This document shows, one piece after another, positions 1-64,000 of a stretch of 64,000 nucleotides of DNA (the first letter of the stretch is position 1; each line of letters opens with the position of its first letter). Origin of the DNA: Isoetes taiwanensis (taxonomy: Eukaryota > Streptophyta > Lycopodiopsida > Isoetales > Isoetaceae); NCBI GenBank assembly GCA_021234155.1, contig JAJEKV010000049.1:3563487-3627486 (forward strand), read 5' to 3'. Below the pieces are notes generated by a model, which saw nothing but the letters and a program-made list of their open reading frames with translations, searched no databases and had not been told where the DNA came from. Position numbers and translations under genes: made by a program.

Positions 1-96
1 CAAGGACGCATGTCCTTGAAGGATGCCAAATGCAACATCCTAGCATTTGCCTAGCAAGATTCACATTTGTTGGGTGTACAACACATATGCCTTAAA

Positions 97-135
97 CTCT
101 ACAAGAAATTTATCGCGGCGGCCAAGGCCGCCGCG
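97..135 (+). repeat. CACTA-like transposon terminus with GC-rich palindrome
   Basis: The segment begins with TACAAGAAATTTA, close to the CACTACAAGAAA ends of plant CACTA (CMC) transposons. It continues into a perfect palindrome at 114-135 with 10-bp arms (CGCGGCGGCC and its complement) around AA. A second, mutated copy in the same orientation lies at 3436-3475. I see no transposase nearby and no clear 3-bp target duplication, so this is probably an end of a non-autonomous or decayed element. The family call is inference. Confidence 0.4.
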
Positions 136-316
136 AACATTTCTTTCGTTCCTAACCTGTTCAATTGGATCCACTATAATGTCTAACGGTCATAAATTTC
201 TAGCTGGGCAAGCAATGTTTGGACCACATTCAAGTAATGTTTGGACCACATTTTGATCCTATGCTAGAAGGCTAAGAGCTATATTGAAATACATTGGAAA
301 TAACTTGGTTCCTTGG

Positions 317-420
317 CCGCAAACTTTTCTCTTGATTCCTTGGTTGCGAACATTTCTCTTTTCCAATCCGCAAACTTTTCTCTTGATTCCTTGGTTGCGA
401 ACATTTCTCTTTTCCAATCC
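317..420. repeat. Tandem repeat, two 51-bp units
   Basis: Two nearly identical 51-bp units start at 317 and 368, each opening with CCGCAAACTTTTCTC and containing TTGGTTGCGAACATTTCTC. The GCGAACATTTCT core also follows the palindrome at 114-135. The units may therefore be subterminal repeats of the same CACTA-like element. No coding function is suggested. Confidence 0.7.
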
Positions 421-481
421 TCGTGTCCTTACTCAAATAAAGGGTGAAGATTGTGTTTGGATCATGTGTCAGTTTGAACGT

Positions 482-498
482 GGGGGATTTGAACCCAC
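482..498 (-). other. tRNA-type B box (possible SINE remnant)
   Basis: On the minus strand this reads as a tRNA T-arm-like sequence with the GGGTTCAAATCC core of an RNA polymerase III B box. The rest of a tRNA cloverleaf is not recognisable, so it is not a tRNA gene. It may be the remnant of a tRNA-derived SINE. Support is weak. Confidence 0.25.
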
Positions 499-503
499 AC
501 TAT

Positions 504-3430
504 TGGCTTGCGTTCTTGAGCCCATATGATACATGGATGTTGTGGTTCGCGACAACAATAAAGCTTCAAACTGAACTAACCTCAAGTGAGAAAAGTTCGA
601 GCATTCTAGGATCTACATGGCAGTACAAAACTGTAAGACTATGGGGTCCTATGCATGAAATGTACACTAGAGAAAACTCACTATATAAAAAACAATGTTT
701 ACCAAAAAGACAGCAAAAATATAGACAGCAGATGCACATACAGTTCTTTGATCTGCAAAAAACAATTCTCTTGTATAGAAGCCAGGTTAGCTCGTGAAGA
801 ACAAAACCATAAATACAATAGAGAAAATTTGTCCCTATCCCTTTGAAGCAAGCTCGTAGCCATCCAAAGTCATTGTCAATGTAATAGATGTCCACATTTC
901 TCTATAGCAACGATGTATTGAACTCTAATTTTCCACAAATAATAAAAGTTTGGATGCCAATAGCATTCTCAACTCTCTTCTCTAGACAAATGCAGCTCCA
1001 AATATGTGTTGTTGATCTGCCAAAATGCATTTCATTAAGACGAACCCTAGCTGCAATATAATCAGGATTATCCCACATAAAAGTAGCTTCATTCAATCTG
1101 AGAAAATTAAAGACCGAGTACCTAAGGGCAGAAAATGTATATTTGTGTTCACATTCAAGATATGTACCTGCTTTGCTTCAAGATCAGACTCATGTTTTGT
1201 GCTTATCAATTCAATTTGTAACTTTTGGCATTCGACCTACACTTAAGACCAGATTTATAATTAGACAGAATTTTCTGTGGCACCTCAAAACATAAGTAGA
1301 AATGTCATTCACCTCTAGCATTGCCATTTTTGTTTTTGCTTCACGCTGAGATGAACTTGCACGTTCTACTTTCTCTCTCTATGCCTATGATTCAAAAACA
1401 TAATTAACATCTTCCTTCAAGCAATTTTCTAGAATGATCTCCAACTTGGACACTTTACATACGTGTTCAGATCATCGTTGTAGTTGCATCATGAACACTT
1501 GCTCTAATTATGTTTCTCTTGACCGCCAATTATATTCAACAAAAGTTTAAACATTAACTACTTCAGAACCAATCTAATTTCCAAAGGCTGATGGGTTAGG
1601 GAAATACCATCCATGTGGAATTATGAGCAGCATGCTCTTCCTCGGCCCCTTCTTTTCAGCTGCACGTTCCTCGTGTAAGGTCTAAGAACATTTAGATAAT
1701 GTGAAGCTACAAAGCACAAACCGGGTTGCTAAATCTCTTGCAAGTGCTCTCTCATAAATGAATTCTTTGTCAACTAATGTTACACGGTTGAATAAAAAGA
1801 AGAAGCTAAAATAGACTAAGGAATGATCATGGCCCACGAGAGATATATCCAAGCCGGAGGAATGTAGACTCTGCAACACATTCAAGTGCACATATTAGTT
1901 CATGCTCATTCTTTATAGCCATGATCTTAGATGCGTTTGCCTAATGTGCAACATTTCTTGCACTGCATGCATGATTGTCATAATAAAGCAGAGACCCACT
2001 TTGTCATGCAAAGGCACTTGCAAATGAACATGCCAACATTCTCGTGACAACACGCAGACATGTTTCTATGGAAGATGCAACATGTTTCGCATCTTCCGAC
2101 CGGCTACATCTTTGTTTGTGCGGTGTCGTTATCTGCATCTTAATCTCCAATGCAACCACGCCAAGAAAACCATCTCACATCCGAAGCTAGGTTACTTTTG
2201 TTCTAAAACATCTTCATGCTTTAAATTATTACACGCAATCCAACAGCATCCACAACATTGCTTGCAAGCTTGTTAATCTTCAATACCCATCTTTGTATTC
2301 ACAAGCTTGAACCTAAGACGTCTGCCTAGTACTATCATTCTTTCTAGTCCTTTACGTGTGACACAAATACATGGGTTAGATGCCCTGAGAACTCTTGGCC
2401 TGCAAAAGTTCTGAGTGACGACCGCCACATACCCCCAAGCTTGAATCATTAAAGATGCTCATAATATTTTGAGAATCAGACGTCAGGCAGGAAAATATCA
2501 TCATTGTCATGTAATCAAGCAAATAAAAGTCGATCGAGGAAAACAAAATGACATCGTAGATGATGCAGAATTTGAGATCAAGCTGGGCATTATACCTTGC
2601 CATGTTCTTTTTTTAGTATTCTATCAAAGACAGCATAAGATTTCGTCTAGCTCCTTCAAATACTCTTGGCAAATATTTGGATAGTGCAGAACAAACTCAA
2701 CTAGAAAATTGGCACTCCCTACATCGAATTTGTTATTTGCTACAAACACATAATAATCCATACCTTTTGAGATGATGATGTTAGAATATCAAGAGGGTAA
2801 ACGCTTCTTAATTCAATCCAGAACTAGGTGCGCAAAGATGGGAAATAATAAGACTTTTGAATCTTGCTCCTGCCTAGTTTATCCAAAGCATGGAGCGACT
2901 CAACCGAAAGACAAAAGCAAAGTAATCGGGAATGCTTTGTTAGAGAGTGTTTCAAGACAAACCTTGCCATCTTCTCGCGCAGCAGACTTTGTGCTAAGCA
3001 GAGAATAACCAACTTCCGCCACAGATGCGCTGCTCATACTTCTGCAGAAAAAAGGAATTGAGACCCAGGAAGAACCAACTAGACCAAGGCCGGAGGACAG
3101 ATCCGGCAGCAAAGGAAACAAACTCGGTAGAAGGAAAGGGTCCGAGGGCGGCTCTGTTTCCCTGCTGGCATTTTCTGCTAGCTCCACCATAGCTCGGCAG
3201 AGTAGACGCAGAAGGAAGGAGGAAGAAAGACACAGGTGAGGGGAGTCACGTGGCTGTGGCTCCTCCTCAATAAATGCAATGCAAAATTGCAAAAATGTTC
3301 CCCGAAAATTTTTTTTGACATTTGGCACGCATGCAATGGAGCATCAAGGAATCTTGAAGAATAGAATCAAAGTGAATGCTTTACATATGTTTTGATATGG
3401 GGTTTTCTTGACATTTTCGTAATTATGCTT
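504..3430. other. No gene recognised
   Basis: AT-rich sequence with only short open frames, none resembling a known protein. The longest, on the minus strand at 2900-3328, is open mainly because 3000-3250 is locally GC-rich; its low-complexity Ser/Leu-rich product matches no family I know. Decayed transposon interior is possible, because CACTA-like ends sit on both sides. Confidence 0.5.
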
Positions 3431-3435
3431 ACCAT

Positions 3436-3475
3436 TACAAGAAATTTATTGCGGCGGCCAAGGCCCCCACAAGTA
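3436..3475 (+). repeat. Second CACTA-like terminus copy
   Basis: TACAAGAAATTTATTGCGGCGG repeats the 97-135 motif in the same orientation, but the right arm of the palindrome is eroded (GGCCCCCAC in place of the GC-rich complement). Two direct copies 3.3 kb apart are more easily explained by two related insertions than by the inverted ends of one element. Confidence 0.35.
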
Positions 3476-4309
3476 ATTCTCTTTACTGACTCAATTATTA
3501 GTTTTGTAAATGTGTCTCAGTTTGGAACAGTGTCTGGTTTTACCTACTTGTACTTGAATTCCCTTGAGATTTCCTTAAGATATCTAAAGATTATCCTACG
3601 ATGTAAAAGAAGATGGTTTTTGCATTGCTACTGCAGACTTCAATCTTGCATGGACTTTGTTGTGTAGACTTTGAGTGACTTCGAAATCTAAAATTTGGAG
3701 CTCTTTTCGAAGACTACAAGCTCCTATTGTATTCTCCAAACCAATGTATTATGATATAAAGTGTAATATTGCATTGACCTTATGAAGCTTGAGGATTGTT
3801 GTCAGATCATGCACTATGCCTACTTTTTCAAAGCCAACTATGAGATGGCTATGCGACACTCTGTTTGCATCTTATCCATTAAATAATCTTAAGCTCTCGA
3901 AAAGCCACAGAGCAGTTAATGGTTTTCCCACCATACTATAATCTATTATCGTTGATGGGCGCTCTAGTAAATTCCCAGCCATTAGATAGGGGAATATTCT
4001 GAGGGATATGCCCTCTAGTGCGATCCCATCCCTACACCTCATCGGGAGATGGGGTGAAACGCTGATGTGGCTCTATTCCTAAGGGGCCGTTGACATCCAT
4101 TGGCAGGGATTTTGATGTGAATTGACTTCAAAGTAGCAACTGCCACTATTCCAGGCACTAAAGCAGCAGCGGCTCATGCAACTAAATTAGCAGGCAGCGA
4201 GGTCTCTCCCACAAGCTTCCCTGATACAGTGGCGAAGCAGCCCAACAGTTTGGCAGCCGTCAAATCCGAGGCTTCTTGAGCACCTGCAAAGAAGATGGAC
4301 AAACAAACC

Positions 4310-4326
4310 GGGGGATTTGAACCCCC
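4310..4326 (-). other. tRNA-type T-arm/B box, perfect 5-bp stem
   Basis: On the minus strand GGGGG-TTCAAAT-CCCCC forms a perfect 5-bp stem with a 7-nt T loop, exactly the geometry of a tRNA T arm and a canonical polymerase III B box. No D arm or anticodon arm can be placed upstream on that strand, so a tRNA gene is not called. A SINE remnant is the likeliest source. Confidence 0.35.
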
Positions 4327-4477
4327 TGCCACCGCAATTTCCCATCCTTTTTTTAACTCTCATGTCTGATCATGCACACAATGAGCAGCCAAAAGGAAGA
4401 GGAATTACCTAAGTTTCATTGGCTTTGCATACGAAATTGCTAATCCACAAAGTGCATGAGTTCAGATAACATACCCT

Positions 4478-4617
4478 TTACCTACCAATGAGAGCAACAA
4501 GAAGGCAGGCCATGTAAATGCGCCACTGTATAGCAGTGAATAGAAATTTACCTACCAATGAAGAGCAACAAGAAGGCAGACCATGTAAATCCGCCACTGT
4601 ATAGCAGCGAATAGAAA
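4478..4617. repeat. Tandem duplication, two ~70-bp units
   Basis: Two adjacent ~70-bp units, with CCTACCAATG at 4481 and again at 4551, share AGCAACAAGAAGGCAG and GCCACTGTATAGCAG and differ at a few bases. This is a local tandem duplication; I see no coding role. Confidence 0.8.
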
Positions 4618-5030
4618 ATGAATAAAAATAAAGCGAGCACAGCCATACCATTGCAGCAGCCCGGAATCGCCCTGAGAGGCCACCGTAGCCCAGGCTACAC
4701 ACCGGAATGGATCATGAAATGGAACTCTCTGCCCAGAACGCATCCAGAGCTGGCGGATTCGCCATGTAATGCAGTATCAGCTTCCTATAAACAGAAATCT
4801 CTACCTTCTAAACTTGGCGCCTGCACCAAACCATGGACCGAAGCTCCTCGACCCCAGCCACGCCACTCCAAGAATACAGGAAAGAAGAAGATTCGTTTTT
4901 GCCCTAAATCCATACTCAAAAACATACAATACAACCCTAAAACCATTGAAACCATACGTTATAAACATACCCTTTCATGAACTAGCAAACTATATAGCCT
5001 AAGCAAGCTATAAAAAGCTGGAACGACGAC

Positions 5031-5246
5031 TTAGAGACCTTTCAATTCCATTTCGTGAAAGAAATTGCAACCTTGCTTTACATCCACTTTAATAAGATTA
5101 TTCATAACACTGGTGCATAAAGTAACATTAGGGGTGCATCTAGCCTCGACCATTTCTATAAAAAGCTTGTATTCTTCAACTTTAGACATTTTACCATAAG
5201 TATTCATGAAAATTATATAAGAAATAGTAGGAGGTTTTTTAACCAT
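5031..5246 (-). pseudogene. Pentatricopeptide repeat (PPR) protein fragment
   Basis: The minus-strand frame encodes about 71 residues that read as roughly two P-type PPR units. Typical blocks are NTYGKMSKVEEYKLFIEMVE, then CTPNVTLCTSVMNNLIK and GCNFFHEMELKGL. PPR proteins bind organellar RNA through arrays of about 35-residue helical hairpins, usually ten or more. Here only two degraded units remain and the frame stops at 5031. There is no organelle-targeting peptide and no convincing further PPR unit on the minus strand up to 6400. I read it as a truncated copy left in intergenic DNA. An exon of a larger gene is less likely. Confidence 0.6.
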
Positions 5247-6673
5247 TTTCTTTCATTCTTTGGAGTATCCCCTGCTATTGCAGTTTCCTTAGCAAATCCT
5301 ATAATTCATCTGCATTGCTGTGAAGAGTAGCAAAAGTCTGTTCATCAGAACACTCAAAAAGCAACATATCATGTATGATTTCATGCCTTAGCATAATACA
5401 AAACATACAAATAAGTTGTTCAGTGGTTTTCCTTATCAAATCTTGTATCTTTCAAGAACGAAGATTGCCAGATTGAATTTCAAGGCAGGAATGCAACAAG
5501 CCATATCTGGCAACAGTTTCTGGAGAGTCATCCAAGCAAATGCTCAGCAAAAGTGCCATGTTTGTGAGATCATTCTCCAGCTCTGGTTTGATTTAGAACT
5601 ACGAGCAAAAAAAGCAATTTTGGATAAACGAGCTCGTATTCATAGCGAAGAAATTTTCGTGAGAGATCAAAGGCCCTGGTATAAATGGACGAATCCGCCA
5701 TAGCTAGAACTCTAGAAGTAAGACTAGAACCACGGGATAAGTCTGAGATTCTTACTCCAATAAACTTGCAAGCGGCAAGAAAGGACAACAGAAGCTTATT
5801 TGATTCTTTGAAAGCATCCACCTGGAGGAGGAGCAACTAATTGATGTATTAAGCTCAAGAAATCTTATAATCTGCACAAATTTCTCAAATCTATGCGATG
5901 AGACAAATATAGCAAATGCATGCTGGTGGCATTCAAGCATAGAAACTCACATAATTTATTAAAAGCACAAATGTGTACACGATTTATCCTAAAATTGTCA
6001 TATATTAATCAAAAAGGTCAATTCCAATAGAGGCAATCTATCCATCTGAATGCTCAAAGCTTTTAATGCCAAGAGCAAATTACAAATAGTTCTTTCTGAG
6101 TTATTTGCAACAAATGGAGCTTGCGCTATAGCAGACGACCCTATATAGCTCTGTCTGAATTTTTTATGGCAGATCAGAGCATTTTCTATGGCTGCATCCC
6201 TCTGCCACAACACAAAACAGATGTATCTTTCTTGACTTTGAAATGAACAGGATTTGATATTGTTTCTCTACTTCAGAGATCGCCATGCCAACTATCTTCA
6301 GAAGGAAAACACAAATTCCACTTTCCCAATCCGACGATAGTGCTTCATGCAATTTGTCTCCAGAACGAAAACATGCGCTCACATGTGATGCGCTCTGCCG
6401 CACTTAGATTGCGGCAGAGAGCAAAAAAGTTAAAACAAAAATGATAGAATGATTTATATATATGTTTAGATAAATGGTTTTGGTGTGTTAGGGAGATATT
6501 CTTTTTGGCTTGAAAAAAAATAAAAATTCAAAAAATATTGGCAAGATCATAAAGAAGAAATAACTATTAAATATAGCACAAATTTCATAACACACCAAAA
6601 CAATTTTTTTTTTCTTTTCCGATATAAAAAACAACTGGCAACTGGCAACAATCCAGTTCCACTTCTTTGCAAA
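5247..6673. other. No gene recognised
   Basis: Short minus-strand frames at 5570-5836, 5998-6213 and 6164-6403 are compositionally ordinary and match nothing I know. They could be decayed continuation of the PPR copy, but no repeat periodicity is visible. Confidence 0.4.
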
Positions 6674-6681
6674 AAAAATAT

Positions 6682-6713
6682 GGAATAGAATAGAATAGAA
6701 TAGAATAGAATAG
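6682..6713 (-). repeat. Pentanucleotide tail of LINE-1
   Basis: About six copies of a five-base unit, read as CTATT on the element's strand, directly follow the LINE-1 coding end. A short tandem tail at this point replaces the poly(A) expected of plant L1 elements and compares with the (CATTT)4 tail of LINE-2 at 57181-57200. Confidence 0.75.
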
Positions 6714-6717
6714 TTTT

Positions 6718-7330
6718 TTAGCGTCCACGGAGACCAATTGGCCTATGGGACCCAAACAAAAAGAGAGCAGCAAGCGTATTACTGACAGGATTAAAAAAAC
6801 CCCCGCCCCGAAGGGTTTTCGAGAGAAAAACCTTAGCAGTAATAAGCATGCTGGCACACTGTACAATTGCATAGGACAGTTCAATACCGTCCGTAGGACG
6901 CAAACGAGTCCGTGCATCCATAACCTCCTGGAGGTATGACCCCAACAATCCCACTGACACCGTAGTCAATAACTGATGTAACGGCTGGCCAGGCACTAGT
7001 AATCGAACATATCGCTCTCGGATATGGGCAAATCCTGGGCAGATCTGGAGGGCATGACATTCATCCTCAATCGCGCCCTGGTGGCAACACTGGCAAAGCC
7101 TTTGCTCTCGTGGTTCCCGAGCCCAACGCCCCGTTTCAATGCGGAGGCGATGTGCACCCGTGCGAATGGAAGCTATAAGTCTGCGCTTCTTCATGGGCAG
7201 CTGGGTGTACAAGTACTGGTGTGGGCCTCTTGTGAGCCTAGGATTGACTTGTTGCTGATAGTGTGCCAGCTTAACGTGCGTCAGAGCCTCTGCATCCCAG
7301 AGCTTGCGAAGGAAAGTAGCATCCAGGTAC
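6718..7330 (-). pseudogene. LINE-1 ORF2 carboxy terminus, zinc-knuckle (zf-RVT-like) region
   Basis: The frame shows a Cys/His cluster of the type found after the reverse transcriptase in LINE ORF2 proteins: CQCCHQGAIEDECHALQICP. Before it lies a basic stretch including RLIASIRTGAHRLRIETGRW. The same arrangement occurs in LINE-2 (CKACNLQEVEDEQHVLLRCP). It is the end of the polyprotein whose endonuclease and RT parts lie at 17544-20396, and it is cut off at 7333 by the LTR of element A. It cannot be expressed as a normal ORF2. Confidence 0.75.
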
Positions 7331-7333
7331 AGT

Positions 7334-9231
7334 TGTTGCCCCTTGAAGTGGCAACATGAAGAAGAGATGAAGATATGAAGAAAATTCTAAGTATTGGAGG
7401 AGCTATTAAGGAAAAGTATCAGGCTGGAAGAGAATCTAGGCCAGGTGAGTACCCCTGCCAAATCCTCTAGCCAAAACTAGCCATCCTTGATTTTTCCCAA
7501 ATTTTTTGAGCCTATCTCCTATTTTTTTCTTGAATTTCCCTATCGCTAGCCAAATATGCTTCTAAAGATGCCTAAAAATCCAAAAATGCCAAAAAATCTA
7601 TACCTTTGCCAAGTGGCATCCTAGTCATCATCCTAAAGTGCCAAAGATGTCAAAAAGTCAAGTGAAAGTCAAAATGGAAAGCCAAAAGGCACACTTTCTA
7701 AAAAATACCCTTGCCACGTCATCAAGAGTCAAAATGCCACCTAGGATGGCCACCTTGTTCAAAAAATGCTTTGTCATCCAACTTGGGTTATATCTTTGCC
7801 ACTTGGGCCAAAATCATGCCACCTCATCAAAAATATCAAGGGGCATTTAAAATCTCGAAAATTCACTTAGGCAAAAAGCCATGTTTGACTTTGCCACATC
7901 ATCCTTCACTATGCCAAGTCATCATTTCATCATGTCACCATCCATTGCCCAGTCACCATTGATTCACCTTTTAGCCAAAAATCAAAGTGCCATTTTTCAA
8001 AATTTGACCACATCATCTTGTAGCCCCAATGAAAATATGCCACGGCACAAAAAACTTCCAAAAAGACCCTATATAGACCTTTAAATTCCACTTCTTGGGA
8101 ATCGTGCCCTTTGAAAAAATATAAAAAATTGTCCTATTCTACCCCCGACCTAGATTCCTTTTCCAATCAATCCCCTCCACGTGGCTCACCCGGGCGTGTG
8201 GGGGCGTGGAGGTACCGAATCCCACGTGGGCAAGACACGCCAATTTAAAAGTTTGCGTGGATTGGGCTATATATCCCCCGGCTGACTTTTCGATTTTGGC
8301 CTGTGGGATATATCCATTGAAGAAAATTTCGCCAAGATCCATTAGGGTTCTATGATTCTCGACCCCGCCGCAATTTGAGTGATGCGAAAGCAGTCACCGA
8401 TCATAATCGACTTCCGAACCAATCGAATCATGAAGAAGATGCTGAATTAATAGAGATCATGCCAAGAACAGAGTATTGCCTATTTTGGGAAAAAAAGAGT
8501 TCGTGAGCCATATGCGCACAAATTGGAGCTCTAACTACCCCCGACATGTGTCTATAAAGACGATCCGAGCCGTATTCTATGGCAGGAGAGGAGATTTTTG
8601 ATTAGAAACCCGCCCTTGTTCTTGAAAGCCAAGATTTCGAAGTTTCGATACAAATTCTATTTCAGAGTGATCGAATGGATTACCCCGACAGGTGTATTAT
8701 GTTCCTAAGATAATCGAGAAAAGTTTTCTTGAGCAATTCATGGTGTTTCCCCTTTCTTCAATCGATTTTGAAAGTGTTTTTTCAAAAAATTAGGGTTTTC
8801 CATTTTTACGTGTCACCCATTTCTCGCTTAACTTTGCCAATTAATTCCCCATCAATCTTTATCAACAAATGAGTTGAAATCAATTCAAGTTATCCGATAT
8901 TATCTAGATTTAGCTAAATTGATAGCTATTCGCCGTAATTTGTTCAAAAATTCATCCGCATTCAAAGGAAGTTTGTCTCAGATCCCCAAGTTTTTCTTCA
9001 ATCATTTTCACTACTTTGTTGCGAGAAAAAATCCTACCATACACCCGCATTCACATATCACCTCATTTCCTCACGTTTGCACCTCTTTTTCTCATCTTTT
9101 CACATCCCCTCACCACATCTTTGGCTCTCGCACCCTAAACACGTAATTTGGCAAGTATCTTTTAGGAAATCCCACAATTTAGAGATTTGTGCATCACAGC
9201 TTTTTGCAAGGATTCTCGTGGAAAGACAACA
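7334..9231 (+). repeat. 5' LTR of element A
   Basis: 1898 bp, matched along its length by 15643-17543. It starts TGTTGCCCC and ends GACAACA. The first 23 bases form a hairpin (arms TGTTGCC and GGCAACA, 7334-7356). Differences from the 3' LTR are largely one- to few-base indels, often in homopolymers. Confidence 0.95.
8177..8274 (+). promoter_or_regulatory. Putative LTR promoter of element A: G-boxes and TATA
   Basis: CCACGTGG at 8177-8184 and CCCACGTGGG at 8221-8230 are G-box cores, recognised in plants by bZIP and bHLH factors. TATATAT at 8268-8274 follows about 40 bp later. The 3' LTR keeps the same arrangement at about 16494-16590. Element B has a G-box upstream of a TATA-like site in its own orientation. 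The promoter role is inferred from motif order. Confidence 0.5.
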
Positions 9232-9236
9232 TCTTT

Positions 9237-9248
9237 TGGAGGTCCTAC
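9237..9248 (+). promoter_or_regulatory. Primer binding site, tRNA-Gln type
   Basis: TGGAGGTCCTAC lies 5 nt inside the 5' LTR. It is complementary to the 3' end of plant tRNA-Gln(UUG), ...GTAGGACCTCCA. The match breaks after 12 nt through a small deletion. Element B carries the longer, perfect version. Confidence 0.75.
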
Positions 9249-9289
9249 GGATTCTCTAAAAAACTCTTGCAAAAAACTTGAGAGCCCTC

Positions 9290-10435
9290 ATGGTGAGGCA
9301 CCCAAGGAAGACTGGTACAGATATGGATGGTGATGGAGAGCCTAGCCACGCTGAAGATATGCCTTTGGAGCATGGGTTGGCAAAGCATTGTTAGAAGAAG
9401 CCAAAGAATAAAGACCTCTAGGCAACTATGTCGACCCTATCTTCAAGGTTGGAGACGCCTCCTTCACAGCCCCCTTTATGACGTAAAGAAACCCCTTGAG
9501 GTATTTCTAAACTCATTTGATGATTATTTTAGGAATCATGCTCCTAGAGGTATGACTAAGTTGGAATTGTTCAAGCTTTCTTTATCTGATGACCTTGCTA
9601 CTAAATGGTTTAACACTCAAAGAAAGATTTATGGTGTTCACACATTTGAAGAGATGAGGAGCAGATTCATTGATAGGTTTGGCGAACTGCGGACTCTAAA
9701 CTTTGCTTCAAAGAATTGCATTCTCTTTCTATTAGAAGTGATGAAAGCATAGAAGCTTATGTTGATAGATTTGGAGAGCATGTGATAAAGTGTGAGTCAA
9801 AGGGTGTTGATAATCCTCCTTTGCATTTGATCACTGCTTTCTTGCATGGTTTGAAGTTCAGACCTCCCGCTTACAAGAAGTTAATGAAGATACATCAACA
9901 ACAACGTTTTGAGACATTACCAAGGGTATTTTCCAAAGCAATTGAGATCAGCAGGCTAAGGGCTGCATTTTCTACTTTTGAGCACGTTGATCTTGATTAT
10001 TTCAATGATTTAGAGACTAACTATGAACCTGTGTGTACAGTGAAGAAGAAAAATTCTTTTGAAGAAGATATGAGAGAAGAGATTTCTAAGTTGCAAGCTA
10101 CTAACCTCAAAATTGCAACCGAACATGCCAGACCGGCAGAGACACTTATGGAGGTTACCAAGCAACTCTCTCGAGCTCAAGAAGGCTCCAAAGACCCCAG
10201 AGATGAGGCATCCGACTTCAAGTCTTTGATTCTACACAAAGTAGAAAGCATTGTACCCATGAAGAAGCCGTGCCATTCGAAAGTAATTGCTGGTCCAAGC
10301 CTTGCCCTAGATGTGATAAAAAGGGCCACACTTGGTAAGGAGTGCCCCGTTTGTTCATATTGTAAAGAAACAGCCATTATGAAGACAGGTGCAAGATCAA
10401 AGAGTATATGTTGAAAGATAAAGGTAAGATGTAGA
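9290..10435 (+). pseudogene. Element A gag (frameshifted)
   Basis: Gag polyprotein of a Ty3/gypsy element, which forms the particle and binds RNA. The capsid-like part spans two frames, 9327-9752 and 9716-10414, and contains FRNHAPRGMTKLELFKLSL and AYVDRFGEHVIKCESKG. Near the end CPRCDKKGHT and KECPVC are readable as zinc-knuckle remains, but a base is missing before the HYEDRC block, breaking the second knuckle. ATG at 9290 is a plausible start but is followed by stops. The homologous gag in element B (30190-31331) is better preserved. Confidence 0.8.
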
Positions 10436-10794
10436 TGCATCCTTTTCTCATGTCAAGTTTCGACGACATGAGAAGGAGGTGATGAACTTCGAAGAGAAGA
10501 AGAGGTCTTGGTCACCGGTACTCCCTATAGCCTAAGACCTGCACCTCGCAAGCCAACATGCCTAGAAATAGCATAGCTCCTCCGCCCTCGCGGGTTACAG
10601 AGCCGTTTCACCTCAAAATGACAGCCCTTGTGTTAGGTGAAGTTGACCAGGTGTTGAAGTCTACTAGAGTCACCCTAGATGTTTTGACCTTGTTAAGAAT
10701 AGCACCTTCCTATAGAGAGCGTGTCAAAACACTTATAGAGGAGAATTCGTGAACCCACTGGCCCACAACATCTCTAGAGTTGGGAAAGACCCCC

Positions 10795-11170
10795 CGTATA
10801 TTCTCATGTGAAGCTCAAGTCGGAAGGTAAAACACTCTCTAAAGTCATCTTGGATGGAGGCTCAGGTATAAATATCATGCCTTTACATATTATGGACTCT
10901 TTAGAGTTAAAAATCACTTCGCAAAGACCAATTATTATGGAAATCTTTTGCTAATGAGAGTGTACAACCAAAAGGAGTCGTTAATGATGTCTTGACAGAT
11001 GTAGGGGGCATCAAGATGACCCCGGACTTTGTTGTAGTACGTTTCCTTCTCGTCGATTGGCAGCTATGACCTTCTTTTTGGGCGTAAAGTGGCTCAAGTG
11101 GTTTCTCAAAGCCGATTGGGGAGGAGGTAAATGCACAATATGATGGTAAGCAAGAAGTCACACTCTACAA
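10795..11170 (+). pseudogene. Element A aspartic protease remnant
   Basis: VILDGGSGINIMPLHIM is encoded at about 10840-10890, in the context expected for a retropepsin active site. The usual D-[ST]-G is D-G-G here. Element B has the same DGGS form (LDGGSSLNVMP), so it is a family trait rather than a mutation of this copy. The carboxy-terminal half, near 11030-11100, is broken across frames. Confidence 0.65.
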
Positions 11171-11304
11171 ACCGTGAAGGTAAACTCCAAGAAGAATTTG
11201 CCTTTTAATTGATGATGCACTAATCTATAAAGATGTAGGTGTGTACAACATCTATGTAGATCCCCTTTGGAAGAAGAAGAGCAAAAACTTGATGAGCATA
11301 CTCA

Positions 11305-11745
11305 TACATTGTTCTTTTGATGGCGCTTGTAGCAGTGAAAGTTGAGCCTAGCCTCGTGGCCGCTGCCATCATTAAAAGCCCAGAGGCTTTGACAAAGGCC
11401 AAAACAGCAAGAATTACAAAAATATAACCTCTAATGAGGCAGAGTATCAAGCTTTGATTGCAGGTTCCGTGAAGCTTACATGATGGGAATCAAGAAGTCG
11501 AATATAAAGGGAGACTCTCACTGTGGTGCAATCAAGTCCAAGAGGTATACCAAACCAAGCATTCAAGGTTAGTACAACTTAAAGAAGAGGTTTTGGGACT
11601 ATTAGACAAATTTGAGGCCCGGACTATAGAGCATATCCCTAGGCATTTGAATAGTGAAGTAGACAAGCTAGCTAAAGGTACCATAATGGATTTTTTAGTC
11701 AAGGAGCCTTTCAGAAGAAGAGCTGAACCTCTCAGACTTGTCCAA
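11305..11745 (+). pseudogene. Element A additional RNase H (aRH), upstream of RT
   Basis: All four acidic RNase H positions can be read across short frames: FDGACSSES, SNEAEYQALIAG, NIKGDS and HLNSEVDKLAKG. This is the cellular/archaeal-type RNase H seen as an extra domain in Tat-lineage retrotransposons, where it degrades the RNA strand during reverse transcription. It lies between protease and RT; in described Tat elements it follows the RT-RNase H. The domain is split by several indels and stops. The same position is found in element B, so the order is not an accident of this copy. Confidence 0.75.
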
Positions 11746-12012
11746 TTCTAACTATAGGGATAGAGGAGGCAAGCAGAGAGCAAGTCATTTGTATCCAAAA
11801 GAATGGCCAAACTAGAACCCCGAAAGTTGGTCCAAAAGCTCCCCCGAGCCTTGCTTTAACTCATTTCCTATGTCAGGTCAAGAATTCTCGATGATGTCTT
11901 TGCTTGGGATTACTCTGAACTAAAAGGAATTCCCCCTCTAAAGCAAAATTTGAAATAAAAGTAAAAGATGGCTCGATCCTGCTCAATGTAAATTAAGGAG
12001 GATAAATTCGTC

Positions 12013-13290
12013 TTGTCGCCACTTATCTATGAAGAATTAAAAACTATGGAGAGTTCTAAGCTGATATGTGAGACATTGAACCTCGAGTGGTTGTCTTGCA
12101 TTGTGCCACCAAGAAGAGAAGTGGCCAACTTAGAATTTGTATTGATTATAGAGATATCAATAAGGTTACAATCAAAGACCGCTATCCCCTACCATTTCTA
12201 GAAGAAGTTTTGCATACCATGAGTGGAAAAGAAGTCTATTCTCTTATGGATGGCTTCTCTGGTTTCAACCAAATAGAAGTTGATCCTTTATCACAGCCAA
12301 AAACTGCCTTCATTACACCTTGGGGAACTTATATGATGCTAAGAATGCCATTTGCTTTGAAAAATGCCCCCCGCAACCTTTCGTGAGGGCAATGAACAAT
12401 ATTTTTGAGTCATTATCTCCCCAAGATTTCGTGGCTTTTCTCGATGATTTGACTCTGGCCACCTCTTTGGAAGATCATCTCAAAACAATCTCTAATATGT
12501 TTTCTTTGTGCAGATCCAGTGGTGTGAACTTAAATCCAAAGAAGTGTTTGTTTTTGACTGACAAAGGTGTGCTGTTAGGCCATCAGATATCAGAGGAAGG
12601 AGTTCAGATTGTCGCAGCAAGCCGACAAAGAGTTCTCGACCTCCCAGTACCTAAAACATTGAAGCAGATCAAAGGTTTTGTTGGTACACTTCAAGGCTTG
12701 AGGATCTACATCCCAAACTTCTCTCACATTTTGAGACCTATCACCAAGCTCACCAAAGTAGGGTATGTATCTAAAAATACAAGTCAAAAAGTTCCAGTTG
12801 AGTGGAATGAAGATTGCCAAAGGGCATTTGAATTGATCAAAGAAGAGCTCAAAGAAGAAGGTAACACTTCTGGCCCCTAAACCAAATGAAGATTTCCAAG
12901 TTTATATAACAGTTACATCATTTGCTGTAGGATTAGCCTTATTTCAGAACAAAAGGGTACTAAATTATGCAGGAAAGCAGTGGTCAGACACAGAGGTGAA
13001 TTACCCAGTCCTAGAGAAGTCTGCTGCTGCCCTAATATTTTTGACCACTAAATTTCCCCATCTTCTGATGCAAGCTCCAAAGATTCAAGTCTATATGAAG
13101 GTCAATCCTCTTCCAATGTTGTATGGTAAACAAGCCCTGAAGACCAAGTTCTATAAGTGGGCTGCCATGCTTCAAGACTTTGCCATTGAAGTCCATCTTG
13201 TCAAAGCAGAAAAGGATCCGAGTAGTTTCATACCCTATGCCTTCTACAAATATGATTTGACCTCTGAAGAGGATCAAACAGAAGAAGAGG
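12013..13290 (+). pseudogene. Element A reverse transcriptase and degenerate native RNase H
   Basis: The RT runs from CIDYRDINKVTIKDRYPLP through FSGFNQIEVD, ITPWGTYMMLRMPFALKNAP and the catalytic VAFLDDLTL (12433-12460) to GHQISEEGVQ, in two overlapping frames (12087-12386, 12320-12880). The connected RNase H (about 12890-13270) begins VYITVTSFAVGLAL. The Asp that normally opens this domain (YTDAS-type) is missing, as it is in element B. That fits replacement of its activity by the extra RNase H upstream. Confidence 0.85.
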
Positions 13291-13339
13291 TATGTCATTT
13301 AGTTGGAGAAACCAGGTCTTGGATGCAACCCATTGTCAA

Positions 13340-14573
13340 TTATCTAAGACATCAAGAGATCCCTGCCACATTTTCACCATCTGAGAAAGTTAAGTTTAGA
13401 AGAAGATGTCTAACATATGTGCTGGTTGAGAACATTTTATGTAGGAAGATGCCTTCACAGATTTTGTTGAGGTGCTTGGCTGAAGAAGAACAGGTACAAG
13501 CTCTAAGACATGCTCATGACCTCTGCTATGGTGGACATTATTCTATGGATGCCACAGCCAAGAAAATTCTAAGTTCTGGATACTATTGGCCTACACTTCA
13601 TCATGATGTCAAAAGGTATGTGCAGAGTTGTTCTGGCTGTCAAAAGCATGCCAAAGAACGCCTCAAGGTACCTCCCTTTCACCTATTGTGGCCCCCGCCC
13701 ATTTCTGGTTTGGGGATTAGATTTTGTTGGTCCTATACATCCATCTTCCTCTGCCAAACATGAATACATCCTAGTTGCTACAGACTTCTTCACTAAATGG
13801 GCTGAAGCAACTCCATTGACAAGTGCAAATGCAGATACCACAGCAAGTTTCCTACTCTCTAATATATGTGCTAGGTTTGGAGTACCATTGAAGATTGTTT
13901 CTGACAGAGGAACGCCTTTTGTGAATGAAGTAATAGACAAGCTTACCCAATTGCTTGAGATAAGACATACAAAAGTTCTCGCTTACTACCCTCGTGGAAA
14001 TGGCCAAAGCGTAATCCACCAATAAGACTCGATATCCATTATGAAGAAGACAAGAGATAGGTTTCCAAGAAGCTGGCATACAAAGTTGATCTATGCCCTC
14101 GGTCCTACAGAACCACTTATAAAGTGGCTATAAAAACACTCCCCCTCTATTGTATATGGTACTAGCGCCATTCTACCCTTTGAGTTGCGTGTACTTTCGC
14201 CAAGGATGATGCAAATACAAGTCAAAAGTGAAGAGGATGCTATCTCGGTGCAAAGCAGCAGCAGATGCTAGCCCTTGAGGAACTCGTGAGATAAGACTCC
14301 TGTGTGATAACAGATCACAAGATGAAAATCAAGAAGAAATTTGACAAACAAGCAAGAGAAGTCAACTATCGGGTTGGTGATTTGGTGCTTAAGTTAGCTA
14401 AAAAAACAGAGATCCCACTCTAGGTAAGTTTTCTCGCAAATTGGGAAGGTCCATTTGTCATTTCTTCACATGCCGGAGTAAACTCATATTACTTACAAGA
14501 GTTAGAGTCCGAGAGGATTTTGCCAAATCCTCTCAATGCACAAAGACTTGAAAGCTTATTGGATCTAAACTAG
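13340..14573 (+). pseudogene. Element A integrase (broken)
   Basis: The zinc-binding amino terminus shows HAHDLCYGGH and CSGCQKHAK (HHCC). The core keeps GLDFVGPIH and VSDRGTPFVNE, giving two catalytic Asp, and NGQ, but the Glu after NGQ is lost in the sequence SVIHQ followed by a stop at 14023. The carboxy-terminal part continues with FDKQAREVNYRVGDLVLKL and NWEGPFVISSHAGVNSYYL to about 14573, with frame breaks. No chromodomain is visible, unlike in elements C and D. Confidence 0.8.
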
Positions 14574-14575
14574 CT

Positions 14576-15642
14576 AATGCTAGTTAGTATAGTTGTAGGT
14601 AGTCTAAAAAAAGGTTGAAGTAGTTGAAATCGTTCTAGATATGATTTGCTAACACTATGGGGAGAAAACAATAAAAAGAAGAAAAGTGAAAAAGAAAAAG
14701 TATGTGTTTTGATCTTTAACATTGTCATTTGCGGTGTTCATTAGTTGTTTCCGCTTAAAGCCAGCCGTAAAAAACCATTGCCTCCTAAAGTTGTGCTCAC
14801 ATGCAGGAACTCAAAATCATCATGAACAGTTTTGTTGAACATCTCGTGATGAATACCGTGGATTGAAGTACTAATCTAAGTCATCATGTCATTTTGCAGG
14901 ACCATCCTAGTCTTCCATACCATTCATTTTTCATTTATTGGCTTCCCATTCATATAAGCCTTGCTCATACTTTTATTCATCACCTACAGTGCCGCTATTC
15001 ATCCCCGTGCATCATAAAAAGCGCCTCCTAACTCTCTATTTCATGTTATTTGCGGGATCATCCTTTACCCACTAGCCGCCTTTTATACCACCGCCATTTT
15101 TCTTTTTGGGCAAATTTGCAGGACCATTACATCTTCTAGAATGTGTCTGCACCCTTCCATAACATTCTAGCTTCATCCAAGACTCCTACAAGAATGGGTA
15201 GCTGAAATCCTAAAAGTATCAAGTTTTATTCACAAGATCACTGAAGCAGATTTTGGACGCTCCCCAAGTTTCAACACTTATGGGAAGTCAAAAGAACATG
15301 GTAGCAGACCCTACAAGTTACAAAGGTTCAAAAGTTGTCTTTGTGGTTCAAAGTTGCGTAATTCATCACCAAAAAATGTGAAGTACACATAGTTCTATCC
15401 AGTTTCCTATTTCGCACCATTTTCCATTCATGAAGACCTCAAGAAAACCTTATATTATCTCTCGTGAATGTGATATGCATTGATTTGGCATTCACTCTCA
15501 TATATTTGCACTTTTCGTGATGCTTTTATGTCGTGATTCTAAGAAGCTCGATATTTGAAAGGATAATTCAGATCCGATGATGTCGAGAAGTTTTTTAACA
15601 GTTTCAAGGCCGGGGACCAGCCATTTTTTCTTTTTATAAAGA
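14576..15642 (+). other. Element A 3' non-coding region
   Basis: About 1 kb between integrase and 3' LTR without an open frame. A loosely repeated motif, TTTGC[AG]GGA[CT]CAT, occurs at about 14895, 15051 and 15116. No classic polypurine tract abuts the LTR; the last bases are TTTATAAAGA. Element B has an antisense ORF in the equivalent place; none is visible here. Confidence 0.6.
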
Positions 15643-17543
15643 TGTTGCCCCTTGAAGTGGCAACATGAAGAAGAGATGAAGATATGAAGAAAATTCTAAG
15701 TATTGAGGAGCTATTAAGGAAAAGTATCAGGCTGGAAGAGAATCTAGGCCAGGTGAGTACCCCCGCCAAATCCTCTAGCCAAAACTAGCCATCCTTGATT
15801 TTTCCCAAATTTTTGAGCCTATCTCCTATTTTTTTCTTTGAATTTCCCTATCGCTAGCCAAATATGCTTCTAAAGATGCCTAAAAATCCAAAAATGCCAA
15901 AAATCTATACCTTTGCCAAGTGGCATCCTAGTCATCATCCTAAAGTGCCAAAGATGTCAAAAAGTCAAGTGAAAGTCAAAATGGAAAGCCAAAAGGCACA
16001 CTTTCTAAAAAATACCCTTGCCACGCCATCAAGAGTCAAAATGCCACCTAGGATGGCCACCTTGTTCAAAAAAAATGCTTTGTCATCCAACTTGGGTTAT
16101 ATCTTTGCCACTTGGGCCAAAAATCATGCCACCTCATCAAAAAAATATCAAGGGGCATTTAAAATCTAAAATTCACTTAGGCAAAAAGCCATGTTTGACT
16201 TTGCCACATCATCCTTCACTATGCCAAGTCATCATTTCATCATGTCACCATCCATTGCCCACCACCATTGATTCACCTTTTTAGCCAAAAAATCAAAGTG
16301 CCATTTTTCAAAATTTGACCACATCATCTTGTAGCCCCAATGAAAATATGCCACCCGCACAAAAACTTCCAAAAAGACCCTATATAGACCTTTAAATTCC
16401 ACTTCTTGGGAATCGTGCCTTTGAAAAAAATATAAAAAATTGTCCTATTCTACCCCCGAGACCTAGATTCCTTTCCACCAATCACCCCCATCCACGTGGC
16501 TCACCCACGCGTGGGGGCTGGAGGTACCGAATCCCACGTGGGCAAGACACGCCAATTTAAAAGTTTGCGTGGATTGGGCTATATATCCCGGGCTGACTTT
16601 TTTTCGATTTTGGCCTGTGGGATATATCCATTGAAGAAAATTCTCGCCAAGATCCATTAGGGTTCTATGATTCTCGGCCTCCCCGCAATTTGAGTGATGC
16701 AGAGCAATTCACTCGATCATAATCGACTTCGGAACCAATCGAATCATGAAGAAGATGTGAATTAATAGAGATCATGCCAAGAACAGTAGTATTGCCTATT
16801 TTTGGGAAAAAGAGTTCAGAGCCATATACGCACAAATTGGAGCTCTAACTACCCCGACATGTGTCTATAAAGACGATCCGAGCCAGATTCTATAGCAGGA
16901 GAGGAGATTTTTGATTAGAAACCCGCCCTTGTTCTTGAAAGCCAATATTCGAAGTTCTCGATACAAATTCTATTTCAGAGTGATCGAATGGATTACCCGA
17001 CAAAGTGTATTATGTTCCTAAGATAATCCGAGAAAAGTTTTCTTGAGCAATTCATGGTGTTTCCCCTTTCTTCAATCGATTGAAAGTGTTTTTTCAAAAA
17101 ATTAGGGTTTTCCCATTTTTACGTGTCACCCATTTCTCGCTTAACTTTGCCACTTAATTCCCCATCAATCTTTATCAACAAATGAGTTGAAATCAATTCA
17201 AGTTATCCGATATTATCTAGATTTAGCTAAATTGATAGCTATTCCGCCGTAATTTGTTCAAAAAATTCATCCCAGATTCAAAGGAAGTTTGTCTCAGATC
17301 CCCAAGTTTTTCTTCAATCATTTTCACTACTTTGTTGCGTAAAAAATCCCACCATACACCCGCATTCACATATCACCTCATTTCCTCATGTTTGCACCTC
17401 TTTTCTCATCTTTTCACATCCCTCACCACATCTTTGGCTCTCTCGCACCCTAAACACGTAATTTGGCAAGTATCTTTTAGGAAATCCCACAATTTAGAGA
17501 TTTGTGCATCACGCTTTTGCAAAGGATTCGTGGAAAGACAACA
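15643..17543 (+). repeat. 3' LTR of element A
   Basis: 1901 bp, matching 7334-9231 from TGTTGCCCC to GACAACA. The terminal hairpin is conserved at 15643-15665. LINE-1 sequence resumes at 17544. Confidence 0.95.
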
Positions 17544-17559
17544 AATGCTTTAAGTGCCT

Positions 17560-19031
17560 CGCGATCTTTCTTTGTCCCGACTGACGACTGCTTTTCGCAC
17601 ACCCCGGCGTGGAGAACCACCGAGCTTGCTTGTCTTTCCAAAGCAGGATTTCGTTGGGGACCCATTGCCGCGGGCTAAAGCAAGGTGGGGCAAGCGTGTA
17701 TCAGCCATAGCGACCACCTTTTGGAAGTAAACGATATGGCGTTCCAATGCAGCCCTCGTTGAAGGGGTAGAAAGCCTGCCTCCTCGGAGTAGGATCCGTA
17801 TGGAATCGTGGACTTCACCCCGTGGCCCGCGCCAAGAAGGCCTTCGTGACCGCCGAGGTCATTCCAAGTGTTGAGGGATATCACCGGACCCCACACTACG
17901 CCCCATACAAAAGGACCGGCTCAACCAAGGCCCAAACAAATGTGGACTGGTGGCCTCGTGCATACAACTCGTCGTGTGTGGTCATTGTTGTTCCGCATGG
18001 CATATAGTGCTTTCCAACCATTTGGACCCGCGAACCGAGATAGCCGCAGATCCCAATGGGTGGTAGTTGAGAACTCAATCCCCAAGTACTTGTAGGTCGG
18101 AGCCCTCTCTACCTCCCGCCCCGGTAAGTGAATGTGGGAAGCCTTGGTTGACGGATGATGCAACTAGCAAACACCCTAGTTTTGGCCAAGTTAACTTCGC
18201 ATGCCGTTGAATTGGCAAAAAGTGTCAAGAGCATCCAGTGACGTTGCATGTCCTCGGGGTATAGGCCATGAGGTTGACATCATCGCATATATGAGTTGCC
18301 GGATTGTGTGATGCATGAGATGTCGCCGCGACCTCCATGTTCGAGAGAGCCAATCTTCCAACCGATCAATGTATAGGCCAAAGAGTGTGGGGAGGGGGCA
18401 ACCCCGACGCGACTCAATGCTACCGATCACCGGGCTGTGCCGCCGATGTGATACGGCCCGAGCATGCCTCGTGCAGCCTATATATACCGCATTTTGCAAG
18501 TCCGGGGGTGTCCCCAAACCGCCGCTAATCGGCCCCATAGCTTGTTGCGGGTAATCGCGGTCGAACGCTTTTGCAAAATCCACTTAAACAACAAGATGTG
18601 TTCTGGCCGGCGATTCTCGCTATCTTCAATCAATGTGCGCAGAGTGAAAATATGATCAATAGTGGAATGTTTGGGCTAAAACCCGCCTGTGTAAGAGCTC
18701 AGACCTCCGCTTCTCCTCGCCCATATTGTCACCGCCGCTCAAGGATGCCAGCCAACAGTTTTGCAAAGAGAGAGCTGACCATAATAGTACGGTAGTTGGC
18801 CGGGCATTGAGGGTCCCCTGCTTTGTATATGGGCACTACCCTACTAGTGGTCCATTGCGTAGGGAAGCCTTCTCGCAATGCGCTATTGAACAATGCCGAG
18901 GAGGAGGCAGTAATGGAGGCCCAAAGCCCATTCGAAGTTACGCACCGCATGCCATCTAAATCTGCTACCTTCCCATTAGCTAGACGCCAGAGGCCCATGA
19001 TGACATCCCCTCGCGGATAAAACCGAGCCAT
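17560..19031 (-). pseudogene. LINE-1 ORF2 reverse transcriptase region (fragmented)
   Basis: Recognisable blocks on the minus strand, in order: WRLANGKVADLDGM with VVPIYKAGDPQCPANYRTI (18729-19031), MDFAKAFD and RRGCPLPTLFGLYIDRLEDW (18191-18583), then TYKYLGIEF (17921-18163). The YADD catalytic box expected after the FGLYID block is destroyed by a shift (LIYAMMST is read instead). LINE-2 has the same layout with YADD intact, which supports the assignment. Confidence 0.8.
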
Positions 19032-19604
19032 GCCTATCTGTGGAGGGATGGTGCCGCCCCCGAAGCGGGTCGTGCATGTATTGCAAGTACTTGTACTCCA
19101 TTGCTCCGAGGTGATGTTCCCCGTGGGTCAATGCGGGCTTGCTCAAGACCCCGCTCCGAATGTCCGGGTGCCGGTCCAGAGACCAAACATCTCAAGGTCG
19201 ATGCTCGCGAGGTATCCGCCTTCTTGTTCTTGAGAAAGGAGCTGTATTGACCGATGGCATGTGGGGGGAGATGGGATCGGTGACTTGCCGAGTGTGCGCC
19301 CCAGCCCCGGACACTCATCATCAAACCACCGCTATGGGGAAGGTGGTAGTGCCTGAGGTTCGCCGTGAGCGGCCTCTCCCAAAGCATCTTTCTGCAGCCG
19401 TCAGAAGCAGATGAGTCAGCTGAGCAGATTGCTCTTGAAGTGTGGGGAGTTGCAGCAGTCCCGCCAGATCATGCTCAAGCAACTGGGCATAGGTCCCTGC
19501 ACGGTCGTAGTCCAGGCACAGCTGGGGCACACGGTGTGTTGAGGTAGTAGATGCACGGGGAGCCTCCCAATGGAGATGCATGAACAGGGGCCGGTGGTCC
19601 GAGT

Positions 19605-20396
19605 CTACTCGCCCCGAGTGTAAGTGTCTGTCCCGATGGAAAAATGAGTAACCAGGTGCAGATCCCGTTCCTCAACCAGCAGATAATCCACCACACTGGA
19701 GCCGCCCCCTTGGTTCTCCTGTCTACAAGTGCAGCAGCTGGAAGACGGCCATTGTGCCAACCCATTACAAATAACCAGGTCAAAGATACTACCCAGCAAC
19801 AACAACTGCCTGCCATAGCGCGAAATATGGCTGTCGTCTGATATCCTTGACCAAGCCACCTCTGCGGGGTTCAACTGCAAGACGTCCTCTGCCAGGGACT
19901 CAAATTTTAGAACCTCGCCGGCCCCGCGGTGCATTAAAGTCGCCAAGCAACATAACCCCCGCCTAACCGCTTTGCCTGGCCAGATGTCATCATATAGATT
20001 GACATAGGGCTCCAATCGATCCACTTCCGAATGAGTGTTATAAAAGTTGCTCTCGGCATGTGGAAAGTAGCATGTTGCTATGAGAAGAGTGTCGCCACTG
20101 TCATGCTGCACTCGCACCCACAAGTAGCGATTGTACCTATCTGTTTTGTGCAACGAGACTGAGTGCCTCAAGGTTGCATGGTAGTAGCAGGCAACCCCGC
20201 CATGCCCTCGCTTGCCTGTGCACTCATTGAACACCGAGAAATGCAAATAGCCTGGGAGGTCCGGTAGTCTGTGCCCTGCATGCTCCCATATTTCCATGAG
20301 GAAAATGAGATCCATATCTGGTGCAATAGCGTTGAGACTCTCGCCTTTCTGCCAGGGGAAGCCCCGACAGTTCCAAGACACCATCCGGAGGAACAA
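19605..20396 (-). pseudogene. LINE-1 ORF2 endonuclease domain
   Basis: Begins MFLRMVSWNCRGFPWQ, the standard opening of the EEP endonuclease that nicks target DNA for target-primed reverse transcription. GHGGVACYYH and LLIATCYFPHAESNFYN follow. The GDFN box is present only in a neighbouring frame, so a frameshift lies near 19935. VVDYLLVEERDL, close to the end, is the conserved D-Y block. The product is inactive in this copy. Confidence 0.8.
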
Positions 20397-20515
20397 TTCC
20401 TATTTGTTGGCATTCGATGTGGATGCTCGATGATCTGCCCCGCCAGTGGGGAGCAGTGTGTGTCCGAAGCAAAGCAGCGGAGCGGGCGAGAGAGAGACGC
20501 AAAGAGGGGTATCAA

Positions 20516-20556
20516 AAGAAGAAGAAGAAGAAGCAGCAGCAGCAGCAAAGCAGCAG
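20516..20556. repeat. GAA/GCA trinucleotide repeat
   Basis: A run of GAA units passes into GCA units just upstream of the LINE-1 endonuclease start. It creates long low-complexity Lys/Gln or Leu frames on both strands that should not be taken as genes. Confidence 0.85.
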
Positions 20557-21738
20557 AAGTGGCGGCAGCGACGACGATTGCCTCGGCGACCTCAGTGCCG
20601 GCCTGAAAATGCTAAGCTTGCCCCGGGACAAGGCCTCGCAGCCCCTCACGATGGGCGCCCCCGACCGGGCGATTCTTTGTCACGGCGGGACTCCTGTTGC
20701 ATCGGGGTGAGCTTCCCATAGCTCTTATATTTGCGATTCTCTAGTACCATCTCTATCTCTTACTTCGTGTACAGTTGTACTTGATTAACGAGCTGCTGGT
20801 TTTGGATAATGCCTCCATAATTTTATGTGCTTGCCTTCTGCATTGTTGCACATTTCCTAAATGATATTGGCAGTTTGGCTACTATTGCAAGTATGCTGCT
20901 CAACTGCATTCGTGTTAGTGGGGTTTGTGGAAATCACAAAGCTTTTTGTGTTCCGCATCTTATGCCATCTGCTCTGCTCTTTAGGTCAGTAAATTCCAAC
21001 ATTAAAATTGGTTCATCTCCTATCCCCCGAGTGCAATATTTATGACCTAGAACAAATTGTCAGGGATAAGCTTTCCATGTTCCCGTTTTTGGGAGATGAG
21101 AAGCAGGGCGTGGGCGGACTTTCAATTTGGCTGGATCAAAGCATCGTCGCTAGGGATCACCACCTGGTTCTTCGCCCCACCTCACCTATAAGCCTGCCTA
21201 GTTCGTTGCCCCTGTTGTTGCTCCACTGCATGCCCCATCCACCATTCCATCTCCTCCGCCACCCATCTGCCTTCATAAGGTAACATCTATTTTTATGTAT
21301 GTGTGTTAACCTTATGTCTAAGTGATACTTCTTTGGATTTTTGAATGTTTGACCATTGGATTGATAAATATAAATAATGAATACATCTACATGTATAAAC
21401 ACATGTAGAGCTTGAAACCTACACGAAGTATAATCAATCAGAGCTTCAATCTGATGAGCTCTGTCTTATAAATCAGGGCTTCAATCTGATGAACTGCAAT
21501 TCTTCTTCTACTTTGCAGCTCCGAAACTAGCAGAGGAAAAGTCAAAATGGTTTTCTTTCGTAAAGATTTTCTAATACAAAATGCGGCGCTTATCAAATCC
21601 CAACTCATCAGATCCCACGGGGCTCATCAAATTGAAACCAACGCAGGCCAAAAAGAAATGTAAAAGCCCAAATTTGTTGCATGGAAACTATGGATAGTTA
21701 TTGCTACTATAGGAGATCTCCTAGTTGTGAAGAAGACC
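20557..21738. other. No gene recognised
   Basis: About 1.2 kb between LINE-1 and element B. A small GC-rich part (20580-20710) may still be LINE-1 5' sequence; the rest is ordinary AT-rich intergenic DNA. The last five bases, AGACC at 21734-21738, are the left target duplication of element B. Confidence 0.5.
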
Positions 21739-24214
21739 TGTTAGCCTAAAACCTGGAATTTTAGTCTAACCTCAAAGGAAGTGCAAACAAACTGGTCAGG
21801 ACCTCCAGATCACTTAGGGTGATCAATCCTCGATCATATAAAGCAAAAGAACTCAATTTGAAATGCTAGATTTCTCAAAATCACTACAGTCCCTGAAGCA
21901 AAAAAAACTGTCAGAACAAAAATCAGTTTAGCAGTCACACCCTTTAAGATTTTTGAGTTTTGATTTTTGGTATGGTTTATAGACAAGTGGAGGAAGCTAC
22001 TGGTGAAAGTCTGACTCGATTTGGATAGAGGAAGGCCAAGAAAATCTATGTCAAAGTTCAGTAAAAAATTGGTCAATGCCAAAACAGAGAGCCAAAATTT
22101 GCAAATATAGTTTGGTGATGAATCTTGAGTTGGAATTTGTATAAACAGCTTCAAAATAAACTCTAGATCATGTGCATAAGGTTTTCTTGACAAGCAAACA
22201 CTATGATATTTACTGAGATGGGCCAAAGTCTCGATTTCTGTCACAGTTTATGACAGTTATGGAAAAAACTATTTTTTCTTTGTTTTCTTTACATATAAGC
22301 AATACTCAAAACCTTTTAAAGAATGGGACACGACTATTTAATTTGGATTCTACTTTAAATATCTGGTTTCTATTAGTTTAGACAAAAGAGTAACAACTTG
22401 AAACAAAAGAAGATGGAAACACTATTTGTCCGTGCAATGAATATGCATTCAAATCATAAGATATCACAGAGTTTAGAATTCTCAAAGCAAGTAATACCTG
22501 TGATAATGCTTGAGAACAGATCCCAAGGCATTGTCAACTTTCAAAACCCAAAAATTATCGTAAAGAGAAAATAATAAGATAATTTGAGTAGCAGAGGGAG
22601 TTTTGATGTCAAATAAGTCACAAATGTAATCGGTCTTCAATCAAAATACATCAATCTTCAATCTCGAAAGCGGGATTAGCAGAATTTGAGGTAGAAACAG
22701 ATCAAGAGAATATCAGAATATAGAAATCGCCCGCATCACAGAGGTATATCTCCGAGGGGGTGATGATTTGATCTGTGATGTCGGCTTAAGAACCGTTCTT
22801 CCCCAAAACTAGCTCTACCGAAAGTGATTTTAGGCCTAATTTGAGCAATTTCTATCAAACCAAGTGCCACAGAGGATCACAGAGGTCTCTAAAAGGTTCA
22901 GGAGCTGATTTCGGGAGAAAATTGGCATGGATTCAATCAAGTTATGGCACGAATTGGCCGATTTAGGTGTTCCCCTATTTCTTAGGGTTCATCGAAAAAT
23001 TTTTGAAGGCCATATATCCCACAAAGCTAAAATGATTCTCGAGGCTCATGTATATAAGGCTTAATGTCGACCCAAATTTAATAATCGGCGTACACGCAGA
23101 GGGGACACCCAGCCCGTGTCTGGCCCCCACGCCCTGCTGCCACGTGGAAATGAGAATGGAAATGGGGGGGGTGACGTGGAATGATGTAGAAATAGATAGG
23201 GTAAATAGGCTAGAATAGGTTTTTTTTTTTTATTTTTATGGCACGATCCCAAGAAATAATATTTGAGGAATTTTCCAAAGTCTTTTTTGAATTTTGGAAA
23301 GGCCAACATAGCTATTTTTGCCAAGCTCCAAATCTAGAGTGTTTTCAAGTCAAATTGAGATACTTGAAATTTTGCCCATTTTGACCATGGTCAATTAGTT
23401 TTCAACCTTGGGAATGGTGAAAAAATCATAGGAAGAGGGTGAAAAGATAAAAAAAAAAAAAAAAGGCTATGGCAGGATTTAGGGAAATAAGATGAAAGTA
23501 AAATTCAAGCCTCCTTGCTCTTGAAGTTTTTCATGATCTCTTGAGAGCAATTCACAAGTGGAGGTGAGGCCAATAAAAATATAGGTAGTGAAGTAATGAA
23601 AGAAGGCATGACAAGGTGGAAATGGGGTATAAAAAGATGAAAGGAAAGTGGATATGGAATGGATGAAATGGATAAAGGATGGAAACCCCCTGTAGCACAT
23701 GATCTTATCTCCAAAGCTCAAATCATACCTCATAACTTTGCTCAAGGCCCTAGGGTCTTCCAAACTTCTAAAAAGGTCTTCCAATCTTCAAGGCCTAAAC
23801 AAGAGCAAAATTCACCTTTAAAGTGACATCTTCATAGGTGTGACTTCCAAACCATTGGTGCAACTCCATTTAGCTCCATATGAGTAAATATGAGCAACAT
23901 GCTTATAACTCCTTGTATAGCTTGCTATATCCTTTGCCTGGTCTTCAAGAAATAAGAATGTAACTAGAAAATTTCCTCAAAGGAAAGAATTAGGCTATAC
24001 AACCAAGATCCCAAGGGTCTTCCAAACTTGAGCCAATTTCTTCCAAACTCTAGCAGGATCAAAATAACACTAACTCTTACCATATGAGTAATAGGAAAGT
24101 AACTTAAGATGAAACCTCAAAAGAAACCACAAGTCTTCCAAACTCTGACAAGTATCTTCCAATCTTGAAACTCTAGGTATCATGATGGTCCATGTTGCCC
24201 AAAAAGGGGCAACA
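21739..24214 (-). repeat. 3' LTR of element B (left copy)
   Basis: 2476 bp matching 31393-33861. On the plus strand it runs TGTTAGCC...GGGGCAACA. A hairpin (arms TGTTGCCC and GGGCAACA, loop AAAAAG) occupies 24193-24214, which is the 5' end of the LTR on the element's strand. A G-box CCACGTGG at 23140-23147 lies upstream, in element orientation, of a TATA-like site at 23050-23058. Confidence 0.95.
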
Positions 24215-24691
24215 TCTCCTCAAAGGAAAGAATGAGGCTGGTCCCCAAAGCCTCAAAGGAAAGAAATGCTAACTGAAGGTCTTCAAAATATCAACAAGTG
24301 GTGGAGGGAATAGAATTACTCTGCAGTGGTGGGAAATATGAGGCAGAGTATAAGGTAATGGAGAGAGTGATAAGAAAATAAGATCAAATGGAGGGTAGGA
24401 CAACTCAAGACAGTGAATATGGAGAAGAAGTGGATGAACCCAAGATATGACAATGATAATCAAATTAGCATGAGTGCCAAATAAAGGGATGAGTAACAAT
24501 GTAGGATTAGCACTCTTAAAATTTCATATGGAAGCAAGGGCTAGATGGAAAGAGGCCAACTTAAGACAAATAAGAGTAATGAGCAAATGGACCTGAAATG
24601 ACAACACTCAAAATTGTTAAAGCATAGCAAATCTCTACCCTATTTAACTAAACTTCTACTATTCAAGAAATTTGGCTCATACAACCATTGA

Positions 24692-25553
24692 ATGTATTTC
24701 AAACTAAAAATTCAAACCTTCAAACCAAAAAATTCAAACCATCGAGCTCGAACCCTAATTTGCTCCTCCTCTGCTCGTGCTCAGAAAACTCGACCTCCCT
24801 TGCCGATCATGGCTCCTTTTTCTTACCATACACCTATCTGGGACAATGTAACAGCTGATCCGAGCAATTTAGGAGTGCTTCCTGAGCTTGATCCAGCTAC
24901 AGGAGTACCTATTCCTTATGGTGTAATCAGACCTGTGCAAGAAATGCATACAGATGCAGAATGGGACAATGTTTTAATTAATGAAGAACCTCTTCCTCGT
25001 GGAAATTTACTCAGTGCACATGCATTTCTGAGGCAGTGTATATGGGAAAGCACAAATGTTGACCAAAACTACCCTGACTCCGAAAAGGAACTCTACAAAA
25101 AAGACATGAACCATGATCACCTTGCCATGGAGTGTTTCCTTGGGCAAAAGACTTATCAAGAGAAACTAGCAAAGACCGCACGGTGTATCGAACACAAAGG
25201 CTCTGTGGGCCAGAATTTTTACAAGGGAATGTATTCAGATGCTACATATGCACTACTTTTTGTGTAAGCATCATCATGAGCTGACAGATGCTCAATTTGA
25301 CAGGTATAGGCAGTTATACTACTCCCACAGGATGCTAGCAGATAGCTATGGTTCCTTGATGCTTCTCATGATAAAAGAGATACATTTCAAACTCCTGAAA
25401 GAGAATCTCTGGAGTGAAGATCAGTATGTTTTTGGTACCATGAACAATTTTTTTACCAGATATAATGGTCTCTTGGATGCTGCAGATGGCTCTCCTTCAG
25501 ACAAGATTCCTACTATCCCTTCAGGGAATACTGATAGCATTGGCTTCCTATGA
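24692..25553 (+). CDS. Antisense ORF of element B, unknown function (one frameshift)
   Basis: Plus-strand coding region opposite to gag-pol, between integrase and the 3' LTR. It is open in two overlapping frames (24692-25267, 25239-25553); a one-base slip in a T run near 25258 explains the break. A likely start is ATG at 24809 in good context (GATCATGGCTCC), preceded by CGAACCCTAATTTGC, which resembles a plant 5' leader. That gives about 250 residues, acidic and soluble-looking, with no signal peptide or membrane segment and no domain I recognise. Antisense ORFs in this position are known in Tat-lineage elements such as Grande, so a conserved accessory gene is a fair inference. Confidence 0.55.
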
Positions 25554-25880
25554 GAGGATCTGATCATCTGTAAATTTGTGTACCCCCCTTTTTTTTTTTG
25601 ACGAATAGAAATTCTCTTGCTCTTTTTGAAATTGTCTGGTCTTGAAAAAAAATATTTCTGCTTCAAACAGAACACACAATTAGCTCACCTCAAAGGAAAA
25701 ATGGTCTTGATGGTACAAGTATTAAGAACCTTGAATACAACTAACCAAAAACAACTTAGCAAATCCAATCAACAAGAATCTACAGCTTAAGCCTAAAGGG
25801 AAATGAACAGAACCAATCAAAAGAGTTTTAAATCTTCAATTTTCAACAACAATTAACCTACTCTAAGTTAAAATAAGTAT

Positions 25881-26991
25881 TCATATAGGAGCAAAAAGGC
25901 CTAAACATGCATGTTGAGGCCAATATCTTTTCAAATGCTGAATATTTGTAGGATTGGGTAATTCCAAACCTGTTTTGAGATCCTTAAGCCAATAAGATGA
26001 ACAGCCAGCTTCTCTTACAATCTGGTAAGGGCCTTCCCAAGGATTTTCAAATTTAGACAACTTACCTTCATTTGCAGCATCCCATTTGAGCACGAGTTCC
26101 AATGGAGCAAATTTATCCTCGAGCTTGTGAGTCGCTTTTAAAAAAAGCTTTGCACTCCTAGCCTTCTTAAGTAGATTGAAGTTTTTCAGACCAAATCTAT
26201 CCTCATCCAACTTTAGTAAAACCTCATACCTGTGTTGTAATGCCTCAAGAGTAAACTCCAAATCCAACTTGAGTGCCATCCTCAAAGAGGGAATCTCCAA
26301 CTCAACAGAATAATCGCTTCAACACCATAAACCAAACTCAAGGGAGAAGCATTAGTGGCAGTTTTAGCAGTGATTCTATGAGCCCAAAGAGCATCATATA
26401 ATTTCAAATGCCAATCTTTTGGTTTTGGCAAACTGCTTTTTCAGTAAAATACCCTTAAGCACTTTGTTAGTGGACTCAAATTTTGACCATTTCCTTGAGG
26501 GTAATAGGCTGAGCTTTTCACATGTCCGATCTTGAGGCTTGAGACAAGAATTTGAATAACCTCATTAATAAAAGTAGAGCCTCTATCAGTCAAAATTTTG
26601 AAAGGGATCCCAAATCTAGAACAAATGTTTTCATGCAAAAACCTAGCAAATAGTATATGCATTTGCTTTTCTCAAGGGTGTCGCTTCGACCATTTGGTAA
26701 ATAAATCAGAGCCACAACAATGTATTCATGCCGAAAGCGTAAGATGAGGGATTTATAGGGCCAACATAATCTAGCCCCAAACTTGAAATGGGCCTGGGGA
26801 CACAATTCCAAGAAGAGGGGCGGGATGCAAAATTTTCTTACCAAAAATCCGCATTGGTGGCAAGTTTTTATGACATCATAGCAATCTCTAAATAAATGAG
26901 GCCAGAAATAACTGGACCTTAATATTTTTTTTGGCGGTTGTATCTGCAAAATGGCCACCACAAACACCTTTATGATTCTCAAAGCAAGCAC
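25881..26991 (-). pseudogene. Element B integrase (frameshifted)
   Basis: On the minus strand: a zinc-binding remnant with CHQCGFLVRKF, then FKILTDRGSTFINEVIQI and YYPQGNGQ from the catalytic core. A separate frame at 25881-26300 is the carboxy-terminal domain, with NPWEGPYQIVREAG and LPNPTNIQHLKRYW. The core is broken over at least two frames. No chromodomain follows. Position and motifs match the integrase of element A. Confidence 0.8.
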
Positions 26992-27039
26992 TAAGGCAGC
27001 CTCCTCCTCATCAACACATCTTAAAAGAACTCCATCCCC

Positions 27040-28390
27040 TGTTTACCTTGCACAAAATATCTCCAATCAAGGTGTAAGTTAAACATTTTAGCCTAAACTT
27101 GTAAGCTTGACCTTTAGAAAGTTCGAAGGTATCTCTTGATATTGGAGGAATTTTCTAATAGGTTGCCGCCAACCATGAACCTGTTTACACGAAAAGATCT
27201 TGCTCATTTGCCACAAGATTAGCCATCATCCCCTTCTTCTTGTACAACTTCTTCATGCTCAAAATAGGGCAAGTGTAAATACAAGCTCCCAAGTTATTCA
27301 CCACATGGATAACCTTAACCTTTAAATCATATGACTGGAGCCTACAAGCCCACCTATGAAGCTTGGGTTTTTCCTTAACTTCTTACCATACAAAAAGGCA
27401 TGGGATTCTGCATATAAACAGAGTTTGGGATTTTTGTAGAAGATGTCCTTGCCTTTCTATTAAAAAAAAATAAGAGCAAAGAAGACTTCTCTCTATCTTA
27501 GGATATCTCTCCTCGCTTTGAGACCATTGTTTACTTGCAAAAGCAATGGGGTGTTTTTCCCGCAAAATAGCAATCCCAACAGCTTTTTTAGTAACAGTAA
27601 TATAGATTGTGAATGGCAATGAGAGATCTGGAGCTTTCAACCGAGTGGCATGGCAAATAGCTTCTATAATCTGCACAAAGGCCTTCTCACATTCATCAGT
27701 CCAAACAATAGTTTTGTATTTACTTTCTTTCTTACTAACATGGCCTACTCTGGTTAGTTTGGAGATAGGACTAACATGGTGAGAGAAATTAGGCACATAA
27801 ATTCTCAAAAAGAAGTCATCCCCATAAATTCTTTGACATCTCCGAAAGTGTCTTAGGGTCCAAGCTTCTTCAAGGCAATAACTTTCTCTTCAGCCACTTG
27901 AAGACCCTGGGCAGAGACCTCATGGCCTAACAATTGACCTTTGGATGACAAAAAGATGCACTTTTTGGGATTTAGATTAACTCCAGCTCGTCTGCATAAT
28001 ATAAATATCCTTGTTAGTTCTGAAATATGGTCACTTACTTCAGTACCTAAGCATAAATCATCCAAAAAAACTCTAAATTGTTCTGGAGTCATGCTTGCAA
28101 AAACAATGTCCATAACCCTCTGAAATGTAGCAGGGGCATTCATCAAACCAAAAGGCATCCTTTTCATTGCAAATGTTCCCCATGGAGTGATGAAAGATGT
28201 TTTGGGCTGATCTTCCTGTTTGATGCTTATCCGATTAAATCCAGAGAAACCGGCCCAAAAATGAGTACATGGATTTACCAACCATCGTGATAAATGATTT
28301 CTTCTAAAAAGGCAAGGGATAACAATCTCTAATAGTAGCCTTATTAAGATCTCTATAATCTACACAAATTCTCAAAGAACCATTTTTTTT
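27040..28390 (-). pseudogene. Element B reverse transcriptase and degenerate native RNase H
   Basis: The RT block at 27853-28281 contains FSGFNRISIKQEDQPKTSF, ITPWGTFAMKRMPFGLMNAP and the catalytic FRVFLDDLCLG. The 27383-27808 frame covers the RT connection and RNase H start. It shows IYITVTKKAVGIAILREKH where a YTDAS-type active-site start is expected, so the first catalytic Asp is missing, as in element A. The amino-terminal RT portion near 28300-28390 is in other frames. Confidence 0.85.
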
Positions 28391-28660
28391 TAATATCGAA
28401 CAATGCATGAAACCCGTGAAGGATTCACAATAGGCACTACCAAACCTCGATTCCTCGCATTTTAAATGGCTGTTTGTTTGATAAGATCCAAAAGTGAAGA
28501 ATTAATTCTTCTCAACTTCTCGCATAACAGGTTTGGCATCTTCTAACCTTAATTTCAAACTCACAAATTTTTTATCAACCCCTTTCAGCCGGAATACTCC
28601 CAAGCAAAAACATCCACCCAATCCTCAAATAACTCAACCATTTTACCTTGATCACCTTCA

Positions 28661-29240
28661 TTATATAAGTCTCCCATTTGCAGTGGTCCTAGATATACCT
28701 CCTTTATGCACTTCAAGCTCTTTAAGTGATTCCTCTTGTGCTAGGTTGATAGTTAAGATGGGATGGAATTGGGAAAGCTCCTCTTCATCTAAGACATCCT
28801 CTTGAATAGCTCCTTCGCACAAATACTCCATAAGGGTTTTTTCAAGACAATGAGTCACTTCAAAATTTTTAGATCTAGGAATATGTAAAATCTCCCAATG
28901 ATCAAAAAAGTTAATAATTCTCCGGGCTTGAGCACTCAGATCCTCCATGTCTTGATGTTTAGTTCGATATTCTCCCAAGATTTGTCTACAAACAAGTTGT
29001 GAGTCTCCATAAATAACAATATGAGAAATACTCATACACCTTGCTTCTTGTAAACTGCAATGAGGGCTTTGTATTCTGGCTGCATTAGAAGAAATATTAG
29101 GGTGAATTCTCCCTATCTTAGTCATCAACTTAAAAATGCATCCTTCAAAATAGCAGCAGAAGAAGCAATCCCCGCTTTTTTTGACATACCTCCATCAAAC
29201 CGTAGATAGGCTTTTTTGCCTTGGATCAGAGATTCAACAT
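28661..29240 (-). pseudogene. Element B additional RNase H, upstream of RT
   Basis: AYLRFDGGMSKKAGIASSAA (29125-29230) supplies the first Asp. EYKALIA is readable in an adjacent frame. IVIYGDSQLVCRQILG supplies the next Asp, and HIPRSKNFEVTHCLEK is the last block, whose usual Asp is replaced by Thr here. It sits between protease and RT on the element's strand, exactly as in element A. The two copies are divergent, so they confirm the order independently. Confidence 0.8.
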
Positions 29241-29333
29241 GCATGTAAGCAAAGTTGACAACCTCTTCATGTATACTAGCATCCAGGCCTAAATTGTAAA
29301 CACCCAAATCTTCTTCCTGTAGTATGTCCACAT

Positions 29334-29720
29334 CTATGAACCTAATGTTAGCAGATGGATCAGTTTTGTTTGCCGGTTTTGATGAAGTTGCTCCATTGAA
29401 ATGGTGCAAGTGCCTTCGCACCATGGCTGTGTCCCGGCATCCACTGTTTTCATCCATCTCCTTCCTAATAATAGATCATAGATATTAGCTTGATTAACAT
29501 TTTCAAAATCAACAACCACAAATGTGGCCAAAGACAATGATTCCCCCCAGATTCACAGATACATTTCTTACTATTCCCTTAGGCACAACTTTAGCATTTG
29601 AAAAAGATTTTAGAACAATGGAAGTATTATCTTCTACCTTGAGATCCAAAGGCCTTCATAACATGATAAGGCATAACATTAAGAGAAGAACCTCCATCCA
29701 AAGAAAACTTTGTCTAGATG
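29334..29720 (-). pseudogene. Element B aspartic protease
   Basis: FSLDGGSSLNVMPYHVMKAF is readable on the minus strand at about 29650-29712: a retropepsin-like active site with D-G-G-S. The carboxy-terminal half follows at 29334-29537 with VVVDFENVNQANIYDLLLGR, matching the flap-distal YDLLLGRxW block of Tat/Athila-type proteases. The two halves are in different frames. Confidence 0.7.
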
Positions 29721-30189
29721 GGAAGTTCCTATAGTAGCACTACAAGTAAAAGCACTCGGATCTTCGGTTTGCTCAGCAAAGCCACGTAAATATTGTTGCG
29801 TGTTTTTCAGCAGCAACCTCTTCAATATCCGGAGTGCTTTTGATCAACTTTTCCCCCGTATGATGGTGCAATTCTCACAGAAAGTTAATAAATCCACAAA
29901 GAATTTTAGAATTTTTCATAAGTAATTCAAATTCATCCAACTCTTAATCTTTTCGTTTTATACCTTTGAGCAGGAGGAGGAGCTATATTCGAGGATCTGA
30001 TTGAAATGTTACCTTATGAGGTGGAATGTAACCTGTAGATGCATTTGGATGAGCTCGCACGGTCTCGCACAACCATAACATCTTGCTCTTCCCTGTTCTC
30101 CCCGCACAAGTCTCAATAAAACTTATATTTGACATTTGTTTACCTTTATCTTGTTTTTCAAAATAAGCCTTAACACTCGCAATACTTCT

Positions 30190-31331
30190 CCTCATGACCT
30201 ATTTCCTTGCAAAAGAGCAAAAACAGACATTCTCTACCAAAGTGACCTCTTCTATGACACTTAGGACATTGCCTTGCAAAACACGCCAAACTCTATGGTA
30301 AGGTTTACCACGGTTTGTGCATCGAGGAGGTGGGGCATCTTCTTGTTTTTTTAATTCAGTAAGTTGTTTGGTAACTTCCAAAAGTGCCTCAGACACTTTA
30401 CTGATCTCAGATTTCATCTCTGAAACATGAGGATCCAATTCTTCAGCCTTGGACTTCTTCTTCTCTTTTTGTACTGCATAAACAGGAGCAGCATTAGCAA
30501 AATGTAAATCATGTTCGGCCCATGATGAGGAGGATAAAATGGATCTCTGATCTCTTCATCAGGAAGATAGCTTAATAGTTCTGCCAGATCTACAGCCTTT
30601 ACAAATGTTTTATGGATAGAATCCAACTCACCAAATTTTTGTAATTTTAATAACTTCCTATAGATCCTAGGTCTAGACATCAAACCTCTGATAAAGGAAG
30701 CAACTAGGTGCAATGTTGGATGAGTAACCTGATTCCTGTTACACACTAGCAAATAAGAATTAAATCTCTCCACATACTGCTTTACACTCTCACCAGGTCT
30801 AATGGAAAATGAGTTGAGTTCAAAGACAAGATCCTGGGGTGAAGTAGCCTTACCAAACCTTGATAGAAACTTGTGTTCCAATTCATCCCCTTTGGTACCT
30901 ATAGACAGCTCAAAATCGAGCCAAGATCTGGCCTCATCACCCTTCATGCATTTGATGAATTCTGCAAACCTGGAACCCTTCTTTCTCCCATGTTCTTCAT
31001 AATAGTCTTCAAAGTTTTTTAGAAAATGGTTGGCATTCATGGAAGAATCATAGCAAGGGGGGGAAACAGGTATAGTCAACTCAAAATGATAAGGTGCTGA
31101 TGGAGGAACAGACTGAGCAGGTTGATCTGGTTCAAAAAGTTTATGAATTTGTGAAGAAGAGGGCACAGAGGAAATATTTGTAATATTTGTAGACTGATAG
31201 AGAGGAGCTGGTGGAGGAATAGGCAAGTTGGGAGTATTTGTAGCATTAGTGGTAGATCTGGTAGCCACTCTCATGCTTACTCCTACCAAATCTGGTTGAT
31301 TTGTCTCCCTCGTGTGGTTCAGCAGACTCAA
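30190..31331 (-). pseudogene. Element B gag
   Basis: The 305-residue frame from 31331 to 30414 holds the capsid-like region, with FLKNFEDYYEEHGRKKGSRF, SWLDFEL and SIRPGESVKQYVERFNSYL. It continues across a shift into 30199-30438, where CPKCHRRGHFGREC is a clean CCHC zinc knuckle in one frame, followed by a second knuckle (FCKEIGHEE). It starts about 40 nt inside the primer site. Confidence 0.85.
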
Positions 31332-31372
31332 ATCTTCCTTGGTGCCATTGAGTTCAATTTCCAGGTAAAAAT

Positions 31373-31388
31373 CCCGGTAGGACCTCCA
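31373..31388 (-). promoter_or_regulatory. Primer binding site, tRNA-Gln
   Basis: On the minus strand TGGAGGTCCTACCGGG lies 4 nt from the LTR end. It is a perfect 16-nt complement of the 3' end of plant tRNA-Gln(UUG), as I recall that tRNA. It supports the shorter match in element A. Confidence 0.85.
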
Positions 31389-31392
31389 AAAA

Positions 31393-33861
31393 TGTTAGCC
31401 TAAAACCTGGAATTTTAGTCTAACCTCAAAGGAAGTGCAAACAAACTGGTCAGGACCTCCAGATCACTTAGGGTGATCAATCCTCGATCATATAAAGCAA
31501 AAAAGAACTCAATTTGAAATGCTAGATTTCTCAAAATCACTACAAATCCCTCAAGCAAAAAAAATGCCGTAACAAAAAATCAGTTTAGCAGTCACACCCT
31601 TTAAGATTTTTGAGTTTTGATTTTTGGTATGGTTTATAGACAAGTGGAGGAAGCTATTGGTGAAAGTCCGACTCGATTTGGATAGAGGAAGGCCAAGAAA
31701 ATCTATGTCAAAGTTCAAGAAAAATTGGTCAATGCCAAAACAGAGCCAAAATTTGCAAATATAGTTTGGTGATGAATCTTGAGTTGGAATTTGTATAAAC
31801 AGCTTCAAAATAAACTCTAGATCATGTGCATAAGGTTTTCTTGACAAGCAAACACTATGATATTTACCGAGATGGGCCAAAGTCTTCGATTTTCATCACG
31901 CTTTATGACAGCTTATGGAAAAACTATTTTTCTTTTGTTTTCTTTACATATAAGCAATACTCAAACCTTTTTTAAAGAATGGGACACGACTATTTAATTT
32001 GGATTCTACTTTAAATATCCTGGTTTCTATTAGTTTAGACAAAGTAACAACTTGAAACAAAAGAAGATGGAAACACTATTTGTCCGTGCAATGAATATGC
32101 ATTCAAATCATAAGATATCACAGAGTTTAGAATTCTCGACAAGTAATACCTGTGATAATGCTTGAGAACAGATCCCAAGGCATTGTCAACTTCGAAAACC
32201 CAAAATTATCAGAAAGAGAAAATAATAAGATAATTTGAGTAGCAAAGAGGGAGTTTTGATGTCAAATAAGTCACAAAGAATCTGGTCTTCAATCAAAAAC
32301 AATCAATCTTCAATCTCGAAAGGATTAGCGTAATTTGAGGTAGAACAGATCAAGAGAATATCAGAATATAGAAATCGCCTGCATCACGAGAGGTATATCT
32401 CCCGAGGGGGGTGATGATTTGATCCGTGATGTCGGGCTTAAGAACTGTTCTTCCCCAAAACTAGCTCTACCGAAAGTGATTTTAGGCCTAATTTGAGCAA
32501 TTTCTATCAAACCAAGTGCCACAGAGGATCACAGAGGTCTCGAAAAGGTTCGTGAGCTGATTTCGGGAGAAAATTGGCGGGATTCAATCAAGTTATGGCA
32601 ACTAATTGGCCGATTGAAGGTGTTCCCCTATTTCTTAGGGTTCATCGAAAAATTCTTGAAGGCCATATATCCCACAAAGCTAAAATGATTCTCGAGGCTC
32701 ATGTATATAAGGCTTAATGTCTGACCCTAATTAATAATCGGTGGTGTACACGCAGGGGGGGACACCCACCAGTGTCCGGCCCCCCCCACGCCGCCACGTG
32801 GAAATGAGAATGGAAATGGGGGTGACGTGGAATGATGTAGAAATAGATAGGGTAAATAGGCTAGAATAGGTTTTTTTTTTTTTATTTTATGGCACGATCC
32901 CAAGAAATAATATTTGAGGAATTTTCCAAAGTCTTTTTTTGAATTTTGGAAAGGCCAACATAGCTATTTTTTGCCAAGCTCCAAATCTAGAGTGTTTTCA
33001 AGTCAAATTGAGATACTTGAAATTTTGCCCATTTTGACCATGGTCAATGAGTTTTCAACCTTGGGAATGGTGAAAAATCATAGGAAGAGGGTGAAAAGAT
33101 AGAAAAAAAAAGGCTATGGCAGGATTTAGGGAAATAAGATGAAAGTAAAATTCAAGCCTCCTTGCTTTTGAAGTTTTTCATGATCTCTTGAGAGCAATTC
33201 ACAAGTGGAGGTGAGGCCAATAAAAATATAGGTAGTGAAGTAATGAAAGAAGGCATGACAAGGTGGAAATGGGGTATAAAAAGATGAAAGGAAAGTGGAT
33301 ATGGAATGGATGAAATGGATAAAGGATGGAAACCCCTCAGAGCACATGATCTTATCTCCAAAGCTCAAATCATACCTCATAACTTTGCTCAAGGCCCTAG
33401 GGTCTTCCAAACTTCTAAAAAGGTCTTCCAATCTTCAAGGCCTAAACAAGAGCAAAATTCACCTTTAAAGTGACATCTTCATAGGTGTGACTTCCAAACC
33501 ATTGGTGCAACTCCATTTAGCTCCATATGAGTAAATATGAGCAACATGCTTATAACTCCTTGTATAGCTTGCTATATCCTTTGCCTGGTCTTCAAGAAAT
33601 AAGAATGTAACTAGAAAATTTCCTCAAAGGAAAGAATTAGGCTATACAACCAAGATCCCAAGGGTCTTCCAAACTTGAGCCAATTTCTTCCAAACTCTAG
33701 CAGGATCAAAATAACACTAACTCTTACCATATGAGTAATAGGAAAGTAACTTAAGATGAAACCTCAAAAGAAACCACAAGTCTTCCAAACTCTGACAAGT
33801 ATCTTCCAATCTTGAAACTCTAGGTATCATGATGGTCCATGTTGCCCAAAAAGGGGCAACA
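31393..33861 (-). repeat. 5' LTR of element B (right copy)
   Basis: 2469 bp, matching the left LTR. G-box at 32794-32801 and TATA-like site near 32703-32710 in element orientation. The terminal hairpin at 33840-33861 abuts the right target duplication AGACC. Confidence 0.95.
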
Positions 33862-33866
33862 AGACC

Positions 33867-34505
33867 TAGGAAAAAACGCTTCCTTCCCAGATTCGATACT
33901 CTTCCCGTACTACTCTACCTCTTGTGCAAAATGTGTGATAGCCATTTTCCTCCAAAACCTAGCTCCTGAGTTGTCGTTCCATATATAGACCAAATTCACA
34001 CAGAAATCCAAACAGAATTTGGCCTCCAACTATAATCGGGAGTATCATTTTTGGGTGCACGAACCTGCAATCATGACCCTGAAGCTTCTGTAGAAATACT
34101 AAAATCTAAACCTAACGAATAGTATGGCACTTACCATGCAAAATCTAAAGGATACCCTGGCATCCCTTGCATCCATCTTGCCTCCAAGCAACTAGGATAG
34201 CCTGATCCAGCGGGCAGTCCATCGGCCCTATCCCTCTGACCAAAGTAAAGCTAAATTGGGACCTTCATCCAAAAAATAATGTTTATATCTCTAATGTCTA
34301 ATTTGATGAAATTTTGACAACTGGACTTACTATTACATTAACATGTTGCACGTGAACGAAATGATAAGCCTTGCTTCCCAATGGGGGTAGCACTAGAAGA
34401 TGGTCAAGTCGCTAAGTTTGGAAATGGGTCTAGAAAGCAAGTTAACACCAAAGGTATCCACACTTCTATAGCAAAATTTTCAGGGAGCAATTACGGTCAA
34501 TGTAT
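33867..34505. other. No gene recognised
   Basis: AT-rich flank between element B and the LINE remnant. No motif or open frame of interest. Confidence 0.5.
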
Positions 34506-35028
34506 TAGGTGAGCAAGTTCAACCGTGATGTCTCACCAAGTTGTCCAATGTACGGGCAGGAAGTAGAGACAATTGAACACTGTTCCATGCATTGTTGGGA
34601 ACTTCATCCAGTGTGGGACAAATTGAAGGAAGTGTTTGGAATTTCTCTTTCAGAAAAGGAGCTTTTGTTAGGCATGTATCCATCATCTTAGCAAGTTGGA
34701 AAGAGAGTTGCTTTGAACTTATGCAAAGAATGGCTTTTTTTGCTTGTACGGAAGAGGCGGAGAAAATTAGCGTTCTCCTAGGAGTATAACCTCCCTAATA
34801 GCTTATGGTCATCTTTGAAACAAAAGGTCTGACAATATCTTGTAGCATTTGAGGAGGAGGAGGAGTGGGCATCCCAAGCTTGCAACTCATATAAGTTCAA
34901 GTTCATAGTTGAGTGGCTATCTCTATATAAACGAATATGTTATGTAGGTATATGATATCACTTGGCATATGTATGTAATTGATGACATCCATTTAATAAA
35001 TATCCGATTCTTCAAAAAGAAAAAAACA
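34506..35028 (+). mobile_element. LINE fragment, 3' end with poly(A)
   Basis: The frame at 34509 encodes CPMYGQEVETIEHCSMHCWE followed by LHPVWDKLKEVFGI. This is the zf-RVT-type Cys/His module at the carboxy end of plant LINE ORF2, with one Cys changed to Tyr. The sequence then decays into frames with stops and ends at TTTAATAAATATC followed by an A-rich tail near 35015-35028. That is the polyadenylated end of an L1-type LINE, unlike the pentamer-tailed LINE-1 and LINE-2. Confidence 0.65.
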
Positions 35029-35329
35029 TTTTGTGTTGACTAGTGGCTTGATAATACTATGACCAGTATTTGGGCTAATTATTCATTTGCGCATGCATGG
35101 CACAAGTTCTTCGAATGGTCATATTTTTATCATCTTCATCTCCTTATTATGCAATCCCAAATATTTTGTAATTCTAAAGTACAATTGTGTAGCTTCATAT
35201 ATCACACCCAAGTCATATTTGAGCACCAAATTATAGGGGCCAAATTGCAAAAGAGAGTAAGGATGGCCTTAAGTAGATTCATGTTTTTTCTTTTAGAGCT
35301 ACCACTTACTTTTATTTTCTTAATACTAC

Positions 35330-35770
35330 CAAGTGCGAGAGCGAGGGAAGGACTTAGAAAACAAAATGGAGCAAGTGAATCAGGAAGAGTGGGCGATAGT
35401 GCAGCACAAAAGTGGTGACAGACTCAAAAATCAAATACGAAAGAGGCTGCCCAATTCATGGGGCTCCACAAAAATTCTCAAAGGTTATAATTGTTTCAAT
35501 AATAAAGCAACAATAGAGAATCACGATAAGGAAGCGCTTACTGATTATATGGCAATAGAATGTCAAGTTGTTAATGGGGAGTTCCCAGTGCACAATAATA
35601 TATGGGCTGATAACAGATTAGCGAGAGACAAGCAGGAGGAGTACGTAGAAGGTTAAATGACAACATACAAAAGCTTCTCATAGCAATCAACCCTCACACT
35701 GTCTCGAAAGCAGACGAGAAAGCCATCAGCTTGCAAGGGGCAGAATTCCAAGAGCAGATGCAGAAGCAAG
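35330..35770 (+). pseudogene. Chromovirus-like gag fragment
   Basis: NDNIQKLLIAINPHTVSKAD and EKAISLQGAEF can be read at about 35655-35745. Both align with SNIKRLVRAINPKTVAEAED and DKAISLEEA in the gag of element D (50420-50500). The preceding frame (35333-35656) is charged and has no clear homology. No LTR is visible around it, so it is an isolated remnant. Confidence 0.45.
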
Positions 35771-36206
35771 AACGCTTTGATAAGGGTAAAAACTTGCATG
35801 ACCTTGCAACTTCTCCTAGGCTCAACCACCTCCCTATGAGTTGTGTATCTCCCAGCTTCTGTGACTGGCGAACATACCCTCTGGTAAAATTAGGATCCGC
35901 TTGAAGGACATCTTGAATGGAGGGATGGACAGAGCTTAGGACACAATGCACCATCAAATAGTATAAAGCTTCAATAAAAACGTAGCTCTTAGTTGAGGCA
36001 ATTACAGGAATAGGAGGAAATTTTTTAATGTAACGATCCTCTTCCAGGGGATCATGATCATCCACATTTGCACCATCTTTCTCGTGTTGATCCTCAAAAC
36101 TTGTAGCATCCTCAACATTTCTAAAAGCAAAATCACTTACAGTTTCGTCCTTTTTCATATAGAGATGATTTTGTAGAAACATCCTCCTCACATCGCTCAA
36201 ACGCAT
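35694..36206 (-). CDS. Unidentified 170-residue ORF
   Basis: Open minus-strand frame starting MRLSDVRRMFLQNHLY. It has an acidic stretch around residues 35-60 and a hydrophobic segment near 75-95 (VFIEALYYLMVHCVL). I recognise no family. Its carboxy-terminal third runs antisense to the gag fragment at 35680-35760, which argues that at least that part is chance. It may be noise. Confidence 0.2.
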   Translation of the reverse strand: MRLSDVRRMFLQNHLYMKKDETVSDFAFRNVEDATSFEDQHEKDGANVDDHDPLEEDRYIKKFPPIPVIASTKSYVFIEALYYLMVHCVLSSVHPSIQDVLQADPNFTRGYVRQSQKLGDTQLIGRWLSLGEVARSCKFLPLSKRSCFCICSWNSAPCKLMAFSSAFETV

Positions 36207-36321
36207 CTACATCCCGATCCATTGGGATATTTACAAGCGTGGAGTGAAAGCCCAAGAGAAGAGAAATCATCCAAAGAAGTGTAGAGCAAATCATAATACC
36301 TCATGAAATTTCTAACGGCAT

Positions 36322-36680
36322 ATGGAAACCCTTCCTATTTTCCCTCTTGCGTGGAAAATAGGAAGGGTTTCCATGCTATTGGAAAATAGGAAGGGTTTTC
36401 TATTCAAAATTTAAAATCTAGGGTAACGTGCTGCCTCCATAAGCGTGATCCATAAAGACTCCAGCGTGCAAATATTCTAAAAATAAAATAATGTGTGGAA
36501 ACCCTTCCCATCTTCCCTGGAAACCCTACTCATTTTCCAAAGAGGAAGTGAAATTAGGAAGGGTTTCCACGGAAAATGGGAAGGGAAACCCTTCTATTGA
36601 AAGCCGGAAGGTTTCCCTGAAAATTGGAAAAGGTTTCCTTGGAAAATGGGAAGGGTTTCCAGGGAAAATCGGAAGGTGTT
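36322..36680. repeat. Array of palindromic GGAAACCCTTCC-type units
   Basis: At 36322-36374 a perfect hairpin has 22-nt arms around a 9-nt loop, built on TGGAAACCCTTCCTATTTTCC. The same unit recurs in direct and inverted orientation to 36680, with GGAAGGGTTTCC or its complement at about 36383, 36493, 36557, 36587, 36608, 36635 and 36651. Unit spacing is irregular and some copies are mutated. A hairpin-derived satellite or MITE cluster is possible. Confidence 0.8.
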
Positions 36681-36938
36681 TTTACTGGAGGGCAACACCA
36701 ATCGGGCGTACCTTTTGTGTCTATTTGTGTTTGTGTTATAAGTCTTAAATTTCATATAACACTTCAAGCGATTCATTTCTTGTTTTTAGCATTAAAAGAC
36801 CTTCTTAAAGGCCGTATTCCCAAACACACAATCCACTGTCACCAAATATGTGGGTCTTCAAGACCATTTTTGCTTTGATTAGGGACATATTGGAAAGTGA
36901 TTAAGCTAATGAAATAGTGAAAGTGTTGAAATCACGTA

Positions 36939-37056
36939 TGGTGGCATGGCCCTTGGGACCACATTTCGGTGTGGACCAGTGGGGCCTTGCGACCGGCAGT
37001 AACCAGGAGCGGGTCACCGGCCACACCGGAATGTGAAACCAAGGGCCATGCCACCA
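36939..37056. repeat. 118-bp inverted repeat (hairpin/MITE-like)
   Basis: Arms of about 36 bp, TGGTGGCATGGCCCTTGG...CGGTGTGG and its complement, differ at about four positions and enclose 46 bp. Transcribed, it would form one long stem of pre-miRNA size. Terminal target duplications are not evident. Confidence 0.7.
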
Positions 37057-37256
37057 CAACATGAAATGGGAAGCAAATTTGTGCCCCATTTTTTTCAGCG
37101 GAGGTTCGACGATGGCGGTGGGTGGCTATGGTGTTGGGTAGTGATGGCGCTGGGAAAAGCTTAGGATGGCGGCTATGGTGTTCACGGTGATGGCGTTTTG
37201 TAGCCCTTTACCCCCAATTTTTTTTCTCCGCTATTTTTTTTTTGTGAACCTGTTGA

Positions 37257-37365
37257 ACCCCTGTTTTCCCCTAAGTTTTTGCATCTGATCCCTATTTTCT
37301 CGAAGGTTTTGCATATTGATCCCTGTTTTTCCCTAAGTTTTTCCTTGTTGATTCTGTTTTTTCTA
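37257..37365. repeat. Degenerate ~50-bp tandem repeat
   Basis: Two to three imperfect units share CCCTGTTTT[CT]CCCTAAGTTTTT and TGATCCCT. T-rich, no coding frame. Confidence 0.5.
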
Positions 37366-37543
37366 TCAATGGCAACCATGCATTCCTGCTGGAGGACCAA
37401 CCTGGGTGAAGCTGGGTGCAGCAAATTCATGGGCACCATTGGTTTTTTTTTTATTTCGTTTCTTTTTTATTTTTGCTTCAACCATCGATTCGTTCTACAC
37501 CATTGACATTGGCAGGCATTTTTTCTCTCAAAATTCTAATGGT

Positions 37544-37585
37544 CATTGATCTGGCACAATACCGAGAATATCTGCCAGATCAATG
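37544..37585. repeat. Short inverted repeat, 12-bp stem
   Basis: CATTGATCTGGC at 37544-37555 and its exact complement at 37574-37585 form a stem with an 18-nt loop, about 460 bp upstream of the EXORDIUM-like TATA box. Function unknown. Confidence 0.55.
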
Positions 37586-38044
37586 GTAGGTTATGAAACA
37601 TGAACGTGATGCCATAAATATCAGAAATAATTTGCGACCCATTTTCCATGTTGTACTAAGAGTGTTGTAGGAGATACTATACTTCAGAGAGTATCACAAT
37701 TTCAATCCTTCCAATCCTTCCACTGCTAATATTTCTAAGCTCTACATAATCTTACGCGGAGATTGGAGATGGAGCTAACCCAAACCTCCAAATTCCTTAC
37801 TAAAAGAGGAAAACAAAGACCAAGCCAACTACCTAGGGATTCTGAAGAAATACTACTTTTATGCAAATTCTTGAGAAAGGTGAAAAAACAGCTGGGCAAT
37901 GAGATGAAGAGTCATGGGGCAGTTGTTAATGTTGCCTACCCCAATATTCCACATAACCATGCTTTTCCATCCCAGCTGTGTGCAGCCTGTATCTTTTAGG
38001 GCAAGCGTTTCTTCTCCGATGGAGGGCCGCAGTGACGATCCTGC

Positions 38045-38051
38045 TATAAAA
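38045..38051 (+). promoter_or_regulatory. TATA box of the EXORDIUM-like gene
   Basis: TATAAAA lies 84 bp before the start codon at 38135. Transcription would start around 38075-38085, leaving a 50-60-nt leader. The position is typical for a plant polymerase II promoter and no other TATA is as well placed. Confidence 0.65.
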
Positions 38052-38134
38052 TGGAGCTCCATTTCTATCAAGGTAACTCGCTATACATACTTGTCTCATC
38101 CTGCGTTCACTTTTCTTAAGCTTTTGGTTGCAAA

Positions 38135-39091
38135 ATGGCCTTCCGAATCCTGTTTTTCATAGCTCTAATCTATGCCTCTGTGTTTGCCTCCGACGCCAGA
38201 CTCTCTTATCACCGCCATCTTTCTGAACTTGTTCAGCAACCTTCTGTAGTTCTTAACTACCACAAAGGTCCTCTTTTGGCTGGAAAAGGGCCTCTTAATG
38301 TTTATCTCATCTGGTATGGATCCTTCACCCCTGCACAAAGAGCCATAGTCAAGGATTTCCTTTCTTCTTTCAACTCAGCCGATGAGAAAACGCCTTCTGT
38401 TAGCTCATGGTGGAAAAAGACTGCTGGTTACAAGAACACTGCTGGAGAATCTGTTTTAGAATCTGTGAAATTGGGAGCAGAGTCATCTGATTCATATTCG
38501 CTTGGTAAGAATCTGAAGAAGGTGGATATGCAGAATCTGGTAAAGAAGGCATCCAGTTCTAAGCCCTTTGCTGGATCATCAAATGTTCTCTATCTACTTC
38601 TTACGTCTGATGATGTCAATGTGGAGGGTTTTTGTGTGCAAACATGTGCTTCACATGCTTCAGTAAAAAGGGGCAAGAAACAAACAATTCCATATGCTTG
38701 GGTTGGAAACTCTGCTACCCAGTGCCCTGGCAAATGTGCCTGGCCATTTGCTAGTGCCAAGAATTATTTTGGGCCTGATACAAAGCCATTAATTGCACCA
38801 AATGGAGATGCGGGTATTGACGGAATGATCATAAACATTGCTACCATAGTTGCTGGGACTGCCACAAATCCTTTCACCAATGGATATTATCAAGGAGATG
38901 CTAAAGCCCCATTAGAAGCTGCTACAGCTTGCACAGGCATATTTGGAAAGGGAGCTTACTCTGGTTACACAGGAGACTTGTTCGTGGATAAAAAAAGTGG
39001 AGCAAGCTTCAATGCTTATGGTACAGGAGGCAGAGCATTTCTTTTGCCCGCCTTATGGGATCCATTGACTAGCACATGTTCTTACCCATAG
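38135..39091 (+). CDS. EXORDIUM/PHI-1 family secreted protein
   Basis: An uninterrupted 318-residue frame, the only intact host gene in the window. Residues 1-20 form a signal peptide (MAFRILFFIALIYASVFA, then SDA). Family blocks follow in order: VLNYHKGPLLAGKGPLNVYL and IWYGSFTPAQ (about 40-70), PSVSSWWKKTAGY (about 87), YAWVGNSATQCPGKCAWPFA (about 187-206), GDAGIDGMIINIATIVAGT, GYYQGDAKAPLEAATACTG, and the closing GGRAFLLPALWDPLTSTC. Length and layout equal EXORDIUM-type proteins, which are apoplastic, brassinosteroid- or phosphate-responsive, and tied to growth and carbon status; their biochemical activity is not established. No introns, as is usual in the family. The start is supported by the TATA box and by the signal peptide beginning at this Met. 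Retrotransposons lie on both sides but do not disturb it. Confidence 0.95.
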   Translation: MAFRILFFIALIYASVFASDARLSYHRHLSELVQQPSVVLNYHKGPLLAGKGPLNVYLIWYGSFTPAQRAIVKDFLSSFNSADEKTPSVSSWWKKTAGYKNTAGESVLESVKLGAESSDSYSLGKNLKKVDMQNLVKKASSSKPFAGSSNVLYLLLTSDDVNVEGFCVQTCASHASVKRGKKQTIPYAWVGNSATQCPGKCAWPFASAKNYFGPDTKPLIAPNGDAGIDGMIINIATIVAGTATNPFTNGYYQGDAKAPLEAATACTGIFGKGAYSGYTGDLFVDKKSGASFNAYGTGGRAFLLPALWDPLTSTCSYP

Positions 39092-40133
39092 CCATAGCTG
39101 CCTCTTTCAGCAATGTTCTATAGTGGATGTATATGAAGTGGATCTATGATGTAGATAGAGGAGAGACCTTTTTTTTTCCCTGTTGCAACGCAGCAGGTGT
39201 GGTTCTCTCCACTCAACAGAAACAAAGAACAGTTAAATGAGACATTTACTCCTTTTCTTTTCTCCTTCATTTTTTTGATTGGTTGCTCTGCACGGGATTT
39301 TTTCTTTTCATGCTTTAAGAGCATATCGAACAGATGGATATTGCATCATTTTAGTATAGATCCTTAATACATCTCAAAAGAAAAAGAAGAAAATCACATT
39401 GAGAGAGTCCACAGGTTTGCATAAAGAAATAAGAGAAACCTGCATTGCAACACTATGAAGATTTTATGAAACTCAAAATAATTAGAAGAAATCACATTCA
39501 GATTATGAAACTCAAAATAATTAGAAGAAATCACATTCAGAAAAAGTCCGCAGGTTTGCATAAAGAAAAAAGAGAAACCCACATTTCAACACACTGAAGT
39601 TTTTTACGAAAATAACATATCTTTGTATCTGCTCATTTTGAAAAGCTTAACTTACCGATTAAGCACATAAAAGACCAAAGAAGTCCAATGGTGTAAAGGG
39701 CAAATATACCAGGGAAGTCAAATGGTGTAAAGAGCAAAATTTCCACATTCCAATGCACTGCATTGTGACGTAAAATCATACACACGAAAAGAGCAAGAAT
39801 CCGAACTTGCCTTTCCCAATCTAGTTAGCAGGCTTGCATAACCGCTCATATACTCGCTCATTTTGGGCCCTTGATGAAGGAAATATGACATGCCATATCC
39901 TCTCTCAAAGAACCATAGCCCATGAACAAAAATGAAGATGGTGTCAAACTTTTCCAGCTCAGCATATGGTTTTCAAAACCCAAGCAAAAGTCAATATATG
40001 GAACTACAGGGATCTACTATAGTTCTATGTAGACGAAACTGGAAGAACAGATAAACTGAAAAACCGAAAATTTGAAATAATAAAGAACAACATCAAGCGA
40101 GAGACCTTCCTTATTCGTGCCCCATTCTGAGTT
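39092..40133. other. 3' flank of the EXORDIUM-like gene; no further gene
   Basis: Contains the presumed 3' UTR and then AT-rich intergenic DNA with local duplications (39408-39600). No canonical AATAAA is close to the stop codon. Confidence 0.5.
39408..39600. repeat. Nested tandem duplication
   Basis: A perfect pair of 39-bp units (starts 39464 and 39503, each TTATGAAACTCAAAATAATT...) lies between two diverged copies of a ~55-bp segment with GCAGGTTTGCATAAAGAAA-like sequence (39410 and 39550). A larger unit duplicated first, then the inner one. Confidence 0.75.
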
Positions 40134-40520
40134 CTACCCTCTCCAGCAATCACTGTAAATAATACTTCTAGGTGCTACATAGTTGAAAATGATTGAAACT
40201 AATGTATCAGCTGTCCGATCTTCAACTGGCAACATAAACATCTTGTTAGATCCTCGTGCCTCCAAAGACCCACTGACCTTCAACTCTTCTACCCCTAGTA
40301 TATTTTCGCTTATCAAACTTGCTCTCACCTATTTCTACAATCTTTCCAGGGCCACTAATCACCTCACTGCTTCTCTGAATAGAAATTGTACAAATATCAC
40401 GATAATAGTTATACCAGTTAACCATTGCCTGATAAGTACGGATAACCACACTCGTTCGTTGCTACATCTTGTAGCATTTTCTAGTAGTACATCAGCCTCA
40501 ATATCCGTGGGAATGTCAAT
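40134..40520 (-). pseudogene. Merlin/ISXO2-like DNA transposase fragment
   Basis: Two overlapping minus-strand frames (40246-40449, 40134-40328) together carry the conserved core of ISXO2-like (Merlin superfamily) transposases: AMVNWYNYYRDIC, then GKIVEIGESKFDKRKYTRGR, RVEGQWVFGG, FMLPVEDRTADTLVSII and IIYSDCWRG. The first DDE-type Asp, normally EIDE, is Gly here (EIGE); the second is present in SDCW. The carboxy-terminal part with the third acidic residue is missing, and no terminal inverted repeats are visible. This is a dead copy. Merlin elements are far better known from animals and bacteria-related IS1016 than from plants. Confidence 0.75.
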
Positions 40521-40893
40521 TTGCTTCCAAAGAACTAAGTACCTCTACGAATACAACATGTGAAACTACAACGCTTACCTCGATATTTCCACTTGATTCC
40601 ATCTCTTGAACCCTTAAGATTTCCCCGCAATTTCATGGTCTTGTTGCATCTCTCATGCTCTCTCCTATCTGGCAACAAACCTACTTTTACACAGAGAGCA
40701 ATTGTAGCTTAGGAAGTGCTGATCTTTTCTACTAATTTGGAAAGACTATTCACATTCTTGGAAGAATTCTGGAACTCCATTGAAGAGAGACTGCTAAAAC
40801 TAGTGCAAATCACGAAAAACAAAATAAGCGAATCATTTTGGAGCCTTTATAAAGGGTTTTTAGTAGTTACTGGACGAATTATGGAGTGTGGAG

Positions 40894-41693
40894 TGTTATG
40901 GACCAAGCCTTGGGACCCGGAGTCTGCCATGGGAATGCCACGATATGGCCTGGGAACGTCCCCAGCAGTAGCACCGCCTAGGGGCGGCATGGGGTTATAA
41001 TTTTAAATGGCTAAACTTTCGTAAGCTAAAGTGGCCTTTTAATTAAAAGATAAAAAGAAAAGCTACTTAACCTTTGATTTGGGAGCGTGACATGGCTTGA
41101 CTTTATTGGCTGAAGGTTTTAAAAGGCAAAACCGATCTGTAACTTCGCGATTACAGCAGGTCAGTTGGATCAGCTAAAAACAGTTCGAATCTGAGCTATA
41201 CTTGCTCGATTCTTGCTCTGGAAAAGGCCCATGTGCCTTTTTCCAGCTAATCTTGGCCTTAGTGGCCCTATAAAAAGATTTGATGGGGTTTTTGGAAATC
41301 ACGGTTTTTTTTTGGAGCCAAGCAATTGGAGCAATCTGCCTTACCTGGTAGCTTGATCTCTTGTTGCTGGAGGTTTTGATCCATTGCAAACTGATTGAGC
41401 ATTAATTCGACCTGTTCTAAGCCACTTCACTATTTGGTGTTACCTTGAGGTGGCGCTCCATTCTTGGAGTGTTTCTGACTGCTCTTTGAGCAATACTGCT
41501 ACTGCAGTATCAAGTTCTTGTGTTGGAACTTCTGAAGCTGGGCTTCAGGCTGATCGTTGGTCTGTAGCAGTCGTGCAGTTGATCGTTGGGATCTGTAGCA
41601 GTCGTGGGTGGGGAGCTCTGGGAGCTCACGGTTGAGGGGAACTCTGGGAGTTCTAGGTAGCGCGATCGGACCTACTTTCCGTAGGCTGTGACA
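40894..41693 (+). repeat. 5' LTR of element C
   Basis: 800 bp, TGTTATGG...GTGACA. A short inverted repeat (CCAAG/CTTGG) lies within the first 30 nt. The copy differs from 62008-62793 at many sites, visibly more than the LTR pairs of B or D, indicating an older insertion. Confidence 0.9.
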
Positions 41694-41696
41694 ATT

Positions 41697-41708
41697 TGGT
41701 ATCAGAGC
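41697..41708 (+). promoter_or_regulatory. Primer binding site, tRNA-iMet
   Basis: TGGTATCAGAGC, three bases inside the LTR, is the standard complement of initiator tRNA-Met used by plant chromoviruses. Confidence 0.95.
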
Positions 41709-41721
41709 AAGGTTTAAAGCC

Positions 41722-43019
41722 ATGACTGATCCGACACAGGGTATGGCGCAGCCAATCGTTGGGTTGCTAACTGTTGCTTTAACATATGGCATAGTACCTG
41801 CGCTCCACGATATTCATTTGGAAGACCTGCCAGTATTCGATTTTGAAGCGATGCTGCAGGCACAACCTAGTGTGGGGTTGCCATCTCCCTTTGTTATTGA
41901 GCAACCTCTTAGTGGTACCCAACACCCTGGGGGTGACCCAGTTCCACGGGCAGGCTTGGCAGCTAGCGGGGCGAGTACCGTGGTCAGTGGAGTAGGCTCT
42001 CCAGCAGCACCATTGTTGGTGACTGCAACAACAGTTACCACGGCGCGAGGGGGTCCTCAAGAAGAGCAATCTTCGATTGCTAGAACTCTGGATAATATGC
42101 AGAGACAAATGAATCGATGGATGCTGGAATGCGTTGCCCAGGAGCAACGCCTTAGTGAATCTATAGATCGGCTTATGCAGAACTCTAGAAGTACTACAAA
42201 TAACTCTACAACCCAAACCGTACGAGGTATCGCAAGGGGACGGGCAGTTGTGAGTGCACCACTTGGAGTTGGTCGCTCTATACCGGACACAGCTAACCCA
42301 GCTGTGAGTGATCCTCCCGAGGAGACCTTGAACGGGCTCCCGGAAGAGGAAGTCAAAGCTCTGGAAAAGATGAAAATGCCGGATTTTGATGGAAGAGGAA
42401 CTCCAAAGGATGCGATGCTCTGGTTGGGTCGCATGAAATTATATTATGTGGCTACTGAGAAAGGCGATACAACAAAGGTACTGCACGCCTCTTTTAAGTC
42501 GAAAGGTATTGTCGCTTCGTGGTGGGCTATCCATACCGATAGCAGAAAAGCTTTTCAGTCTTGGACGGACTTCTGTAAGCGATTCAAAGATGAGTATGAG
42601 CATCATTTTGATAGTCGCCATGTACTAATATCACTCCGAGAGGCGGTGCAAATCGGAACTTTACAAGAGTATATGAGCAAACTCCGAGGGTTGTTTGCAA
42701 GACTTCTCGACCTTACCCCTCAGACGAGGGTACCACTTTGTCAACGGTCTGAAAGAAGTCAGTATTAAGACACACCTGTTGCAAGCAGAACCCAAGGGCT
42801 TCGAGGAAGCAGTGGAGCTTGCAAGAAAATTGGTTGGTCGGGAGGAACCTCAGAAGACCAAGAAGAGTTTTGATTGGAAATCAAAAAGAGCTGAAAACAC
42901 TGCGGATGGAGCGTCATCAGCTAAAAAGAGGAAGCAGAATCAGTCGAATAAAAAGGCTGCGGGGCAGTCTAAAGATTTCAATCAAAAGAAGGCAGCTATA
43001 AAGTGATAATTGCCAGGGC
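41722..43019 (+). pseudogene. Element C gag (frameshifted)
   Basis: Starts at ATG 41722 and is open to 42768. A coiled Gln-rich region (about residues 115-155) is followed by the gag capsid block with KMKMPDFDGRGTPKDAMLWL and SWTDFCKRFKDEYEHHF. It continues after a shift in 42695-43006 (HFVNGLKEVSIKTHLLQAEP). A single zinc knuckle, DNCQGMGHITRQC, lies at the end; its first Cys codon reads AGT (Ser), another sign of decay. Confidence 0.85.
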
Positions 43020-43735
43020 ATGGGTCATATTACGAGACAATGTCCTAAGCCGCAAAAGCCAAAGAAGGCGGTAGCCGCGACGGCCAAAACACCATCGGAT
43101 GGTGAAGCTGTGAAGACACTATCGGCCATCGCGAGAGAAGAAAGCATGGTAAATGATTCTTCTAAAGTTTTCTTTGGTAAAGTCATACGGGTTCTAGGTA
43201 GAATCAAGGGAAAGAACGTGGTTGTTCTTATTGATTCTGCGAGCACTGACAATTTCTTGTCTGCAGACTTAGCAACGGAGCTAGGCCTGGAGCTGAGGAA
43301 GGTGACTCCGTATGTAGTTGAAGGAGAGGCGGGGCCTCAGATTCAACATGGAGATCAACAAGCGCAGGGCGTAGACTTGACACTTCAAGATAGAAGTTCA
43401 CCTAGGGCAGCACAATTTAGAATTGATGTTGATTTGATCAATTTGAAACGTTATGGTATCATTTTGGGGATAAAGTGGCTTCAAACTGCACGTCCGCTTA
43501 TTCATTGGCCATCCAATGTGTTAACTTTTGAGTTAGAAGACACTAAGTCTGTCAATATACAAGGATCGCCATATGTGGGATCTGGAAAATTGTTGTCGGC
43601 CACTCGGGCCAAACTGCTTTTAGAGTGAATAATAATCAAGTTTTTGGAATTTATGTATATGATGATGATATATGTGTCAAAACTTGTAATTCACTTGTAG
43701 AGCAACCGGATGAAAACTCTCAGCCTCATCCTCAG
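43020..43735 (+). pseudogene. Element C protease, interrupted by element D
   Basis: VVVLIDSASTDNFLSADLAT is the retropepsin active site, with D-S-A in place of D-[ST]-G. YGIILGIKWLQTARPLIHW is the second half. The frame ends at 43628; a shifted continuation (43625-43735) leads into the CTCAG target site where element D inserted. RT sequence resumes at 56658. Confidence 0.8.
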
Positions 43736-45370
43736 TGTGACGTTCCAGGGAAATATACGCCATTAATACGTATATTCCTGGATCCGTCACCATACAAGTC
43801 TACACATGTAGCCTTTTATACCTTAGAAGTGGCAAGGGGCACATATCTAAGTTAATTGTTTAACTTAGATAACCTTAGGATAAGGCCCATTTCCACATGG
43901 CCTTATCCTATTGGGCAACTGCCACACGGCCCCATCCTATTGGTGCCACGTGGCATCCCATGTGGACCTTCACCTATATTGGCTCAAACCCTAACCCTAG
44001 ACCCCTTTCCTGACTCTAGCACCTGAACACTCATCTACACACTCGAAACCCCGTTTCGAGCATCGTTCGCCGTAGCATAGCCTAGTGCAGCAGCCCCCGA
44101 AGTGTGTGATGATCGTGGAGGGAGCACGACTTCGACCACGTCAAGGAGCAATGGAGACACCAAGGAAGTGCGTCTGGAGCAGGTAGGTGGAGTAGAGTTC
44201 ATAGTGGTTCATCTAGAAGTTAGTACTCCAGATGGGTCTATATGTTGTATCTAGAGTAGAGCCATCCTAGAACCTTTGTTGAACATCTTGAACCCTAATC
44301 AAGGAACCCTAACTGTAAGTTAGATATGTATGATTAGGTTAAGATGTTCTTATGATGTTACCATGGTATGATGTGAGGTGATGATGGTTGATCATGTTTG
44401 CTCCTCTTGTATTGGGAAGGGGGGTAGAGACCTAGGGCCATATCTAGTATGCTCCTAGTGTAGATCCCTTAGTTCCTATTATTATGCGGCCTGTGCATAG
44501 GAACCCACCGGGCTATGGAGGCTATGATGTGACTCAGCACTACACAACGGGGCTAGCGGCAATGCGGAGGGAGGATCCCTGCCGAGTGGGGGCTACGGGG
44601 GATCCCATAGTGGGCTAGGCTTATGGTCGGTCACTTCATGTGGGCCGAGCATGTGTCCGACACCTCCTGGGGCAATGGTGTTGCCCTGCCTCTCAAGAGT
44701 TGCAAGTGTCAGCTTGGCTCTTGTTTTGGGGGGTTCAGTCGGGTATGAATCGTGTGTCGCCACGATTCTCTAGCCGCCCGAGGAGTCTCTAGACCCCGGG
44801 ATGGGGAGATGCAACCCGTCCTGCCTCGACGGTCCAGGGAGATGCAATCTGGAATAGTCCCGATGGGTGATGCCATGGGATTGCGTATCCAGAAGGCTAG
44901 AGTCATGTCAGAGCCTGATCTGACCCATCTGCAAAGTATGCACAGGAGGGGCGGATGGAGTGGTCAACCCTAGCCATTGTCTATAGCCAGCCCCGCCATT
45001 GTTATGACTCAGTCTGCTCTACCTTGAGGCCTATCCAGTCAGTTTACCTCCTTATGTGGCGGAGCCACGGGTAGGAGCTCTCATGTTTTATGGCATATGA
45101 TTATGTTCCTTGCACCTATGGATATGTGGATGAGCTGCCCATCGAGGTAGTATGATGTATTATTCTTGTTAGTTCTGACGATGTTTATGCTTCCGCTGTG
45201 ATAGGAGCCCATAGGGGAAGGGCGCGCAAGACACCTTCGTGTCCCCTTCCCGCACTACGGTGATTCCAGAGTGCCGGACAGATGGAGGGCCCGTGCGGTC
45301 GGAGGACCGGATGGGGGATTTCCTACGGAGTGTACGGCTGGGAGCCGTATATTTAGTAGGGAGCGTCACA
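43736..45370 (+). repeat. 5' LTR of element D
   Basis: 1635 bp, TGTGACG...CGTCACA, with 7-bp terminal inverted repeats. The first 55 nt (43737-43790) form a long hairpin: GTGACG, CCAGG and ATATACG pair with CGTATAT, CCTGG and CGTCAC. CCACGTGG at about 43947 and a telo-box AAACCCTAA at 43986-43994 lie in the U3 region. Confidence 0.95.
43986..43996 (+). promoter_or_regulatory. Telo-box in element D LTR
   Basis: AAACCCTAACC, kept in the 3' LTR at 55278-55288. Telo-boxes occur in plant promoters of ribosomal and histone genes and bind TRB-type factors. Its regulatory role here is inference. Confidence 0.4.
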
Positions 45371-45371
45371 A

Positions 45372-45383
45372 TGGTATCAGAGC
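45372..45383 (+). promoter_or_regulatory. Primer binding site, tRNA-iMet
   Basis: TGGTATCAGAGC starts one base inside the 5' LTR of element D; it is the standard chromovirus primer site. Confidence 0.95.
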
Positions 45384-45992
45384 GATGTTCTTGGTTGACC
45401 AAGAACTAGCACTGACCAATATCCTTGAAAGTAGTCTAACAGGCCTGATAGGGTGCGAAATGAAAATTTCCACCATGGAACCTCGTAAATAGGGGAAAAA
45501 TTTTTCTCCTAGGTAGTGGGTCCGTAAGAATAGGCTAAGTCATTAGATGAGTAAAAGAATGAGTCAAATTAACATTCTAGTAAAATTGGAGTGGAAATTA
45601 TGAATCAGCATCAAATTTCACCTAATATGGGTCGAAGAATCATGACAATCCGAGATCTGGGTGAAAAATGGCGCAAATTCATAATTAACACTTCAAACCA
45701 TTAGGAAAAATTCGAAATTTTAATATAATATTGTATTAAGTAAATACTAATAATTAAGTATATTGGAGTAATTAATAGGGGAGGCTAATTATTACACCTA
45801 TTAATGGTAGGAGAATATTCCTTAGGGAACCTTTCTTTTTTGAATATCTTCTTGCCACCTCATTTCCCCCCAAACCCTACCTGCCACCTGCTCTCTCTTG
45901 ATCAGCCTTACGTCACCCATTTCTCAGACCGTAAGATATGGCCCGAACCAAGCAGACCTAACAGGAAAACTAGCCTAAGACGGACACCGTCA

Positions 45993-46991
45993 ATGGCGGC
46001 AGCAGCAGCAGGTGGCCATGGCAAGCAAATCCCAGCGCACCTTCGGCCGAAGCCAGGAGACGAGGCATCGTCTTCTAGCGATGAGACCTTCCACATCTCG
46101 CAGGAGGAGGCCCCCAACAGCAGCAGCCCTTCATCGGCAAGCACTCAGCGAACCGACGAGAGTCGCCATTTTGGGCCCCTGTCGGGCGATGAGGTGGAGC
46201 ATCAAGAAGAAGAGCGCCGGGAGGAGAAGGCCGGGCACCAGCAGGCAACAGCTTCTTCTAGCAAGGAGAAGAAGGGGAAGGATAAAGTAGCGGAGTGGCC
46301 AGAAGAAACGGCGGCAAGGAAGAAGAGGGAGAGGGAGTTGCGGGACAAGGAGCGGAGGACCAAGAGGAGGAATGACAAACCTCGCAAGCCTCGCGGGACG
46401 GTCACAATAGAAGAACCTCGCCCATGCGAGGTAGATGAAGAGGACGAGGAGGAAAGAAGTGGCCCAAGCCACCCAAGGTAGTTAAGAAGCAGAAGGTGGG
46501 TGAGCGAGAGTTCACACTCAAGCAAGATCGCGAATTCAAGCGCAAAATGAAGGCGTACCAGGAGTACCTTCGTCGTTGGACGGGGTATAATGATTGGTAC
46601 TGTAAGCAGAATGTCGAGAGGTTTGTCAAGGGCGGGCGGCCGAAGAACCAGTCGAAGCCGCCTCCACCTAGGCCGGAGAAGCCCAAGAAGAAACATCATG
46701 GGCCCAACTCTCGACACGCGCGGGTGTTTCGGGAGATTAGACACTTTCAACAGTGTACTAATCTCCTGATAGGAAGGCGCCTTTCGAACGCCTCCTCCCC
46801 GAAGTCATGCAGGAGTTCCGACGGATTACAGGGTTACCCCTCTAACCACCCGGGCCCTGCAAGAAGCCTCAGAAGCAGAGCTGATCCAGCTCTTCGAGGA
46901 GGGCAACCTTTGCGCCATCCATGCCAAGCGGGTAACGGTTATGCCCAAAGACCCACACTTGGCGCAGAGGATCCGCAAAGAGAGGCCCTAG
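45993..46991 (+). CDS. Histone H3-like ORF of element D (three frame breaks)
   Basis: ATG at 45993 in ideal plant context (CAATGGCGG); the stop is TAG at 46989. About 330 codons. Residues 1 to about 155 are Ser/Glu/Lys-rich and disordered-looking; a basic, aromatic segment follows ([19 protein letters not shown]). The last ~90 codons are a histone H3 fold: [16 protein letters not shown] (alpha-N), [13 protein letters not shown] (alpha-1), [17 protein letters not shown] (alpha-2), [16 protein letters not shown] (46905-46952), then [22 protein letters not shown] is nearly the canonical H3 sequence, and loop 1 has roughly canonical length, unlike the longer loop typical of CENH3. The usual H3 tail with K4, K9 and K27 is absent. 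Frame changes at about 46455, 46770 and 46842 each look like one missing base. It stands between the primer site and gag, on the element's strand. Confidence 0.85.
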
Positions 46992-47749
46992 GACCTCAAA
47001 TTTTGTAATTTTGATTAAAATTAAAGCTTTCCAGTGTAAACTGGTTTTTCTTAATGCATATAAGTTCTCTTACTCTGTAAATTGGATTGCACTATGTTTC
47101 AAAAATGTAAGTAATTAAGCTAAATCGTAGTAGAATTTTTTGTAAATTGGTTAGAAACCCGAGGTTAGGACAACATTTCAGCAAAAATCATCGAAGATCG
47201 GCAAAAATCAGGCGACCTGGGTGAGATCGCGCTAATCGACCCTGCGTTCGCAACGCAGGCCCATTTCGCGCGGATTCACCCGGTTACATTGAAATTTGGC
47301 TTCTAGATGATAATTTTGCTTGAAATAAGTTGCTAGCTAGGTTAGAATTGATCCAATTAGGCATGTTAGTATCTTGTAGCTCCTAGAAATGTTGAGTTTT
47401 GACCCAAATCAGGCGAACCGGGTGAGACCGCGCCAATCTACCCTGCGTTCGCAACGCAGACGCATTTCTCGCGGATTCACCAGGGTCGCCCAATTTTGAC
47501 CTAGAATTAGCCAAATTTGACCCAACAAACGGCCATGTAGTGTTTCTTGCTTTGTTTTGCTTAGATTTGCACTTCATAGTAGTTCATTTGGAGACCTATA
47601 GCCTTAGAACAAAAGTCTCTCCCATCAAGAACCCTTGTGCACGAAACCCCAGGCAGACCATATTCTATAAAAAGGGCCTCATTTGCCATTTTCCCTTCAC
47701 CAGAACTGTTCCTAGCATCTTAGGCAATTTCCCAACCTTTCATTGATCC
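46992..47749 (+). other. Element D spacer between extra ORFs
   Basis: AT-rich, without a credible frame, apart from two copies of a structured ~80-bp repeat listed separately. Confidence 0.6.
47206..47484 (+). repeat. Two ~79-bp repeats with nested palindromes, 200 bp apart
   Basis: Copies at 47206-47284 and 47406-47484 share AATCAGGCGA, GGGTGAGA, CCTGCGTTCGCAACGCAG and GCGGATTCACC. The inner CTGCGTTCGCAACGCAG is a perfect palindrome in both (47242-47258, 47443-47459). GGGTGA and TCACC arms enclose it, so each copy can fold as a double hairpin. The inner stem is unchanged while the flanks differ, which suggests constraint. Confidence 0.75.
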
Positions 47750-49297
47750 TTGCAAGCCATTTTCTACACTCATTTCTGCTCAATGGTGCCTAGCAACTTT
47801 GTTAGATGGTATAATGCTGCCAGCCACATCCATGACTTTCCTGCTGATCAAGCCTTCCAGGTGTTTGACTATTTGTTTGATCTTCATGCAACCCTAACTA
47901 GGACACCCTTCTATACTGATATCATTTGCCAATACGATCAATATATCCTACCCTGGGAAGTTAGCTTACTCCCTAGGGGAGGGAATTCTAGCCAAGCCCT
48001 AGGAAGAGAGATGGGAGGATCCAAGGGCAAGAACCAGCTGTGGGATAGGACTAGAACCATGCCCGACTACATGACCTGCAGGTATAATAGGCATAGATAC
48101 CTCTCGTCACAGATCTGACAGCCCTTGCTCTATTCATGCAGTATAAGTCAGTCAATAGGGTGGGAGAACCTTCCATTCAGCCTTTAGACCTAGCACCACT
48201 CAACACTCGAAGGGACCAAAGCCACATCATTGAGATAGACTCCTCCGAGTACGAGTACCATGGCACGACATCAGGGACACCAACACTGCAGATTGAGCAA
48301 GACTACGAGCAGCTAGGGGAAGAAAATCCAGATTGGGAAAGCAGGGAGGCAGCGAGGATGGAGAGGTACATGGCCAGGCACGATGACGACATCAGGCGAG
48401 CCTACGAGCCACCAATCGGCATCACAGCCCTATCACCTATAGTCATCGACGGAGAGGAGTACATCTTGGCAAACGACATCCTCAACCTACGTTACTGCCA
48501 AGAAAAAGGGCTTAGGATCGACGAGCTCTTAGGCTTGATGGCACAGGAGCAGAATATCGATTTCATTGACTACTCCTACCAGGAAATCCCAAGGGAGTTA
48601 GCAGAGCGACACTCCTATGCCGGGGAGACAATGTCAGATATAGCAGCCTATCAGCAGATAAGGGAGCTCTATCGACAACAAGAACCCATCATCCCAGAGG
48701 AGGAGTTCCAAGAAATACAAAGCAGGTTGTACAAACCAGGAAGAGGCCCAAGCTCTAGCCGGACAGTCCATTCCAGGAGTATGCGGGAAGCATCCAGCAG
48801 CATCAGAACACAACTACCATATGTGGAGGGATCATGAAGACCTCTTGGCAGTAGATGTCTACGGCGGGGCAACTCAAAGGAAGGGCACAGGATCACGAAG
48901 CACATGCAAGGGTACGGCGCTCCGCTACTACCTCCCAGTCCTCAGTCAAGGGCAGATGATAGCCTTCCACAAGGAGTTCAGCCCAAGAGAGGAAGAGTCT
49001 GTGGCGCTCCTCATAGCACTCTCTGGCTTCGGGCAGCACTCCAAGATATACGGCCATGCGGATCACATCGTTCTCTTCAAGAGATCTGTGGCACTCCACT
49101 GCCTCGACTTCGCCAGAGGCCACCTCAGGGACGCGACACTGTCAGTAGTAGCGGCAACCGCACCAGAACTCCCGGCACCGGAAATGGCCCGAGCACTCGA
49201 GGGAGGTTCAACCAGGAACATCTTGCGCAACCTCGGCAAAGGCCTTCGGCTTAGGGACGTCAAGAATTTCTTCAAGTTGACGAAGGGCCATCGATGA
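47750..49297 (+). CDS. Second extra coding region of element D, unknown (frameshifted)
   Basis: Three overlapping or abutting frames (47750-48118, 48136-48837, 48821-49297) most simply form one coding region of about 500 codons with two single-base breaks. The first part has FVRWYNAASHIHDFPADQAF; the middle is acidic and Tyr-rich (IEIDSSEYEYHGT, IVIDGEEYILANDILNLRY); the last has ALRYYLPVLSQGQMIAFHKE and ends basic (NLGKGLRLRDVKNFFKLTKG). I see no zinc knuckle, protease, histone fold or membrane segment and recognise no family. It sits between the H3-like ORF and gag on the same strand. An extra gag-like or nucleic-acid-binding protein is possible but unproven. Confidence 0.5.
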
Positions 49298-49533
49298 TAA
49301 ATAATTTCTGTTTCTAATTATCTTCTAAGTTATATTGAATGTCTTCACTCCTATATATCATTATCATGTATCTTATATCAATGTGTAGCTTTTATATTAA
49401 TGACTATAAATTGTCTTTAACTTATAAGTGCAATTTTGGCATGATTTCTTTTATACTCAACAAGAATTCACTTGTAAATAAGGATGAATAATATATAACT
49501 AAAGTAACAGTATTGATGACTAATACTTGCAGC
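49298..49533 (+). other. AT-rich spacer ending in a splice-acceptor-like site
   Basis: About 235 bp, very AT-rich and non-coding, ending in ATACTTGCAG at 49524-49533. The gag frame becomes open immediately after it. Splicing of a longer leader onto gag is possible; the donor is not identified. Confidence 0.4.
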
Positions 49534-50806
49534 CAGGAACATCGGCTCAAGTTCTCAAGGCCAGGGCCGATATCACCAATGGGTACCTAGAAACTTATTT
49601 GGACGTGAACAAGACGACAACAACGAGGAAATGACGGTGGAATCAATCAACGCAAGGCTCACCCAGATGAGGAACCAGATGCACCAGCTGATTCATTGGG
49701 TCACCCCATTGATGAACGCTCAAGAATATGCACCTGCATCACCACCTCCTCCACCACTACCTCAGCAAGGCGTTGAGGAGGTTCCACAACCAGAAGGGGA
49801 AGGCAATCAGGGAAATGTCAGGGACAGAAAGAGAAAAAGAAGAAACCGAAGGACCCCAACACCATCCAGCTCCAGTTCATCAGATGCTTCTGGCAGCCAG
49901 GACAGTTCTAGCTCAGAGAGTGAGTCCGATACATCACAGGTAAGAGCCAGGGCAAGGAAGACAGATGACTACCAGAAGAAAGTTGACAGCGCTATGAGCA
50001 ATGTATGGAAGACTAGGAAGTTGGATCAGTTTTCAGGGAAAGACAGGTGAGGCATGGAGGCAGAAGCTTGGCTTGATGAGATGGAAGAGTTTGGCAATTC
50101 TTATGGCATGAAGGACAAAGATATAGGGAAGGTTGATACAGCAAACTTAATAGGAGCAGCCAGAATTTGGTGGAAGGGCTATGCGAAGTCCAATAAGCTG
50201 AAAAAAAACAGTTGCAGATTCAAGATCTTCAGCAAGGCCTTTCGCAAACATTATGTGCCAAGATCACATACTAGCAGGCAGATCCAGCAATTCTACAGGT
50301 TGAACCAAGGTACCTTGTCAGTAGCCAAGTACACAAAGGAATTCATGCGTCTCAAGCTCCATGTTCCCGGAATTTCTGAAAGGCAAGCGGTTGATGGATA
50401 CATTGAGGGATTGAACAGCAATATCAAAAGGCTAGTCCGAGCAATCAACCCAAAGACAGTAGCAGAAGCCGAGGATAAAGCTATAAGCTTGGAAGAAGCA
50501 CCACAAACTCCAGGGGAGAAACAGTTTCTAGACAGCCTGCCCAAGGAAAAGAGGCAGGAATGTATCGAGAAGAAGCTATGTTTTAGGTGCTTCCAGCCAG
50601 GGCACCGAACACACGATTGTCCATTCGTCATGCAGGCAGCTTTGGCAGAACTTGCAGATTGGGATTCACCAACCGAGGGAGACAACGAAGAGGACGACCA
50701 GCAGGAGGCGCAAGATTTCATTAGGGTGAGTGCCATATTTGTGCAGCTATTGAGTCAGATGATGTTGAAAATCAGTCCACAGTCATTGCGGCTGAGGGAA
50801 TCATAG
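49534..50806 (+). pseudogene. Element D gag (nearly intact)
   Basis: ATG at 49631 begins MTVESINARLTQMRNQMHQL. A Pro-rich and then Arg/Ser-rich linker follows, then a single in-frame TGA at 50048-50050, then the capsid block with ARIWWKGYAKSNKLKK, YVPRSHTSRQIQQFYRLNQG and PGISERQAVDGYIEGL. The zinc knuckle is CFRCFQPGHRTHDC (about 50578-50620). Apart from the TGA the frame runs to 50806. The frame is also open upstream to the acceptor-like site at 49533. Confidence 0.85.
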
Positions 50807-51246
50807 ATAGCAGTCCATATCTAGTCTTGATAGATACAGGTAGCTCTCACAACTTTGCCTCTCCTAGGCTGGCTGCCCTAATGAAGAATAAAGTTTTGAA
50901 GTCCAAGCCAAGACCAGTGAGTATGGCAAATGGTGCCATTCGTCACACTAAGGGGAGGAGGATCACATTTGACATAGACCTTAGTGGAAGCAAGTGGCCG
51001 ATGGGGGCAGAGGTCATGGATATTGGAAAGTATGACCTTATAGTGGGAATGGAGTTCCTAAAGCCGGCTAAAGCGATGATTGACTGCGATCGTAATGAGA
51101 TCTCCATGACTGCACCGGACGGCATCAGATTCATAGTGAAAGGTAAGAAGGTAGCTTCTCTCATGCAGTGTATTTCTTTGAAGCAGCTAAGGAAAAGTAT
51201 AGAAAGAAACAAGGTGGAGTATATCCTGAGGGTTAGAGGCAATTGA
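50807..51246 (+). CDS. Element D aspartic protease
   Basis: [19 protein letters not shown] is a canonical retropepsin active site (D-T-G). [20 protein letters not shown] is the distal block. It is in a different frame from gag, so a frameshift or recoding separates them; position and spacing are otherwise normal. Confidence 0.8.
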
Positions 51247-51259
51247 ACCATCTAAAGAG

Positions 51260-52882
51260 AAAGGAAGTGACTTAAGTGAAAATCAGCTGCCCAAGCCGGT
51301 AGCAAGGCTTGTCAGAGAATTCAATGATGTATTTTCGGATCAAATCCGTCAGCTACCACCTTATAGGGGTGTGGAGTGTGAAATCACACTAGCTCCAGAT
51401 GCGAAGCCTACCAGTAAGGCACCTTATAGGATGAGCACCCCAGAGTTGATTGAGCTCAAGAAGCAGCTACAGGAATTGCTTGACCTTGGATTTATTAGGG
51501 CAAGTGTGTCTCCTTTTGGAGCACCCATACTCTTCGTGAAGAAGAAGGACGGGAGTTTAAGAATGTGCATAGATTATCGCCAGCTCAACAAGCAGACGAT
51601 AAAGAATAAGTATGCCTTGCCAAGGGCAGATGATTTGATGGACCAGCTCCAAGGAGCAAAAGTATTCTCGAAGATTGACTTAAGGTCAGGGTACCATCAA
51701 ATAAGGATAAAGGAAGAAGATATCTATAAGACTGCCTTTAGAACGCGGTATGGGCACTTTGAGTTTACGGTCATGCCCTTTGGATTATCGAATGCCCCGG
51801 CAACCTTTATGCGTCTCATGAACGACATCTTCAGGGAGTTCTTAGATGAGTTTGTCATCGTTTTCTTCGACGACATTCTAGTCTACAGCAAGTCCATTGA
51901 AGATCATTGTCAACATTTGAGAAGAGTGTTGGAAAAGTTGAGACGGCATCGCTTGTATGGGAAGCTCTCCAAATGCCACTTTGCTACTGAAAGAGTGGAG
52001 TACTTGGGCCACGTGATATCAGCGGAAGGGATCTCCACCGACCCCGCAAAGATAGAAGCAGTAGTTGATTGGCCAGCTCCAAAGAATGTGGCAGAAGTGA
52101 GGAGCTTTCTAGGTCTGGCAGGATATTATAGGAAGTTCGTAAAGGACTTCGCCAAGTGGGCGTCCCCTTTGACGGAACTCACTAAGAGTGTTAAGGTGAA
52201 AGATTGGAGAGCACATTGGCTAGAAAATGTTCAAGCTTCATTTGAAAAGCTTAAGGAAGCCTTAACAACAGCACCAGTGTTAGTTCTGCCGGATCCAGAT
52301 AAGAACAAGATAGTAGCAACGGATGCAAGTAAGATAGCAACAGGTGGAGTCCTTATGTAAGAAGGAAGAGTAGTAGCCTATGATTCCAAGAAGTTGAACG
52401 ACGCCGAGCAGCGTTGTCCAACCCATGATCAAGAACTTCTAGCTATTGTGAGAGCCCTTCGTATTTGGAGGCATTATTTGCTTGGAAGGAAATTTCAGTT
52501 AGATACTGATCACCAGAGCCTCCAATATATCTTTACCCAACCACTCCTCAATCTAAGGCAAAGGAGGTGGATGGAATTCCTAGAAGAGTATGATTTTGAG
52601 ATTGCTTATAAGCCGGGTAAGTTGAATGTGGTTGCTGATGCTCTCTCTAGAAGACCCCTTGAGACGAGAACACATTGTAATGCTATATCAACTCTTTCGA
52701 GTGGGTATGGCAAGAAAATTGAGGAGACATTACCATCTGATGGTGATTTCAAGGAGGTATGGGCAAGCCTCTCTAAGGAGGCTAGAACAGATAAGGAACG
52801 GGAAGCCTTCAAACATTATAGGAAGGAGGCAACCTGTTATACCATAAAGATAAGTTGTGTGTGCCCGAATCGTCAGGTGTAA
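51260..52882 (+). pseudogene. Element D reverse transcriptase-RNase H (one stop codon)
   Basis: A long frame with all RT blocks: [60 protein letters not shown], catalytic [33 protein letters not shown] and [20 protein letters not shown]. RNase H keeps [43 protein letters not shown] and NVVADALSRRP. One TAA at 52358-52360, where related proteins have Gln or Glu, interrupts it. The frame shifts near 52860 at the entry to integrase. Otherwise it looks functional. Confidence 0.9.
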
Positions 52883-54202
52883 GGAAGTTAATTCTTCATG
52901 ACACACACAACAGCCCAATAGCAGGGCATGCGGGTTTTATGAAGATGTATTTCAAGATTCGGAGTAGCTATTTCTGGCCGGGGATGAAGAAACAGATAGC
53001 CAGATATATTCGGGAGTGCCAGTTGTGCCAGCAGACTAAGGCAGAGCAGCTTTGAATCCCAGGAGCCTTGGAACCTTTAGCAGTGCCGAATGCAAAATGG
53101 GAAGTGGTAAGCATGGATTTTATCACAGGACTTCCTAGAACTCTACGAGGCAAAGATGCATTAATGGTTGTCGTAGATAAATTATCTAAGATGGCACACT
53201 TTGCGCCTTGCAAAACTACGGACACAACCTTAGACACTGCCAAGCTATTTGTAAAGGAGATTTTTAGACTCCATGGCATGCCTCGAGAGATAATATCAGA
53301 CAGAGATTCCAAGTTCATGAGTGCATTTTGGCAAGATCTTTTTGCTACGATCCAAACCAAGCTCTCGATGAGCACGGCATACCATCCTCAGACGGATGGC
53401 CAGACGGAGCGGACGAATCGCATCATCGAAGATATGCTCAAAAGTTATGTGTGGAATAAGCAATCCAAGTGGGATGATTACATCCACTTGGTAGAATTCG
53501 CCTACAATAGTACGAAGCAGGAGTCATCTCAGATGTCTCCCTTCATGATCAATTACGGGTACCAGTGCCTAACACCGGATACTTGGCACAACCCTGTGTC
53601 AAAGGTTGAAGTATCCCAGCAGATGCTAGGAGATATGCAGCAGCTGGTGGAAGAAGTAAGGGGGTACTTGTTAGCAGCAAGAAGTCGGCAGAAGAGTGTA
53701 GCCGACATGCACAGGACCGTAAGGGAGTTCAAGGTAGGTGATAGCGTGTGGTTGAAGATCAAGGTAAAGCAAGCTAAGCTTCGCATAGGGAATTGCAAGA
53801 AGCTTGCCCCTAGGTGGGCTGGTCTATTTAAGATTTTGGAGAGAGTGGGCTCTCAAGCCTACAAGTTGGATCTTCCGGCCCATCTCAAAGTTCACAAGGT
53901 CTTCCACGTAAGTTTATTGAAAAGGCACAATCCTAACCCTAATGAGATCTTGGATACTCCAACCTTGTTGGAAATGATAGAAGAGCAAGTTGAAATTGTG
54001 CCTGAATTGCTTCTTGATAAGTCATTCAAGAAGACTAGGAGATCTCAGTTCCCACTATTTGGTCAAGTGGAAGCACTTGCCCGTGGAAGACGCAACATGG
54101 GTATTGAAGCAGGATTTGGAGAAGCAATACCCGGACTTCATGAAGGAGTTTGATGGGCGAGTCGTCTCCGACCTGGTCGACCCCGACTCATCAGGAGGTT
54201 AG
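52855..54202 (+). pseudogene. Element D integrase with chromodomain
   Basis: Zinc-binding HHCC region at 52855-53055 (HDTHNSPIAGH, CQLCQQTK), ended by a TGA at 53053. The core keeps the whole D-D-E triad: MDFITGLPRTL, IISDRDSKFMSAFW and TDGQTERTNRI. A GPF/Y-like segment (LAPRWAGLFKILERVGSQAY) follows, then HKVFHVSLLKRH. A chromodomain, HYLVKWKHLPVEDATWVLKQ, lies in a shifted frame at about 54050-54150. Chromodomains steer chromovirus integration to chromatin with particular histone H3 methyl marks, which is notable beside an H3-like ORF in the same element. Confidence 0.88.
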
Positions 54203-55032
54203 CTTAGTATGCTTCTTAGTTAGCCTTAGCTCTGGCAGATGTATTCTAGCTAATGGAATACATATGCCAGAATCTTGGAACGTGTAGGTGATAATGAGAT
54301 ACGCCTTTAAGGCATTCTCTAGGCCAACATGCACCAAGAGGTGCGCATGACCAATAGGGCCATGCGAGAGAGGAAGTGAAGCATGGTGGGCGATGATGGG
54401 ACATCGGTCGGATGCTCTCTATGCCGCGATGCGGGGCTCGCACACCTGGCCATAGGGGGGTCATGGTGAAGGTCAAAGTGATCATGCGCGATGATGGGAT
54501 CGTGAGACGTTCCCTAACTTAAAACCCTTGGGGCATGATGCACTAGGGGTACTCGGCATCGGGTAACCGAGTACAAGGTAGCACTTGATCATGGGCAATG
54601 ATGGGATCATCTTAAATGGTCCTTAGGCTCAAATCCGAAAGGGCCATGATCGAGTGCAAGGTATTAGGTAAGGGGGGTGGTCCCCTAAAACCACAAATTT
54701 ATTAATTAAACTAACGTAATGTGCTACTCGTGCAGGCAAGTGAGAAGCGAGCATCGAGGAGGGCACATTACGAGAAGATGGGGGAACCATGATTTAGATT
54801 TAAATTATGAACCCCAATAACTCTTATAATAATGTTTTGATTTATTATAGGGAGTAACCTTGTTAAGGCTATATAATTTTGTATATATACAAATATAGCC
54901 TAAAATTTTGACAATTAACTCTTAATAGGAAGTTGATCGTTTAAATTGAATTAAAGTTATATACTTATGTTGTTTTGTAGGGATAGTGTAGGTTCGTCAC
55001 CTTAGCGCAATGCTGAGGACAACATTGTCTTA
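54203..55032 (+). other. Element D 3' untranslated region
   Basis: Non-coding. A loosely repeated GATCATG[CG]GC[GA]ATGATGGGA motif occurs at about 54480 and 54586. Confidence 0.5.
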
Positions 55033-55044
55033 AGGGGGGGAGAA
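55033..55044 (+). promoter_or_regulatory. Polypurine tract of element D
   Basis: AAGGGGGGGAGAA abuts the 3' LTR start TGTGACG at 55045. Typical plus-strand primer for Ty3/gypsy elements. Confidence 0.9.
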
Positions 55045-56657
55045 TGTGACGTTCCAGGGGAATATACGCCATTAATACGTATATTCCTGGACCCGTCACC
55101 ATACAAGTCTACACATGTAGCCTTGTATACCTTAGAAGTGGCAAGGGGCACATATCTAAGTTAATTGTTTAACTTAGATAACCTTAGGATAAGGCCCATT
55201 TCCACATGGCCTTATCCTATTAGGCAACCGCCACACGGCCCCATCCTATTGGTGCCACGTGGCATCCCATGTGGCTCAAACCCTAACCCTAGACCCTTTT
55301 CCTGTCTCTAGCACCTAAACACTCATCTACGCACTCGAAACCCCGTTTTGAGCATCGTTCGTCGTAGCATAGCCTGGTGCAGCAGCCCCCGAAGTGTGTG
55401 TATGATCGTGGAGGGAGCACGACTTCGACCACGTCAAGGAGCAATGGAGACACCAGGGATGGGAGGAAGTGCGTCTGGAGCAGGTAGGTGGAGTAGAGTT
55501 CATAGTGGTTCATCTGGAAGTTAGTACTCCAGATGTGTCTGTATATTGTATCTAGAGTAGAGCCATCCTAGAACCTTTGTTGAACATCTTGAACCCTAAT
55601 CAAGGAACCCTAACTGTAAGTTAGATATGTATGATTAGGTTAAGATATTCTTATGATGTTACCATGGTATGATGTGAGGTGATGATGGTTGATCATGTTT
55701 GCTCCTCTTGTATTGGAAGGGGGGTAGAGACCTAGGGCCATATGTAGTATGCTCCTAGTGTAGATCCCTTAGTTCCTATATGCGGCCTGTGCATAGGAAC
55801 CCACCGGGTTATGGAGGCTATGATGTGACTCAGCACTACACAACGGGGCTAGCGGCAATGCGGAGGGAGGATCCCTGCCGAGTGGCGGCTACGGGGGATC
55901 TCATAGTGGGCTAGGCTTATGGTCGGTCACTTCGTGTGGGCCGAGCATGGGTCCGACACCTCCTGGGGCAATGGTGTTGCTCTGCCTCTCAAGAGTTGCA
56001 AGTGTCAGCTTGGCTCTTGTTTTGGGGGGTTCAGTCGGGTATGAATCGTGTGTCGCCACGATTCTCTAGCCGCCCGAGGAGTCTCTAGACCCCGGGATGG
56101 GGAGATGCAACCCGTCCTGCCTCGACGGTCCAGGGAGATGCAACCTGGAGTAGTCCCGATGGGTGATGCCATGGGATTGCGTATCCGGAAGGCTAGAGTC
56201 ATGTCAGAGCCTGATCTGGCCCATCTGCAAAGTATGCACAGGAGGGGCGGATGGAGTGGTAAATCCTAGCCATTGTCTATAGCCAGCCCCGCCATTGTTA
56301 TGACTCGGTCTGCTCTTCTATCCAGTCAATTTACCTCCTTATGTGTCGGAGCCACGGGTAGGAGCTCTCATGTTTTATGGCATATGATTATGTTCCTTGC
56401 ACCTATGGATATGTGGATGAGCTACCCATCGTGGTAGTATAATGTATTGTTCTTGCTAGTTCTGACGATGTTTATGCTTCCGCTGTAATAGGAGCCCATA
56501 GGGGAAGGGCGCGCAAGACACCTTCATCTCCCCTTCCCGCACTACGGTGATTCCAGAGTGCGGGACAGACGGAGGGCCCGTGCGGTCGGAGGACCGGATG
56601 GGGGATTTCCTACGGAGTGTAAGGCTGGGAGCCGTATATTTAGTAGGGAGCGTCACA
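55045..56657 (+). repeat. 3' LTR of element D
   Basis: 1613 bp; matches 43736-45370 from TGTGACG to CGTCACA. The terminal hairpin is retained. The main size difference is a missing ~17-bp piece before the telo-box. Confidence 0.95.
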
Positions 56658-57175
56658 CTCAGTTACTTGATCTTTTGGAAAGATACAAGGATGTGTTTCC
56701 CGAGGAGTTGCATATAGGGCCACCTCCGTCGAGGAGAGTGGAGCATGAGATTGACCTTGAACCGGGAACTAAACCAATGGCAAGAGCCCCTTATCGCTTG
56801 AGTCCTCTTGAGTTAGAGGAAGTCAAAAAGCAAGTTAGGGAACTACTTGAAAAAGGGTTCATCCAGCCAAATAAATCTCCTTTTACAGCTCCAGTGCTGC
56901 TAGTTAAAAAAAAAAGATGAAATTATGCGCATATGCATAGATTATCGCGCACTTAACAAAGCAACCATTAAGGATAGATATTCTTTACCACGGATTCATG
57001 ATATATTAGATCGTCTAGGTAGTGCAACTTGGTTCACCAAGATTGATTTGAGAAGTGGATATCATCAAATCAAAATTCGTGAAGGTGATGAACCAAAAAC
57101 AACTTTTCGAACTCATCAAGGACATTATGAGTTCCTCATCAAGCAAAGAGTTGCTTATTTGGGTCACATCTTGTC
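56658..57175 (+). pseudogene. Element C reverse transcriptase, amino-terminal part
   Basis: Continues element C after the nested element D: LLDLLERYKDVFPEELHIGP, APYRLSPLELEEVKKQVREL, then across a one-base slip in an A run [20 protein letters not shown] and [20 protein letters not shown]. After HYEFLIKQ the sequence jumps to [11 protein letters not shown], so the segment with the catalytic YxDD box has been deleted. LINE-2 then interrupts at about 57176. Confidence 0.88.
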
Positions 57176-57180
57176 GGGGG

Positions 57181-57200
57181 AAATGAAATAAAATGAAATG
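57181..57200 (-). repeat. Pentanucleotide tail of LINE-2
   Basis: Four consecutive five-base units on the plus strand (AAATG, AAATA, AAATG, AAATG) at the 3' end of LINE-2, in place of poly(A). AATAAA precedes it on the element's strand. Confidence 0.8.
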
Positions 57201-57241
57201 TTTATTAATCACGCCTGCAGTCCACTAGGTCTATGAGATGT

Positions 57242-59229
57242 TCAACACATACAATCAACGTTATAGAAAATATCACCTGATGCATCTTCAGACAGTAATG
57301 CATTAGCCTCTCCTCCCAACTCCTCTTTTATAGAAGTATGACCAAGTTGTTCCCTCATACTCAGGACATCTCTTATGAATTTCCCTATGCATTTGCCTTC
57401 TAAGTCAAAAAACTCCAATAAGGTTGATGCTGAAATATTATACTTGTTTCGAATTTCCAGATACGCAGGGCACCTCAAGAGCACATGTTGTTCATCCTCC
57501 ACTTCCTGTAAATTACATGCTTTGCAATGCCTTATTTCATGCGGGATTCCACTCCATCTGCCAATTTCTACTCCAAGTCTGAGTCTCATTCTGCTAATTA
57601 AATGTCTAAGCTTCAGAGACATACTTTCTCGAAGGTAAGCCTCTTGGAGTTTTGGATTAATACATCGTATATAGAAATCCTTCTTAATCTCTGGTACTCT
57701 CCAGTTTTTCATAATGACCTGCTCTTTTACCCATGTTCGAATATCCTTGCGGTGCACATATAGGTTGTGGGTATTTAACCCCCATTTCCACATCCACTCT
57801 TCAACGTCGGCATACCAACCCTTCAGTTTTGTCTCCTCCATTGCCAAATACGGCAAGTTATCATCATCCCCTCCAAATCATATCACATTCAGCAAGCATC
57901 ATGTCATATGGTGTTTGTACCTTTGTGCCTAACTCCATTCTAAGAAATTTTTTTTGGACCTTCTCTACCCTTTTCCATGTATCCGCTGCCAAGCCTGGCC
58001 CCCAAACCTCACACCCGTATAACAGTACTGTCTGAACAAGTACTCTATATAACATCCATTTCATGTCAAAATTCCAAATTTCAGCTTTGGCTACATTGCA
58101 TGCTATACAAGGCTTTGAGACCCGCATTCACTCTATGCTCTACGGCCATACTCCCAAATATTTATACGAGTTTACCAGCTCAACTGGCTTGCCTTTGTAG
58201 AAGAATAACAGATGGTCTGTTTTATTTTCCCCAAAGACAGCCATTTTTGTTTCAGCAAGGTTTACTCGCATTCCCTTACTATCACAAAAATATGCCAGCG
58301 CATCCAAGTGTTTCTGCATCCCTGCCACTGAGCGTGATAGGATGACTATATCATCCGCATATAGCAAAAGCTTCGCTACATAACCATTTACCAGTGTACC
58401 ATCGCCCCCATGTTCAACCAACCAACTCTCCAGCTCGTCAATGAATAATCCAAACAATGTTGGAGATAAAGGACATCCTTGCTTGGCCCCAATATTACTG
58501 ACCACAACACTATCACACTCCTTTACATAGGATAGTGACAACTGAACTAAGACTTTTTCGTATAGTACCTTAACTGCTTGTCTTAGATCCACTGGGACTC
58601 CAATCCATTCTCTGCCAGAGATTATCTCTATTCACTGTGTCAAAGGCTTTAGCATAATCTACAAAAAGAGCATATAAAGGCTTTTTCTTGCCAGTAAATG
58701 AATCTATCATGGCACGTAAAGTGATCAAATGGTCTATGGTAGACCGTTTAGGTCTAAATCATGCTTGGCCCATGGCCCTGACTCCATTTTTTTCAGCCCA
58801 CATATTAATCTTAGTGTTCAACATGGTAGCAAACAATTTTGCAAAGAAGCTGCAAACCATAATCATCCTATAATTACCTGGGTCTTTATCGTCTCCCGCT
58901 TTGTATAATGGAATAACTCTGTTAACTTGCCATGTGCGAGGAAAACCATCTCTTACAGCCGCATTTAACAATTTTAATAGCATTGCATGAACGGAATCCC
59001 CAACCCATTTGAACAATTCTGCCACTAATCCATGTGCGTCTGCTGCCTTCCCATTTGCTAGTTTACTTAAACCTTCTTCAAGATCTTCCAGAGTGAACTT
59101 GCATTCATCAGCAATGGGATATGTGATCTCTTCCACATCAGGAATACCAGGCACATGATATAGCTTGCGTACTTGTCCTAACAATGCATCAATGTCCAAG
59201 ACAGCTTCTTGTTTTACATTAGGTTTCAA
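57242..59229 (-). pseudogene. LINE-2 reverse transcriptase and carboxy terminus (frameshifted)
   Basis: From high to low coordinates: GLSKLANGKAADAHGLVAEL and VIPLYKAGDDKDPGNYRMI (58759-59229), GAKQGCPLSPTLFGLFIDEL and catalytic LLLYADDIVILSRS with NSYKYLGVWP (58140-58592), then YRVLVQTVLLYGCEVWG (57864-58127). The carboxy-terminal frame (57242-57856) has the CKACNLQEVEDEQHVLLRCP zinc module. YADD is intact. Single-base breaks separate the frames. LINE-1 has the same blocks, so both belong to one clade. Confidence 0.85.
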
Positions 59230-59269
59230 CCTGTTCCGGTCTAACCAATAACTCCTCTATCATATGTTG

Positions 59270-60430
59270 CTACTTTTTATAGATGTACTGTTTCTTTCTT
59301 GATTTGGTCAACTTCACATACTCTTTCTTTAATTTTTGCCTTTCTATACCCTTTGCTTTCCTAAACTCTGCTCTCTTTGCCTTGCAGTCCCTATCAAACC
59401 ATGCATTGCAAGGGATGCCTTTCAATTTTCTTTGTGATATAAAGCATTTAGCAGCAATTTCCAAGACCATTTGGACAAGGGCACCTGCATCTTCTGACCA
59501 TTCTATTTCCAATATCTTTTGTTCACACAATTTCCCATATTCCTCCGCTTTATTGTAATCCTATGTCCATATGGCACATGATCACTTACTTTTTGATGCA
59601 CATTTCTAACCCGCAGCTCAACTAATAAAGGTGCGTGATCCGTTATCTGAGGCATTGCTTCCCCTATATGAAAATCCAATATCTGCTTTGCAAGACATGT
59701 CCTAGCCAAAACCACGTCTACAACAGTAGCATCCCTGCATGTTAGTTTACCAGAGTGCAGAAATTTGCTTATACCATTATATATAAGCAAGTCCAAGCCA
59801 CTGCACATGTTAAGCACATGATTAATTTGTGGTGTGGGCCATCTTATTTTATCATGAGATTCACAATGCCACCCATATTCTTTTACCTCCAATTCATCTA
59901 GCATTTCCAACCACAACGGATCCCCTTCCGAGCTCACAATTGCTGCTTGTTTATTGGCAGCTCTCACATTAAAATCTCCTATCAGCATAACATCTCCTTC
60001 TTGCAAAAGTGCCATCGCATCTTGCTCTAGCTGGAAAAAGGATCGTCCCTGTCCAAACTCCCAGCATTATACACTGGTGAACCACGTGGGGAAAAGTAAC
60101 AACCTGCAATAAATATTTTTCCAAACTGCCCAAGAATTTCAATCCAAATCTGTTGCATAGAACCACGCTGTGGTACTAGCTTTACCATATGTCTGACATT
60201 TTTTCTAACATATATAACATGCAATTCCTCCATGCACGTTTAACATCCATGATTTTTTATACCATACATAATGAAGCAGAATAAAATCATTTATTTCCGG
60301 TAAACCTTTCTCTTCATGTTCACAAGTTTCTAGAAAAAAATAACATCAGCATTCTCAAGCATAAAGCTAATTACATCTACTTTAAACTGACTAATAGAGT
60401 CAATATTCCAGCACATGACCCTGATCCTGG
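59270..60430 (-). pseudogene. LINE-2 endonuclease domain
   Basis: MCWNIDSISQ is readable near 60415, then FFLETCEHE. Further on come IFIAGCYFSPRGSP (60027-60233) and, in the 59503-60015 frame, DVMLIGDFNVRAAN, ATVVDVVLA and ITDHAPLLVEL. These carry the Asn, Asp and His residues of the EEP endonuclease. Frame breaks lie near 60010 and 60240. The 59270-59530 frame is the linker to RT. Confidence 0.82.
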
Positions 60431-60455
60431 TGGTCTCGACTACCTATGTCTCAAC

Positions 60456-61980
60456 GGGAGGGAGTATCTCCGGACCCTAGCAAGGTATGTGCGGTACATG
60501 AATGGACTCAACCTGAGAATATGCATGAGTTGAGAAGCTTTCTCGGGTTGGCTACTTATTATAGAAAATTTGTGCTCAAGTTTTCTAAGATAGTGGCCCC
60601 GCTCACCGATCTTTTGAGAAAAGATCAAGAGTATGTGTGAGTTCAAGCTCAACAAGCGGCCTTTGAAAGGAAGGAAGGACGGAAGGAAGTATATTTTAAC
60701 GTCCGTGAAGGATTAAAAGCCTTTTAGTGAGTAGTCCAGTACTAAAGGTACCTGACCTCAATGAGTCATTTGAGGTATACACGGAGGTGTTGCTGTCAGA
60801 TATGAAGAAACAAGTCCGGGACTTGGTTTCACATTGTCTGACGTGTCAAGCTGTTAAAGCTGACCATGGTCGTACCCCGGGACTATTGCAACCTATACCT
60901 ATACCCTTGCAAAGATGGGAGTGTATATGGACTTCATAGTCTCTTTGCCTAGAACTGTAAGGCAGAACACTCAGGTATGGGTGATTGTTGATTGCCTAAC
61001 TAAGTACGCCAAATTTGTGGCCTTGAAGGAGGATGCTACTGGTCCAGATGTAGCAATTGCATATATGAGATATGTTTTTCATCTTTTTGGTTTGCCTTTG
61101 TGTATCATAAGTGATCGGGACGCCAAGTTTACAGGTTATTTTTGGAAGGACCTTATGAAAGTTCTTAAGGTATGATTGAGAATGAGTAGTGGTAACCACC
61201 CACAAACAGATGGCCAAACTAAGAGAATCAACATGATCCTCGAGGATATGTTGAGAAGTTTTGTCCATGAATGCCAAACTCGTTGAAAGGAGTATTTGCC
61301 TTACCTAGAGTTTGCGTATAACAACAGCCATCATACGGGAATTAAAATGACTCCCTTTGTTGCTATGATGGGGCAAAATCCCAGAACTTATGCTGGTATG
61401 CACAATACCTAAAGACGGATGCCGTCGTAAATATGTTGGATGACATGAATGCAATTTTACTTCAGTGTCAGCAAAACTTGCGAAGAGCGCAAGATCGCAC
61501 TCACGTGTATGCGAATAAGCGTAGACGTGATGTTACCTATGAGGAAGGTGACTGTGTTTTTAAGGATTATGTATCCTTCGTCATTACGAATCAACACCCT
61601 TAAACCGTTGGTTAAAGGGCGTGTGCCTAAGTTAACCCCGAGATATGTTGGACCTTTTAAGATTGTCAAAAGGTTAGGACCCACGACATATGAGTTGGCG
61701 TTACCGCAGGATATTGGGATCCATCCTGTACTTTATGTAAGTCGTCTTAAGTGAGCTATACTAGATACGGACAATGTTGTTAGTCCTGAGAGTATACCGC
61801 TAGTGCTAAGGTCCGCCGTAACACCCGAACGGATTCTAGATACTCCTGTTCGACAGTTGCGCAATAGAGATATTCGTGAATATCTGGTCTTGTGGCGAGG
61901 CCAGTCTCTCGCAAATGCCACTTGGGAGACGGATGAGTTTGTGCAACGTTTTCCTCATTTGAGACTCTAGACCTTGAGGA
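60456..61980 (+). pseudogene. Element C RT remnant, integrase and chromodomain
   Basis: After LINE-2 the RT tail resumes with VSPDPSKVCAVHEWTQPENM and FLGLATYYRKFVLKFSKIVA. The RNase H begins (NESFEVYTE) but jumps at once into DMKKQVRDLVSHCLTCQAVK, so nearly all of RNase H and the HH half of the integrase zinc domain are deleted. The core retains MDFIVSLPRTV and IISDRDAKFTG, but TDGQT is followed by Lys instead of the catalytic Glu, with a stop nearby. PRYVGPFKIVKRLGPTTYEL is the carboxy-terminal domain. REYLVLWRGQSLANATWETD (about 61875-61930) is a chromodomain. Confidence 0.85.
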
Positions 61981-62007
61981 CAATGTCATAAGGGGAGGGG
62001 AAGAAAT

Positions 62008-62793
62008 TGTTACGGACCAAGGGCAAGTCGCGCTTCCGGGCCTTGGGACTGGTAGTCTGCCATGGGAATGCTACGGGTGGCCTCGGAATGTCCCGAGCAG
62101 TAGCACCACCTAGGGACGGTATGGGGTTCTAATTTTAAATGGCTAAACTTTCGTAGGCTAAAGTGGTCGTTTAATTAAATTATAAAGTCCTTAAAGAAAA
62201 GCCACTTAACCTTTGATTTGGAGGCGTGACGTGGCTTGGTTTTATTGGCTGAAGGTTTTAAAAGGCAAAACCGACTTGTAACTTCGCGATTAAAGTAGGT
62301 CGACCGGATCAGCAACAAACAATTCGAATCTAAGCTATACTTGCTTGATTCTTGCTCTGGAAAAGGCCCATATGCCTTTCTCCAGCTAATCTTGGTCCTA
62401 GTCGCCCTATAAAAGGATTTGATGGCGTTTTTGGAAATCATGTTTTTCCTTTGGAGCCAAGCAATTGGAGCAATCCGCCTTACCATCTTCTGTTGCTGGA
62501 GGTTTTGATCCATTGCGAATTGATTGAGCATCAATTCGACCTATTCTAAGCTACTTCACTATTTGGTGTTAGCTTGAGGAGGCGCTCCGTTGTTGGAGTG
62601 TTTCTGATTGCTCTTTGAGCAATACTGCTACTGCAGTATCAAATTCTTGTGTTAGAACTTCTGAAGCTGGGCTTCAGGCTGATCCTGGGGATCAGTAGCG
62701 ATCGTGCGTGGGGAGCTCTGGGAGCTCACGGTTGAGGGGAACTCTGGGAGTTCTAGGCAGCGCGATCGGACCTGCTTTCTGTAGGCTGTGATA
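62008..62793 (+). repeat. 3' LTR of element C
   Basis: 786 bp, TGTTACGG...GTGATA; the terminal CA is mutated to TA. Preceded by the purine tract AGGGGAGGGGAAGAAAT (61991-62007) and followed by the target duplication TGGAG (62794-62798). Confidence 0.92.
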
Positions 62794-62798
62794 TGGAG

Positions 62799-64000
62799 CA
62801 GTTCAACAATTATAGGGACAGGTAATCGGATCATTCTTCGGTTGATTTGGTTTACTGGAACAAATCCATTGTTCATTAATTAAATGCTTTTTTAGACATC
62901 CGTGAAATTTAGTCGTTCGTGAAATTCCAGTGGAGGAAAGTTGCCGCGCAAGTATTTGGCCGCTGACATGTATCAGTTTATGTATATGTGAACTAGGGAG
63001 GGGAAGAGGGGATAAGGAAGGCTACCCTATCAAGCAATCATTTGACTGCAATGCCAATTGCAGGAGTGCCCATGAAGCTGCCTTTCGTGCTAATGTAAAA
63101 TGGGAAATTAAATTAGATTGGAAGTAAATGTAGGTATGTTGACATTCACGGATGGCGAAAAACATAACAAGAGCAAGTTGAATTGACAGTTTAAGAACAA
63201 ATAAAATAAATCCTGGTTAAAAATGCTGCTCAGAGATTTAGATCCCCTACCAAATTGGCAGCATCAGCAAGTACCTTCAAGCTGAAGAGAAGCAGCACTC
63301 TCAGCCATCTCAAGATATACATATATACCGCCAAAGCATGGAGATGGCAAAAAATACTGGCTCAAACACGAGTCTGTAAAAAACATGCTTCCGAGAGATA
63401 CATAGATCTAGATACGACAAATCCACACGATACATCGCTATGGAGCAATCTGCTGCCAGAACCTGTGCAAGACAAAAGTGGCCTCTCAGAACCTATTATA
63501 TTTTACCCCATGCTCCGAAGCCACCGCCACTGCCACCACTTCTTAACCTAAAATACAAACTCTTTATAATTGCAAAGAACAAAACATAACTATTAAAAAA
63601 CCAAACCCACTATGCTGACATCATTAATGTACATTTTTGGCATACAAGTACCCTCCTAAACCATCCAAACCCATATGTAATATCCACAATTAAAGTATGG
63701 ACTTGCAGCATTTTCCACGTCTCTCTAAATCCGCACCACTGTCTACTTCTCCTCAAGTAGAATCCACATCTTTTCTCCTCCGTCTACTTCTATTGCGGCT
63801 TTACTTACTTCTATATTGCCTCTACCTGCACCTCCTACATCCTGGAGTTCTTCTTATGCAGTGGCCAGGGTGTGATTGGATCAAGCGTGATATGGCATCT
63901 AATATGCAACCTTCTCCTGTTTCTGCATTATTATATCACAGAATACTAAGAAAAAGTTGAGCTCATATCTAAATGAGTTGCAAGTACTCAATGATCATAT
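62799..64000. other. No gene recognised
   Basis: Right flank of element C. Short open frames on both strands (for example 63255-63551 and the Leu-rich 63697-63960) lack recognisable domains. The start of a host gene beyond the window cannot be excluded. Confidence 0.4.

Follow-up and report, generated by a model that had tools for sequence, protein, structure and literature searches.

A histone H3-type gene under purifying selection in chromodomain LTR retrotransposons of Isoetes taiwanensis

The closest precedent that we found for an H3 gene on a mobile element is H3L, an H3-like ORF carried by a hAT DNA transposon of the fungus Pyrenophora tritici-repentis (PMC3538342). H3L has insertions in its tail, and its fold is described as matching neither H3 nor CenH3 completely (PMC3538342). 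It is reported in 26 nearly identical recent copies and, according to its authors, has possibly drifted (PMC3538342). Transposon-borne H3 therefore has a precedent. Histone sequence has also been captured by a Helentron in Culex, but that rolling-circle element holds broken fragments of H4 and H1/H5 type (PMC4067079).

In plants, Gypsy elements of orchids are described with an ORF for an AlkB-type demethylase, a host-type domain that has been kept and maybe acts on host control (PMC9289625; PMC7264820). A screen of LTR retrotransposons in 121 angiosperm genomes found the extra domains PMD, G-patch, AIR1, DUF1409, YgdH, L26, B3, ArgoL2 and 2-ODD, and no histone is among these nine as named in its text (PMC9289625). 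Plant chromoviruses are described with gag, PR, RT, RNase H, integrase and a C-terminal group-II-like chromodomain, and with a tRNA-type primer site and a 5-bp target duplication (PMC6317226, PMC3350952).

Here we describe element D, an LTR retrotransposon of Isoetes taiwanensis that resembles the plant chromoviruses in all of these features and differs from them by two extra ORFs before gag, one of which encodes a histone. Compared with H3L, the carriers are plant LTR retrotransposons of two diverged families, selection is shown, and in family D the first nine tail residues are kept, apart from the replaced alanine 7. Compared with the orchid AlkB-type ORF, the domain carried by element D is a core histone. 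No LTR retrotransposon encoding a histone was reported in the open-licence literature that we searched, and as far as that literature goes this is the first plant retrotransposon lineage with an H3 gene under selection.

Structure of element D and its H3-like ORF

The window analyzed here is a stretch of 64,000 nucleotides of I. taiwanensis DNA (assembly GCA_021234155.1, contig JAJEKV010000049.1, positions 3,563,487 to 3,627,486 of the forward strand). Element D is a chromodomain LTR retrotransposon at positions 43736-56657 of this window. Its features are listed in Table 1.

Table 1. Features of element D, in window coordinates
Feature	Position	Strand	Remarks
5' LTR	43736..45370	+	ends TGTGACG...CGTCACA
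Primer binding site TGGTATCAGAGC	45372..45383	+	opens the leader
H3-like ORF	45938..46991	+	four frame breaks in the window copy; between primer site and gag
H3 tail	45938..45968	+	MARTKQT, frame break, then RK in the frame of the ORF of the earlier note
Insert between H3 tail and fold, about 270 residues	45969..46714	+	no Pfam match
H3 histone fold, alpha-N to C-terminus	46727..46988	+	
ORFB, second extra ORF	48136..49297	+	one frame break; between H3-like ORF and gag
gag	49631..50806	+	Pfam Ty3_capsid 3.6e-15
pol: protease, RT, RNase H, integrase, chromodomain	50827..54202	+	broken in the window copy
Polypurine tract	55032..55044	+	directly before 3' LTR
3' LTR	55045..56657	+	

Element D has the TG..CA LTR ends, 5-bp target duplication (CTCAG on both sides), primer binding site and polypurine tract of a chromovirus. 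The domains also stand in chromovirus order, RT - RNase H - integrase, with the chromodomain C-terminal. The primer site is one that we take to be of the tRNA-iMet type. Pfam matches in pol were RVT_1 (1.7e-40), rve (4e-10) and Chromo (2.3e-10). The gag-pol region of the window copy contains 4 frame breaks and 3 in-frame stops in about 4.6 kb. Over 1604 aligned bases, the LTR pair shows 45 mismatches and 6 gaps (K2P 0.0287). This is the value of a young insertion, so the divergence of the element D H3 from host H3 predates the window copy.

Element D lies inside an older element, seen as LTR-like direct repeats at 40907-41691 and 62040-62791 that are 85.6% identical. Two other pairs of long direct repeats in the window (7328-9231/15637-17543 and 21739-24214/31393-33861) are 95-96% alike. 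RT-like matches lie between the repeats of both pairs, which are probably two more LTR retrotransposons.

The earlier note on this DNA had described an H3-like ORF in sense orientation between the primer site and gag, starting at 45993, with three frame breaks, an H3 fold at its C-terminal end and an N-terminal part unlike any H3 tail. Its place and orientation are borne out by the LTRs, the primer site, the polypurine tract and the Pfam matches downstream. The fold is confirmed as well: the piece 46833-46988 matched Pfam Histone (PF00125) at 1.3e-13, and the 53-residue C-terminal piece matched solved H3 chains in the PDB at 1e-16. The start had to be moved to the ATG at 45938, from which the ORF reads MARTKQT, and when counted from this ATG the frame breaks are four. 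MARTKQT at 45938 was the sole match in the whole window when five H3-tail strings were tried in six frames. The N-terminal part is unlike an H3 tail only after about residue 9. The insert that follows changes, from N to C, from Ser-rich through mixed basic and acidic to Lys/Pro-rich.

Four breaks in about 1.05 kb are denser per base than those in the gag-pol of the same copy. When the window copy was compared with shuffled sequence, 0 stops were reached in 1/1000 shuffles with one frame switch allowed, and 146/1000 shuffles were equally stop-free with four frame switches. Given these 146 shuffles, the openness of the window copy alone is weak evidence, which leaves the other copies to carry the argument. 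AlphaFold gave no usable model for the 110-residue fold piece (pLDDT 47).

For ORFB, the first piece had no Pfam match, an NCBIfam search returned no match, and a PDB search returned nothing significant, with one chance-level match at E 0.78. A homologue (about 30% identity, 1.8e-6 per piece) stands at the corresponding place in L105, part of a copy of the related F2 family described below; ORFB is therefore a gene common to family D and F2. Between the H3-like ORF and ORFB, we observed a direct repeat pair (47205-47283 and 47406-47484, 89% alike) with the palindrome CCTGCGTTCGCAACGCAGG.

The earlier note had also proposed that the integrase ends in a chromodomain, a module that reads H3 marks. 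The chromodomain is present; the reading of H3 marks is not supported, as the cage is incomplete. Group I chromodomains, which read H3K9me, are defined by three aromatic cage residues (PMC3350952, PMC6317226). The chromodomain of element D lacks this set, with cage positions 1 and 3 non-aromatic in the window copy and likewise in the five copies, out of 20, where a chromodomain was found. The known mode of H3K9me reading is therefore not expected, and we rejected the element D chromodomain as an H3K9me reader acting through the known cage. By its residues it appears to be group-II-like, and the ligand of group II is given as unknown (PMC6317226).

Family D copies and purifying selection

The genome (1.66 Gb) was searched with the H3 region of the window. 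Copy numbers are lower bounds from scored matches: 40 matches were scored, and 1660 further first-look candidates were unscored. These at least 40 matches, including the window copy, are 84-100% identical and nearly all full length. In 3 of the 40 copies the ORF is open from MART to the stop, with 384-389 codons. The three open copies start with MARTKQTYRK. A stretch of about 270 residues, enriched in Ser, Glu, Lys, Arg and Pro, then leads to the H3 fold, which ends in RIRKERP or RIGKERP.

Flanks on both sides were fetched for the first 20 copies. Upstream, 14 of them showed the 5' LTR end and 16 the leader. Downstream, the N-part of gag was found in 13 and the C-part in 11. RT followed in 9 copies; eight of these RTs are close (91-97%) and the ninth (26%) belongs to another element. 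The 5' LTR end and a close RT occurred together in 7 of the 20.

A reverse search from the RT gave at least 40 scored matches (7476 candidates unscored). For fourteen of the 40, a listed H3 match lies on the same strand no more than 32 kb upstream, and 9 of these 14 pairs, the window included, are 4.9-5.9 kb apart. We looked at 8 short stretches among the 26 RT matches without a listed H3. One contained a clear H3 fold, one a weak match, two the leader sequence in a shifted position, and four nothing. Many family D copies include the H3 ORF as a regular component. Relatives of element D without it may exist, since four of the eight stretches showed nothing.

At the DNA level, H3 ORF copies are 84-93% identical to the window copy, compared with 93-96% for RT copies. 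The histone gene therefore changes faster than the RT within family D.

Nonsynonymous (N) and synonymous (S) variants were counted in an alignment of the 40 copies, with codons more than one base off the commonest codon left out here and in the N/S counts below. Singleton variants comprised 303 N, 122 S and 26 stops, whereas variants present in at least 3 copies comprised 88 N, 236 S and 2 stops (p 1e-33). In the fold alone, the counts were 63 N/34 S for singletons versus 10 N/58 S for shared variants (p 7e-11). Both shifted reading frames of the same alignment reversed the contrast. By codon position 1/2/3, shared variable sites numbered 76/87/231 and singleton sites 116/107/60. Among tail codons 1-10, variants in at least 2 copies were 0 N and 9 S. 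The RT (9 rows; N/S 53/57 singleton versus 5/43 shared) and the integrase (8 rows; 41/60 versus 3/24) gave a contrast of the same kind as the H3 ORF. When the H3 test was restricted to the leftover 4-row subset, no significant contrast was seen (p 0.20).

The element-borne H3 is under purifying selection. The simplest reading is that copies decay freely once inserted and that the replicating lineages kept the protein. Occurrence across copies and purifying selection are what mark a selected additional ORF of an LTR retrotransposon, and both were found. The H3-like ORF is thus a regular gene of a chromodomain Ty3/gypsy lineage.

The H3 tail and fold in families D and F2

The sequence MARTKQTYRK is found in 23 of the 27 rows that have all ten codons. 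Position K4 is Lys in 34/34 readable rows and K9 is Lys in 34/35. At residue 7, 32 of 35 rows have Tyr, two have Met and one has Ser; none has Ala. Compared with the canonical ARTKQTARKS, family D keeps ARTKQT-x-RK, and residue 10 is variable.

The fold of one open copy is identical to host H3 at 58 of 88 positions. Host H3 residues also occupy 22 of the 28 positions that we took as nucleosome-contact or H3-dimer sites. The window copy equals H3 in 30/39 of the columns that are invariant across the H3 and CENH3 references and in 26/58 of the other columns (p 0.0019). Judged by its residues, the family D fold is diverged, and it shares its length and main predicted DNA and dimer contacts with H3.

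A canonical H3 query returned at least 150 scored places (9031 first-look candidates). Fifteen of the 150 are 97-99% identical to H3 and were taken as host H3 genes. The other 135 are 72-87% identical, and their open frames reach 567 codons. Two long ORFs of the F2 type were picked for their open frames. They encode proteins of 411 and 409 residues with a C-terminal H3 fold (PF00125, 1.2e-41 and 4.3e-41). The N-terminal part of these two proteins had no Pfam match, and BLAST found no similarity to that of element D. Both tails start MA(N/I)TK, one of the two has an internal ARKS, and neither has ARTKQT.

One F2 copy was traced along its element (L103, L105, L127); the other F2 copies were followed over the fold only. 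In the traced copy, the LTR repeat shows 91% identity, the primer site precedes the ATG by 761 bases, and the start of a 3' LTR is present. Compared with element D, it is 30% identical in ORFB, 46% in gag, 50% in the protease and 63% in the chromodomain. Its integrase is 82% identical over the first 108 residues and 43% thereafter. No match to RT or RNase H was found in this copy. The F2 elements make up a second chromovirus family; their H3 fold is near-canonical and follows an N-terminal region that differs from that of family D.

Across 22 F2-type folds, the mean pairwise dN was 0.011 and dS 0.66, with pairs without a computable dS dropped and with 20 of the 22 folds being those best ranked by similarity to H3, which favors a low dN. 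The contrast between singleton and shared variants was not significant in F2 (p 0.068), and the shifted frames look different again.

In the tree, family D falls outside a group of F2 and canonical H3 (support 78, long branch). Because D and F2 are not joined in this tree, the histone may have been captured once, followed by rapid divergence in D, or twice. We also observed a third H3-like fold type at two places, L109 and L114 (KRRHRYKPG..., TKDLQLARR), which is near F2 yet distinct (pair support 98). Plasmid and viral collections gave no match except one viral contig, IMGVR_UViG_3300033144_007251 (L126), which matched in the H3 fold only. This fold is of H3 type, 38% like the query, and looks like an unrelated viral histone.

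The central proposal of the earlier note, a chromovirus encoding an H3-like protein, is supported by the copies, the open ORFs and the selection. It had asked whether other copies of element D carry the ORF, intact and under purifying selection. All 40 scored matches carry it, intact versions exist among them, and the shared variants are mostly silent against near-neutral singletons. It had also held that absence from other copies, together with a target duplication or poly(A) of its own around the ORF, would point to a chance insertion; the place between leader and gag is kept instead, and F2 has the same order. The earlier note was right about the H3-like ORF and overlooked the H3 tail tip at its start, the ORFB common to F2 and a far larger set of H3-like ORFs. 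Its suggestions that the protein guides the integrase or alters insertion sites drew no support from this analysis.

Possible roles of the element histone

A histone of the canonical H3 type was captured between the primer site and gag and has been kept by selection, and we think it likely that it acts in chromatin together with host H4. The element H3 would be made early and would pair with host H4. It could then enter nucleosomes, or H3-H4 tetramers, on element cDNA or new insertions. The altered tail and bulky insert would change the action of host chromatin enzymes and readers there, to the benefit of the element.

A further proposal, which we make only tentatively, is a nucleosome resistant to silencing. 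The element H3 would replace host H3 on the cDNA or on fresh insertions, and RNA-directed and K9-based silencing would fail. Alanine 7 of H3 matters for K9 writers and for HP1-type readers. Because K4 and K9 are kept but residue 7 is changed, the tail could act as a decoy or as part of such a nucleosome. The ARTKQT tip would be usable by K4 enzymes and readers, the changed residue 7 would spoil the surroundings of K9 for SUVH4-6, CMT3 and SHH1, and the group II chromodomain of the element could recognize the element H3. In plants, SHH1 is described as reading H3K4me0 and H3K9me and recruiting Pol IV, and the CMT3 chromodomain as reading H3K9me2 and maintaining CHG methylation, with SUVH4-6 writing K9 (PMC7617993).

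The main rival to a chromatin role is that the histone binds or packages nucleic acid in the particle or the cytoplasm, condensing RNA or cDNA without forming nucleosomes, its fold being kept for dimerization and charge. The position as first ORF before gag and the long basic, acidic and proline-rich region fit this, and strong selection on the fold would suit any dimerizing DNA binder. However, the tail tip is kept residue by residue, with no shared N change in codons 1-10, and packaging needs none of it. The L1/L2 DNA contacts and the H3-H3 surface also match host H3, at the 22 of 28 positions given above. We regard packaging as unlikely.

It is far less probable that a host H3 gene is simply carried along and amplified without benefit to the element. 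Gene capture is described as common in LTR retrotransposons (PMC7264820), the window copy is broken, and no more than 3 of the 40 copies have an open ORF. A passenger, however, would not account for shared variants that are mostly synonymous beside near-neutral singletons, for the conserved tail tip, or for the H3-like ORF and ORFB standing in the same order in two families.

That the ORF derives from a CENH3, or acts as one and steers the element to centromeres, is highly improbable. The sequences that we take to be CENH3, Arabidopsis CENH3 included, served as references for the identities and the tree. The alpha-N helix is indeed nearest to Arabidopsis CENH3 (11/15, versus 9/15 for H3). Over the whole fold, however, the window copy is identical to plant H3 at 56/97 positions versus 46-51/97 for three plant CENH3s. 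Loop 1 has the length found in H3, not that of the longer CENH3 loop, and the tree places the three plant CENH3s in a separate group. We therefore rejected a CENH3 identity; the family D fold is, by these comparisons, of the H3 type.

That a host histone pseudogene landed by chance in a single element, as the broken ORF of the window copy might suggest, is of negligible probability; this reading was rejected, as the ORF is present in 40/40 scored matches across the genome, stands in the same place wherever flanks were found, and is under selection.

Few host proteins are as constrained as the core histones, and these bear the marks that plants use to silence transposons. An H3 preserved by an element, with the tail tip intact and residue 7 changed, would be a direct route to acting on nucleosomes. 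Several questions become testable with it: whether mobile elements bring chromatin of their own, by what means group II chromodomains locate their targets, and which residues of the H3 tail must be retained or altered by a parasite living under H3K9-based silencing. The lineage also provides a large natural collection of selection-tested H3 variants, and the element H3 may alter how the plant packages or silences these retrotransposons.
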